Virus record (IMG/VR): IMGVR_UViG_3300020125_000075
Location: 1 to 32,372 of that record
From: a virus
Length of the DNA stretch: 32,372 bases
Direction: 5' to 3' (one strand)
Of the stretch, positions 1 to 32,372 are shown in pieces. Position 1 is the stretch's first letter. Each line of letters starts with the position of its first letter. Below the pieces are notes generated by a model that worked only from the letters and a program-made list of their open reading frames with translations, did no database searches and had not been told where the DNA came from. A program made the position numbers and the translations under genes.

Positions 1-127
1 AGACCGAAGCGGAATGAAGCGATTGCGTTGCGACTGCCATGTTCTGCGTGGAACTATATTTCTGTCCATGCTTCGCCAGATTTATCATCCTAGCGCGCTC
101 GACGTGAACTCGACGCATTGCCGTTAA
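1..127. repeat. Left copy of a 127-bp terminal direct repeat
   Basis: Bases 1-127 are identical to bases 32246-32372. An exact repeat of 127 bp at the two ends, equal to a common maximum assembly k-mer, is best explained as the overlap left when a circular contig is written linearly. The repeat lies inside a gene that reads through it in one frame, which supports the circular join and argues against a physical terminal repeat. Confidence 0.95.
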
Positions 128-421
128 TGCATCATCGTAGCCTTCGATCGTGAATTTACCCGCGGGTGAGTTCCACCATAGATCAACATGACGCGCATTA
201 AAGTCTCCGAGTGTTGTGGAATCCTGGTGGAAGAACTTGACCGTTCTGCGCTCGGTATCGGCGTCGATCTTAGCCAGTATTGGTTGAGCATCAGTGCGCA
301 GTGAGAATCCCAAAGCGCAAAGAGCGGACGAAAGACGAATGTCCGACGTTTCGAATCGACTGTCACCGATCGGTTGCTGGCCCGACGGTGCGTTAGCTAC
401 CGTCCCGCCGAGTGGCTGCAT
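1..421 (-). CDS. Tail-region protein of unknown function, N-terminal part (gene split by contig ends)
   Basis: On the minus strand an open frame starts at the ATG at 419-421, stays open to base 1 and continues in frame at 32245 down to the stop at 31941, giving 241 aa in total. The N-terminal part contains stretches such as LWWNSPAGKFTIEGYDDALT directly before the MRRVHVERARM segment encoded by the repeat, so the joined protein is continuous. It lies 24 bp after the 75-aa gene and overlaps the tail-assembly chaperone gene at its far end. I recognise no family. Its place between the tube-like proteins and the chaperone suggests a tail structural or assembly role. No clear Shine-Dalgarno precedes the ATG, but it is the only ATG upstream of the repeat in this frame. 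Confidence 0.75.
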   Translation of the reverse strand, partial: MQPLGGTVANAPSGQQPIGDSRFETSDIRLSSALCALGFSLRTDAQPILAKIDADTERRTVKFFHQDSTTLGDFNARHVDLWWNSPAGKFTIEGYDDALTAMRRVHVERARMINLAKHGQKYSSTQNMAVATQSLHSASV

Positions 422-445
422 CTGAATATGATCTGCATTTGGATT

Positions 446-673
446 TCAGCGCCCGACTGTCACCGTGGCTCCGCTTTTAGTCAGTAGAATTGCTTCGTCT
501 TCGGTCATGGAATCGCCGACCCGCCATTTGTCTTCGATTATCAATGCGCCGGTCATTTGAATGATTCTGTAATGCGACTCCACTATCTTTTGCCCCTGCG
601 CGTCAGTCGCATCCACTTTCTCGATCTGTAACGTGATCGCGGTCGCTTTGGATTTTACCTGTTTCGCTTTCAT
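446..673 (-). CDS. Small phage protein of unknown function, 75 aa
   Basis: The start codon immediately follows the stop of the 126-aa gene (TAAATG), so the two are translationally linked. The protein is short, charged and without Cys. Its C-terminal half (MTEDEAILLTKSGATVTVGR) looks like a small folded domain and not a membrane or signal segment. In this position between tube-like and chaperone genes many siphophages carry small tail accessory proteins. I cannot name a family. Confidence 0.7.
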   Translation of the reverse strand: MKAKQVKSKATAITLQIEKVDATDAQGQKIVESHYRIIQMTGALIIEDKWRVGDSMTEDEAILLTKSGATVTVGR

Positions 674-1054
674 TTAGAACGCAGCTCGCTGCATCCCGGT
701 CCATGTAGCCTCACGGAGTTGCCCGGCCTGATGTCCAAGCTCGAATCGATCCGTGTAAGTCGTGCCACTTGATACGCCGTTCCCTGTCTGAGTGTTCGTA
801 ATCGTCTGCGCCACTCCTATTGATGCTGCCATGAGTCCAGTCGAACCATTAGCTGCGCCCTTGATCGTGTATGTCGCCTTGAAATCATGGTAAACGGTCC
901 CAGAGATGTAACCCTTCGATCCGTCGTAAAAGTCGAACTTCGACGAATCCACCGTACGCGTAAACGAATCAATGATTATCGCGGTCTCGCTCGTCATCAG
1001 AAATACTCCGTTCGTCGTCAACGAACCGAGAAGGATTGGATCGCCGGCAGCCAT
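674..1054 (-). CDS. Putative tail tube or other virion protein, 126 aa
   Basis: Starts inside the stop of the 133-aa gene (TAATG overlap). The sequence is rich in Gly, Thr and Ser and of alternating beta character (for example SKGYISGTVYHDFKATYTIK), with no signal peptide or membrane segment. Gene order (joining protein, terminator-like protein, two beta-rich proteins, chaperone) makes this a candidate tail tube subunit. It is shorter than the lambda gpV tube protein, so the role is inferred from position and composition only. Confidence 0.6.
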   Translation of the reverse strand: MAAGDPILLGSLTTNGVFLMTSETAIIIDSFTRTVDSSKFDFYDGSKGYISGTVYHDFKATYTIKGAANGSTGLMAASIGVAQTITNTQTGNGVSSGTTYTDRFELGHQAGQLREATWTGMQRAAF

Positions 1055-1455
1055 TACATTGCGGTGTTCGAACCGGTAATATAGAAGTTGATCCGATTGT
1101 TGCCGATGCCAACTCCTAATGATGTGACATACATCCCGGTAACTCGGTCGTCATATGGGTTAATTTGTCCGGCGACATTGCCTACAATCGGAATATTTCC
1201 AACGTTGATGGTGAAGCCTGGCGCAAAATTAGGATCTCGCGAACAGATTACCAGATCCTGATTAGCGCTGGCAGCAACTGTGGCGACTCCGGCTATCGGG
1301 AAGTTCAATACCGCGTTGGCGAGCTTGTAAGTGCTGGAAACCGTATCGAGATATAGTGGTTGACCCTGAGTAATTGTCGCTCCTGCCGTGCCGGTGAAAA
1401 CGGTCGCAGAACTTGAATGCAGGACATTCGCGGCCGTGATTGAGAATGCAGCCAT
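1054..1455 (-). CDS. Beta-rich virion protein of unknown function, 133 aa
   Basis: I place the start at the ATG at 1453-1455 (MAAFSITAANVLHSSSATVF). An earlier alternative start would add 17 residues overlapping the end of the upstream gene. The segment GTAGATITQGQPLYLDTVSS and the following alternating hydrophobic pattern resemble small capsid-decoration or tail proteins that begin MA-S-ITA and carry TAGATI-AGQ-LYLD. It sits between the terminator-like gene and the tube-like gene, so either a tail or a decoration role is possible. Confidence 0.6.
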   Translation of the reverse strand: MAAFSITAANVLHSSSATVFTGTAGATITQGQPLYLDTVSSTYKLANAVLNFPIAGVATVAASANQDLVICSRDPNFAPGFTINVGNIPIVGNVAGQINPYDDRVTGMYVTSLGVGIGNNRINFYITGSNTAM

Positions 1456-1471
1456 CGAGACTGCAAAAATG

Positions 1472-1942
1472 TCAACCTGTCTGAGAGGCGATAAACACTG
1501 CGGCAACGGTTCTAATGCGCTCTAGGTCTTTATCTATACGTTGCGTAGCGTCCTGATTTGTGATTCCAAAGACCTTGATTGCAGGATTGGAAAACGTAGC
1601 CTCGCGGAACGGAATCACACCAGAAGCGAATGGACTCGGCATTAAACGTAGCCGAACCTTTTCGGTGAGCGAATCAAGTAGGGTTCCGTTGAAGTTATCC
1701 GCAGCTCCATTCACGCGAACCTCGACCTCCACGTTCAGATGCCTAATACCGGAACCAATCTTGAACTCTCCTCGGTCGGTTGCCGTAACGACGATCACCG
1801 AGGTCACTTCTTGATCGGTCGCCTGGTTATCTCCGCCGAGAGCGCCAGCATAATCGTGCTTATGAATTTCCTGCTGCTGCAGAACGGGATCACTCTGAAA
1901 ATCGGCGATGATCGAGTCCTCCAGTAATCCTTCAATGCTCAT
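1472..1942 (-). CDS. Putative tail terminator or completion protein, 156 aa
   Basis: ATG overlaps the stop of the joining protein (ATGA at 1939-1942). The protein has a central strand-rich part (EVTSVIVVTATDRGEF, LNVEVEVRVNG) and a helical C-terminus (IDKDLERIRTVAAVFIA), an alpha/beta pattern compatible with small gpU-like tail terminators. It follows a 107-aa joining-like protein and precedes the tube-like proteins, the usual place of a tail terminator. Function is inferred from order and length; no diagnostic motif is visible. Confidence 0.6.
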   Translation of the reverse strand: MSIEGLLEDSIIADFQSDPVLQQQEIHKHDYAGALGGDNQATDQEVTSVIVVTATDRGEFKIGSGIRHLNVEVEVRVNGAADNFNGTLLDSLTEKVRLRLMPSPFASGVIPFREATFSNPAIKVFGITNQDATQRIDKDLERIRTVAAVFIASQTG

Positions 1943-2262
1943 GTTCCGATAAAGCTGCTGAATTGAATCGCGAGACTCGGATTAGCGGGATCATCAACAA
2001 AGGTATTTTCAGCTGAGAGTCCTCCGGGAACGAATTGCTCTGCGGAGTTGGCGCGGCCGGTAATCTGGCGATCTTTGCCCGCCAGATTTATCACATCGCC
2101 CGTCTTCGGTAGATTATTGCCGAATAAATGCTTATTCGTCACTAGCACGTTCTGATCCGCATTAAGCGTGCAACCATAAGACTGACCAGCCCATCTAAAC
2201 GTGGTGCCAGTGACCGAAAAAGAGTCGGCAAGCGCGAGCGCAATATCGTCGGCAATCGCCAT
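1939..2262 (-). CDS. Putative head-tail joining protein, 107 aa
   Basis: First morphogenesis gene after the glycan cassette, beginning two bases after the stop of the glycosyltransferase gene. The start MAIADDIALALADSFSVTG is a short helix followed by beta-rich sequence, as in small head-closure or joining proteins. It is coupled by ATGA to the terminator-like gene, so head-completion functions appear to resume here after the cassette. Size and position support the call; there is no diagnostic motif. Confidence 0.55.
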   Translation of the reverse strand: MAIADDIALALADSFSVTGTTFRWAGQSYGCTLNADQNVLVTNKHLFGNNLPKTGDVINLAGKDRQITGRANSAEQFVPGGLSAENTFVDDPANPSLAIQFSSFIGT

Positions 2263-2263
2263 A

Positions 2264-3070
2264 TTAACTGGATGCTGTCACGTTCACTTTTCCTTCGTTT
2301 AATTTCTCGACAACCTCGTCGAGTGGGAAAATCGCGCTGCCTTCGTGCCTGAGTTGGATTCGCGTGTCGAGCATCACCTTGAATCCGAGTGCGCGCGCGC
2401 GGTCACAGAAAAACCAGTCCTCGCTCAGATATTCTTTGCTGACGACGCCTGCCGAAAAGAAGTCCCACTCATCCGCGCCGTGATTGGTATAGTGAGGAGA
2501 GGTTTGCCATTCATTGCGCAGTTGATCGATAACGGATTCAAGATGGTAGAAGTATTCTTCGGGAGATAATTTCGCTCTTAGCTCGGCAAGTTTCTCCGGA
2601 GAAGGACGTTCAATCGGTTGCCTGTCTTTCAGTTTTTCTAGAACTGATCGATGAATCCTAAGAAATCCGGTTCCGGCGCGTGCAATCTCGACGTATCCGC
2701 CGCAGGGCGTTTCCGGCTGTCCCGGCAGCGTGTTTAGACATGGTTCGATGCCTTTGCTCTTTTTGCAGTAGATGCCAGCGAGAAGAGGTTCATCCGACTC
2801 CATCAGGAAATCGATATGATGCTTGTCGAAGATGATGTCTGAATCGATGAAGAGAATGTAGTCGCGTTTCGTTTCGCGGAGGAAATGAGCCGCCGCGCGG
2901 TTTCTAGCCCGCGAGGGTAAACTGTCAGAGAAACGGTCAATGTGGATGTCTCGGTCCTTAAATCCTCGAAGGATAGAAAGAAGAAAATTGGCCCTGATCG
3001 CGCCGTGCCCATTATCAATTAGCGGCAGGAATATTGATGCCGTCCCGTTTAGGTTTAATATCTCTGACAT
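2264..3070 (-). CDS. GT-A fold glycosyltransferase, 268 aa
   Basis: The N-terminus (ASIFLPLIDNGHGAIRANFL) matches the nucleotide-sugar binding start of phage GT-A enzymes. It is followed by a DxD-type metal and sugar-nucleotide site in DYILFIDSDIIF. The C-terminal part LSEDWFFCDRARALGF resembles the Anp1/GT2-like acceptor region (E-D-x-x-F-C-x-R-A). It should transfer a sugar from a nucleotide donor in the cytoplasm. The ATG at 3068-3070 overlaps the 48-aa gene by 56 bp; no better start is visible. It is the last gene of the cassette and lies directly before the head-tail joining gene. The acceptor (virion protein, host glycan or DNA) cannot be read from the sequence. Confidence 0.85.
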   Translation of the reverse strand: MSEILNLNGTASIFLPLIDNGHGAIRANFLLSILRGFKDRDIHIDRFSDSLPSRARNRAAAHFLRETKRDYILFIDSDIIFDKHHIDFLMESDEPLLAGIYCKKSKGIEPCLNTLPGQPETPCGGYVEIARAGTGFLRIHRSVLEKLKDRQPIERPSPEKLAELRAKLSPEEYFYHLESVIDQLRNEWQTSPHYTNHGADEWDFFSAGVVSKEYLSEDWFFCDRARALGFKVMLDTRIQLRHEGSAIFPLDEVVEKLNEGKVNVTASS

Positions 3071-3161
3071 AAGATTCGTCTTTCGGTCGCATGACTGGTT
3101 TACCGCGTTTTTCTTTTTCTGCGATTGGAGGGATCACGCCCTCAAATTCCTGTTCTTTCAT
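3015..3161 (-). CDS. Small cassette protein of unknown function, 48 aa
   Basis: Begins at the ATG at 3159-3161, whose last bases form the TGA stop of the upstream GT-like gene (ATGA). It is highly charged, with many Lys, Arg, Glu and Asp and two Pro (for example IPPIAEKEKRGKPVMRPKDE), and has no membrane segment or Cys. The 4-bp coupling and its place between two glycosyltransferases suggest it is translated with the cassette. It may be an adaptor or regulator; no family is recognised. Confidence 0.6.
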   Translation of the reverse strand: MKEQEFEGVIPPIAEKEKRGKPVMRPKDESYVRDIKPKRDGINIPAAN

Positions 3162-3874
3162 TTGCTCGCTATGAGTTCGGCAATGTCGCTCATCACTATC
3201 TCGGCCCAGCGGCGCGAACCGTCCAGTCGTTCGGTAGAGAATTCGGCCATTAATGTGCTGGACACCGGTACCCCGCCGCGAATCAGATTTTCGGCCAGTA
3301 ATGTTTCGGGATGAAACGGGCAACCGTGCTTCAACAGGTTCGGAATTTCATCGTAAAGATTGAAATAAACTTCTGCGGCTCCGCGAGTCGAAATAGCCAA
3401 TCGATCATTGATGCCTCCGAACTTTCCCCACCATGGCGCGAAGCAAAACGTCCCGTATGCCGTAGCGCATTTTGTAAACGGCGGAGTAAATCTGTGAATC
3501 CAAAGATCCGGCCGGATGCGAATCACCACATCGAATGATTCAGTGGCCACAGAGGCGCAAAAGAAATCCCACACCTTTTTGTTTCCCCAATGCTGCAACA
3601 TTAGTTTTGAATGTGGTGCTGCGTTGGCATACGGAGCAGAAGCACCTGCCTCAATCGGGATCGCAGGCAAATCAATCGGGTCTTGATAACGTTCGACATT
3701 TACGTTTTCGTAATCGTCAGATAAGAGTTTTACGCTGTCCGCCTGCGCGTCGTCAACGCAACTAACGAAGAAATGGATGTCCGGTTCGTAATGCCTGAAG
3801 ATTTGCCATTTCTGCGTAGGGTAACACTTGGCGAAGGTTCGCATCTGACCGCTTATTAGAACTGCCGTTTTCAT
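3158..3874 (-). CDS. Glycosyltransferase-like surface polysaccharide protein, 238 aa
   Basis: Starts MKTAVLISGQMRTFAKCYPT, the hallmark opening (A-V-L-I-S-G-Q-x-R-T-F) of a family of putative glycosyltransferases found in capsule and lipopolysaccharide clusters. The motifs VVIRIRPDLWI and GGINDRLAIS fit the same family (R-x-D-L, then G-x-N-D-R). It is linked by ATGA overlaps to the 54-aa gene upstream and the 48-aa gene downstream. It probably works in the cytoplasm on a nucleotide-sugar donor; donor and acceptor are unknown. A sulfotransferase- or exostosin-like role cannot be excluded. Confidence 0.7.
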   Translation of the reverse strand: MKTAVLISGQMRTFAKCYPTQKWQIFRHYEPDIHFFVSCVDDAQADSVKLLSDDYENVNVERYQDPIDLPAIPIEAGASAPYANAAPHSKLMLQHWGNKKVWDFFCASVATESFDVVIRIRPDLWIHRFTPPFTKCATAYGTFCFAPWWGKFGGINDRLAISTRGAAEVYFNLYDEIPNLLKHGCPFHPETLLAENLIRGGVPVSSTLMAEFSTERLDGSRRWAEIVMSDIAELIASK

Positions 3875-4035
3875 TCCGGTTCAATTGTCTCGATAACGAC
3901 GTTTTCCCGTTCACCTATCTTTGTTTTCGACAATGCTTTTAGGAAATGATCAGAGTGGAATTTTCCTTCTTCGTGCGCCTGTAGTTCTTCAAGCGCCTCC
4001 TCGATATTCCGCATTGAGTAATATTTAATTTTCAT
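3871..4035 (-). CDS. Small cassette protein of unknown function, 54 aa
   Basis: A short frame fills the gap between the ThDP subunit and the GT-like gene. Its ATG (4033-4035) overlaps the upstream TGA, and its TGA (3871-3873) overlaps the downstream ATG. Exact 4-bp coupling on both sides is strong evidence that it is translated. The protein starts MKIKYYSMRNIEEALEELQA and is acidic and probably helical, with no Cys or membrane segment. Its position next to the PP subunit suggests a partner or regulatory peptide, which is inference. Confidence 0.65.
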   Translation of the reverse strand: MKIKYYSMRNIEEALEELQAHEEGKFHSDHFLKALSKTKIGERENVVIETIEPE

Positions 4036-4685
4036 CTTCGCATATGCATTTCGATCGCTTCCTTATCAAACTCGATCTTGAAACTGCAGCCGCTTCCTGC
4101 GTGCGGATATGTCGGCGTGTAGTGATAACGCCGAACGCATTTGAAAAGGTGCTCTAAGCCTTTGGCTTTTCCGCGGCGTGATTCGCGCGAAGTGTCAACG
4201 CTGCGGTTATTATCCTCGATGATAAACGTGCATGGCAGATCATTCGCCTCGACGAACATCGCAGCTTCGTAGAAATGCCCTTCCTCTTCGCCACCATCAC
4301 CGATGAAACACCAGACATGATCGTGCGTTCCGTAATCGGAAGAAGCTTCCCATTCTTTTCGTAACGTCCACGCGACGCCCGCCGCGATCCCCGCGCAACC
4401 AGCCAGAACCGCACTGCAAAGGAAATTGTGCTTGCGCGAATAGACAAACATCGAATCACCGTCACTGATCTTTTCCGATAGGATTACGGGATCGATGCCC
4501 GCCATGAGAGCATGATAGTGCGTCCGGTGCGTAGAAAATATCCAATCACCTTCTTTGATCTCTCCGAAGATCGAAACAAGTTCTTTCTCGTTGCCACCGC
4601 AAAGATGAATCAGCGAAGGAAGCAGGCCCGCCTCCCATGATGCTTTCACACCAGATTCGAAAGCAATTAGTCCTTCGGAGGTCAT
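4032..4685 (-). CDS. ThDP-dependent enzyme, E1-alpha-like PP subunit, 217 aa
   Basis: Carries the thiamine-diphosphate motif GDG at residues 129-131, 27 intervening residues, then NN at 159-160. Upstream, STHRTHYHALMAG (51-63) matches the E1-alpha signature S-T-x-R-G-H-x-H. The segment 83-107 aligns in style with the conserved glycine/alanine region of E1-alpha. Usual E1-alpha chains are about 320-370 aa, so this is a compact version made mostly of the PP domain. With the E1-beta-like PYR subunit at 5581-6108 it should form one ThDP active site. ATGA overlaps link it to the dehydrogenase gene and to the 54-aa gene. No E2 or lipoyl protein is encoded, so a classical acyl-CoA-forming complex is unlikely. 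The substrate is probably a 2-oxo acid or ketose used for glycan building. Confidence 0.85.
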   Translation of the reverse strand: MTSEGLIAFESGVKASWEAGLLPSLIHLCGGNEKELVSIFGEIKEGDWIFSTHRTHYHALMAGIDPVILSEKISDGDSMFVYSRKHNFLCSAVLAGCAGIAAGVAWTLRKEWEASSDYGTHDHVWCFIGDGGEEEGHFYEAAMFVEANDLPCTFIIEDNNRSVDTSRESRRGKAKGLEHLFKCVRRYHYTPTYPHAGSGCSFKIEFDKEAIEMHMRR

Positions 4686-5584
4686 TCCATTTCAATCAGC
4701 ACACGCCCGGCTTTTCCGTCGCGCATTAGTTGAATTCCTTCGTTGATTTGGTCGAGTTTGATCCTATGCGTGATTAGCTTTGGGTAATCGTTTAGCAAGC
4801 CATCGCGCCACATTTGGACATACCTCGGAATGTCTTCGTCTGGCTGAAATCCGCCGGCGGAAGTGCCGCCTGGTTGAAGCGAGATATATTTGTGAATGAA
4901 CGAAGGGTAGAATGTTCCAACCGTGTCGATTATTATGTCCGAGGCTGCCTTGTTTTGGAATACCGCTCCTAATTCCCTAACATTCGATAACTTCGATTTA
5001 TTTCGGTCCGTCCCGTAAACACGATTTGTTTTTAATCTCGCTGCTAGAATCAGCGCAAGTCCAACTCCGCCGCAACCAATGACGCAGACAGATTCGTTGC
5101 TTGTTGGCTTCGCTTCATTCTCGACAATCGCTAGTGCGGTCGAAAGCGCACAACCGAGAAGACAAGCCAGATCATTCGGAACATCGTCGTCGATCTTTGT
5201 CACGCGGTTTTCACTGACTGTCGAGTATTCAGAGAAGGTCGTAATCGGACCTCCTCGCAATGGCACATCAGGAAGCCACATTCCATAGAAAGCCTGCGGA
5301 ACATCCATTCCTGCTCCCTTGCGCCAGTGTAAAACGCATTTGTCTCCATGGTTAATATGCGTCACGCCTTTGCCGATCTTTTCGATGATGCCGAAACCCT
5401 CATGACCTAACAGATGCGGAAGATGCGAACGGTCGCCCTTAATGCCATCTATTTCCTGAAGTTGAGATCCGCAAATACCAGCACATAAGATTCGGACCAA
5501 AACCTGACCCGCTTCAGGTTCCGGAACTTTGAGATCGACTATCGACAACCGATCTCCTATTCGGTGAAGAACGGCAACTTTCAC
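4682..5584 (-). CDS. Zinc-binding medium-chain dehydrogenase, 300 aa
   Basis: GroES-like domain with catalytic-zinc ligands C38 (AGICGS), H61-E62 (LGHEGFG) and C145 (LLGCALS), then a Rossmann motif GCGGVG at 170-175 and an Asp at 193 suggesting NAD preference. The GHEG and VLHWRKG combination recalls dehydrogenases of surface-polysaccharide clusters. The four-cysteine structural-zinc lobe of classical alcohol dehydrogenases is absent between G80 and Y120. I start at the GTG at 5582-5584, which overlaps the upstream TGA (GTGA); a longer frame exists but would run 99 bp into the neighbour. It ends in an ATGA overlap with the PP subunit, so it sits between the two halves of the ThDP enzyme. It probably reduces or oxidises the product of that enzyme. 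Confidence 0.88.
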   Translation of the reverse strand: MKVAVLHRIGDRLSIVDLKVPEPEAGQVLVRILCAGICGSQLQEIDGIKGDRSHLPHLLGHEGFGIIEKIGKGVTHINHGDKCVLHWRKGAGMDVPQAFYGMWLPDVPLRGGPITTFSEYSTVSENRVTKIDDDVPNDLACLLGCALSTALAIVENEAKPTSNESVCVIGCGGVGLALILAARLKTNRVYGTDRNKSKLSNVRELGAVFQNKAASDIIIDTVGTFYPSFIHKYISLQPGGTSAGGFQPDEDIPRYVQMWRDGLLNDYPKLITHRIKLDQINEGIQLMRDGKAGRVLIEME

Positions 5585-6108
5585 ATGAAATCCTTGTATT
5601 CGACCAAAGCTGTTGAGAATTCCGAAAGCATGGCATGAGCGTGAAGGTATTCGGCGGCAATTTGGCTTGCATCTCCAAGGCAAATCACCGGAAAAGAAAC
5701 AAGCGACCTCAGCGCAGGACTATGGTCTTGAGTATGTGTCTTTCCGGTGAACAAAGGTTTATGCCGATTCCCGACAACGATCCTCAGTATCATCGTCGGA
5801 TTAAATTCGACATGACTGATTTCGCCGATCTTGTCTAAGTGATTTACGATTGCATCCATAGCGTTCAAGATGAAGTCGAATCGCTCGATGAACACGACAG
5901 GTTTTAGACCCTTCAGCGACAGTCCTATTGCGAAGCTAACCATGAGAGATTCAGCAACCGGCATTTCAATCAGTTGCGACCCAGGAACGTTCTTTAGCGT
6001 GCCCATCGCTTTGCCGTTCGTCACTCCGTAGCCGATAAATCGAACAAGCGGGTCGACCGCAAGCGCGTCCATTGCCGCGGTCAGTTCGTCTTTATAGAAG
6101 GCCGGCAT
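5581..6108 (-). CDS. ThDP-dependent enzyme, E1-beta-like PYR subunit, 175 aa
   Basis: Matches the transketolase pyrimidine-binding domain. The motif MPVAESLMVSFAIGLSLKG places the catalytic Glu at residue 53, and VFIERFDFILNAMDAIVNH resembles the E1-beta F-x-D-F-x-x-x-A-x-D-Q-I-V-N signature. GKTHTQDHSPALRS fits the following loop (H-S-x-x-L). Normal E1-beta proteins are about 325 aa and carry a C-terminal transketolase domain; this one stops after the PYR domain. The ATG at 6106-6108 overlaps the upstream gene by 17 bp and has a GAAGAGG ribosome-binding sequence. It is coupled by GTGA to the dehydrogenase. The pairing with the separate PP subunit is inferred from motifs and gene order. Confidence 0.85.
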   Translation of the reverse strand: MPAFYKDELTAAMDALAVDPLVRFIGYGVTNGKAMGTLKNVPGSQLIEMPVAESLMVSFAIGLSLKGLKPVVFIERFDFILNAMDAIVNHLDKIGEISHVEFNPTMILRIVVGNRHKPLFTGKTHTQDHSPALRSLVSFPVICLGDASQIAAEYLHAHAMLSEFSTALVEYKDFM

Positions 6109-6940
6109 GTTTCAAAACCTCTTCAGCTTCCTCTATTTTCTCACAATGCATGGTATTTGCGCTCAGGTTGACCCTCTCATTGTCCAAAAGAATAATCCGG
6201 TGCTTTATACTGTCACGGTTCCAAACGTTGAACGTCGGCCAACTGGGACCCGTGCTGACCATCAGGATTGTGTGGCAATGAAGGCTAAGATGCCCGATTT
6301 GAGTTGCCGTGAAATAAGGCTTAGCTAAACCGGAACCGCTCGTAACCACATGGAAGTCGTTGTACTCGAGCCGGTAGATAATTTGTTCAAGTTTAGATGC
6401 GTTGAAGTCGTGAAACTGTCCGCTAGCCGGCGGACTGTTAATTACCAGGACGTCGAAAGGAACCAAGTTATGAATCGGGGTCTTGATTGCCGGGTAATCG
6501 AAAAGCATATCTGACGGATCGCGCATTGGATTTTCGACTTCCATGCGTTCGCACAGATATGGGAACCACTCTTTCAAGTGAAACTCGATGAAGTCGTTCC
6601 TGATCTCGCTTTTATACCAAAATCCATTCGCTCCGCGCCAGGAATTGATGCTTCTATTGTGATCCCAGTTTTTGGGATAATCAGGATTTGGTTGCGATGC
6701 AGCGTGATGGAATTCGCGACTACCGTCGAACGGGTATCGGTAAAAAGTATCGTGTTCTATCTCGGTAATCTTGATGTTCGGTATATCGACAACCACCGGC
6801 TCGATCTGCCGCCGATACTGCCAACCTGCAGCATGAATGAACTGACGATCCGGATTGGCAAGCGCGACTTTCCGAAGGAAATGGAGATGGACGAGATTGT
6901 CGCCTAAATGAAACGCGTTATGCGTCCGTATGGTCTGCAT
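6092..6940 (-). CDS. GT-B glycosyltransferase-like protein, probably GT9-related, 282 aa
   Basis: First gene after the terminator and promoter at 6952-7018. The N-terminus (HNAFHLGDNLVHLHFLRKVA) has the G-D-x-L plus leucine-rich helix typical of GT9 heptosyltransferase-like enzymes. The C-terminal half has a second Rossmann-like part (VVTSGSGLAKPY) and LMVSTGPSWPTFNVW, which looks like the GT9 donor-binding loop (S-T-D-S-G-x-x-H-x-A) with changed residues. The start codon lies only 11 nt from the -10 box, so the transcript would be nearly leaderless. It probably adds a sugar to a glycan. The family call is from motif resemblance only. Confidence 0.6.
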   Translation of the reverse strand: MQTIRTHNAFHLGDNLVHLHFLRKVALANPDRQFIHAAGWQYRRQIEPVVVDIPNIKITEIEHDTFYRYPFDGSREFHHAASQPNPDYPKNWDHNRSINSWRGANGFWYKSEIRNDFIEFHLKEWFPYLCERMEVENPMRDPSDMLFDYPAIKTPIHNLVPFDVLVINSPPASGQFHDFNASKLEQIIYRLEYNDFHVVTSGSGLAKPYFTATQIGHLSLHCHTILMVSTGPSWPTFNVWNRDSIKHRIILLDNERVNLSANTMHCEKIEEAEEVLKHAGLL

Positions 6941-6951
6941 CTGGTTCGCAA

Positions 6952-6980
6952 CTTCTAACGGTTGGGTTTCATGCTGTCAA
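6952..6980 (-). promoter_or_regulatory. Sigma-70-type promoter for the glycan cassette
   Basis: On the minus strand a perfect -35 TTGACA (6975-6980) is followed by a 17-nt spacer and a -10 TAGAAG (6952-6957). The ATG of the GT9-like gene begins 11 nt downstream, implying a very short leader. It lies directly after the rho-independent terminator at 6992-7018. The same hexamers, spacer and gap to the start codon recur at 20605-20633. Confidence 0.75.
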
Positions 6981-6991
6981 CAGAAAAAGAA

Positions 6992-7018
6992 AGCCGCAGG
7001 TTTTTTACGCCTGCGGCT
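6992..7018 (-). terminator. Rho-independent terminator after the capsid gene group
   Basis: A 9-bp perfect stem (AGCCGCAGG / CCTGCGGCT, 6992-7000 and 7010-7018) with a 9-nt loop. On the minus strand it is followed by a T-rich tail (TTTCTTTTTCTG). It stands 24 bp after the stop of the 139-aa virion gene and should end or attenuate head-operon transcription before the cassette. Confidence 0.85.
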
Positions 7019-7041
7019 CGCCCGGTTTGGCAAAGAAAAGT

Positions 7042-7461
7042 TTAGGTAGAATACTTCTGCTGTCCGACCAGGAACGCGTCGATCGCGCTGTTCGCAGTCG
7101 CGCTGCCGGTGATCAGCCAACTCAGATACAGATATTTGTTGATCACTGTCGTGGTCGTTCCGAACGCGCTTGAACGAAGGTCCACGTTCACGACCGCATT
7201 GGAAACCGTATTCGTGAAGTTCGTGATGTTGAGGACCCAGTTGTTAGCATTGGAAATGTTCGTGTCCGCGCCTGCTTTCAGAGAGGGCACGATAACAGTC
7301 CCTGAAACTCCGGCCCCGCAGGAAATCATAACTGCAAGCTTGCCTTCGTAGCCGGAAATGTCGAAACCTGACGTGCCGGTGTTCGTGTTGATGTTGATAC
7401 ATCCATTCGTCATGGACGTAACTTTAAGTGACCCAACCCAATCTTCTTGTGCGAATGCCAT
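7042..7461 (-). CDS. Virion structural protein, possible capsid decoration, 139 aa
   Basis: Last gene before the terminator and close to the capsid gene. Begins MAFAQEDWVGSLKVTSMTNG and continues as alternating beta sequence rich in Asn, Thr and Ser (NNWVLNITNFTNTVSNAVVN), without a signal or membrane segment. Small proteins of this type follow the capsid gene in many phages and often sit on the virion surface. It starts a few bases after the stop of the 64-aa gene, with a weak GGAAA ribosome-binding sequence. Decoration is inferred from position. Confidence 0.65.
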   Translation of the reverse strand: MAFAQEDWVGSLKVTSMTNGCININTNTGTSGFDISGYEGKLAVMISCGAGVSGTVIVPSLKAGADTNISNANNWVLNITNFTNTVSNAVVNVDLRSSAFGTTTTVINKYLYLSWLITGSATANSAIDAFLVGQQKYST

Positions 7462-7462
7462 A

Positions 7463-7657
7463 TTATTTTCCTGTCGGTTTTACCAATTCTGCGCGCGGGA
7501 ATTCGGGGTGACTCTGGCAAAGATGGAGCGCGGTCCACCTGTCCATTTCAACGATTTCTCCCGCTTTGCCGTAAGTCGCCACACCTCGTGGTTCTGTCGC
7601 CGGAGCCACGATTGAATCGTGCAGGAGTCTTATTTTAAGGTTTGCTGGATTTGCCAT
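7463..7657 (-). CDS. Small protein of unknown function, 64 aa
   Basis: I use the ATG at 7655-7657 (MANPANLKIRLLHDSIVAPA) right after the capsid stop. A longer alternative would overlap the capsid gene in another frame. The residues VATYGKAGEIVEMDRWTALH resemble small head-region proteins with a beta strand followed by an acidic helix. It sits between the capsid gene and the decoration-like gene and is probably co-expressed with them. Family unknown. Confidence 0.65.
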   Translation of the reverse strand: MANPANLKIRLLHDSIVAPATEPRGVATYGKAGEIVEMDRWTALHLCQSHPEFPRAELVKPTGK

Positions 7658-7659
7658 AA

Positions 7660-9561
7660 TTATTGGGCTGCTGAATCGGTTGAGATTTCGAACGCTACAG
7701 GGTGACGGATGCCGCAATCGACCCACTGATGGATCGTAACTTCGATCTGCTCGGATTTCTTAAGTGAGTAAGGATCGACAACAATGTCGAGTCCGGCCCA
7801 TCTCGCGGCAATAAAGTCGCTCCACACGCCGAGGATCGATTTGTTGCCAGGCATATTGTTGCTCATCGTGGCCGGATAACCGATCACCATGTTGTTATTA
7901 TCCCACAGCGGACTGGCAGTATTCTGGAAGGCGACCGCGGCTTTGAGTTTCGCGCGAGCGGCCGGCGAGAAGAGCCATGCCTGTGCGCCGATGTCTGCGT
8001 TTGCCACCGCAACATCTGATTCTTGTGTAAGCAGCTTTGCCAGCGTAGGGGTCGCCGAGTAAGTGATTGTTCCGACGCCGGGAGTATTGAAAATTCCGAG
8101 CGGTTCACCCGCGGTCCCTGAACCGTTCAGATAAACTCGGTCGAGTTCGACAGCTGACGCTGCGACGAGATCGTCCCGAACGAATGCCTCGACTGATAGC
8201 GATGCCTGATTCAAGAGTTGTTTCGTGTAGAAAGTGTCGGCGCCGAGACGATGCGGCATCAGGGTTAATTGACCGAACGCTTGCGTTGATGCCGTAACCG
8301 TAGCAGCTTCTGCAAGCCAGTAAGTTGTGCCGGTTCCGGTCACGCGCGGAATCGCAACGTTATTAACCAGACCGTCGAGCATTCGGATGCCCATTCCGGT
8401 TACAGTTGTGCGCGCCCGCAGATATTGGATCAGCGAACCGGTGAGAAGATCAGTTCCGATGAGATAACCACCCAGATTTTGCGTTCCTGCGAAGAGACCG
8501 CGCTTCAGCATCCGAACTTCGTCGAGAACACGGTTCATTTGCACGCTGCTAAGATCCTGGTCCTCTGCCATGTTCGATTGGCTCATGTCCTCCGGAAGCG
8601 TGTACCCTTCCCGGTTGTCGAGAACATTATCACCGGCTGAGCGAAGCTTTTCGCGGGCTGCGGTGCAGGCTTCTTTTTCGATTCCGGTTAGTTGACCGTT
8701 ATTTACAAATGCCTCTAGGATGAGTTTACGGACCGAGAACTGCTTCCGGTCTTTTTTCGACATTCCGATTTTCGTTTCCGGAATCTCGACGTGCTTTGCC
8801 GGATCAAATGCATTGTTGCATTCAAATTGAAACTTAGAGAAGTCGGCGGAATCGTTTTTATGCTTGGTCGCGATCTCGCGAGCGGCTTCCTGCCACTTCG
8901 GGAATTTGATCGCCGCGACGTGATCGTCGATGCGCTGGCAACGTTTCTGAAAATCTTTAACCGCGTCCTGAGCCGCCTTAACGGGATCAGCAGCGGGTTC
9001 GTTCACTACGGTTACTTGTTCGCTCATCGTCATTTCCTTTTTGTCAACTTGTCTGCCGAGTTCGAGTTCCTTAGTTTGTAGCGATCCACCGTCGCGCCCG
9101 ATTCCCACTGAAGTATCTGCTGGAACCGTAACCAATGAACACTCATAAGGTTCCCAATCGGTCGCGGTGAATGTCTTAGTGCCCTTCTCTTCGTCCATCT
9201 TGTGGATCTCGTAACCGATCGAGGCTTCGCCTAGAATCCCGTCCTGAACGTCCTGGAACTTTTCTTTTGCAAGCGGTGAACTGCCAAATTTCACGACCAC
9301 ATTTAGCTTAGAACCGTCCGCAGCCGCGCTGACAACCCTTCCGATATGCGCGTCCCGGTTGTGGTTGAACAGCAGCGGCCCGGACATTTTTAGCCGATCG
9401 AGCCGAATCGATCCGGCTTTATGGCTCAATATTTCATTTCCGAAAAAACGTCTGTAAGGTTTATCGCTTGAAACCGATAAGGTAGCCGTGCGCTCGTTTG
9501 GATCGACCGAATCGAAGTTGGCGCTTCGATAAAGCGTTTCCGGAATCTTGATCTTGCTCAC
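7660..9561 (-). CDS. Fused prohead protease, scaffold-like linker and HK97-fold major capsid protein, 633 aa
   Basis: Residues 1 to about 160 match a U35-type prohead protease, with His67 in LLFNHNRDAHIG and Ser114 in LGEASIGYEI. Residues from about 180 to 330 are charged and helical like a delta-domain or scaffold. The rest is an HK97-fold capsid protein (for example GTTYWLAEAATVTASTQAFG and a late LDIVVDPYS region). Cleavage after assembly should release the mature capsid subunit. The start is GTG at 9559-9561. Two in-frame ATGs at 9031-9033 and 9025-9027, preceded by AAGGA, could give a separate 457-aa or 455-aa product without the protease. Fusions of this kind are known in lambda-like heads. 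Confidence 0.92.
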   Translation of the reverse strand: MSKIKIPETLYRSANFDSVDPNERTATLSVSSDKPYRRFFGNEILSHKAGSIRLDRLKMSGPLLFNHNRDAHIGRVVSAAADGSKLNVVVKFGSSPLAKEKFQDVQDGILGEASIGYEIHKMDEEKGTKTFTATDWEPYECSLVTVPADTSVGIGRDGGSLQTKELELGRQVDKKEMTMSEQVTVVNEPAADPVKAAQDAVKDFQKRCQRIDDHVAAIKFPKWQEAAREIATKHKNDSADFSKFQFECNNAFDPAKHVEIPETKIGMSKKDRKQFSVRKLILEAFVNNGQLTGIEKEACTAAREKLRSAGDNVLDNREGYTLPEDMSQSNMAEDQDLSSVQMNRVLDEVRMLKRGLFAGTQNLGGYLIGTDLLTGSLIQYLRARTTVTGMGIRMLDGLVNNVAIPRVTGTGTTYWLAEAATVTASTQAFGQLTLMPHRLGADTFYTKQLLNQASLSVEAFVRDDLVAASAVELDRVYLNGSGTAGEPLGIFNTPGVGTITYSATPTLAKLLTQESDVAVANADIGAQAWLFSPAARAKLKAAVAFQNTASPLWDNNNMVIGYPATMSNNMPGNKSILGVWSDFIAARWAGLDIVVDPYSLKKSEQIEVTIHQWVDCGIRHPVAFEISTDSAAQ

Positions 9562-9583
9562 CGTTTAGGCTGAAATGTCAAAG

Positions 9584-10036
9584 CTAATCCGCGTTGATTT
9601 TAGCGATAAATGCGTTCTTAGCTTGCTGCATAGTTCGGTCTGGCATGTCTGGCAGAGCCGCGACCTGCGTTTGCAGGTTAGCCAAACTCGTTGCCGACGC
9701 GACCGCTGACTTGAAACCCGTGACCCATTCTCGCAGTGCATTAATTTCGTCAATCGCCACCGCAATCGCCGCGCGGTAAGACATTGAATGCTTGTCGAAA
9801 GCACTCATAAAGGCGATCGCACTGTTCTGCTGTTGTAATAATGCCCATGCGTCTTGCGCTGTCTGCGAACCGTCAAAGGCGTTTATAATCGGTTGCGCTT
9901 GCGCTTGCAGATTCGCGGGACTCACACGAACAGTTGCCGGATTATACGGACTCGAAACCCCACTTATTCCGTCAATGGCTACGTTTGCTCGAATCTCGCT
10001 GTCCAAGCGCAGAGTTAAATCGATGACGGTTGGCAT
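9584..10036 (-). CDS. Head-region protein of unknown function, 150 aa
   Basis: Lies between the fibre-like gene and the protease-capsid gene. Begins MPTVIDLTLRLDSEIRANVA, followed by an Ala/Gln-rich helical part (NLQAQAQPIINAFDGSQTAQ) with few charges. No signal, membrane segment or Cys. The helical, Ala-rich composition would suit a virion-associated or fibre-chaperone protein, but no family is recognised. Confidence 0.65.
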   Translation of the reverse strand: MPTVIDLTLRLDSEIRANVAIDGISGVSSPYNPATVRVSPANLQAQAQPIINAFDGSQTAQDAWALLQQQNSAIAFMSAFDKHSMSYRAAIAVAIDEINALREWVTGFKSAVASATSLANLQTQVAALPDMPDRTMQQAKNAFIAKINAD

Positions 10037-10039
10037 ATG

Positions 10040-11821
10040 TTAATTCAATATTTCAGCAATCAATCCGGTTAAAAAATTTCCGGTCATACCAATAAAAACA
10101 CATACGGTGTCTCCTCCTGTTTCATTCCAGCTGAGATAGTGATATCCCAATCCAGGAGATCCCGAATAGCGCGCGGAAATTGGTTGTTCTATCGAACTGC
10201 CATTCTCGTTGTAACCCATCGCGTTAATCCCGGTCAACGTGGTGGTGGAATCAATCCCGATCCCAACGCCGCCGGCAGTACTGGATTGAGTCCGCACAAG
10301 AACCGTTGATTTAATTTCGCAGTTTACGTTAAGCGCAATATCTCCGGTGACATATTCGACCTTGTTTCCGGAAGCGTTATTAGCCTGCCTGATTGTAGCG
10401 GTGGTGTAACTCCATGTGGCAGTCGTATCAATTACTTTAATTGCTCGTGTTACGCGATTGTAATTATTCCATACAAATCGTTTCCCGCCCACCTGCGTAG
10501 TTGTCCCTCCGGCGCTATCAGCCGTTGTGTTAGTTCCATCGGCCCGAATTGTTCCTAGCCAAAGTTTAGTATGGTCGCTACCAAGAACAGTTACTCCATC
10601 CTGGGTTCCAAGTGCATTGGCGCGAGTCGTATCATTCGTCCACGCAGCCGACAAGCTAAGCGTAGTAGCGCCAGAGTCTATGAATACATCATAGTTTTTG
10701 CCGCTTGTAACCGTGAGTGCCAACGAAATTTGGGAAAACGTTTTTGCCTGCCACGCGGACCCATTCCATGTGTAAATATTATTGTGTAGATACGGAGTAT
10801 AATAAAGCGTTCCCTGTGCTGTGCGATCAGACGTTGAAACTGGGACACCGGATTCAGTCGTCAGGCGACCGCCCGGATTTGAAAAAACTACCGTGCCTCC
10901 GGGGAGATTAGTTAGAAGTGATCCATCGGCATGAAGCTTGGCATTACCGGCAGTTGACCCAAAATAAACGTCGGTTACGAGGTTGTTTCCGATTACAGCG
11001 GTATTACTGGCTTCAACCTGCGCCGAGGCTCCGATAGCGATACCATTAGTTAGCGTTCCACCGTTCACATGGTCTGCTGCTCGACCTATGAAAACCATTG
11101 ATGAATCGCCAATACTTCCACTACCGGTGGAACGACCAATAGCAGTGTTGTAACTGCCTGTATTATTAGATAACGAATCAGCCCCTACAGCAGTGTTGTA
11201 AATACCTGTGACATTAAATTGTAATGCGAATGCTCCAATGCCAACGTTGCCAACGTCTCCAGCGGGAGAATCCGAGCTTTGTAACGCCGAATTTCCTATC
11301 GCCAAATTATAGTTTCCAGCAGTATTTGAAATTAACGCGGAATGACCGATGGCAGTATTGTTACTTCCTGTATTATTTAACAAAAGTGTCTCGTTACCTG
11401 CAGAAATGTTTCCAATTCCGGTAGTTATCGAAAACAGTGACTTATGACCGATTCCTATATTACTATAACCTGCCGATGTATTATCAGATGGTTGAGAAAA
11501 ACCCGCTTGATAACCTAGGTACAGATTCCAAGTGTTGAAATTAGTAAATGAAGGATCAGGGTCGCTTCCCCAAATCCTGAATACCTCTACTCCATTGGCA
11601 TCCGTGACGTATATCCCAGTATTTAGAAGCGTGTATGGATGCGCGGCTATATTGCCTGAATCTCCGCTCGACGTAAGATGCAGAGCGGCAACGCTACTTA
11701 AACCTCCTCCGATTAAGCTGATCGTGGCTTTCTTGGTCGTTCCACTCTGGACAATTGGCAGAACATCTGACCCGTTTACCGAGGTCGCCGCCGGCAACTC
11801 CGAAATTTTTACGTCGCTCAT
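10040..11821 (-). CDS. Virion fibre protein with YadA/Hep_Hag-type repeats, 593 aa
   Basis: The N-terminus (VKISELPAATSVNGSDVLPI) is the anchoring motif common to phage head and tail fibres (I-S-E-L-P-A-A-x-x-x-x-x-S-D-x-x-P). Residues about 118-270 hold repeats of the NTAIG-SAL type (for example NNTAIGHSALISNTAGNYNL), as in the left-handed beta-roll heads of trimeric autotransporter adhesins. The C-terminal part is beta-rich and ends in a hydrophobic segment. It probably forms a trimeric fibre that binds a host or environmental glycan. It is encoded between portal and capsid genes instead of with the tail, so a head fibre is plausible. ATGA coupling joins it to the 88-aa gene. Confidence 0.75.
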   Translation of the reverse strand: MSDVKISELPAATSVNGSDVLPIVQSGTTKKATISLIGGGLSSVAALHLTSSGDSGNIAAHPYTLLNTGIYVTDANGVEVFRIWGSDPDPSFTNFNTWNLYLGYQAGFSQPSDNTSAGYSNIGIGHKSLFSITTGIGNISAGNETLLLNNTGSNNTAIGHSALISNTAGNYNLAIGNSALQSSDSPAGDVGNVGIGAFALQFNVTGIYNTAVGADSLSNNTGSYNTAIGRSTGSGSIGDSSMVFIGRAADHVNGGTLTNGIAIGASAQVEASNTAVIGNNLVTDVYFGSTAGNAKLHADGSLLTNLPGGTVVFSNPGGRLTTESGVPVSTSDRTAQGTLYYTPYLHNNIYTWNGSAWQAKTFSQISLALTVTSGKNYDVFIDSGATTLSLSAAWTNDTTRANALGTQDGVTVLGSDHTKLWLGTIRADGTNTTADSAGGTTTQVGGKRFVWNNYNRVTRAIKVIDTTATWSYTTATIRQANNASGNKVEYVTGDIALNVNCEIKSTVLVRTQSSTAGGVGIGIDSTTTLTGINAMGYNENGSSIEQPISARYSGSPGLGYHYLSWNETGGDTVCVFIGMTGNFLTGLIAEILN

Positions 11822-12084
11822 AACTCGATGCCTAGTATGACCAGCACTTCTTCCTCATCAGGATCGATCTCCCAGTATGGTTTTCTGCGTGGCTTAAAAT
11901 ATGGATATTCGCCTTTGTAAACTCTACCGGGTCGAAGTCCAATTGCGTCAGGAGTGAAGCATTCCGTGACAATTGAATCGCCGGTTTCCGTGACGATCCG
12001 ATCTCCGGCTTCCGTAATGAGATGTCCGCAGACCTCCGGCTGCGCGCCGACGCCGTTCCAGAGCGATAGAAGCGAGAGAAGCAT
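11818..12084 (-). CDS. Small protein with ITE-GD repeats, 88 aa
   Basis: Contains tandem short repeats (ITEAGDRIVTETGDSIVTEC) of the x-T-E-x-G-D-x-x-V type often seen in small virion-associated phage proteins, then a Pro/Tyr-rich C-terminus ending in EEEVLVILGIEL. The N-terminus (MLLSLLSLWNGVGA) is hydrophobic but not a clear signal peptide. It lies between the two repeat-bearing surface proteins and overlaps the fibre gene by ATGA. It may help assemble or anchor them; this is inferred from context. Confidence 0.65.
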   Translation of the reverse strand: MLLSLLSLWNGVGAQPEVCGHLITEAGDRIVTETGDSIVTECFTPDAIGLRPGRVYKGEYPYFKPRRKPYWEIDPDEEEVLVILGIEL

Positions 12085-13491
12085 TTATTGCCAGTATTTG
12101 ATGAAAACATTTAGATCACTCGGTGTCGCGCCGCCCGTCGTGTTGATATTGATGCCTCCGGTCATTTTTAGCGTTCCCTGATAATTCTCAAGCAGTCCGT
12201 TCGGGAAAGTCGCCAAATTCAGCATATTAATGAAAGTCCGGTTGGGAGCACCAGACTGATCTCGGATTGTAAGATTTGAACCGGCGACGCCGTTACTCAT
12301 GGAAATCTTAACGCATTCCACGTATGCCGTAGCGTTCGTTGGGAAGCTATTTAATTGAGTGCTGATGCGAGAGAGATACCAAAATGGAGACAGTCCTGTC
12401 GTGCCGTCACGGAGCCTCGGCATTACATCCTGAACCCCGGTCACGGAAGCGACACAGGCCTGCCCTGTTACCTGCGCAAGATTGAATGCAGTATTCGCGT
12501 CGGGTGTGACGAGAATCTTGCCGCCGGCAGGATTTATTATCGGCACATTTACGCCTGACGCATCAACTTTAAGAAGGTTCGTGAGCTGCGGTTGATCGGT
12601 CGCAAGAACTACCCGCAGCGTTCCCGCGGATTTATTTCCTGAATTGACGTCCGCGGTCGTCCCTAAAACCTGCGAAAGATTGAAAGATGAATTGGCGGTG
12701 ACTCCTACGGTTCCGCTAACTGTCGATAGAAAATTTGACGCATTGCTTTGAACCGCAGTGACCGTGCCGGCGACGGTTGCCAGAAAGTTTGATGCGTTAG
12801 ATTGTGCGACCGTGACTGGATTGGTGATGGAGTTTACTCCGACCGTGCCGGTGATTGTCGCCAAGAAATTTGAAGCGTTAGGCGAATTGACCGTTGAGGT
12901 GCTGTTAATCGATTGGACATACCATGTGCCGCCCTGATTTGATGTGATCGTTCCTGCAACCGTTGTAAGAAAATTCGACGCATTTGGAGATTTAACGGTC
13001 GCGAAAAGGTTCGAGGCATTTGATTGCGTTGGAAGGACTCGAAGTCTTGAACTGGTATCTATCGAAATTGGAGCAATTGTTCCGTCGCCTGCGATTGACT
13101 CAGATGCGCTCGCAAGACCTTGACTTATTGGACCTTTCAGACCTCCCGAAAATGTAGTTCCAGGGTTTACGGTGGTGGCGTCAACTGATGTGATGACTCC
13201 TCCAACGGTAGCGTCTTGAGCCACACCGGCCAGAGATCCGGCTATTGCTGACAGCGTAGCTTCTGTCGATAATAAGGAGGTGTTGAGATTGGTTCCGGCG
13301 TTAGCGGTTACGTTTCCAACATTTACGCTGCCCGAAATAGAAACGGGCAGCGTAGAAATAGGAGATCCAGATGAATTAACAAGAACGACAGCTTCGGAAT
13401 GAACGTTGGATCCAGAGATCGCATTGAGATACGTCTGCATCTTCGTATCTCCCGCGGGAGCGGAGTTCACGCTGACGTAATTATCGGCCAT
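12085..13491 (-). CDS. Virion protein with NASNFLATVxGTV repeats, 468 aa
   Basis: Starts MADNYVSVNSAPAGDTKMQT. Residues about 156-262 contain five copies of a repeat around S-x-N-A-S-N-F-L-A-T-V-x-G-T-V, the whole stretch being rich in Val, Thr, Ser and Asn and low in charge. The C-terminal 120 residues form a different beta-rich domain ending in NVFIKYWQ. Such repetitive, uncharged proteins are typical of phage surface fibres or decoration. It directly follows the portal gene and precedes another fibre, forming a surface-protein group within the head operon. Exact role unknown. Confidence 0.65.
   Translation of the reverse strand: MADNYVSVNSAPAGDTKMQTYLNAISGSNVHSEAVVLVNSSGSPISTLPVSISGSVNVGNVTANAGTNLNTSLLSTEATLSAIAGSLAGVAQDATVGGVITSVDATTVNPGTTFSGGLKGPISQGLASASESIAGDGTIAPISIDTSSRLRVLPTQSNASNLFATVKSPNASNFLTTVAGTITSNQGGTWYVQSINSTSTVNSPNASNFLATITGTVGVNSITNPVTVAQSNASNFLATVAGTVTAVQSNASNFLSTVSGTVGVTANSSFNLSQVLGTTADVNSGNKSAGTLRVVLATDQPQLTNLLKVDASGVNVPIINPAGGKILVTPDANTAFNLAQVTGQACVASVTGVQDVMPRLRDGTTGLSPFWYLSRISTQLNSFPTNATAYVECVKISMSNGVAGSNLTIRDQSGAPNRTFINMLNLATFPNGLLENYQGTLKMTGGININTTGGATPSDLNVFIKYWQ
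12706..13026 (-). repeat. Tandem coding repeats (five NASNFL units)
   Basis: Encodes residues 156-262 of the 468-aa virion protein. Units have the form NASNFLATVAGTV, with Leu/Phe and Ala/Thr/Ser changes and spacers of unequal length. DNA copies differ at several bases, so the repeat is old and not a recent slippage product. Confidence 0.75.
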
Positions 13492-13492
13492 G

Positions 13493-15682
13493 CTACTCCT
13501 GCGAAACGGTGAAGCCTTTTACCTTTCCGTCCGCATCTTTTTCAACACTCACCTTTTTGGTAGACGGCATTTGGACTTCGTTTGTAACCTCAACATTTGG
13601 AGCCGGCGAAGGTGCGACATTCACGATCACATCCGGCGGCTTTATTTCGGGAATCCTGATCTGTGCCGCGGCGACCTTGATGATCGGAGGTTTTGCTTCG
13701 GGAACGTTCACTGAAACCTGTCTTTCTGGAACGTTCACCACCATTTGACGCTCTGGAATGTTGACCGTGATCGGAGGCATTGATGCAGGAGGATGCGGTT
13801 TCGTGGCTTCGATCAGTTCCCTGAATTCGGTCATTGTTAAAGCTTTGCTGGTTCCGTCTGATGACTGTCCCGGTTGCGCTTCGCCGGCAGTGTTTTCGGT
13901 GTCGGCGGTATCCTCGGCGGGTTTGGTTGGCGAAACCTTCCCGACGACCGGAGTAGAATCCATTCCGAGCGCTGCCATCATCATTTCTTCTTCCGCCAGC
14001 TCGAATAGGACTTGCTCGAAGTCCGCGTCAACATCTGAATCTTCAATAATACGCGTGCGCGATGTAAACTTGTTGGCTACCTCTAGCGCGGACGATTGGA
14101 CCTCCTTGAGCGGATCAACCCATGCCCACCGTCGGCCGCGGAAGATTGGCTTATTGAATTTGTCAAACTTCGCCAATGGCAGCGGAATCGCTCCGGTTAG
14201 GAGTGCCATATAAAGCCATGCCTCAAATATCGGGCGCTCCGCGATCTCAATGTCGAATTTCTGGATCAGTTTCCATAGTTCGCGTTCATCGAGCATTCCC
14301 AGGCGACCGCTGGAATAATTCACGCCTTCTAGGTCGTTTGCGATAATGTTGTAATTCGCGCCTGGGAGTCCTGCGCACCATGCGCGCAGCAAGCCCTTTC
14401 GAAAAAGATCGAAGTTGCCATTCGGATGCGATGGATTCCATTCCTTAAAGTCGATTCCCCATTTCAGGCCAGTAAACGATCCCGGTTCGGCGTCCATTGT
14501 TCCCTCCTGTGTCGGATCGGGTCGGTCGCTCATCGCTTCGCCGCCTTCGGGAACCATGTTGGAAGTGAAGAAACCGAGTTTGCACGCCGACACGCGGGCG
14601 GCGACGACCTCGGCTTCCTCGTACTTGTCCAGATGTCGCGATTTCTGGATTACGCTGGCCGACCACGGCGCCGGCCGAGTTGAATCGCCATCTTCATATC
14701 GCGAGTAGTGAATAATGTCCTCGGCAAGAATGCGCTCGTAGCTTTTCGGAGCGGATGTCATTGCCGCGCCAGGAACTGAGAATTGCCAATCCTGAGGTTG
14801 CCGTTTTATGAAATAATAGGCGATTCGTTTGCCCATCGAGTCACGCTCGATGCCCATTCGGATCATATTCTTCGTGTCCGGATTGATGCTATTAAGCTGA
14901 AAATCGCACCACTCGGAATTGATTAGCTGTAGGCTGTAGCCATATTTATTGACCGCAGGCGATCTAACGTGCCGTATGAAGAAGTCACCGTCGCGCGCGG
15001 CCGACAGTAGCCGGATCTGGCAGACCTGATTGTAATCGAAACATTGCGCGACTGTGCAGTATTCGCGGCGTTTCCAATCGCGCCAACCTTCTTCGATTAC
15101 TTTGTTGGCGTATATATCCATGTCGCCGACTTGGATCGTTGCTTTGCGATCTAGATCTATGCCGCGGAGATCAAATTGGTTCGGTATTCCGCGGGTTCGC
15201 TCAAGATATTCTCCGAGCCGTTGTCGCCGCTTCCAGTAAGTCTTGTAAAACTTCTGCTCATCCGGAGAATATAGAACTCGATCCTCGGTTTCTTTGATCT
15301 CAAGACGGCAGGTAATGCCTTCCGCGCCGAATACGTTCGCCCATAGTTCCTCCTTGTATTTCTTGAAGTAAACATCGGTCCTGAACAGGTCGCGCGACCG
15401 CGAGCGAAGCGCGAAGATGTTCTGCCAAACATCCGAATCCTCCGAAATACCGGAAAGTGCCCAATCGGAATTGATTCCGCCAATGCCTACGACCTCTTTG
15501 TAGGCGCGCTTCATCTGCGTCATGGAAATCGATTCCTTGACGGAAATCACCTGATCGACTTGCGGCGATTGCTGCGCTGCCAGCTTGGCCAATGTCTTTT
15601 TGCCGGGTCCGCGGCGCCGCGGCGGCGGCTTGACTGGAGTCGGCCGCGGCCAATTGATTTTCGGAATGTCGAGGAATCCCAT
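13493..15682 (-). CDS. Lambda-type portal protein with repetitive C-terminal extension, 729 aa
   Basis: Follows the gpW-like connector with a TGATG overlap and shows the lambda-portal pattern. An N-terminal region has DVWQNIFALRSRSRDLFRTD. A central core includes RLLSAARDGDFFIRHVRSPA, then CAGLPGANYNIIANDLEGVN and YSSGRLGMLDERELW. Residues 638 to about 705 are an added tail with near-repeats (VNIPERQ, VNVPERQ, VNVPEAK, then further IPEIKPP-like units), before a short charged end. The portal forms the dodecameric gate for DNA packaging and binds terminase. Lambda portal is 533 aa, so this one is about 200 aa longer, much of it C-terminal. Confidence 0.92.
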   Translation of the reverse strand: MGFLDIPKINWPRPTPVKPPPRRRGPGKKTLAKLAAQQSPQVDQVISVKESISMTQMKRAYKEVVGIGGINSDWALSGISEDSDVWQNIFALRSRSRDLFRTDVYFKKYKEELWANVFGAEGITCRLEIKETEDRVLYSPDEQKFYKTYWKRRQRLGEYLERTRGIPNQFDLRGIDLDRKATIQVGDMDIYANKVIEEGWRDWKRREYCTVAQCFDYNQVCQIRLLSAARDGDFFIRHVRSPAVNKYGYSLQLINSEWCDFQLNSINPDTKNMIRMGIERDSMGKRIAYYFIKRQPQDWQFSVPGAAMTSAPKSYERILAEDIIHYSRYEDGDSTRPAPWSASVIQKSRHLDKYEEAEVVAARVSACKLGFFTSNMVPEGGEAMSDRPDPTQEGTMDAEPGSFTGLKWGIDFKEWNPSHPNGNFDLFRKGLLRAWCAGLPGANYNIIANDLEGVNYSSGRLGMLDERELWKLIQKFDIEIAERPIFEAWLYMALLTGAIPLPLAKFDKFNKPIFRGRRWAWVDPLKEVQSSALEVANKFTSRTRIIEDSDVDADFEQVLFELAEEEMMMAALGMDSTPVVGKVSPTKPAEDTADTENTAGEAQPGQSSDGTSKALTMTEFRELIEATKPHPPASMPPITVNIPERQMVVNVPERQVSVNVPEAKPPIIKVAAAQIRIPEIKPPDVIVNVAPSPAPNVEVTNEVQMPSTKKVSVEKDADGKVKGFTVSQE

Positions 15683-16248
15683 CAGAATGATTTGAACCGG
15701 GTCCCGATGATGCCCGTGTGATCGATCCCGCGCAGAACTTCGGCGGCTTGCTGCTCGCGGATCACCTCGGCCTGCAGTTGCGTGCGCATTTTGATCAGGG
15801 TCGCGACGTCGTATCGCGTGTAGCTCACGTTATTGACCGAAACCGATTGAAAGCCGCCGGTGGTAAGCTGCGTAATCGCCGTGTTGATGTTGTCGAGCAT
15901 CTGCTGGGCTGTGCTCGCGGACTGGGTCTGAGAAAGATCGGGAATTACGTTCATAACGCCCGTTTTCGCGGTCGCGCGCTGACTATCGCTGCGCTCGGTC
16001 GCGTAAATGGCGAAAGTGTAGCGTCCCGGCGTCCAGTTGGCCGTGCTGGTCGCGTTTAATGTGAATAGAAAGCCGGTTCCGGTATTCGCGTTGGTCCCGT
16101 TGGTCGTGTATGGCGCGCTGCCAGAAATCTGTAGCAAATATTGCGCGGTCCAGTTCGTGTTCGGGAAATCCGAGAAATTCTCGGTGAAAAGATATGTTCC
16201 GCCTTGCTCGATGAGTTCAGGCGACCCGCTATTGGTCGTGACAGCCAT
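15682..16248 (-). CDS. gpW-like head-tail connector with N-terminal beta-sandwich, 188 aa
   Basis: The C-terminal third (about residues 110-178) matches lambda gpW in layout. A helix with TAQQMLDNINTAITQLTTGG is followed by a beta hairpin (VSVNNVSYTRYDVATL) and a second helix with conserved basic residues. The N-terminal 100 residues are beta-rich (GTYLFTENFSDFPNTNWTAQ) and look like an immunoglobulin-type domain, which lambda gpW (68 aa) lacks. gpW-type proteins bind under the portal. Its place just before the portal fits. The fusion suggests an additional surface or tail-contact role. Confidence 0.7.
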   Translation of the reverse strand: MAVTTNSGSPELIEQGGTYLFTENFSDFPNTNWTAQYLLQISGSAPYTTNGTNANTGTGFLFTLNATSTANWTPGRYTFAIYATERSDSQRATAKTGVMNVIPDLSQTQSASTAQQMLDNINTAITQLTTGGFQSVSVNNVSYTRYDVATLIKMRTQLQAEVIREQQAAEVLRGIDHTGIIGTRFKSF

Positions 16249-16275
16249 TCAGACTGCCATTTTTGTCAAAATTGA

Positions 16276-16857
16276 TCAAAATTGCCATCCGTCTAGCTTA
16301 ATTCCTGCCTCTCCGATTCGACTTACAAGCGTTCCGCGTTGATTATCGCGATCATTTGCGCCCTCCGTGCTGTGCCATTCGACCAATAAGCAGTCGATCG
16401 TGGGCCAAATATCCGGAAACAAGAGCAGGCATTCCAAAATCGGGAACTCACTGCCTTCGGCGTCGATCTTGATCGTCAACCTGTCCGGCGGCAGGATGTT
16501 CGACAAAATGAAATATCCAATGTTGTGGACCATTCCGATCGAGGAGACCGAAGTCTCGCGGTTGTCGATATAATGCTGGTTGAGATACAGTTCCGAGAAG
16601 AACGAATCGCCGCGCGGATCGTTCTTTTCAAATACGCGCTGCCAACCTGTTCGGTCCGACAATCCGAACGGGCAAATATTGATGCGCCAATGATGCCCAG
16701 CGGTCGCCATTTGCTCGCATTTCTCCCGAAGGGCAGATATATGCCGAGGACTCGGTTCGAAGCACCAGATCGTTCCTCCGTCGAATGCGGCCGTCTGCAG
16801 AAGGTAATCATCAAACGTTTGGCCGATATTCGCGCCGATGTCGAAGAAATGAATCAT
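16276..16857 (-). CDS. FkbM-family SAM-dependent methyltransferase, 193 aa
   Basis: Starts MIHFFDIGANIGQTFDDYLL, the FkbM motif I (D-I-G-A-N-x-G), followed by CFEPSPRHISAL (Glu after beta 2) and the family signature KIDAEGSEFPIL. It uses S-adenosylmethionine; known FkbM enzymes often methylate sugars or small molecules. It sits alone between large terminase and head genes, with about 100 bp before it and 27 bp after it, so it is an inserted accessory gene. Together with the glycosyltransferases at 2264-6940 it could methylate the same glycan, which is inference. Confidence 0.88.
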   Translation of the reverse strand: MIHFFDIGANIGQTFDDYLLQTAAFDGGTIWCFEPSPRHISALREKCEQMATAGHHWRINICPFGLSDRTGWQRVFEKNDPRGDSFFSELYLNQHYIDNRETSVSSIGMVHNIGYFILSNILPPDRLTIKIDAEGSEFPILECLLLFPDIWPTIDCLLVEWHSTEGANDRDNQRGTLVSRIGEAGIKLDGWQF

Positions 16858-16958
16858 TTGACAAGACTAGCCGTTAGGTTATTGATTGTCCCATGAAAAG
16901 AACCATTGAACCGTTCCCAAGTCTGCTCCAAAGCGAAGAAAACAAACGGCGCATCGCG

Positions 16959-18893
16959 TTAAACCTTGCTAAAACCGCTCATCCATCGGCTCCGACTCAT
17001 TCGCGGCGGGATCTTGGGAAGATCCATGTCGGGATTGATCGAGCGCACCAAAACCTCGTCGCCCGCGTTTTGGAACTCACGCGATAATTTTTCGTAGTTT
17101 GGCCGGTAAATCTGCTCCGCGGCGTTCGCGTAAACCTCCGCGTCGAGCGGTTCGTTCCGGTCGTCGCTGCTTTTCTTGAAGAAAAAGCGATAAAAGTTGC
17201 CATCGCGACCCCGTTGCATAACAGACTCCTCTATCGTGAGGCCCCTGAAATACGATTCTGTAAACGAGGATGTTTCTGGGAAGTGACAGTAACCTTGCAT
17301 GGCCGGGTCGCTGATTTCGAGTTGTTGATAGATAACGTCCTTGGCTTCATGCGTTCCAATTTCCCAAACAAGCGCCGGAGGAACGCCGCGTTTTGTCGGC
17401 TTCTTTGGGACGATCGGCTTCGAGATCGTAGTCGCGCCCTCACAAGCGTAGACCCGAAGGCGTTGCATCTTCCGCGTGAACGAAAAAACCTCGTCCGGTC
17501 GAAATCGTGAGTCGAAAAGGATGATTGACGGGTGAATATACTTCCCGCACGGGTGTTTCCATGCCACATTCTGAAATACGCTCGCGCATTTCTCCCAAAA
17601 TTCATCCTGCAGCGGCGAACCTCGGATAATCCGGTAATCAATCGCCCAGGACTGCTTTAGACCGTTGCTGAAGCCCCAACCTTTGAACTTTACCTCGGCT
17701 CGGTTTGATTGAAGATCGCATCCGCCAGTAATGAATACGACTTCGGCGGGCAAAACTTCTCGCGGATCGTAGCGTTCGCGCCGTTTGTAGAGTGCTGTGT
17801 GCTCGATCTTTTGGAGATGTTCTGGTTCGTATGACTCTGCGTCTCTGGTGTTGACCAGCACTCGGCGGGCGCGCTCTGGATTGTCGGCCTGATCAACGGC
17901 GATCTCTTCGAGAGCGAGCATCTGAAGGAATCCGCCGGGATATTTCGCTCGGTCAACAGGATGCGGCCACAATAGCGCATTAGCGTGAAATCCGGCGATA
18001 CCCTTGAAAGGACTTGTGGCGACCCATTTACCTGATCGGGCCATTGCTGCTCTCGCGTTGTCGTCGTGGAGTGCATGGCAAGTTGGACATTGGATTACTG
18101 CTAATTCTGTTTGCTCCCGGTCGTAGCGCAACTCTTTTCTATGCATCACCCACGGGTCACCGCACTTAGCGCAATGCACTTCCCAGACGCGCTTATCCGA
18201 CAAATCGTATTTGCTATCGATGTTGGATTGGCCTTTAAGTGATGGGTATGAGCAATAGACCTGTACGGTATCAGGATATTCGCTCCCTCTTACAGCAAAT
18301 TGGCGCAGCTGATCTCCTTCATCGCTCTCGGCTATCGCAATTGCATCTATCTCATCTGCATAGAGAAAATTGCCCTTGGCTCTACGAAAATCGCCCGGAA
18401 CATTTGCTCCAAACATCGAAATGTATCCGCCGGGAAAGATCTTGCTGAGAATAGTGTTGTTCGCCAGACGACGACCCCGACCGTCCTGAAGCAGATTCTG
18501 CAAAGCCGGAGTAGGATCGACCAATTCGCCCATCAGATGTTTCTTTGACCATTCCTCGCTGTCGCCAATCTTCGGCCACATGACGAGGATCTTGCGCGGC
18601 GCTTCCGCGATGCAATAGCCGATCGCGCCGAGAACGGTCATAGTTTTGGTGAGGCGGCTCGCCATCTTGAACACGACTTCGCGATTTCGCGGGTTGAAAA
18701 TCTCGTTGAACATTTCGCGCTGCGGCGGGAAAAAACCGAAATCAAACCGTCGCGTTGAACCGTGTTCACCTGGCATGCGAATAAACTTCTCCGCGAACTC
18801 GTCCGGCGGGAGTCGTTGCCAATGCGCAAAGGACGCGAGAAGCAATTTGGCGACCGCGGATTGATACGCTGCGCGCGAAACTGGATCAGTCAT
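16959..18893 (-). CDS. terL: Terminase large subunit, GpA family, 644 aa
   Basis: ATPase domain with a variant P-loop around residues 75-85 (FKMASRLTKTM) and Walker B at 177-182 (FLYADEID). A zinc-finger-like Cys set follows at 241, 244, 269 and 272 (CAKCG, CPTC), as in lambda gpA. The nuclease domain begins near FITGGCDLQSNR with an acidic residue at 393 and continues to LDAEVYANAAEQIY. It cuts and pumps phage DNA into the prohead with the Nu1-like small subunit. I start at the ATG at 18891-18893, which overlaps the upstream TGA (ATGA); a longer frame adds eight residues overlapping the neighbour. GpA enzymes usually make cohesive ends, so the virion DNA may have cos ends. Confidence 0.95.
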   Translation of the reverse strand: MTDPVSRAAYQSAVAKLLLASFAHWQRLPPDEFAEKFIRMPGEHGSTRRFDFGFFPPQREMFNEIFNPRNREVVFKMASRLTKTMTVLGAIGYCIAEAPRKILVMWPKIGDSEEWSKKHLMGELVDPTPALQNLLQDGRGRRLANNTILSKIFPGGYISMFGANVPGDFRRAKGNFLYADEIDAIAIAESDEGDQLRQFAVRGSEYPDTVQVYCSYPSLKGQSNIDSKYDLSDKRVWEVHCAKCGDPWVMHRKELRYDREQTELAVIQCPTCHALHDDNARAAMARSGKWVATSPFKGIAGFHANALLWPHPVDRAKYPGGFLQMLALEEIAVDQADNPERARRVLVNTRDAESYEPEHLQKIEHTALYKRRERYDPREVLPAEVVFITGGCDLQSNRAEVKFKGWGFSNGLKQSWAIDYRIIRGSPLQDEFWEKCASVFQNVAWKHPCGKYIHPSIILFDSRFRPDEVFSFTRKMQRLRVYACEGATTISKPIVPKKPTKRGVPPALVWEIGTHEAKDVIYQQLEISDPAMQGYCHFPETSSFTESYFRGLTIEESVMQRGRDGNFYRFFFKKSSDDRNEPLDAEVYANAAEQIYRPNYEKLSREFQNAGDEVLVRSINPDMDLPKIPPRMSRSRWMSGFSKV

Positions 18894-19138
18894 GTTTTCG
18901 CTTCGCCGTGAATGCATCCGAAATCCGGCATCGTAATTAAACTCACCTCTCCGACCGCGTTCTTAATTGGCTCGTCTCGCGGCTCGATCCAAAGATCGAG
19001 CCACGCTTTTTTATCAGTAGAGAACTCGTCGAGTAAGTGACATTCGCCGTGAGGACCGCGCCATTCCTCATAATTTTCCTCACGTATCTTGCGCCAGTGG
19101 CGACATTCTCCGCATTTAGTCATGTTTGCCGTTGCCAT
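18890..19138 (-). CDS. Small Cys-rich, probably zinc-binding protein, 82 aa
   Basis: Contains four Cys and several His in a knuckle-like pattern (CGECRHWRK, then HGECHLLDE, then DFGCIHGEAK). The pattern C-x2-C-x2-W...G-x-C...F-G-C is seen in small phage and bacterial Cys-rich proteins. It lies between small and large terminase genes, overlapping the former by 23 bp and the latter by ATGA. A start at the second ATG (19121-19123) is possible. A packaging accessory role is suggested only by position. Confidence 0.7.
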   Translation of the reverse strand: MATANMTKCGECRHWRKIREENYEEWRGPHGECHLLDEFSTDKKAWLDLWIEPRDEPIKNAVGEVSLITMPDFGCIHGEAKT

Positions 19139-19532
19139 TTAGCCGTCCAACCCAATCGCGGAGATTTTGAAACATTTCATTTGTGATCTCTTCGCTCAGA
19201 TGCTTGTCGCGGTTGGCTTTGATTGTGCCGGCGATTGCTTGAAAGATTTCGTTGTCCACGGATAGGCAATCTTCAATCGGGATGCGGTCGCCGCGCTTGA
19301 TTTCCATATCCAGATCGATCTCCTGCTTGCGCGCGACGTTGAGTTGCCGAACCGCTTCCGGCGTCGATATGAATTCACCATTCTTTTGCGTCGATCCGCA
19401 GTAAATCAGCTCAAGCGCTACCGTTGAATCGTATTTGCCGCGCGAATCAGGCGACAGATTGGCTATGCGCTTCCTGATTGTGTCGGGATGCTTCCCGGTG
19501 GCTTGATTGAGCCAGTAAACGGACGCTTTCAT
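19116..19532 (-). CDS. terS: Terminase small subunit, Nu1-like, 138 aa
   Basis: The N-terminal part (WLNQATGKHPDTIRKRIANL) is a winged-helix or HTH DNA-recognition segment. The middle (RKQEIDLDMEIKRGDRIPIE) is the helical region that in gpNu1-type subunits joins DNA binding to oligomerisation and terminase contact. It is the first gene of the packaging group and precedes TerL by one small gene. A candidate promoter lies 34 nt upstream. It should recognise the packaging site and recruit the large subunit. Confidence 0.8.
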   Translation of the reverse strand: MKASVYWLNQATGKHPDTIRKRIANLSPDSRGKYDSTVALELIYCGSTQKNGEFISTPEAVRQLNVARKQEIDLDMEIKRGDRIPIEDCLSVDNEIFQAIAGTIKANRDKHLSEEITNEMFQNLRDWVGRLNGNGKHD

Positions 19533-19566
19533 CTGGATTGCATTTCATTTGGTTTGAGCCAACAGC

Positions 19567-19595
19567 ATAATGCTGAACCGTTATCTGCTTTTCAA
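19567..19595 (-). promoter_or_regulatory. Candidate promoter for the packaging and head operon
   Basis: On the minus strand TTGAAA (19590-19595) and CATTAT (19567-19572) are separated by 17 nt, with the small-terminase ATG 34 nt further on. The 124-bp gap (19533-19656) holds no other gene. Match to consensus is fair (five of six and four of six). Confidence 0.4.
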
Positions 19596-19649
19596 CGACA
19601 GACAAAAAACCCGCGGCTTGAAACGACTCAGGAAGAACCTATTTAATGC

Positions 19650-19679
19650 TTGACACCTAATGAGCGAGGTCATTACAAT
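19650..19679 (+). promoter_or_regulatory. Candidate antisense promoter over the end of the HTH regulator gene
   Basis: On the plus strand a perfect TTGACA (19650-19655), an 18-nt spacer and TACAAT (19674-19679, five of six) point into the regulator gene, opposite to its transcription. No convincing plus-strand protein follows, so any product would be an antisense RNA. Confidence 0.4.
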
Positions 19680-20070
19680 TCATTCTCTTTGCACCATTGC
19701 ACACGACATTGAGCCTTGCCTTGCAATACGAGCGGCCCGCGGCTTGATCCTTCATGTAGAACGAAGGCGTAAGACCATTGGACTCAACGAACTTCTTCGC
19801 ACCCTTGCTGATAGTAGCACGGCGGACGCCCAATTGACCAGCGCGCTCGGTCATGCTAACCCCTCCACAACACTTGAGGCCAAGACCATAAGCAGCAGAC
19901 CAGAATGCTACGCTTACACTGCGTAGGTTGCCATGCACTATGCCCGATTCAATGCGCGATGCGAACCCCTCAAGCACATCGACATAGCGCATCCCTGCCT
20001 CCCTTACGTCAAGTACAGGCTCGATATAATCAATTGCCGTTCGCTGATCTGTAGGATGCCGGGAGGTCAT
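19657..20070 (-). CDS. Probable DNA-binding regulator with helix-turn-helix, 137 aa
   Basis: I start at the ATG at 20068-20070 (MTSRHPTDQRTAIDYIEPVL), overlapping the DUF3102-like gene by 41 bp; a longer frame would overlap it by 179 bp. Residues GVSMTERAGQLGVRRATISK form a clear HTH (helix, turn at G-V, recognition helix RRATISKGAKKF). It lies between the DUF3102-like gene and the packaging group, so it may switch early to late expression. No repressor- or sigma-specific features beyond the HTH are visible. Confidence 0.65.
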   Translation of the reverse strand: MTSRHPTDQRTAIDYIEPVLDVREAGMRYVDVLEGFASRIESGIVHGNLRSVSVAFWSAAYGLGLKCCGGVSMTERAGQLGVRRATISKGAKKFVESNGLTPSFYMKDQAAGRSYCKARLNVVCNGAKRMNCNDLAH

Positions 20071-20593
20071 TGCGTGTGCCGAGTTCGAGTTCCAGTTGTT
20101 GGCATATTTCGGTGACTGACTTAAGAGAGCAAAGTAAATCGTAGATTTCTTCAGTCTGCCAGGATCGTAGCGGCCGGCGTTGAAGATGGTGATTAAACAG
20201 GCCGACAAGGTTCTGCCTCAGTCGAACCGCTTGAGAGTGGAAGTTCGGTTCGTGTAATTGTTGCGGTCTGTGCGAGTCTCCGTTGCCGTTCGACAAAGCA
20301 GCGTACGCAGCGCTTAAATCCACAACGTTTGTTGATTTCAATTCATAGCGCTTCTCGAACACGCGAATGTAATTACGCGCGGTGTTTTCGTGAAACGGCG
20401 CGTGTTCAGCCAGCCACGGCAACCATTCACCATGCTTCAATGCTTCTTTGACTTGGCTAAGGATCTCGCCAATCCGAATCGCAGTAGTGAGCGAATTACG
20501 AGCAGCAGAGAGAATCCCTTGATGTAATTGCCTGATCTCTTCCGCGGGACCAATCCACAATGCTTTGTCGCTCGCTTCGCCTAAGATTGCCAC
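20030..20593 (-). CDS. DUF3102-like protein, 187 aa
   Basis: Residues about 22-90 carry the DUF3102 pattern: a helix beginning LHQGILSAARNSLTTAIRIG, the K-H-G-E-W-L-P-W-L block, and the NTARNYIRVFEKR helix that looks like DNA binding. Proteins of this type occur in phages and mobile elements, often near replication genes, with no settled function. Starts with GTG (20591-20593). A strong promoter (20605-20633) lies 11 nt upstream. The C-terminal half is Gln/His-rich and then helical. Confidence 0.75.
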   Translation of the reverse strand: MAILGEASDKALWIGPAEEIRQLHQGILSAARNSLTTAIRIGEILSQVKEALKHGEWLPWLAEHAPFHENTARNYIRVFEKRYELKSTNVVDLSAAYAALSNGNGDSHRPQQLHEPNFHSQAVRLRQNLVGLFNHHLQRRPLRSWQTEEIYDLLCSLKSVTEICQQLELELGTRNDLPASYRSANGN

Positions 20594-20604
20594 TTAGGGC
20601 TTCG

Positions 20605-20633
20605 CTTCTACGCGACCGCGGAACGCTTGTCAA
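20605..20633 (-). promoter_or_regulatory. Sigma-70-type promoter before the DUF3102-like gene
   Basis: Minus strand: TTGACA (20628-20633), 17-nt spacer, TAGAAG (20605-20610), then 11 nt to the GTG start. This is the same arrangement, base for base in both hexamers, as the promoter at 6952-6980. It lies in the 79-bp gap after the methyltransferase gene. Confidence 0.75.
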
Positions 20634-20672
20634 CGCTATTTCTTCAATTCGTCCCGCAGTTTCGCGCTGGCA

Positions 20673-21176
20673 TCACTTCAAGAAACTAAGCCAATGTGTC
20701 GTCAGGGATTTTCCGCTCCGGTGTCCATAAAGCGGCCGCTTTTCTGTGAGCTGTAGAACTCGCGAAAGCGGAATCTCGTTTGAACACCATTTGAAAACAA
20801 GCGTTCCGCACGGTTTTAGAACTCTAAAGCATTCACAGAATCCCTCTTTGATGCTTTCCTCCCATCCATCAATGAGCATCCCGTATTTGTGACTGAGATC
20901 CGAATTTATTCCCATTGAAGCATTAGAATAATGCGGAGGGTCGAAAACGATGTGCGAAAAGCTTTCGTCGGGAAATGGGATGGATATGAAATCGCTGAGA
21001 ACTTGAGGATCTGTCACAGACGGACTTCGCCCAATAGTCCCCGGCGTGCCTTTGTCGACGATCCATGTTTCGCGTCGTCGGTCCATGAACACAGCTCGTT
21101 CGTCGTCGTGATCGAACCAAAACATTCTCGGACCACAGCACACATCCAGAACTGGAGGGAAAATGCAGTAGCTCAT
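20673..21176 (-). CDS. Phage class I SAM-dependent methyltransferase (DPPH motif), 167 aa
   Basis: Motif I-like start VLDVCCGPRMFWFDHDD (9-25), an acidic residue after strand 2 (VFMDRR) and a DPPH catalytic-type motif at 79-82 (HIVFDPPHYSN), followed by FRVLKPCGTLVFKWCSNEIP. This layout is a recurrent phage family related to DPPY-type N6-adenine or N4-cytosine DNA methyltransferases. It could methylate phage DNA to evade restriction, but no target-recognition domain is visible, so the substrate is unproven. ATGA overlap with the replication gene. About 170 aa is normal for this group. Confidence 0.85.
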   Translation of the reverse strand: MSYCIFPPVLDVCCGPRMFWFDHDDERAVFMDRRRETWIVDKGTPGTIGRSPSVTDPQVLSDFISIPFPDESFSHIVFDPPHYSNASMGINSDLSHKYGMLIDGWEESIKEGFCECFRVLKPCGTLVFKWCSNEIPLSRVLQLTEKRPLYGHRSGKSLTTHWLSFLK

Positions 21177-21904
21177 CGTCCGATTCCTTTCTTGAACTGC
21201 TCGCTAGCATCACGCACGATCTTGCGCTGCCGTTCGAGTTCTTCGTCACTGATATTAGCTGGTGGGGGTAATCGATTGTGACCGTAAACTCCCTTTGTTG
21301 ATTGCGGTGCGAACGATGGACGCGACCCATTCATTCTGGCTTTCTGACTTGGTAAATACCCGGCTCGATACCAGCTACGGAGCGTTGCTTTCCAATCGAG
21401 AATCGGCTTGCCTCCGTTTGTCCAGCCGTTGCCCTTACCTTTCCAGTAAAACCAATCGGCATCTTTCTGCCCGATTCCTTCCGTTCGCGCAAACTCCCTG
21501 ACCTTTACCAAACCATCGTCAGAATCAATGTCAGTGTCAGGGATTTGCTCCCTGTTTGCTTGTCGTTTGCTACCGCCAACCTTCCCTGATTCAGCGCGTT
21601 TAGCCCGTATAACTGACTCCCTTTTCATGCGCCGATTTGCTATCACCCAACTACCGTTTCTTTGTATCACTTCGGCGGCAGATTTGTTCTGAAGGTCGGT
21701 CAGCGCGGCTTCGAGTTCGACGGTCGAGCAACGGGCGAGACGAGAGAGTTCTTCTGTCGTTCCGCGCAGTTCGCCGGAGCGGTCTAGTTCGTGCATGGCG
21801 CAGAGCAGATCAATCCAGATGCCTCTTGACGCAGGGTGGCACAATGAAAGGCGCGGGTCTTTCAACCAATCGCCTGTATAAAATTGCATGTGCGGATATT
21901 TCAT
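21173..21904 (-). CDS. Phage replication protein with N-terminal winged-helix-like domain, 243 aa
   Basis: The N-terminus (MQFYTGDWLKDPRLSLCHPA, then SRGIWIDLLCAM) is the typical opening of phage and prophage replication-initiation or primosome-type proteins. The middle is basic and polar (RAKRAESGKVGGSKRQANRE). A later block around ADWFYWKGKGNGWTNGGKPI and DWKATLRSWYRAGY is the conserved C-terminal element of these proteins. It probably binds the phage origin and recruits host helicase. No helicase, primase or polymerase is encoded here, so the host machinery must supply them. Coupled by ATGA on both sides. Confidence 0.75.
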   Translation of the reverse strand: MKYPHMQFYTGDWLKDPRLSLCHPASRGIWIDLLCAMHELDRSGELRGTTEELSRLARCSTVELEAALTDLQNKSAAEVIQRNGSWVIANRRMKRESVIRAKRAESGKVGGSKRQANREQIPDTDIDSDDGLVKVREFARTEGIGQKDADWFYWKGKGNGWTNGGKPILDWKATLRSWYRAGYLPSQKARMNGSRPSFAPQSTKGVYGHNRLPPPANISDEELERQRKIVRDASEQFKKGIGR

Positions 21905-22395
21905 CCGATGAACCGATTCTTCTTTTTCCGGTTACAGGTGACACAGATAGGTTGAAGATTCTCGCGATCACTCGATCCGCCTAACGAAACCGGGCGAATG
22001 TGATCGCCTTCGAGATTGTCCGGCGACTCGCAATGAACGCAAAACCCGATTGATAAAACATCTTCACGGACGGACGCCGGAATAAATTCACGCGAAACGA
22101 CTTCGCACCATCGGCAGCGCCATTGCAGGACTTTTGAAACGCTAAGATTTGCGTCCTCCCATTTTACAAGAAATGGATCGTCGTCGTCGTCGTAGAAATT
22201 GTGCCGGGATAACTCATCGAGGACTTTTACTGATTGCCGGTCTGTCAGTTGGCACAATCGCGGCAGGACGTTGATATGAATGTTTACTATCCCGTGGCGA
22301 CTGGCGCGGAGTGCCGCATATAACCACACCGATTGCGCCTCGCGTGAAATAACGGTGAAGTTAGTGGTGAGGATATGCTCGCAGAGATGAATCAC
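21901..22395 (-). CDS. HNH endonuclease-domain protein, 164 aa
   Basis: The C-terminus has a canonical HNH fold: C119/C122 (FCVHCES), D131-H132 (EGDHIRPVSLGG), N146 and C151/C154-N155 (ICVTCNRKKK). The N-terminal 90 residues (VISREAQSVWLYAALRASRH) resemble a winged-helix replication-type domain. A Cys pair at 94 and 97 and a run of five Asp (encoded by a GTC/GAC microsatellite) lie between. I start at the GTG at 22393-22395 because GGAGGG lies five bases upstream; a longer frame adds 39 Arg-rich residues. It may be a nuclease acting in replication or DNA processing. Confidence 0.8.
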   Translation of the reverse strand: MIHLCEHILTTNFTVISREAQSVWLYAALRASRHGIVNIHINVLPRLCQLTDRQSVKVLDELSRHNFYDDDDDPFLVKWEDANLSVSKVLQWRCRWCEVVSREFIPASVREDVLSIGFCVHCESPDNLEGDHIRPVSLGGSSDRENLQPICVTCNRKKKNRFIG

Positions 22396-22577
22396 GGCAA
22401 CCCTCCGAAGCGAGACGCTCGCGTTTGCACGACAGAATCCACGAATGAATAAGTCACACGAACGCCTCGGTTCAGAGAGTCGGCGTGGATTGCGTGCATG
22501 AACGCGATTCAATCAGAAATTTTAAGCACGTCAACCGAAATCTTTTCACCTTGCTAAAGTAATTCCGAACGGTTAGA
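22396..22577. promoter_or_regulatory. Divergent intergenic region between the two transcription units
   Basis: This 182-bp stretch separates the start of the minus-strand early genes (GTG 22395) from the plus-strand module (TTG 22578). It should hold promoters for both directions and perhaps operators or the origin. I see a ribosome-binding GGAGGG (CCCTCC at 22401-22406) for the HNH gene, and a minus-strand TTGACG (around 22530) without a good -10. A plus-strand TTGCTA, 16 nt, TTAGAT (22551-22578) is weak. The part 22500-22560 is AT-rich (AAATTTTAA). No repeated operator is obvious. Confidence 0.5.
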
Positions 22578-22820
22578 TTGCGCGAATTGAATGAACCAAC
22601 GCACATTGACCTCTTCTCAGGCATCGGAGGATTCACCCTCGCCGCACAGTGGGCAGGATTCAGGACAATCGCCTTCTGCGAAATCGACAAGTATTGTCGT
22701 CCCAACGGCACGGGCCAGATCCCCCCGTGATGAGATCACAGCCGTGGTATCGGGTTCCCGCAAGTCGCGTTCGAAATCCTGAAAGTGATTTATGAGCAAT
22801 GCACAATTGAAACTTACTGA
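22578..22820 (+). pseudogene. Remnant of a C5-cytosine DNA methyltransferase with internal deletion
   Basis: From TTG 22578 the frame reads [19 protein letters not shown], then [20 protein letters not shown]. This is motif I (D-L-F-S-G-I-G-G-F) and the following E-I-D of Dcm-type enzymes, ending at two consecutive in-frame TGA codons (22728-22733). The same frame then continues RGIGFPQVAFEILKVIYEQ, which resembles the C-terminal motif X region (G-N-x-x-x-P-Q-V-A-x-x-I-L) of the same family. So both ends survive in one frame, while everything between, including the catalytic PCQ and ENV motifs, is missing. Normal enzymes are 200-400 aa. It cannot be active. The 53-aa gene starts inside its 3' end. 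Confidence 0.75.
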
Positions 22821-22953
22821 TCAAGAAGTGATCCGCGTCGCCATGCGCTTACTCGGCCAGCGCACAAGCAAACGCAAAGCGAAGTCGAGCCGGGAGAATG
22901 GGAAGCTTGGCGGAAGGCCTGTTATCAACAATCGTGCCAAGTCTAAAAAATGA
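22792..22953 (+). CDS. Small basic protein, 53 aa
   Basis: ATG at 22792, TGA at 22951-22953. A short helix (LTDQEVIRVAMRLLGQ) is followed by a strongly basic tail with SSRENGKLGGRPVINN. The N-G-K-L-G-G-R-P motif recurs in small phage DNA-binding or regulatory proteins. First intact gene of the plus-strand module, five bases before the 70-aa gene. The role is probably nucleic-acid binding, by composition only. Confidence 0.65.
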   Translation: MSNAQLKLTDQEVIRVAMRLLGQRTSKRKAKSSRENGKLGGRPVINNRAKSKK

Positions 22954-22957
22954 CGCG

Positions 22958-23170
22958 ATGAGCTACGAAGATTATCTGATCAGGGAAATGACGGACGAAA
23001 CGCCACCGAACCACGACGACGCTTGCATGGTTTGCGATAAGATTGATTGCGTGTGCGAGGGAGATGATCTGCCGGAATTAACTGAACTCGGCGATGCTGA
23101 TGGAATTTCAAGTCCAGATCACGATTCTCCGCGCGCAATGGGTTGGGTCGGACAGGATGGACTGCCATGA
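22958..23170 (+). CDS. Small acidic protein with a Cys cluster, 70 aa
   Basis: I use the ATG at 22958 (MSYEDYLIREMTDETPPNHD); a longer frame would overlap the preceding gene in another frame. The segment DDACMVCDKIDCVCEGDDLP has C-x2-C and C-x-C pairs that could hold a zinc ion. The protein is very acidic overall. Coupled by ATGA to the next gene. No family recognised. Confidence 0.65.
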   Translation: MSYEDYLIREMTDETPPNHDDACMVCDKIDCVCEGDDLPELTELGDADGISSPDHDSPRAMGWVGQDGLP

Positions 23171-23361
23171 CCGCGACCGAATCATTTCACGCATGGCTGA
23201 TCAAGCATCGGGTTTATTGCGAGCGATGCACCGATCTAATCTACGCCAAGGTGGTCAGAAATTTTAACGGTAAAGACATGGTACTTTGCCAAACTCATGC
23301 GGATCGGCTCGATGCGGTCCGGCAATCAGAAAGAAAACAAGACCAAATAAAATCCATATGA
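23167..23361 (+). CDS. Small zinc-finger-like protein, 64 aa
   Basis: ATG at 23167 overlaps the previous TGA (ATGA), and its own stop overlaps the next ATG. Sequence HRVYCERCTDLIYAKVV, then GKDMVLCQTHADRLDAV, gives a C-x2-C...C-x2-H set resembling a small zinc ribbon. The C-terminus is basic and polar. Probably DNA- or protein-binding; function unknown. Confidence 0.7.
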   Translation: MTATESFHAWLIKHRVYCERCTDLIYAKVVRNFNGKDMVLCQTHADRLDAVRQSERKQDQIKSI

Positions 23362-23744
23362 ACATTAACGATGCATTCCCCAGCAAATATCTAAAGGCGA
23401 GCGACCTGCCAGAAGAAGGATCGCAAGCATTCACGATTGAGAAAATCGTGATTGAAGAAATCGGACAGAACAAAGAAAAGAAACCAGTAATCTTTTTCGA
23501 TGAAGATCACCGCGGCCTTGTCTGCAACAAGACTAATGCGAACACGATTGCCAAGGTCCTGCAGTCCCAGGAGTTCGACGATTGGATCGGCAAGACGATC
23601 AGTCTTTACAGATGCGAGGTCCAGTTTCAAGGAGACATGGTAGAAGCGATCCGCGTCAAGATTCGTTCACCAAAACCGCGCAAGTCGGTCGCGATCAATG
23701 AACCGAGTTCAACAGAAGTGGACGAAGACGGAGTTCCATTTTGA
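23358..23744 (+). CDS. Phage early protein, possible OB-fold or ssDNA-binding type, 128 aa
   Basis: Start at the ATG at 23358 (MNINDAFPSKYLKASDLPEE), in ATGA overlap with the upstream gene; a longer frame has no such link. The pattern D-A-F-P-S-x-Y-L-K-A-x-D-L, the strand-rich middle (EKKPVIFFDEDHRGLVCNKT) and WIGKTISLYRCEVQFQGDMV belong to a widespread phage family near replication genes. The beta-rich core and acidic tail (EVDEDGVPF) recall single-stranded DNA-binding proteins of phages. That function is inference; the family membership is well supported by motif order. Confidence 0.7.
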   Translation: MNINDAFPSKYLKASDLPEEGSQAFTIEKIVIEEIGQNKEKKPVIFFDEDHRGLVCNKTNANTIAKVLQSQEFDDWIGKTISLYRCEVQFQGDMVEAIRVKIRSPKPRKSVAINEPSSTEVDEDGVPF

Positions 23745-23956
23745 GCATACGACGCGAACCTACCTATCTCAGCACCGATACTTGGCAGTGTCTCTGGATC
23801 ATAGCGCAATCGAAAGACATAAGCCCAGACCAACTGGCCGATGACCTGCTTTCGCGATTGCTCATCGAAAAGTATCCGAGCGTGATAAAATACCAGAACG
23901 AAGTGCAAAAACTGCGCCGTGACATTATCAAAAGCATTGCAGGTCAACCGGAATGA
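23741..23956 (+). CDS. Small protein, possibly ribbon-helix-helix, 71 aa
   Basis: TTG start (23741-23743) overlapping the previous TGA. A short strand (REPTYLSTDTWQCLWIIAQS) is followed by helices (SPDQLADDLLSRLLIEKYPS), resembling a ribbon-helix-helix DNA-binding protein, and then a coiled basic C-terminus. It could regulate the early module. ATGA links it to the next gene. Confidence 0.6.
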   Translation: MSIRREPTYLSTDTWQCLWIIAQSKDISPDQLADDLLSRLLIEKYPSVIKYQNEVQKLRRDIIKSIAGQPE

Positions 23957-24108
23957 TTAATACGCTTACAACCAGTGGCTACCTTTACAAAGTGAACCGA
24001 AACCGGCAGCATTTCTTGACGCAGATCGAGAAGCGCCGCGCAATCCTGCTTTTAACTGGGATATTCCTTTGCTTAACCATCTCAGTCTTGCTGTGGATTT
24101 TGAGATGA
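23953..24108 (+). CDS. Small membrane protein, 51 aa
   Basis: ATG at 23953 overlaps the preceding TGA. A basic N-terminal half (YKVNRNRQHFLTQIEKRRAI) is followed by one C-terminal transmembrane helix (LLLTGIFLCLTISVLLWILR) at the very end. It should sit in the host inner membrane with a cytoplasmic N-terminus. In an early phage module this could be a host-takeover or superinfection-exclusion peptide. That is inference; no family is recognised. Confidence 0.65.
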   Translation: MINTLTTSGYLYKVNRNRQHFLTQIEKRRAILLLTGIFLCLTISVLLWILR

Positions 24109-24194
24109 ATAAGAAGCCAACACGAAAGAAAACAAGGCTGAAACGGAAACGGAACAAGCGACCACTCTGGAAAGATACTAGGAGAGCATCGTGA
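24105..24194 (+). CDS. Very basic 29-aa peptide
   Basis: Starts with ATGA overlap at 24105 and ends in a GTGA overlap with the next gene. About half of its 29 residues are Lys or Arg (MNKKPTRKKTRLKRKRNKRP). The double coupling supports translation. It may bind nucleic acid, or be mainly a coupling link. Confidence 0.5.
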   Translation: MNKKPTRKKTRLKRKRNKRPLWKDTRRAS

Positions 24195-24391
24195 AACTCT
24201 GGCCAACGCAAATCGACCTATTCGACAAGACCTACGCTTCACGGAAGGCTGATATTTGCTCAAATTTCCATAAGGGTAATGAGCAAAGCGTATCGGCTAA
24301 CTTGAAGCCGGATAAGCGGACCTTGCGCCGGTGGATATTGCACCGGGCGACGCGATCCGGTTGCCAAGCTGCTGTTTATCAATCAGTATGA
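24191..24391 (+). CDS. Probable winged-helix-type protein with internal deletion, 66 aa
   Basis: GTG start at 24191. The N-terminus (LWPTQIDLFDKTYASRKADI, then FHKGNEQSVSAN) matches a phage family I know as roughly 105-110-aa proteins with a central winged helix. The last residues (RATRSGCQAAVY) match the usual end (R-x-T-R-S-G-x-x-A-x-V-Y). Between them only about 20 residues remain, so the HTH core seems lost. The gene keeps intact 4-bp overlaps with both neighbours. The family comparison is from memory and should be checked. Confidence 0.5.
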   Translation: MKLWPTQIDLFDKTYASRKADICSNFHKGNEQSVSANLKPDKRTLRRWILHRATRSGCQAAVYQSV

Positions 24392-24618
24392 AACATCGTA
24401 ACGGAACCGAGAACCACCGACGAACTGAAGCTAGCGCGCGCAGAACCGCGGAGCGAGTTGACGAACACCTTGGCGTACAAGCATTGCTCAAAACATGGCA
24501 CGCTCAACCAATGGCCGTCCAATGCCGTAATCACGCTTACATTCTGCATCTGCGTAAGCGTGAGCGCACGGTCAGGAATCTACTGGCGCACCGCGCCGGC
24601 CCAGACGCCGACCTATGA
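24388..24618 (+). CDS. Basic protein of unknown function, 76 aa
   Basis: ATG at 24388 overlaps the previous TGA. Rich in Arg and His (NHRRTEASARRTAERVDEHL, later LHLRKRERTVRNLLAHRAG), no membrane segment. The other plus-strand frame from 24458 also stays open for 79 codons, so the choice rests on the ATGA link. Its composition is poor in hydrophobic core residues, so a degraded gene is possible. Confidence 0.45.
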   Translation: MKHRNGTENHRRTEASARRTAERVDEHLGVQALLKTWHAQPMAVQCRNHAYILHLRKRERTVRNLLAHRAGPDADL

Positions 24619-24692
24619 AACTTTCCTGTCCATGCACCCCGAAAGGGGATCAGGAGGGCGGGCGCTTCTTTCGAGGCGGCGCCCGTCCTTAA
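24615..24692 (+). CDS. Possible 25-aa peptide overlapping a terminator-like hairpin
   Basis: A frame starting in an ATGA overlap at 24615 encodes MKLSCPCTPKGDQEGGRFFR plus five residues. It runs through the hairpin at 24655-24689, so it may be a chance frame or remnant. The rest of the gap to 24749 holds only an AGGAGG sequence (24700s) and a 10-codon frame at 24721-24753. Confidence 0.25.
   Translation: MKLSCPCTPKGDQEGGRFFRGGARP
24655..24689 (+). terminator. Hairpin, possible terminator of the plus-strand module
   Basis: Bases 24655-24665 pair with 24679-24689 in an 11-bp GC-rich stem with one G-U pair and a 13-nt loop. TAATTTAG follows, so the U-run is weak. Its place after the coupled gene chain suits a terminator, perhaps leaky since one more frame follows. 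Confidence 0.45.
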
Positions 24693-24749
24693 TTTAGCCA
24701 GGAGGCGCGACCGTTCGATCATGGCTGGTCTGCGGTCGCGTCTGACTTT

Positions 24750-24908
24750 ATGACGCGCGATTGGACGCGACTTCTTCCGAGAAAAGAAGGAACGACAGAC
24801 CAAGAGCGCGTCGTTTATCTTGTCGAATTCATCACGCACCGCCGCGGATCAAGGCCAGCGGTGCAGAAGGCTGTTAAGGAACTGACGAAACTCAGTCAGT
24901 CGCGGTGA
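24750..24908 (+). CDS. Small protein of unknown function, 52 aa
   Basis: ATG at 24750, stop at 24906-24908, overlapping the convergent minus-strand gene by 13 bp. Residues EGTTDQERVVYLVEFITHRR and the helical C-terminus (AVQKAVKELTKLSQSR) look protein-like. The frame remains open upstream of the ATG with plausible sequence (FDHGWSAVASDF) but no start codon, so the gene may be a 5'-truncated remnant or use a rare start. Function unknown. Confidence 0.5.
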   Translation: MTRDWTRLLPRKEGTTDQERVVYLVEFITHRRGSRPAVQKAVKELTKLSQSR

Positions 24909-24997
24909 CTAAATTGGTCCGGTTTCGGCCTGACAAGTTCAAACGCCAGCACTACCAGAATCAGGAACGCGAACGCGACGACTTCTAGCGTTTTCAT
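24896..24997 (-). CDS. Single-pass membrane peptide of the lysis region, 33 aa
   Basis: ATG at 24995-24997 overlaps the stop of the GH75-like gene (ATGA). MKTLEVVAFAFLILVVLAFE is one hydrophobic helix, followed by a basic/polar tail (LVRPKPDQFSHRD). It could be a pinholin-like or accessory lysis peptide. It is the last gene of the minus-strand transcription unit and converges with the plus-strand module. Translation is supported by the overlap only. Confidence 0.55.
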   Translation of the reverse strand: MKTLEVVAFAFLILVVLAFELVRPKPDQFSHRD

Positions 24998-25482
24998 TTT
25001 GTGTCCCTGTCGGCATCGGGAGTGAATGCTGGCTGCAATTTGTAATATGTCCCGTTCACAATCGCTGGGATGCCCGGCCAAATGATGTATTCGATAACGT
25101 GTTCGTCCACTCCGCCTGAAACCGGGCTTGGATTTAGGCCAATAGCCGAGGCGCATGCGCAACTGATCTCGCCAAGCTTCTTGCGCGGCCCAATATCGCC
25201 CACAACTGCCGCTGTATGCTTTCCGTTGAGCGTATTGGTCACATTGGCAAGGCAACCCATTACGACGCCTTTAACGCCCATCCTGATCGCTGGCGGGACC
25301 ACGATATAACGGTCAACGTCTGCGTTTAGGTCAGGTTTATAGCTCGTCTGGTTCTGGGAGGTCTTGTCGCCGTGATGCGGTCCGGTTCCGTCCGAGTCGA
25401 TTGCGGCTTTGGACTTGTAACGAACACTTCCGTCGTCCTGCTCGGTGATGACCTCGCCTTCGATTGTGGTGATGACTCTCAT
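24994..25482 (-). CDS. GH75 chitosanase-like glycan hydrolase, candidate lysis enzyme, 162 aa
   Basis: The sequence follows the GH75 pattern: AAIDSDGTGPHHGD (acidic D-x-D-G motif near the start), VDRYIVVPPAI, then AAVVGDIGPRKKLGEIS with the Asp and Glu positions expected for the catalytic pair, and AIGLNPSPVSGG. GH75 enzymes cut chitosan; phage relatives are found next to lysis genes and may act on a cell-wall glycan. No signal peptide is visible, so it needs the holin. It sits in the lysis group, ATGA-linked to a lipoprotein and to a small membrane peptide. No other endolysin is seen, so this is the best candidate. Confidence 0.7.
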   Translation of the reverse strand: MRVITTIEGEVITEQDDGSVRYKSKAAIDSDGTGPHHGDKTSQNQTSYKPDLNADVDRYIVVPPAIRMGVKGVVMGCLANVTNTLNGKHTAAVVGDIGPRKKLGEISCACASAIGLNPSPVSGGVDEHVIEYIIWPGIPAIVNGTYYKLQPAFTPDADRDTK

Positions 25483-25682
25483 TTATCCTTTGAATAGTTT
25501 GGAAGTTTCGTCGGCGTCGGATCTCGGAAGTAAATCTTTCCGCCAACCGTGACGCGAGTGGAGTCCATATTGCTGGGATCCTGCGAAACGCCACCGCTGA
25601 AGTCCACGGCAGAAACGTAATGCCCGAAATCGGTGCAGCCGGTTAAGACCAGCACCGATAACAGGCATACGCCGAATTTCAC
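25479..25682 (-). CDS. Lipoprotein, possible outer-membrane spanin component, 67 aa
   Basis: GTG start at 25680-25682. N-terminal MKFGVCLLSVLVLTGCTDFG is a lipoprotein signal with lipobox L-T-G-C (Cys16). The mature part is polar and beta-like (TRVTVGGKIYFRDPTPTKLP). In a lysis group of a Gram-negative phage this could be an Rz1-like outer-membrane spanin, although it lacks the usual Pro-rich mature region. Coupled by ATGA to the hydrolase gene. Confidence 0.65.
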   Translation of the reverse strand: MKFGVCLLSVLVLTGCTDFGHYVSAVDFSGGVSQDPSNMDSTRVTVGGKIYFRDPTPTKLPNYSKDK

Positions 25683-25886
25683 TCAGGCCCCTGGCGCCGG
25701 CGGCGGTGGAGGATTGAGTTTGTTTAGGGCCGTTTGAACCGCAGCAGCTGAATCGAGAACGGCTTGTTCCTCGGTCGATAAATCTGTCGGATCGAGGTTC
25801 AGATTTCCGACTGCTACGCATAGCGCCTGGACAGCCGTGATGAATGGATTAAAATCGGCATCGAACTGATCTTTTGTTGCTGGCAT
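25683..25886 (-). CDS. Small helical protein with Pro-rich tail, 67 aa
   Basis: Starts at 25886 with a good ribosome-binding site (AGGAGA, seven bases before ATG). Two helices (FNPFITAVQALCVAVGNLNL, STEEQAVLDSAAAVQTALNK) are followed by a run of prolines (NPPPPPAPGA). The same E-x-Q-x-V-x-x-A-A theme occurs in the neighbouring 62-aa protein, suggesting related roles. No family recognised. Confidence 0.65.
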   Translation of the reverse strand: MPATKDQFDADFNPFITAVQALCVAVGNLNLDPTDLSTEEQAVLDSAAAVQTALNKLNPPPPPAPGA

Positions 25887-25910
25887 GGGTTTTTCTCCTG
25901 GTTCATTGTT

Positions 25911-26099
25911 TTATTGTTCCGAATGGGGAATGTGCTGAATTGCTTCTTCTACCTTGTGAGCAGCGTCAATTACCTGCTGATCTTCTTTGGTGAAATCTTC
26001 CGGAGGCGCTTTCAACGTTTGGTCGATTGATTCGAGAGACGCTGCCATGCGCTCCAAACTTCGGTAAATCCTATCCGACAGCTTGATTTGTATGATCAC
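25911..26099 (-). CDS. Small helical protein, 62 aa
   Basis: I start at GTG 26097-26099, which overlaps the stop of the 26-aa peptide (GTGA); a longer frame would run through that peptide in another frame. Sequence DRIYRSLERMAASLESIDQT is amphipathic, followed by EDFTKEDQQVIDAAHKVEEA. It resembles small helical proteins beside phage lysis genes. Function unknown. Confidence 0.6.
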   Translation of the reverse strand: MIIQIKLSDRIYRSLERMAASLESIDQTLKAPPEDFTKEDQQVIDAAHKVEEAIQHIPHSEQ

Positions 26100-26176
26100 G
26101 GGGCGAAATACCAGCAACCCGCGATTAAGAGTGCAAAGATTAGGAATCGAATCACTTGGCGCTGCCACATTTTCAT
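26096..26176 (-). CDS. Tiny membrane or lipoprotein-like peptide, 26 aa
   Basis: ATG at 26174-26176 overlaps the stop of the 71-aa membrane protein (ATGA), and its TGA overlaps the next GTG (GTGA). It reads MKMWQRQVIRFLIFALLIAG then CWYFAP: basic start, hydrophobic helix and a lipobox-like L-I-A-G-C. Exact coupling on both sides supports translation. Either a single-pass peptide or a minimal lipoprotein. Confidence 0.55.
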   Translation of the reverse strand: MKMWQRQVIRFLIFALLIAGCWYFAP

Positions 26177-26388
26177 ATCAGGGAAAGCAGGAATACGACG
26201 ATAAAATAAAGAGCGATCAACGCGCAGAGCACGCCGACGAGCTGCGCTATCACCGGCGGCGCTCCGAGTAATCCGATTACCCAGACCAGCAAATAATAAA
26301 CGATTGCCAGCACAATCAGAACGATGATCAGATGAATCAGTCCGGCGAGAATCCCGGCTGCGATTGCTGCACCAAGTATTGCGATCAT
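26173..26388 (-). CDS. Hydrophobic membrane protein, holin-like, 71 aa
   Basis: Almost entirely hydrophobic, with about three transmembrane segments (IAILGAAIAAGILAGLIHLI, LIVLAIVYYLLVWVIGLLGA, then VLCALIALYFIVVFLLSLI). It begins 11 bases after the two-helix holin gene. Such a pair could be a holin and an accessory or antiholin. No family assignment is possible from sequence alone. Confidence 0.65.
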   Translation of the reverse strand: MIAILGAAIAAGILAGLIHLIIVLIVLAIVYYLLVWVIGLLGAPPVIAQLVGVLCALIALYFIVVFLLSLI

Positions 26389-26398
26389 ATTTCTCTCC

Positions 26399-26599
26399 CT
26401 ATTGTGGGGGTTTTGTCACCAACGAGTTCCAAATTCTCAGGCCCGCGGTCGCAATCAGCCCAACCGCTACGATTGAAGGTTTCCAGCTGCTCGGGATCAA
26501 CGTAGCAAGTTCTCCTAGGGTATAAGGCAATGCTGCCAGAATCGTGAGAGTGGATGCAAAGGCGGCTCCTAGAGATCTCCAGTTGATTCGTTTCAACAT
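26399..26599 (-). CDS. Holin, two predicted membrane helices, 66 aa
   Basis: MLKRINWRSLGAAFASTLTI opens a first hydrophobic helix (to LPYTLGELATLIP). The motif SSWKPSIVAVGLIATAGLRI forms the second, with a short polar end (NSLVTKPPQ). The pattern W-R-S-x-G-A-A-F-A-S-T-L, two helices and about 66 aa fits known phage holins. It would open the inner membrane to the hydrolase. It lies between a membrane-anchored helical protein and a second membrane protein. Confidence 0.75.
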   Translation of the reverse strand: MLKRINWRSLGAAFASTLTILAALPYTLGELATLIPSSWKPSIVAVGLIATAGLRIWNSLVTKPPQ

Positions 26600-26636
26600 C
26601 AGCAGTCAACCCTAGGTCATTGTCACTTGGCAAGCT

Positions 26637-27014
26637 TTATTTCTGCGATGCCCGTTCTAGAGCTGCACGCGGGATGGCCAGCAGCATAAACTCAGCGCGT
26701 TGTCTGTCGATCTTTGATTGCGAAGCGTCGTCCTGAAGTTGGCGCAACATTACCGTCAACTTTCTGCTGTCGTCATCTGATATCGTGCTTATGCCGGCCG
26801 CGGTGAATGTTTCGAGCTTCTCAAGTAATCGGTCGAGTGGGTGCGATGCGGTATGCGGCTTATGAAGCACTCTAGCAAGTTCCGTCTGCAACTCGGACCA
26901 CGTTGACCATAACTGCGACTTTCGTTTGCGCTCGTAATAATGAAAATAATACTGGAGCGCCATGCTCGGCAGTCCGATTGCCAGCCCGAATATTATGATT
27001 TGGGGAAAGTTCAT
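26637..27014 (-). CDS. Membrane-anchored helical protein, possible inner-membrane spanin, 125 aa
   Basis: One N-terminal membrane helix (FPQIIIFGLAIGLPSMALQY) is followed by a long basic-to-mixed helical part (ERKRKSQLWSTWSELQTELA ... KLTVMLRQLQDDASQSKIDR). This architecture suits an Rz-like inner-membrane spanin, or a cytosolic protein tethered to the membrane. ATGA joins it to the 56-aa gene. The role is inferred from topology and position. Confidence 0.6.
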   Translation of the reverse strand: MNFPQIIIFGLAIGLPSMALQYYFHYYERKRKSQLWSTWSELQTELARVLHKPHTASHPLDRLLEKLETFTAAGISTISDDDSRKLTVMLRQLQDDASQSKIDRQRAEFMLLAIPRAALERASQK

Positions 27015-27181
27015 TCTCGTAATGATTTAATTAGCGCCCTCATAGCGGCATCGTCTTGATCAACGACTTCGGTCTTATGGTGATGAGCGGAAGGACGATT
27101 CCTCTTCGTATGCTTTTCTGGCGTAGCGCACATACCCATCACCGAACACACTATTGCTGTTGTCCACTCCTTCCATTTCAC
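27011..27181 (-). CDS. Small protein with hydrophobic N-terminus, 56 aa
   Basis: GTG at 27179-27181 overlaps the upstream TGA (GTGA), and its TGA overlaps the next ATG (ATGA), so the gene fills an apparent 163-bp gap exactly. The product begins MKWKEWTTAIVCSVMGMCAT, a short signal-like or lipoprotein-like stretch, though the residues before Cys are not a standard lipobox. The rest is basic, with a His cluster (RPSAHHHKTEVVDQDD). It may be an Rz1-type partner to the 125-aa protein. Confidence 0.6.
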   Translation of the reverse strand: MKWKEWTTAIVCSVMGMCATPEKHTKRNRPSAHHHKTEVVDQDDAAMRALIKSLRE

Positions 27182-27645
27182 CGTTTCACTTTCTTCTCTT
27201 CTTCGAGATAGTTCGTGATCGTGTCCAGCTTCTTGTAAAGGTCAGCTAATTTGCTGTCGTATGTAATATGCGCCTGGTCAATCATTTGTATCCGGTCAAA
27301 TATCCTGTCGGCTTGCCCTCGCAGAATCCCAATCTCCTTATCCTGCTGGCTATTGTGCTCGGCTAAAAGCTTCTGGTCCTGGCTGTAAGGAGAATAGCGT
27401 TGCGCGTAATCTTCCATCTCCATCCTGCTAACGCCCTTCCCTGTGGTAGCCGTCCACCAAGCAATAGTCATACTTATAAATAACCCGGCGAATCCACTCG
27501 CGGCTACCTTCCAGACTGTTCCGTTTCCGTTAGGCACTTGAGCAGCAACGTATTCCTGGTAATCACCGACACGGATCGGAGTCGATGGCGTTCTGGGGCT
27601 TCCGCCTTTCGGGTCTCGTCTGGGAGGGAGGTCGTGGAAGTCCAT
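27178..27645 (-). CDS. Single-pass membrane protein with coiled coil, 155 aa
   Basis: A polar N-terminus is followed by one membrane helix (VAASGFAGLFISMTIAWWTA) and a long coiled-coil region (QQDKEIGILRGQADRIFDRI, then LADLYKKLDTITNYLEEEKK). Similar proteins accompany phage lysis or tail-tip genes, either as spanin-like or as holin accessories. It starts the membrane-protein group after the tail genes. Not assignable to a named family. Confidence 0.65.
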   Translation of the reverse strand: MDFHDLPPRRDPKGGSPRTPSTPIRVGDYQEYVAAQVPNGNGTVWKVAASGFAGLFISMTIAWWTATTGKGVSRMEMEDYAQRYSPYSQDQKLLAEHNSQQDKEIGILRGQADRIFDRIQMIDQAHITYDSKLADLYKKLDTITNYLEEEKKVKR

Positions 27646-27649
27646 TCAG

Positions 27650-27940
27650 TTACCATTTTTCAATCGGACAATGCCACGCTTCGAGTCTGCTTTTCCAATT
27701 AACATGGCAACCGCACTTCATACAACGCTTGCCATCAATTAGGAACTCGCAGGCGTGGCAGATTGAAAGTCTGCGCTCGCGCTCTTCCGGAGAAATGGGA
27801 ACTGGATTTGATATTGCTGTTCTGACTGCGGAGACGGCATTCACAGCTTGTGCCGTAAGTGAAGGCAAAGCTTGCTGAGAAATACCATCAATCACATATT
27901 CGACCAATTCACCGTTTACCCTGTGCTGCAAAGTGTTCAC
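27650..27940 (-). CDS. Zinc-ribbon protein of the tail region, 96 aa
   Basis: GTG start (27938-27940) overlaps the upstream stop (GTGA). The C-terminal half has six Cys and a His: RRLSICHACEFLIDGKRCMK, then CGCHVNWKSRLEAWHCPIEK. This C-x2-C...C-x2-C-x-C...C-P-x-x-K-W pattern recurs in phage proteins encoded beside tail-tip genes. It may bind zinc and help tail-tip or adhesin assembly. The N-terminal half is helical. Confidence 0.7.
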   Translation of the reverse strand: MNTLQHRVNGELVEYVIDGISQQALPSLTAQAVNAVSAVRTAISNPVPISPEERERRLSICHACEFLIDGKRCMKCGCHVNWKSRLEAWHCPIEKW

Positions 27941-28530
27941 GCGATTATCACGCTACCGCTAATGTCGAACGTGAAGAACGCGTCGACGCAATGGTTAGTT
28001 ATAGTGTGAGTTCCAGCCAATCCTGATACATCGCAGGAAGTAAATGGAAGCAAGATATTGCCTGAATCAACCGCACAAGAATTCCCCGCCGCGGATTCGC
28101 TTGAATTCACCGTGAATTGCAGAGTTACATTTCCAGTTCCCATATTCACAAGAAATTGTTCAATGCGAATGCTTCCGAAAATTGTGTCGAACGCTCCGGC
28201 ACCGCTGCAATCGCTCTGTGGCAATTCCAATCCGAATGCGTCACTGAAAATCGCAAATAATTGGCACGTAGGAAGAGCGCCAAAATAGAGTTTGAACTGA
28301 TTAGAACCATCGAAAGAATTTGCGTTAGGTATTCTCGTCCAGATGGTGGTGAACGTGCAAGATGCGGTGTCCGCACCGGTCATAGAGAAAGAACCGACGA
28401 GGGTCAAGGTGTTGATCTCTGTTACATCTCGGTCACAACAATCAGCAGGTTGGCAGCAACAATTGTCACTAAGCGCGACCTTGCCGGCAACCATCAATGG
28501 CTTGCCACCTAATAGCCGAACCTTTGCCAT
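27937..28530 (-). CDS. Tail-tip region virion protein with CCC motif, 197 aa
   Basis: Begins MAKVRLLGGKPLMVAGKVAL followed by SDNCCCQPADCCDRD, a Cys cluster that often ends a short beta hairpin in phage tail proteins. The rest is a beta-rich, low-charge domain (LQFTVNSSESAAGNSCAVDS). It lies directly after the 54-aa gene and before the zinc-ribbon protein. It is a likely structural component of the tail tip or fibre; receptor binding is possible but not shown. Confidence 0.65.
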   Translation of the reverse strand: MAKVRLLGGKPLMVAGKVALSDNCCCQPADCCDRDVTEINTLTLVGSFSMTGADTASCTFTTIWTRIPNANSFDGSNQFKLYFGALPTCQLFAIFSDAFGLELPQSDCSGAGAFDTIFGSIRIEQFLVNMGTGNVTLQFTVNSSESAAGNSCAVDSGNILLPFTSCDVSGLAGTHTITNHCVDAFFTFDISGSVIIA

Positions 28531-28695
28531 CTATGGACATTCCGTTCCGTCGACTCCGATTTTCTGATATCCGGTTCCAGTTTCTTCAATCTTCAATCCT
28601 AATCCCGGCTGTATGATGTCTCCCTTCTCCCACTTTTCCAGCATCTTCATTAGCCGGTCGTAAGTGCTCTGACTGAGTAGAACTGCGTCGGCCAT
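28531..28695 (-). CDS. Small protein of unknown function, 54 aa
   Basis: ATG at 28693-28695 lies four bases after the previous stop, and the TAG at 28531-28533 touches the next ATG. The product is MADAVLLSQSTYDRLMKMLE plus a Gly-rich second half (GLKIEETGTGYQKIGVDGTE). The S-x-S-x-Y-D-R-L-M-x-x-L helix is common in small phage tail proteins. No gap remains on either side, which supports the gene. Function unknown. Confidence 0.65.
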   Translation of the reverse strand: MADAVLLSQSTYDRLMKMLEKWEKGDIIQPGLGLKIEETGTGYQKIGVDGTECP

Positions 28696-28698
28696 GGC

Positions 28699-29505
28699 TT
28701 ACGGAGTGTGTGAAACGAATTGCGCTCCGAAGAAGACGTAGAAATTGCGCCAATTTTCCTCCACGGCGAAGAAATTGCGGTTGGCAATCGGATCGTATTT
28801 TACCTTCGTGAGTTGCCAACCTCGCTGGTTGGCCTGGAAAATTAGGTTGAAAACGAATGTAGTATCGACGGCGCATGACTGACTAACAAACGCAGTCCCG
28901 TTCCAATAGCTGATTACACCACCGGCAGGAATACGAAACGTGTATGGAATGGATATGTCAGGCACCGCAGGAAATCCGACTGTGTTCGCGCTCCCAGGCA
29001 ACGCATATATGCTCGACAATCCTCCCGTGCCAAGAGATGGAGCGGTCGTGGTGCTGTAAGTCACGGTCGTTGTAGGATCGGGAAATCCAAATACGTTATT
29101 CTGCGCGAGGCCGTTCGTCGTGTTTGGCACTAATACTTGGCTGAGAGCGTTATTATCGTAGTTCAGAATCGAATCAACCGAGACTGTTCGTCGGTTCGTA
29201 AAAAGAGGGTCGATTCTCTTGAACTTAAAACTGACCTTAGCTACGGTTGCGTCCTGATATTCAACTCCGGGCGCTCCTTCAAAGAAGTCCAGCAGAAAGC
29301 TATTCGGGAGATACGAATTACCGAAGACGCCTCCATATGTCGAACCCTCTGGAGGAAGTGCGCTGAACACCGTGCTACCAAACGGATAAAGCGACTTAAT
29401 CTCGCAGGTCTGAATCCCGTATTTGTCCGTAGTTGTATTGCTGCCAGATTGAAACACGAATGCGCTCGTATTGGCTGAACCTAATCTGATGGGGTCGAGT
29501 GACAT
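28699..29505 (-). CDS. Tail protein after the tape measure, 268 aa
   Basis: TAATG overlap with the tape-measure gene. Beta-rich, with Asn, Thr, Ser and aromatic residues throughout (YPFGSTVFSALPPEGSTYGG, FAVEENWRNFYVFFGAQFV) and no membrane segment. Position right after the tape measure is where distal-tail and tail-tip proteins lie. No HK97-type Dit motif can be identified by eye, so it is called a tail protein only. Confidence 0.65.
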   Translation of the reverse strand: MSLDPIRLGSANTSAFVFQSGSNTTTDKYGIQTCEIKSLYPFGSTVFSALPPEGSTYGGVFGNSYLPNSFLLDFFEGAPGVEYQDATVAKVSFKFKRIDPLFTNRRTVSVDSILNYDNNALSQVLVPNTTNGLAQNNVFGFPDPTTTVTYSTTTAPSLGTGGLSSIYALPGSANTVGFPAVPDISIPYTFRIPAGGVISYWNGTAFVSQSCAVDTTFVFNLIFQANQRGWQLTKVKYDPIANRNFFAVEENWRNFYVFFGAQFVSHTP

Positions 29506-30509
29506 TATTGAATAATTATCGTTAAGCCGTTAAGAGGAGCCAGCCCAGAAAAGTCGTATTTGCTCAACATATCGAGATTCGAGAAATCCATGTTAAGAAC
29601 ATCTTCGATTGTCTGTCCTCCCTTTGCTGCCGCTGCTCTAGCAGCTTTAACCATTGCTTGCGCGTTTGGTCCTATTGGAATTCCTCTCGCTATAGCATCT
29701 TCAAATTCCCGGACCATATCCTGGCCTCCTCCGGTTTGAAGGTTCTCTAAATTCCGCTGCTGTTGGTCCTTCAAGAATTGACCACTGCCAATGTCTTTGA
29801 AAAGATTTCCGGTTGCGAGTCGAAATCGTCTGACTGCTTCTGCCAACGCTTCATGTAATTTTGCGGCTTGATCGAGTATGCCGTCTGCGATCTTTTTCGC
29901 CCTTGCCGCAGCTAAGGCATTAATCTTTACCGTCGCGTCATCTAAGGCTTTTTCGGAATCGCTCTTCGGTTTGAATCCCGGCCTGAACGCTTCGCCCCCA
30001 AATGCAGTATCTCTTCCTAATCCGCCTTGCGTTCCGCGCCCCATAAACTGCATGAACTTGCTGATGAAAGTTTCGTTTTCCTCTTTCAGTTTCTTCATCT
30101 TTTCCCTGAGCGTATCAATTCTCTGAGTGAAGGCGTCTGTGTCCGGTTCGAGAGGTATGTTGATTTCTTTCTTCAGGTCGTCGTAGGCCGCTTTTGTCCG
30201 TTCAATCTGCTTATGGAAAACCTCGAACACGGCGACGGCTCCGGCAACCGCTACAGTTGGCAAAATCCCTATCCTGAAAACTCGCTCAAGTCCTTGCATC
30301 GCAACGAGGGCTGTAGTCGCAGCATCTCCTGACGCTAATAAGCTGGCCGTGATGTTCGCGCTTGCCGTTCGCACAACTCGCTCTCCGCGAATGAATCCCC
30401 TGCCTATATCATCACCGGCACGACTCAACCGAGTCGTGCCGGTGGTAACTCCAGCTAATGCGCGGTTGTACTGCTCGGCATCAAGAACGAGTGTGACCGT
30501 ATCAGGCAT
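29505..30509 (-). CDS. Tape measure protein, short type, 334 aa
   Basis: The N-terminus (LVLDAEQYNRALAGVTTGTT) matches the usual start of phage tape-measure proteins. A hydrophobic segment follows (GILPTVAVAGAVAVFEVFHK), then long coiled coil (DTLREKMKKLKEENETFISK and QAAKLHEALAEAVRRFRLAT) and a Gly/Ala-rich end. Tape measures are typically 600-1500 aa; 334 aa implies a short tail, very roughly 50-60 nm by lambda proportions. It follows the chaperone and a 250-aa gene, the standard order. Confidence 0.75.
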   Translation of the reverse strand: MPDTVTLVLDAEQYNRALAGVTTGTTRLSRAGDDIGRGFIRGERVVRTASANITASLLASGDAATTALVAMQGLERVFRIGILPTVAVAGAVAVFEVFHKQIERTKAAYDDLKKEINIPLEPDTDAFTQRIDTLREKMKKLKEENETFISKFMQFMGRGTQGGLGRDTAFGGEAFRPGFKPKSDSEKALDDATVKINALAAARAKKIADGILDQAAKLHEALAEAVRRFRLATGNLFKDIGSGQFLKDQQQRNLENLQTGGGQDMVREFEDAIARGIPIGPNAQAMVKAARAAAAKGGQTIEDVLNMDFSNLDMLSKYDFSGLAPLNGLTIIIQ

Positions 30510-30513
30510 CGCG

Positions 30514-31266
30514 TTAAACCCTACCGAATCTTAAAGCCGCGAGAATGGATCTCCGCAGTCGGTCTATAGCGATTGAAATTGCCTGTTGTTTTCCTACAGC
30601 TGTCAGAATCTCGCTGGCATATGGAACCTGGTTAGTCATTACCACGCTACTTCTTATCTGCGAATATTGCTCCACGACCGTTCCCGGCGCGGGCTGCCTC
30701 GAAATCCAGCCGGGAATCCCGCGAGTTCCGCCCAATGCTCTAGCACAAGCCGCCCACCCGCCTTTGCCAAATCCAACCTTCTTTTGTTCCGCTGCAACAT
30801 AGGACTTCAATGCCGATGGATTACGGACGATCATCACCGGCTTCTGCGATGCGGAAATTCGGCCTTGATTGTTTCGGAGTTGTCGATGTTGCGACCCACC
30901 ATCGAAGCTCTGGATTGGTGTAAGCTTCAGAGCGTTTCCTTCGCGGCTCAATATCTTCGCGGCCAGATCCCACGCCGAAGTCGAAACAGCTTTCCAGAAT
31001 CCTTTCGCAGCGCCCGCATCTTGAATGTCTTTGAAAGCCGATCCAGGTGTCGTGTAAACGCGGTATATGTCCCGGCTGGTCGCAACTTGTCCGACTGCTT
31101 GCGATGTCGCGCTATCGCCGAACGGTTGCGTCTGAAATGCCAGCGAAACAGCAACCAGTCTCGCTTCTTGCTTCAGATAACCGGGAAGCGAATTCTTGAG
31201 CGTCCAGCCCATCTTTTTGAACAGTGCATCCGATGCTGAAGTATTGACTTTGACGCGAACTGGCAT
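30514..31266 (-). CDS. Tail-region protein of unknown function, 250 aa
   Basis: Lies between the tail-assembly chaperone and the tape measure. Begins MPVRVKVNTSASDALFKKMG. Contains AFQTQPFGDSATSQAVGQVA, GSAFKDIQDAGAAKGFWKAV and a Gly/Trp-rich block GFGKGGWAACARALGGTRGI that looks conserved. The C-terminal helix is basic. Such proteins are seen near tape measures in environmental phages without known function. Confidence 0.65.
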   Translation of the reverse strand: MPVRVKVNTSASDALFKKMGWTLKNSLPGYLKQEARLVAVSLAFQTQPFGDSATSQAVGQVATSRDIYRVYTTPGSAFKDIQDAGAAKGFWKAVSTSAWDLAAKILSREGNALKLTPIQSFDGGSQHRQLRNNQGRISASQKPVMIVRNPSALKSYVAAEQKKVGFGKGGWAACARALGGTRGIPGWISRQPAPGTVVEQYSQIRSSVVMTNQVPYASEILTAVGKQQAISIAIDRLRRSILAALRFGRV

Positions 31267-31282
31267 CGTAATTGCGGAATTG

Positions 31283-31498
31283 TCACCGTTTACCGAACAG
31301 GCTCATCACGCGATGGAATTTCCCGATCAGTTTTGCCCTGTCTTTCGGTCGTCTGACTTCTTTCCCCTCCATGCAATAAAACGAGTGAATCATCATGTTC
31401 AGTTCCGGCAGCGGCATCTTCCAAAGGATCTCATCACGCGAGCAGCTTAGCTTCCTTCTAAGGACGTAGATGACGATTCCTTCTTCTGGCGGGAGGTT
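31283..31498 (-). CDS. Frameshift extension of the tail assembly chaperone (gpGT-like), 71 codons
   Basis: Reached by -1 slippage at the A9 run (31497-31505). After CAA AAA AAA in frame 0, the ribosome steps back and reads AAC CTC, giving NLPPEEGIVIYVLRRKLSCS. The block RDEILWKMPLPELNMMIHSF and EGKEVRRPKDR matches the second chaperone domain of siphophages (W-x-M-P-L-x-E...H). No start codon or ribosome-binding site is suitable for independent translation. The fused product would be 225 aa. Same principle as lambda gpG/gpGT. Confidence 0.75.
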   Translation of the reverse strand, partial: NLPPEEGIVIYVLRRKLSCSRDEILWKMPLPELNMMIHSFYCMEGKEVRRPKDRAKLIGKFHRVMSLFGKR

Positions 31499-31959
31499 TT
31501 TTTTTGCGCGGCCTTTCGATCTGGAACGGCTTCGACCGTCGTGTCGGCAATGGCTTTCATATTTTCCTCGTAGATCAGCTTTGCGTCGAGTTTGTCCTGA
31601 TTTGTGAACGGTCCATGAATATCCATCCACGAACTCAAAGCCAAACGGAAGTCATCGACCTTCCAGCAGAGCTTGATCGCCCATTTGCGATGCGACTCTT
31701 CGCTCTCGTTATCCTCGTGTTTCCGAAGCAAATAAACGAATGCCAGCCATGTGAATAGGCCGGTATCCTCGGCATCACGCACCTGGTTGAATAGAAGTTC
31801 GTAGCCGTAAGTGAATGGGAAAAGCTGGTTGCCCTTGAAGCTGTAGGCCGGTCGCACGAACTCTGATTTGGGTTTCTCGACGACAGACAATGTTGAAATC
31901 TGGTCGTCCGGCGTTAAATCTTCTGGTGGCAAATCAATCATCATAGGTGGCTTATCCAT
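31447..31959 (-). CDS. Tail assembly chaperone, gpG-like, 170 aa
   Basis: The body (FPFTYGYELLFNQVRDAEDT, then LFTWLAFVYLLRKHEDNESE and DDFRLALSSWMDI) is a helical domain like siphophage chaperones. It sits just before the tape-measure group. In frame 0 it ends 16 codons after a slippery A AAA AAA (within A9, 31497-31505), giving the short form. A fraction of ribosomes should shift to the extension at 31283-31498. The start overlaps the preceding gene by 19 bp. Confidence 0.75.
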   Translation of the reverse strand: MDKPPMMIDLPPEDLTPDDQISTLSVVEKPKSEFVRPAYSFKGNQLFPFTYGYELLFNQVRDAEDTGLFTWLAFVYLLRKHEDNESEESHRKWAIKLCWKVDDFRLALSSWMDIHGPFTNQDKLDAKLIYEENMKAIADTTVEAVPDRKAAQKKTSRQKKESSSTSLEGS

Positions 31960-32372
31960 TTGCGTTGTTCTTTTTCAGGCATATCCCTGCTAATCTCCAA
32001 AATCTTTTCTCCGTCCTCGAATCTTATGATCGGAATACATTCAGGATCGCGCACAAGCTTCGCCAGCCAATCGCGATACTTCAGGGCCTCAAGCATCCAA
32101 TCGACGCACAGATCAACGGTTAGCGGGCGTTCCCTGGGTCTACCGCCGGCTTTGATTAGATCGCAGATGATTTCCGCGCCTTTTTCGAATATCCATTGTC
32201 GGCTCGATGGGTCATAACCGATTAACGGAATGTCGCAGGCTGACAAGACCGAAGCGGAATGAAGCGATTGCGTTGCGACTGCCATGTTCTGCGTGGAACT
32301 ATATTTCTGTCCATGCTTCGCCAGATTTATCATCCTAGCGCGCTCGACGTGAACTCGACGCATTGCCGTTAA
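31941..32372 (-). CDS. Tail-region protein of unknown function, C-terminal part (gene split by contig ends)
   Basis: Continuation of the gene that starts at 421. Bases 32246-32372 duplicate 1-127, so the visible ATG at 32361-32363 is internal. The C-terminal half includes RERPLTVDLCVDWMLEALKY and RWLAKLVRD-like helices, ending in EKEQRKWISHL. It overlaps the chaperone gene by 19 bp. With the N-terminal part it makes one 241-aa protein. Unknown function. Confidence 0.75.
   Translation of the reverse strand, partial: LTAMRRVHVERARMINLAKHGQKYSSTQNMAVATQSLHSASVLSACDIPLIGYDPSSRQWIFEKGAEIICDLIKAGGRPRERPLTVDLCVDWMLEALKYRDWLAKLVRDPECIPIIRFEDGEKILEISRDMPEKEQRKWISHL
32246..32372. repeat. Right copy of the 127-bp terminal direct repeat
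   Basis: Exact copy of bases 1-127. Removing one copy gives a circular or circularly permuted genome of about 32,245 bp. Confidence 0.95.

Follow-up and report, generated by a model that had tools for sequence, protein, structure and literature searches.

Why would a phage carry the two halves of a ThDP enzyme, a dehydrogenase and glycosyltransferases between its capsid and head-joining genes? The window, which is the whole stretch of 32,372 nucleotides analyzed here, is a complete circular phage genome (32 kb) with a 127-bp terminal repeat. Its terminase relatives were only ~30% identical and gave no indication of the host. The cassette is located on the minus strand in the late region, next to a capsid gene that encodes a Phage_capsid and S78 protease fusion (7660-9561). 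All eight open reading frames named in the sequence-only reading were found on this strand with matching coordinates, namely a GT9-fold glycosyltransferase, the ThDP PYR subunit, a Zn-type dehydrogenase (ADH), the ThDP PP subunit, a 54-aa ORF, a conserved 238-aa protein, a 48-aa ORF and a GT-A-like protein.

The ThDP halves flank the dehydrogenase, as had been described (PYR 5581-6108, ADH 4682-5584, PP 4032-4685), and most junctions in the cassette (5/7) are indeed exact 4-bp overlaps; in the remaining two, GT9/PYR and 48-aa/GT-A, the genes overlap by 17 and 56 bp, respectively. The suggestion that such overlaps imply fixed stoichiometry had to be abandoned, because genes beyond the cassette overlap by 4 bp as well (1939-2262/1472-1942 and 11818-12084/10040-11821) and because other genes are inserted between the halves in the relatives L002, L003, L005 and L099.

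The PYR subunit (175 aa), an E1-beta/transketolase PYR domain, matched Transket_pyr (PF02779, 7.6e-7), phrog_34187 (7e-44) and E1-beta structures, and the PP subunit (217 aa), a minimal E1-alpha, matched E1_dh (PF00676, 2.5e-14), phrog_34187 (1.7e-65) and PDH E1-alpha (1.3e-18). Alignments to E1-alpha and E1-beta located the ThDP motif, catalytic Glu and active-site His that mark E1 membership: H27, R54 and the GDG of the PP motif GDG129-131...NN159-160 are invariant, with N159 nearly so, and E53 (the catalytic Glu) and H125 of PYR are conserved. A fused homologue was modelled with pLDDT 87 and pTM 0.90, and the folds it matched were those of transketolase, DXS and E1-beta. Judged from sequence, PYR and PP are a minimal E1-like two-subunit ThDP enzyme, which bears out the earlier assignment. 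By Pfam scan, the window pair lacks both the E1-beta C-terminal domain (PF02780; PYR carries PF02779 only) and the E1-alpha tail, whereas the full-size E1 of another phage (L149) does carry PF02780. As previously noted, no E2 lipoyl partner was seen among the larger window ORFs scanned with Pfam. An E2-linked E1 was rejected on these grounds.

The dehydrogenase (300 aa), which starts with a GTG inside ATGTGA, matched ADH_N (PF08240, 5e-15) and phrog_2640 (2.6e-65). It contains the features of a Zn-dependent MDR enzyme, with the catalytic zinc triad C38/H61/C145, a GxGGxG motif (G170-x-GG-x-G175) and D193, an NAD-type Asp. The structural-zinc four-Cys lobe of the classical ADH subset is absent, with no Cys between residues 83 and 141. 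An oxidative, ketone-making step would fit this enzyme at least as well as the previously proposed reduction of the ThDP product, because a radical-SAM enzyme replaces ADH in most relatives and because the Asp is of the NAD type. In a hydropathy scan for membrane segments, ADH and PP had peaks near 2, which were attributed to soluble folds.

The protein encoded at 6092-6940 (282 aa) had no sequence match in Pfam, PHROG or NCBIfam, nor in the PDB, and for the latter reason a fold search was used. The ten best Foldseek matches of its AF2 model (pLDDT 81) were all GT9 heptosyltransferases (WaaC, WaaF, TibC; E 1e-5 to 3e-4, TM (query) 0.50-0.59), and by predicted fold the protein belongs among these enzymes. 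The GT-A-like glycosyltransferase (2264-3070, 268 aa) matched phrog_1574 (2.4e-24) and has an invariant FIDxDI motif, with Glycos_transf_2 (0.007) and Glyco_transf_21 both below the Pfam cut-off. For the conserved 238-aa protein (3158-3874), perhaps a further candidate glycosyltransferase-like protein, the sole profile match was phrog_13607 (4e-7), a family without assigned function; Pfam and NCBIfam gave nothing useful. It is 66-69% identical in L002, L003 and L099, and 44% identical in L004. No counterpart was detected among the closest relatives for either the unassigned 54-aa ORF (3871-4035) or the 48-aa ORF (3015-3161), the latter being a weak gene call.

Versions of this gene set, with interchangeable parts, were found in hundreds of other viruses. 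PP was present at all informative PYR loci (39/39), accompanied by a radical-SAM/SPASM enzyme in 35 cases, by ADH in 4 and by both in none; dereplication at 80% left 14 loci, all of which keep the pattern of PP with either radical SAM or ADH. Conversely, a ThDP enzyme accompanies the window's ADH family at 78 of the 79 informative viral loci, namely a minimal E1 at 62, a split transketolase-type enzyme at 12 and a full-size E1 at 4 (35/35 loci after dereplication, with three ThDP types). Either half of the ThDP-redox pair is exchangeable, and the pairing is retained. In the ThDP tree, the redox partner changed at least twice, and the window's ADH clade is nested among radical-SAM rows. Chance adjacency of the ThDP and redox genes was rejected by the 39/39 PYR and 78/79 ADH loci. 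The functional association of ThDP enzyme and dehydrogenase had been expected to fall if the genes never co-occurred elsewhere, and the neighbourhood search decisively showed the opposite.

According to Sullivan et al. (2010; PMC3037559), it is not known whether cyanophage LPS-type clusters serve a function or represent "stuffer DNA". Our data argue for a functional ThDP-redox pairing, because it survives replacement of either partner and because it is under purifying selection in the window's relatives (dN far below dS, the estimates being rough because dS is saturated), among them a 32-kb genome in which stuffer would find little space. Two purifiable enzymes can now be named for testing the function of such clusters.

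Cellular copies of the family are rare and mostly found in archaea. A scan of cellular contigs identified the family on at least five; in two bacterial phyla (297 and 292 genomes) the seed genome alone had it, and in an archaeal phylum it was present in 6/279 genomes. Ordinary host metabolic genes were rejected because of this rarity. The proposed "phage-specific glycan precursor" held up in part: the GT9 fold and the heptose-type genes beside relatives in cyanophages, a Prochlorococcus contig and archaea support the glycan-precursor role, and strict phage specificity is unsupported because of the rare cellular copies.

Together, the above observations suggest that the gene sets of these viruses make an unusual sugar for the viral or host surface. 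We give an even chance to the explanation that the virus uses the cassette for sugar tailoring and glycosylation, with a redox step, a ThDP-dependent two-carbon addition and attachment by glycosyltransferases. PYR and PP would form a two-carbon carbanion from a donor, either a pyruvate-type 2-oxo acid or a ketol, and would add the two-carbon unit to a sugar carbonyl and not to lipoate. ADH, or the radical-SAM enzyme with a putative redox role in most relatives, would act at a sugar carbon, most likely generating a keto group for attack by the ThDP enzyme; a reduction of the product is less likely. Placing the sugar on its target would fall to the GT9-fold enzyme and the GT-A-like protein, and perhaps also to the 238-aa protein.

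Similar chemistry has been proposed for E1-like alpha/beta pairs from bacterial antibiotic clusters, AviB1/AviB2 (avilamycin) and Pau11/Pau12 (paulomycin), as a two-carbon branch from pyruvate on an already attached ketosugar (PMC4425429, PMC4753412). By description and not by sequence, the phage cassette is like these systems in combining an E1-type two-subunit ThDP enzyme and a separate oxidoreductase within a group of sugar and glycosyltransferase genes, and by analogy we propose that the window pair may carry out AviB-type branching of a ketosugar. The redox partners differ, with the non-heme iron enzyme AviO2 for avilamycin and the aldo-keto reductase Pau7 for paulomycin in contrast to ADH here. 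The subunits of the antibiotic systems are full-length (325/345 aa for Pau11/Pau12), and the much shorter minimal pair of the window (217/175 aa) counts against the sugar-tailoring explanation. YerE (yersiniose) likewise uses ThDP for a two-carbon branch onto a surface sugar (PMC4753412), but is a single flavoprotein. Among phages, the cultured cyanophages S-SM2 (Synechococcus) and P-TIM68 (Prochlorococcus) have the same families in adjacent genes (a phrog_34187 ThDP fusion and a phrog_2640 Zn-ADH); unlike in the window, PP and PYR are fused, ADH is upstream and not between the halves, and the genes belong to large clusters of the LPS type that also encode a kinase, a nucleotidyltransferase and GmhA. 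The PYR - radical SAM - PP and PP - PYR - radical SAM cassettes of phage contigs (e.g., L006 and L049) have the same ThDP pair with GT9-like and glycosyltransferase neighbours, and differ by the radical-SAM/SPASM enzyme in place of ADH. We found no description of a phage module of ThDP enzyme and dehydrogenase or radical SAM in the open-access literature. If the chemistry is true, viruses would have a route to unusual sugars, and the ThDP enzyme would be a small carboligase that is free of E2. The wider proposition, that a mostly viral, widespread E2-free minimal E1-like or transketolase-like ThDP enzyme with an exchangeable redox enzyme builds a branched higher-carbon sugar, new to cellular biology, which decorates virions, is doubtful.

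Transketolase-type replacements in the ThDP slot suggest a ketol and not an acetyl donor, which counts against sugar tailoring. An alternative is chain elongation and heptose supply. In this case, the ThDP enzyme would act as a transketolase and extend a ketose phosphate (e.g., to sedoheptulose 7-phosphate), with ADH serving as ketose/polyol reductase; the product would be turned into an ADP-heptose-like donor, to be used by the GT9 enzyme. Besides the 12 viral loci with a transketolase-type pair and the GT9 fold of 6092-6940, the cyanophage-type clusters are in favor, as the ADH-ThDP pair is followed there by PfkB kinase, epimerase, CTP_transf_like nucleotidyltransferase and phosphoheptose isomerase genes. 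The GmhA and HldE-like genes of the cyanophage clusters would also be compatible with heptose supply alone. We nevertheless regard this alternative as unlikely: GmhA, kinase and nucleotidyltransferase were not recognised in the window, the ThDP pairs are mostly of the E1-like family, which uses 2-oxo acids, the radical-SAM partner is hard to account for, and hosts already have transketolase. E1 homology could also point to central-carbon auxiliary metabolism, with a phage 2-oxo acid decarboxylase/dehydrogenase feeding host energy metabolism, but with E2, the E1-beta C-terminal domain and the E1-alpha tail all absent or not seen, and with constant pairing to ADH or radical SAM and glycosyltransferases, this is very improbable.

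As the target of sugar tailoring, we slightly favour a virion protein over a host-surface glycan, because the cassette is in the late region beside the capsid gene and because no membrane-anchored glycan machinery, polyprenol or flippase-type component was recognised among its genes. The L006-group cassette also directly follows a capsid-like gene, and the late position beside the capsid gene is found in two different phage lineages; the argument is weakened because the L049-group cassette is near a RecT-like gene instead. Host-surface modification, a rival for the target only and somewhat short of an even prospect, would use the same chemistry to place the sugar onto host lipopolysaccharide or capsule, blocking superinfection or altering the receptor. 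It would fit the cyanophage relatives within clusters long called LPS genes (PMC3037559), the like interpretation of SAR11-phage glycosyltransferases (PMC7029224) and the role of GT9 as the LPS heptosyltransferase family, but not the late position or the lack of a recognised polyprenol or flippase-type component. The RecT-like neighbour could also indicate base or nucleoside modification of phage DNA by the radical-SAM/ADH, ThDP and glycosyltransferase enzymes. Phages do use glycosyltransferases on DNA; yet no nucleotide-modifying enzyme was recognised in the cassette and the cellular relatives have heptose and GT9-like genes as neighbours, which makes a DNA target hardly credible.

Outside the cassette, the window encodes an FkbM-type methyltransferase (16276-16857, minus strand; PF05050, 2.4e-7), a homologue of which (40% identity) is located immediately after PP in L002.

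The dehydrogenase of the cassette (ADH, Zn-type, 4682-5584), or a radical-SAM protein in its place, and the ThDP enzyme made of PYR (5581-6108) and PP (4032-4685) probably work on one pathway; the strongest evidence is that their pairing persists when either member is replaced. For each query the 80 most similar loci were kept; the counts thus sample the queries' relatives and not viruses at large. Scanning viral contigs with PP identified 102 relatives. Among the best 80, the other ThDP half adjoins the ThDP gene in nearly all, and the third gene encodes a radical-SAM/SPASM protein in about 70. With PYR as the query, PP was present at all 39 informative loci (those with sufficient flank), accompanied by radical SAM in 35, ADH in 4 and both in none; after dereplication at 80%, 14/14 had PP and either ADH or radical SAM. 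The 79 informative ADH loci contained 62 minimal E1 pairs, 12 split transketolase-type pairs (Transketolase_N plus Transket_pyr, with no Transketolase_C in those checked), 4 pairs scored as full-size E1, one of which (L140) is truncated where its contig stops and could be a minimal pair, and 1 exception (L145). The ThDP-dehydrogenase association proposed in the sequence-only reading hence recurs in 78/79 of these viral loci, and in 35/35 after dereplication. Mapping the partner onto a tree built from 63 dereplicated ThDP pairs requires at least two changes on well-supported branches, and the ADH clade of the window is nested in a group whose other members pair with radical SAM. Individual contigs with transketolase-type halves or full-size E1 in the ThDP slot beside ADH include L117 (8165-9390), L138 (6733-7942) and L149 (8041-10072).

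Pfam assigns PYR to Transket_pyr and PP to E1_dh, and both belong to phrog_34187, a 405-aa family of single chains with PP before PYR. Profile searches with the subunits ranked PDH and branched-chain E1 structures above DXS and transketolase. PP H27 and R54 align with the H of CHLCDGQE and the R of YRAHG in human E1-alpha; these residues, His63 and Arg90, act at ThDP. In PYR, E53 is the catalytic Glu, and H125 falls opposite the active-site His region in alignments to E1-beta. According to Pfam, PYR lacks PF02780 and PP lacks the second half of E1-alpha; the pair ends where E1 continues. PF02780, the E1-beta C-terminal domain, docks E1 to its lipoyl partner E2. Taken with the lack of an E2 among the larger window ORFs scanned with Pfam, the loss of this domain is consistent with a free acceptor. 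A model of the fused homologue from contig L064 (pLDDT 86.9, pTM 0.90) matched transketolase, DXS and E1-beta.

In ADH the catalytic zinc residues (C38, H61, C145), a GxGGxG motif and D193 are all present; Asp at this position usually indicates NAD rather than NADP in the superfamily. Structural-zinc cysteines are absent from its sequence, and its nucleotide-binding part has lost about 23 residues relative to the cyanophage proteins. A close relative (L002) encodes at 5437-6225, in the interval from PYR to ADH, an additional short radical-SAM protein that does not resemble the main radical-SAM family.

The 6092-6940 product had no match in any profile search, and the ten best solved-structure matches of its model (pLDDT 80.6) were the GT9 heptosyltransferases WaaC, WaaF and TibC. 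The GT-A-like protein (2264-3070) is a phrog_1574 member with sub-threshold glycosyltransferase-2 similarity and a FIDxD motif, and the 238-aa protein (3158-3874), whose single profile match is phrog_13607, is well conserved among relatives. In the radical-SAM cassette of contig L006, a 563-aa GT2-type glycosyltransferase (3946-5637) is encoded directly upstream of the GT9-like gene, a placement seen again in many related phage contigs.

The cyanophages S-SM2 and P-TIM68 share the order ADH, fused PP-PYR, kinase, epimerase, HldE-type nucleotidyltransferase and phosphoheptose isomerase, which recurs in many viral contigs. Cellular copies are rare, and archaeal ones occur with radical-SAM, GT9-like and HldE-like genes. 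Heptose-type sugars are therefore a theme common to the relatives' clusters. No nucleotide-sugar genes were recognised in the window, so this phage would either draw precursors from the host or modify a sugar that is already attached.

The sugar reading of the cassette is well supported, and a two-carbon branching step is our best guess. We infer the order of steps, donor and acceptor: ADH or radical SAM would set a keto group, the ThDP enzyme would add a two-carbon unit, and the GT9-fold and GT-A-like enzymes would attach the sugar. Radical-SAM BtrN and an NAD-dependent counterpart can replace each other in aminoglycoside pathways, where they oxidise a cyclitol hydroxyl. The transketolase-type replacements point to a ketol as the donor in some phages at least. 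Unusually modular, the cassette is the viral equivalent of E1-like systems that branch sugars, and may follow the logic of paulomycin and avilamycin, for which action on an already attached sugar has been proposed (PMC4425429).

The virus record (32,372 bases) begins and ends with the same 127 bp in direct orientation, an exact repeat (1-127 and 32246-32372) that indicates a complete circular genome; the gene at its start runs on at its end. The genes for packaging and the head follow the lambda type, with a GpA-like terminase (16959-18917), a portal of the lambda family (13493-15682) and a capsid fused to an S78 protease (7660-9561). The cassette observation made from sequence was sound: on the minus strand, the capsid gene is followed by two small ORFs, a gap of 101 bp, the GT9-fold protein, PYR, ADH, PP, a 54-aa ORF, the 238-aa protein, a 48-aa ORF, the GT-A-like protein and then the head-joining genes. 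As the target of the sugar, a virion protein and host LPS are close to even. In two distinct phage lineages, the window group and the L006 group (where the capsid is a putative call), the cassette is a late-region neighbour of the capsid gene, and the GT9-fold protein resembles in fold TibC, which heptosylates a protein; both points favour a virion protein. Host LPS is favoured by the cyanophage setting of the relatives and by what GT9 enzymes usually do.

Compared with L002, L003, L005 and L099, the cassette proteins gave dN of 0.16-0.35 and, wherever it could be computed, dS above 1.7. Saturation of dS makes the dN/dS ratios of 0.04-0.16 rough, but they speak against decay of the cassette. 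Elsewhere in the window, a 593-aa protein (10040-11821) with no Pfam match has short repeats resembling YadA-type adhesin heads and is possibly a tail or fibre protein, and a 167-aa protein (20673-21176) outside the structural genes has a weak methyltransferase match.
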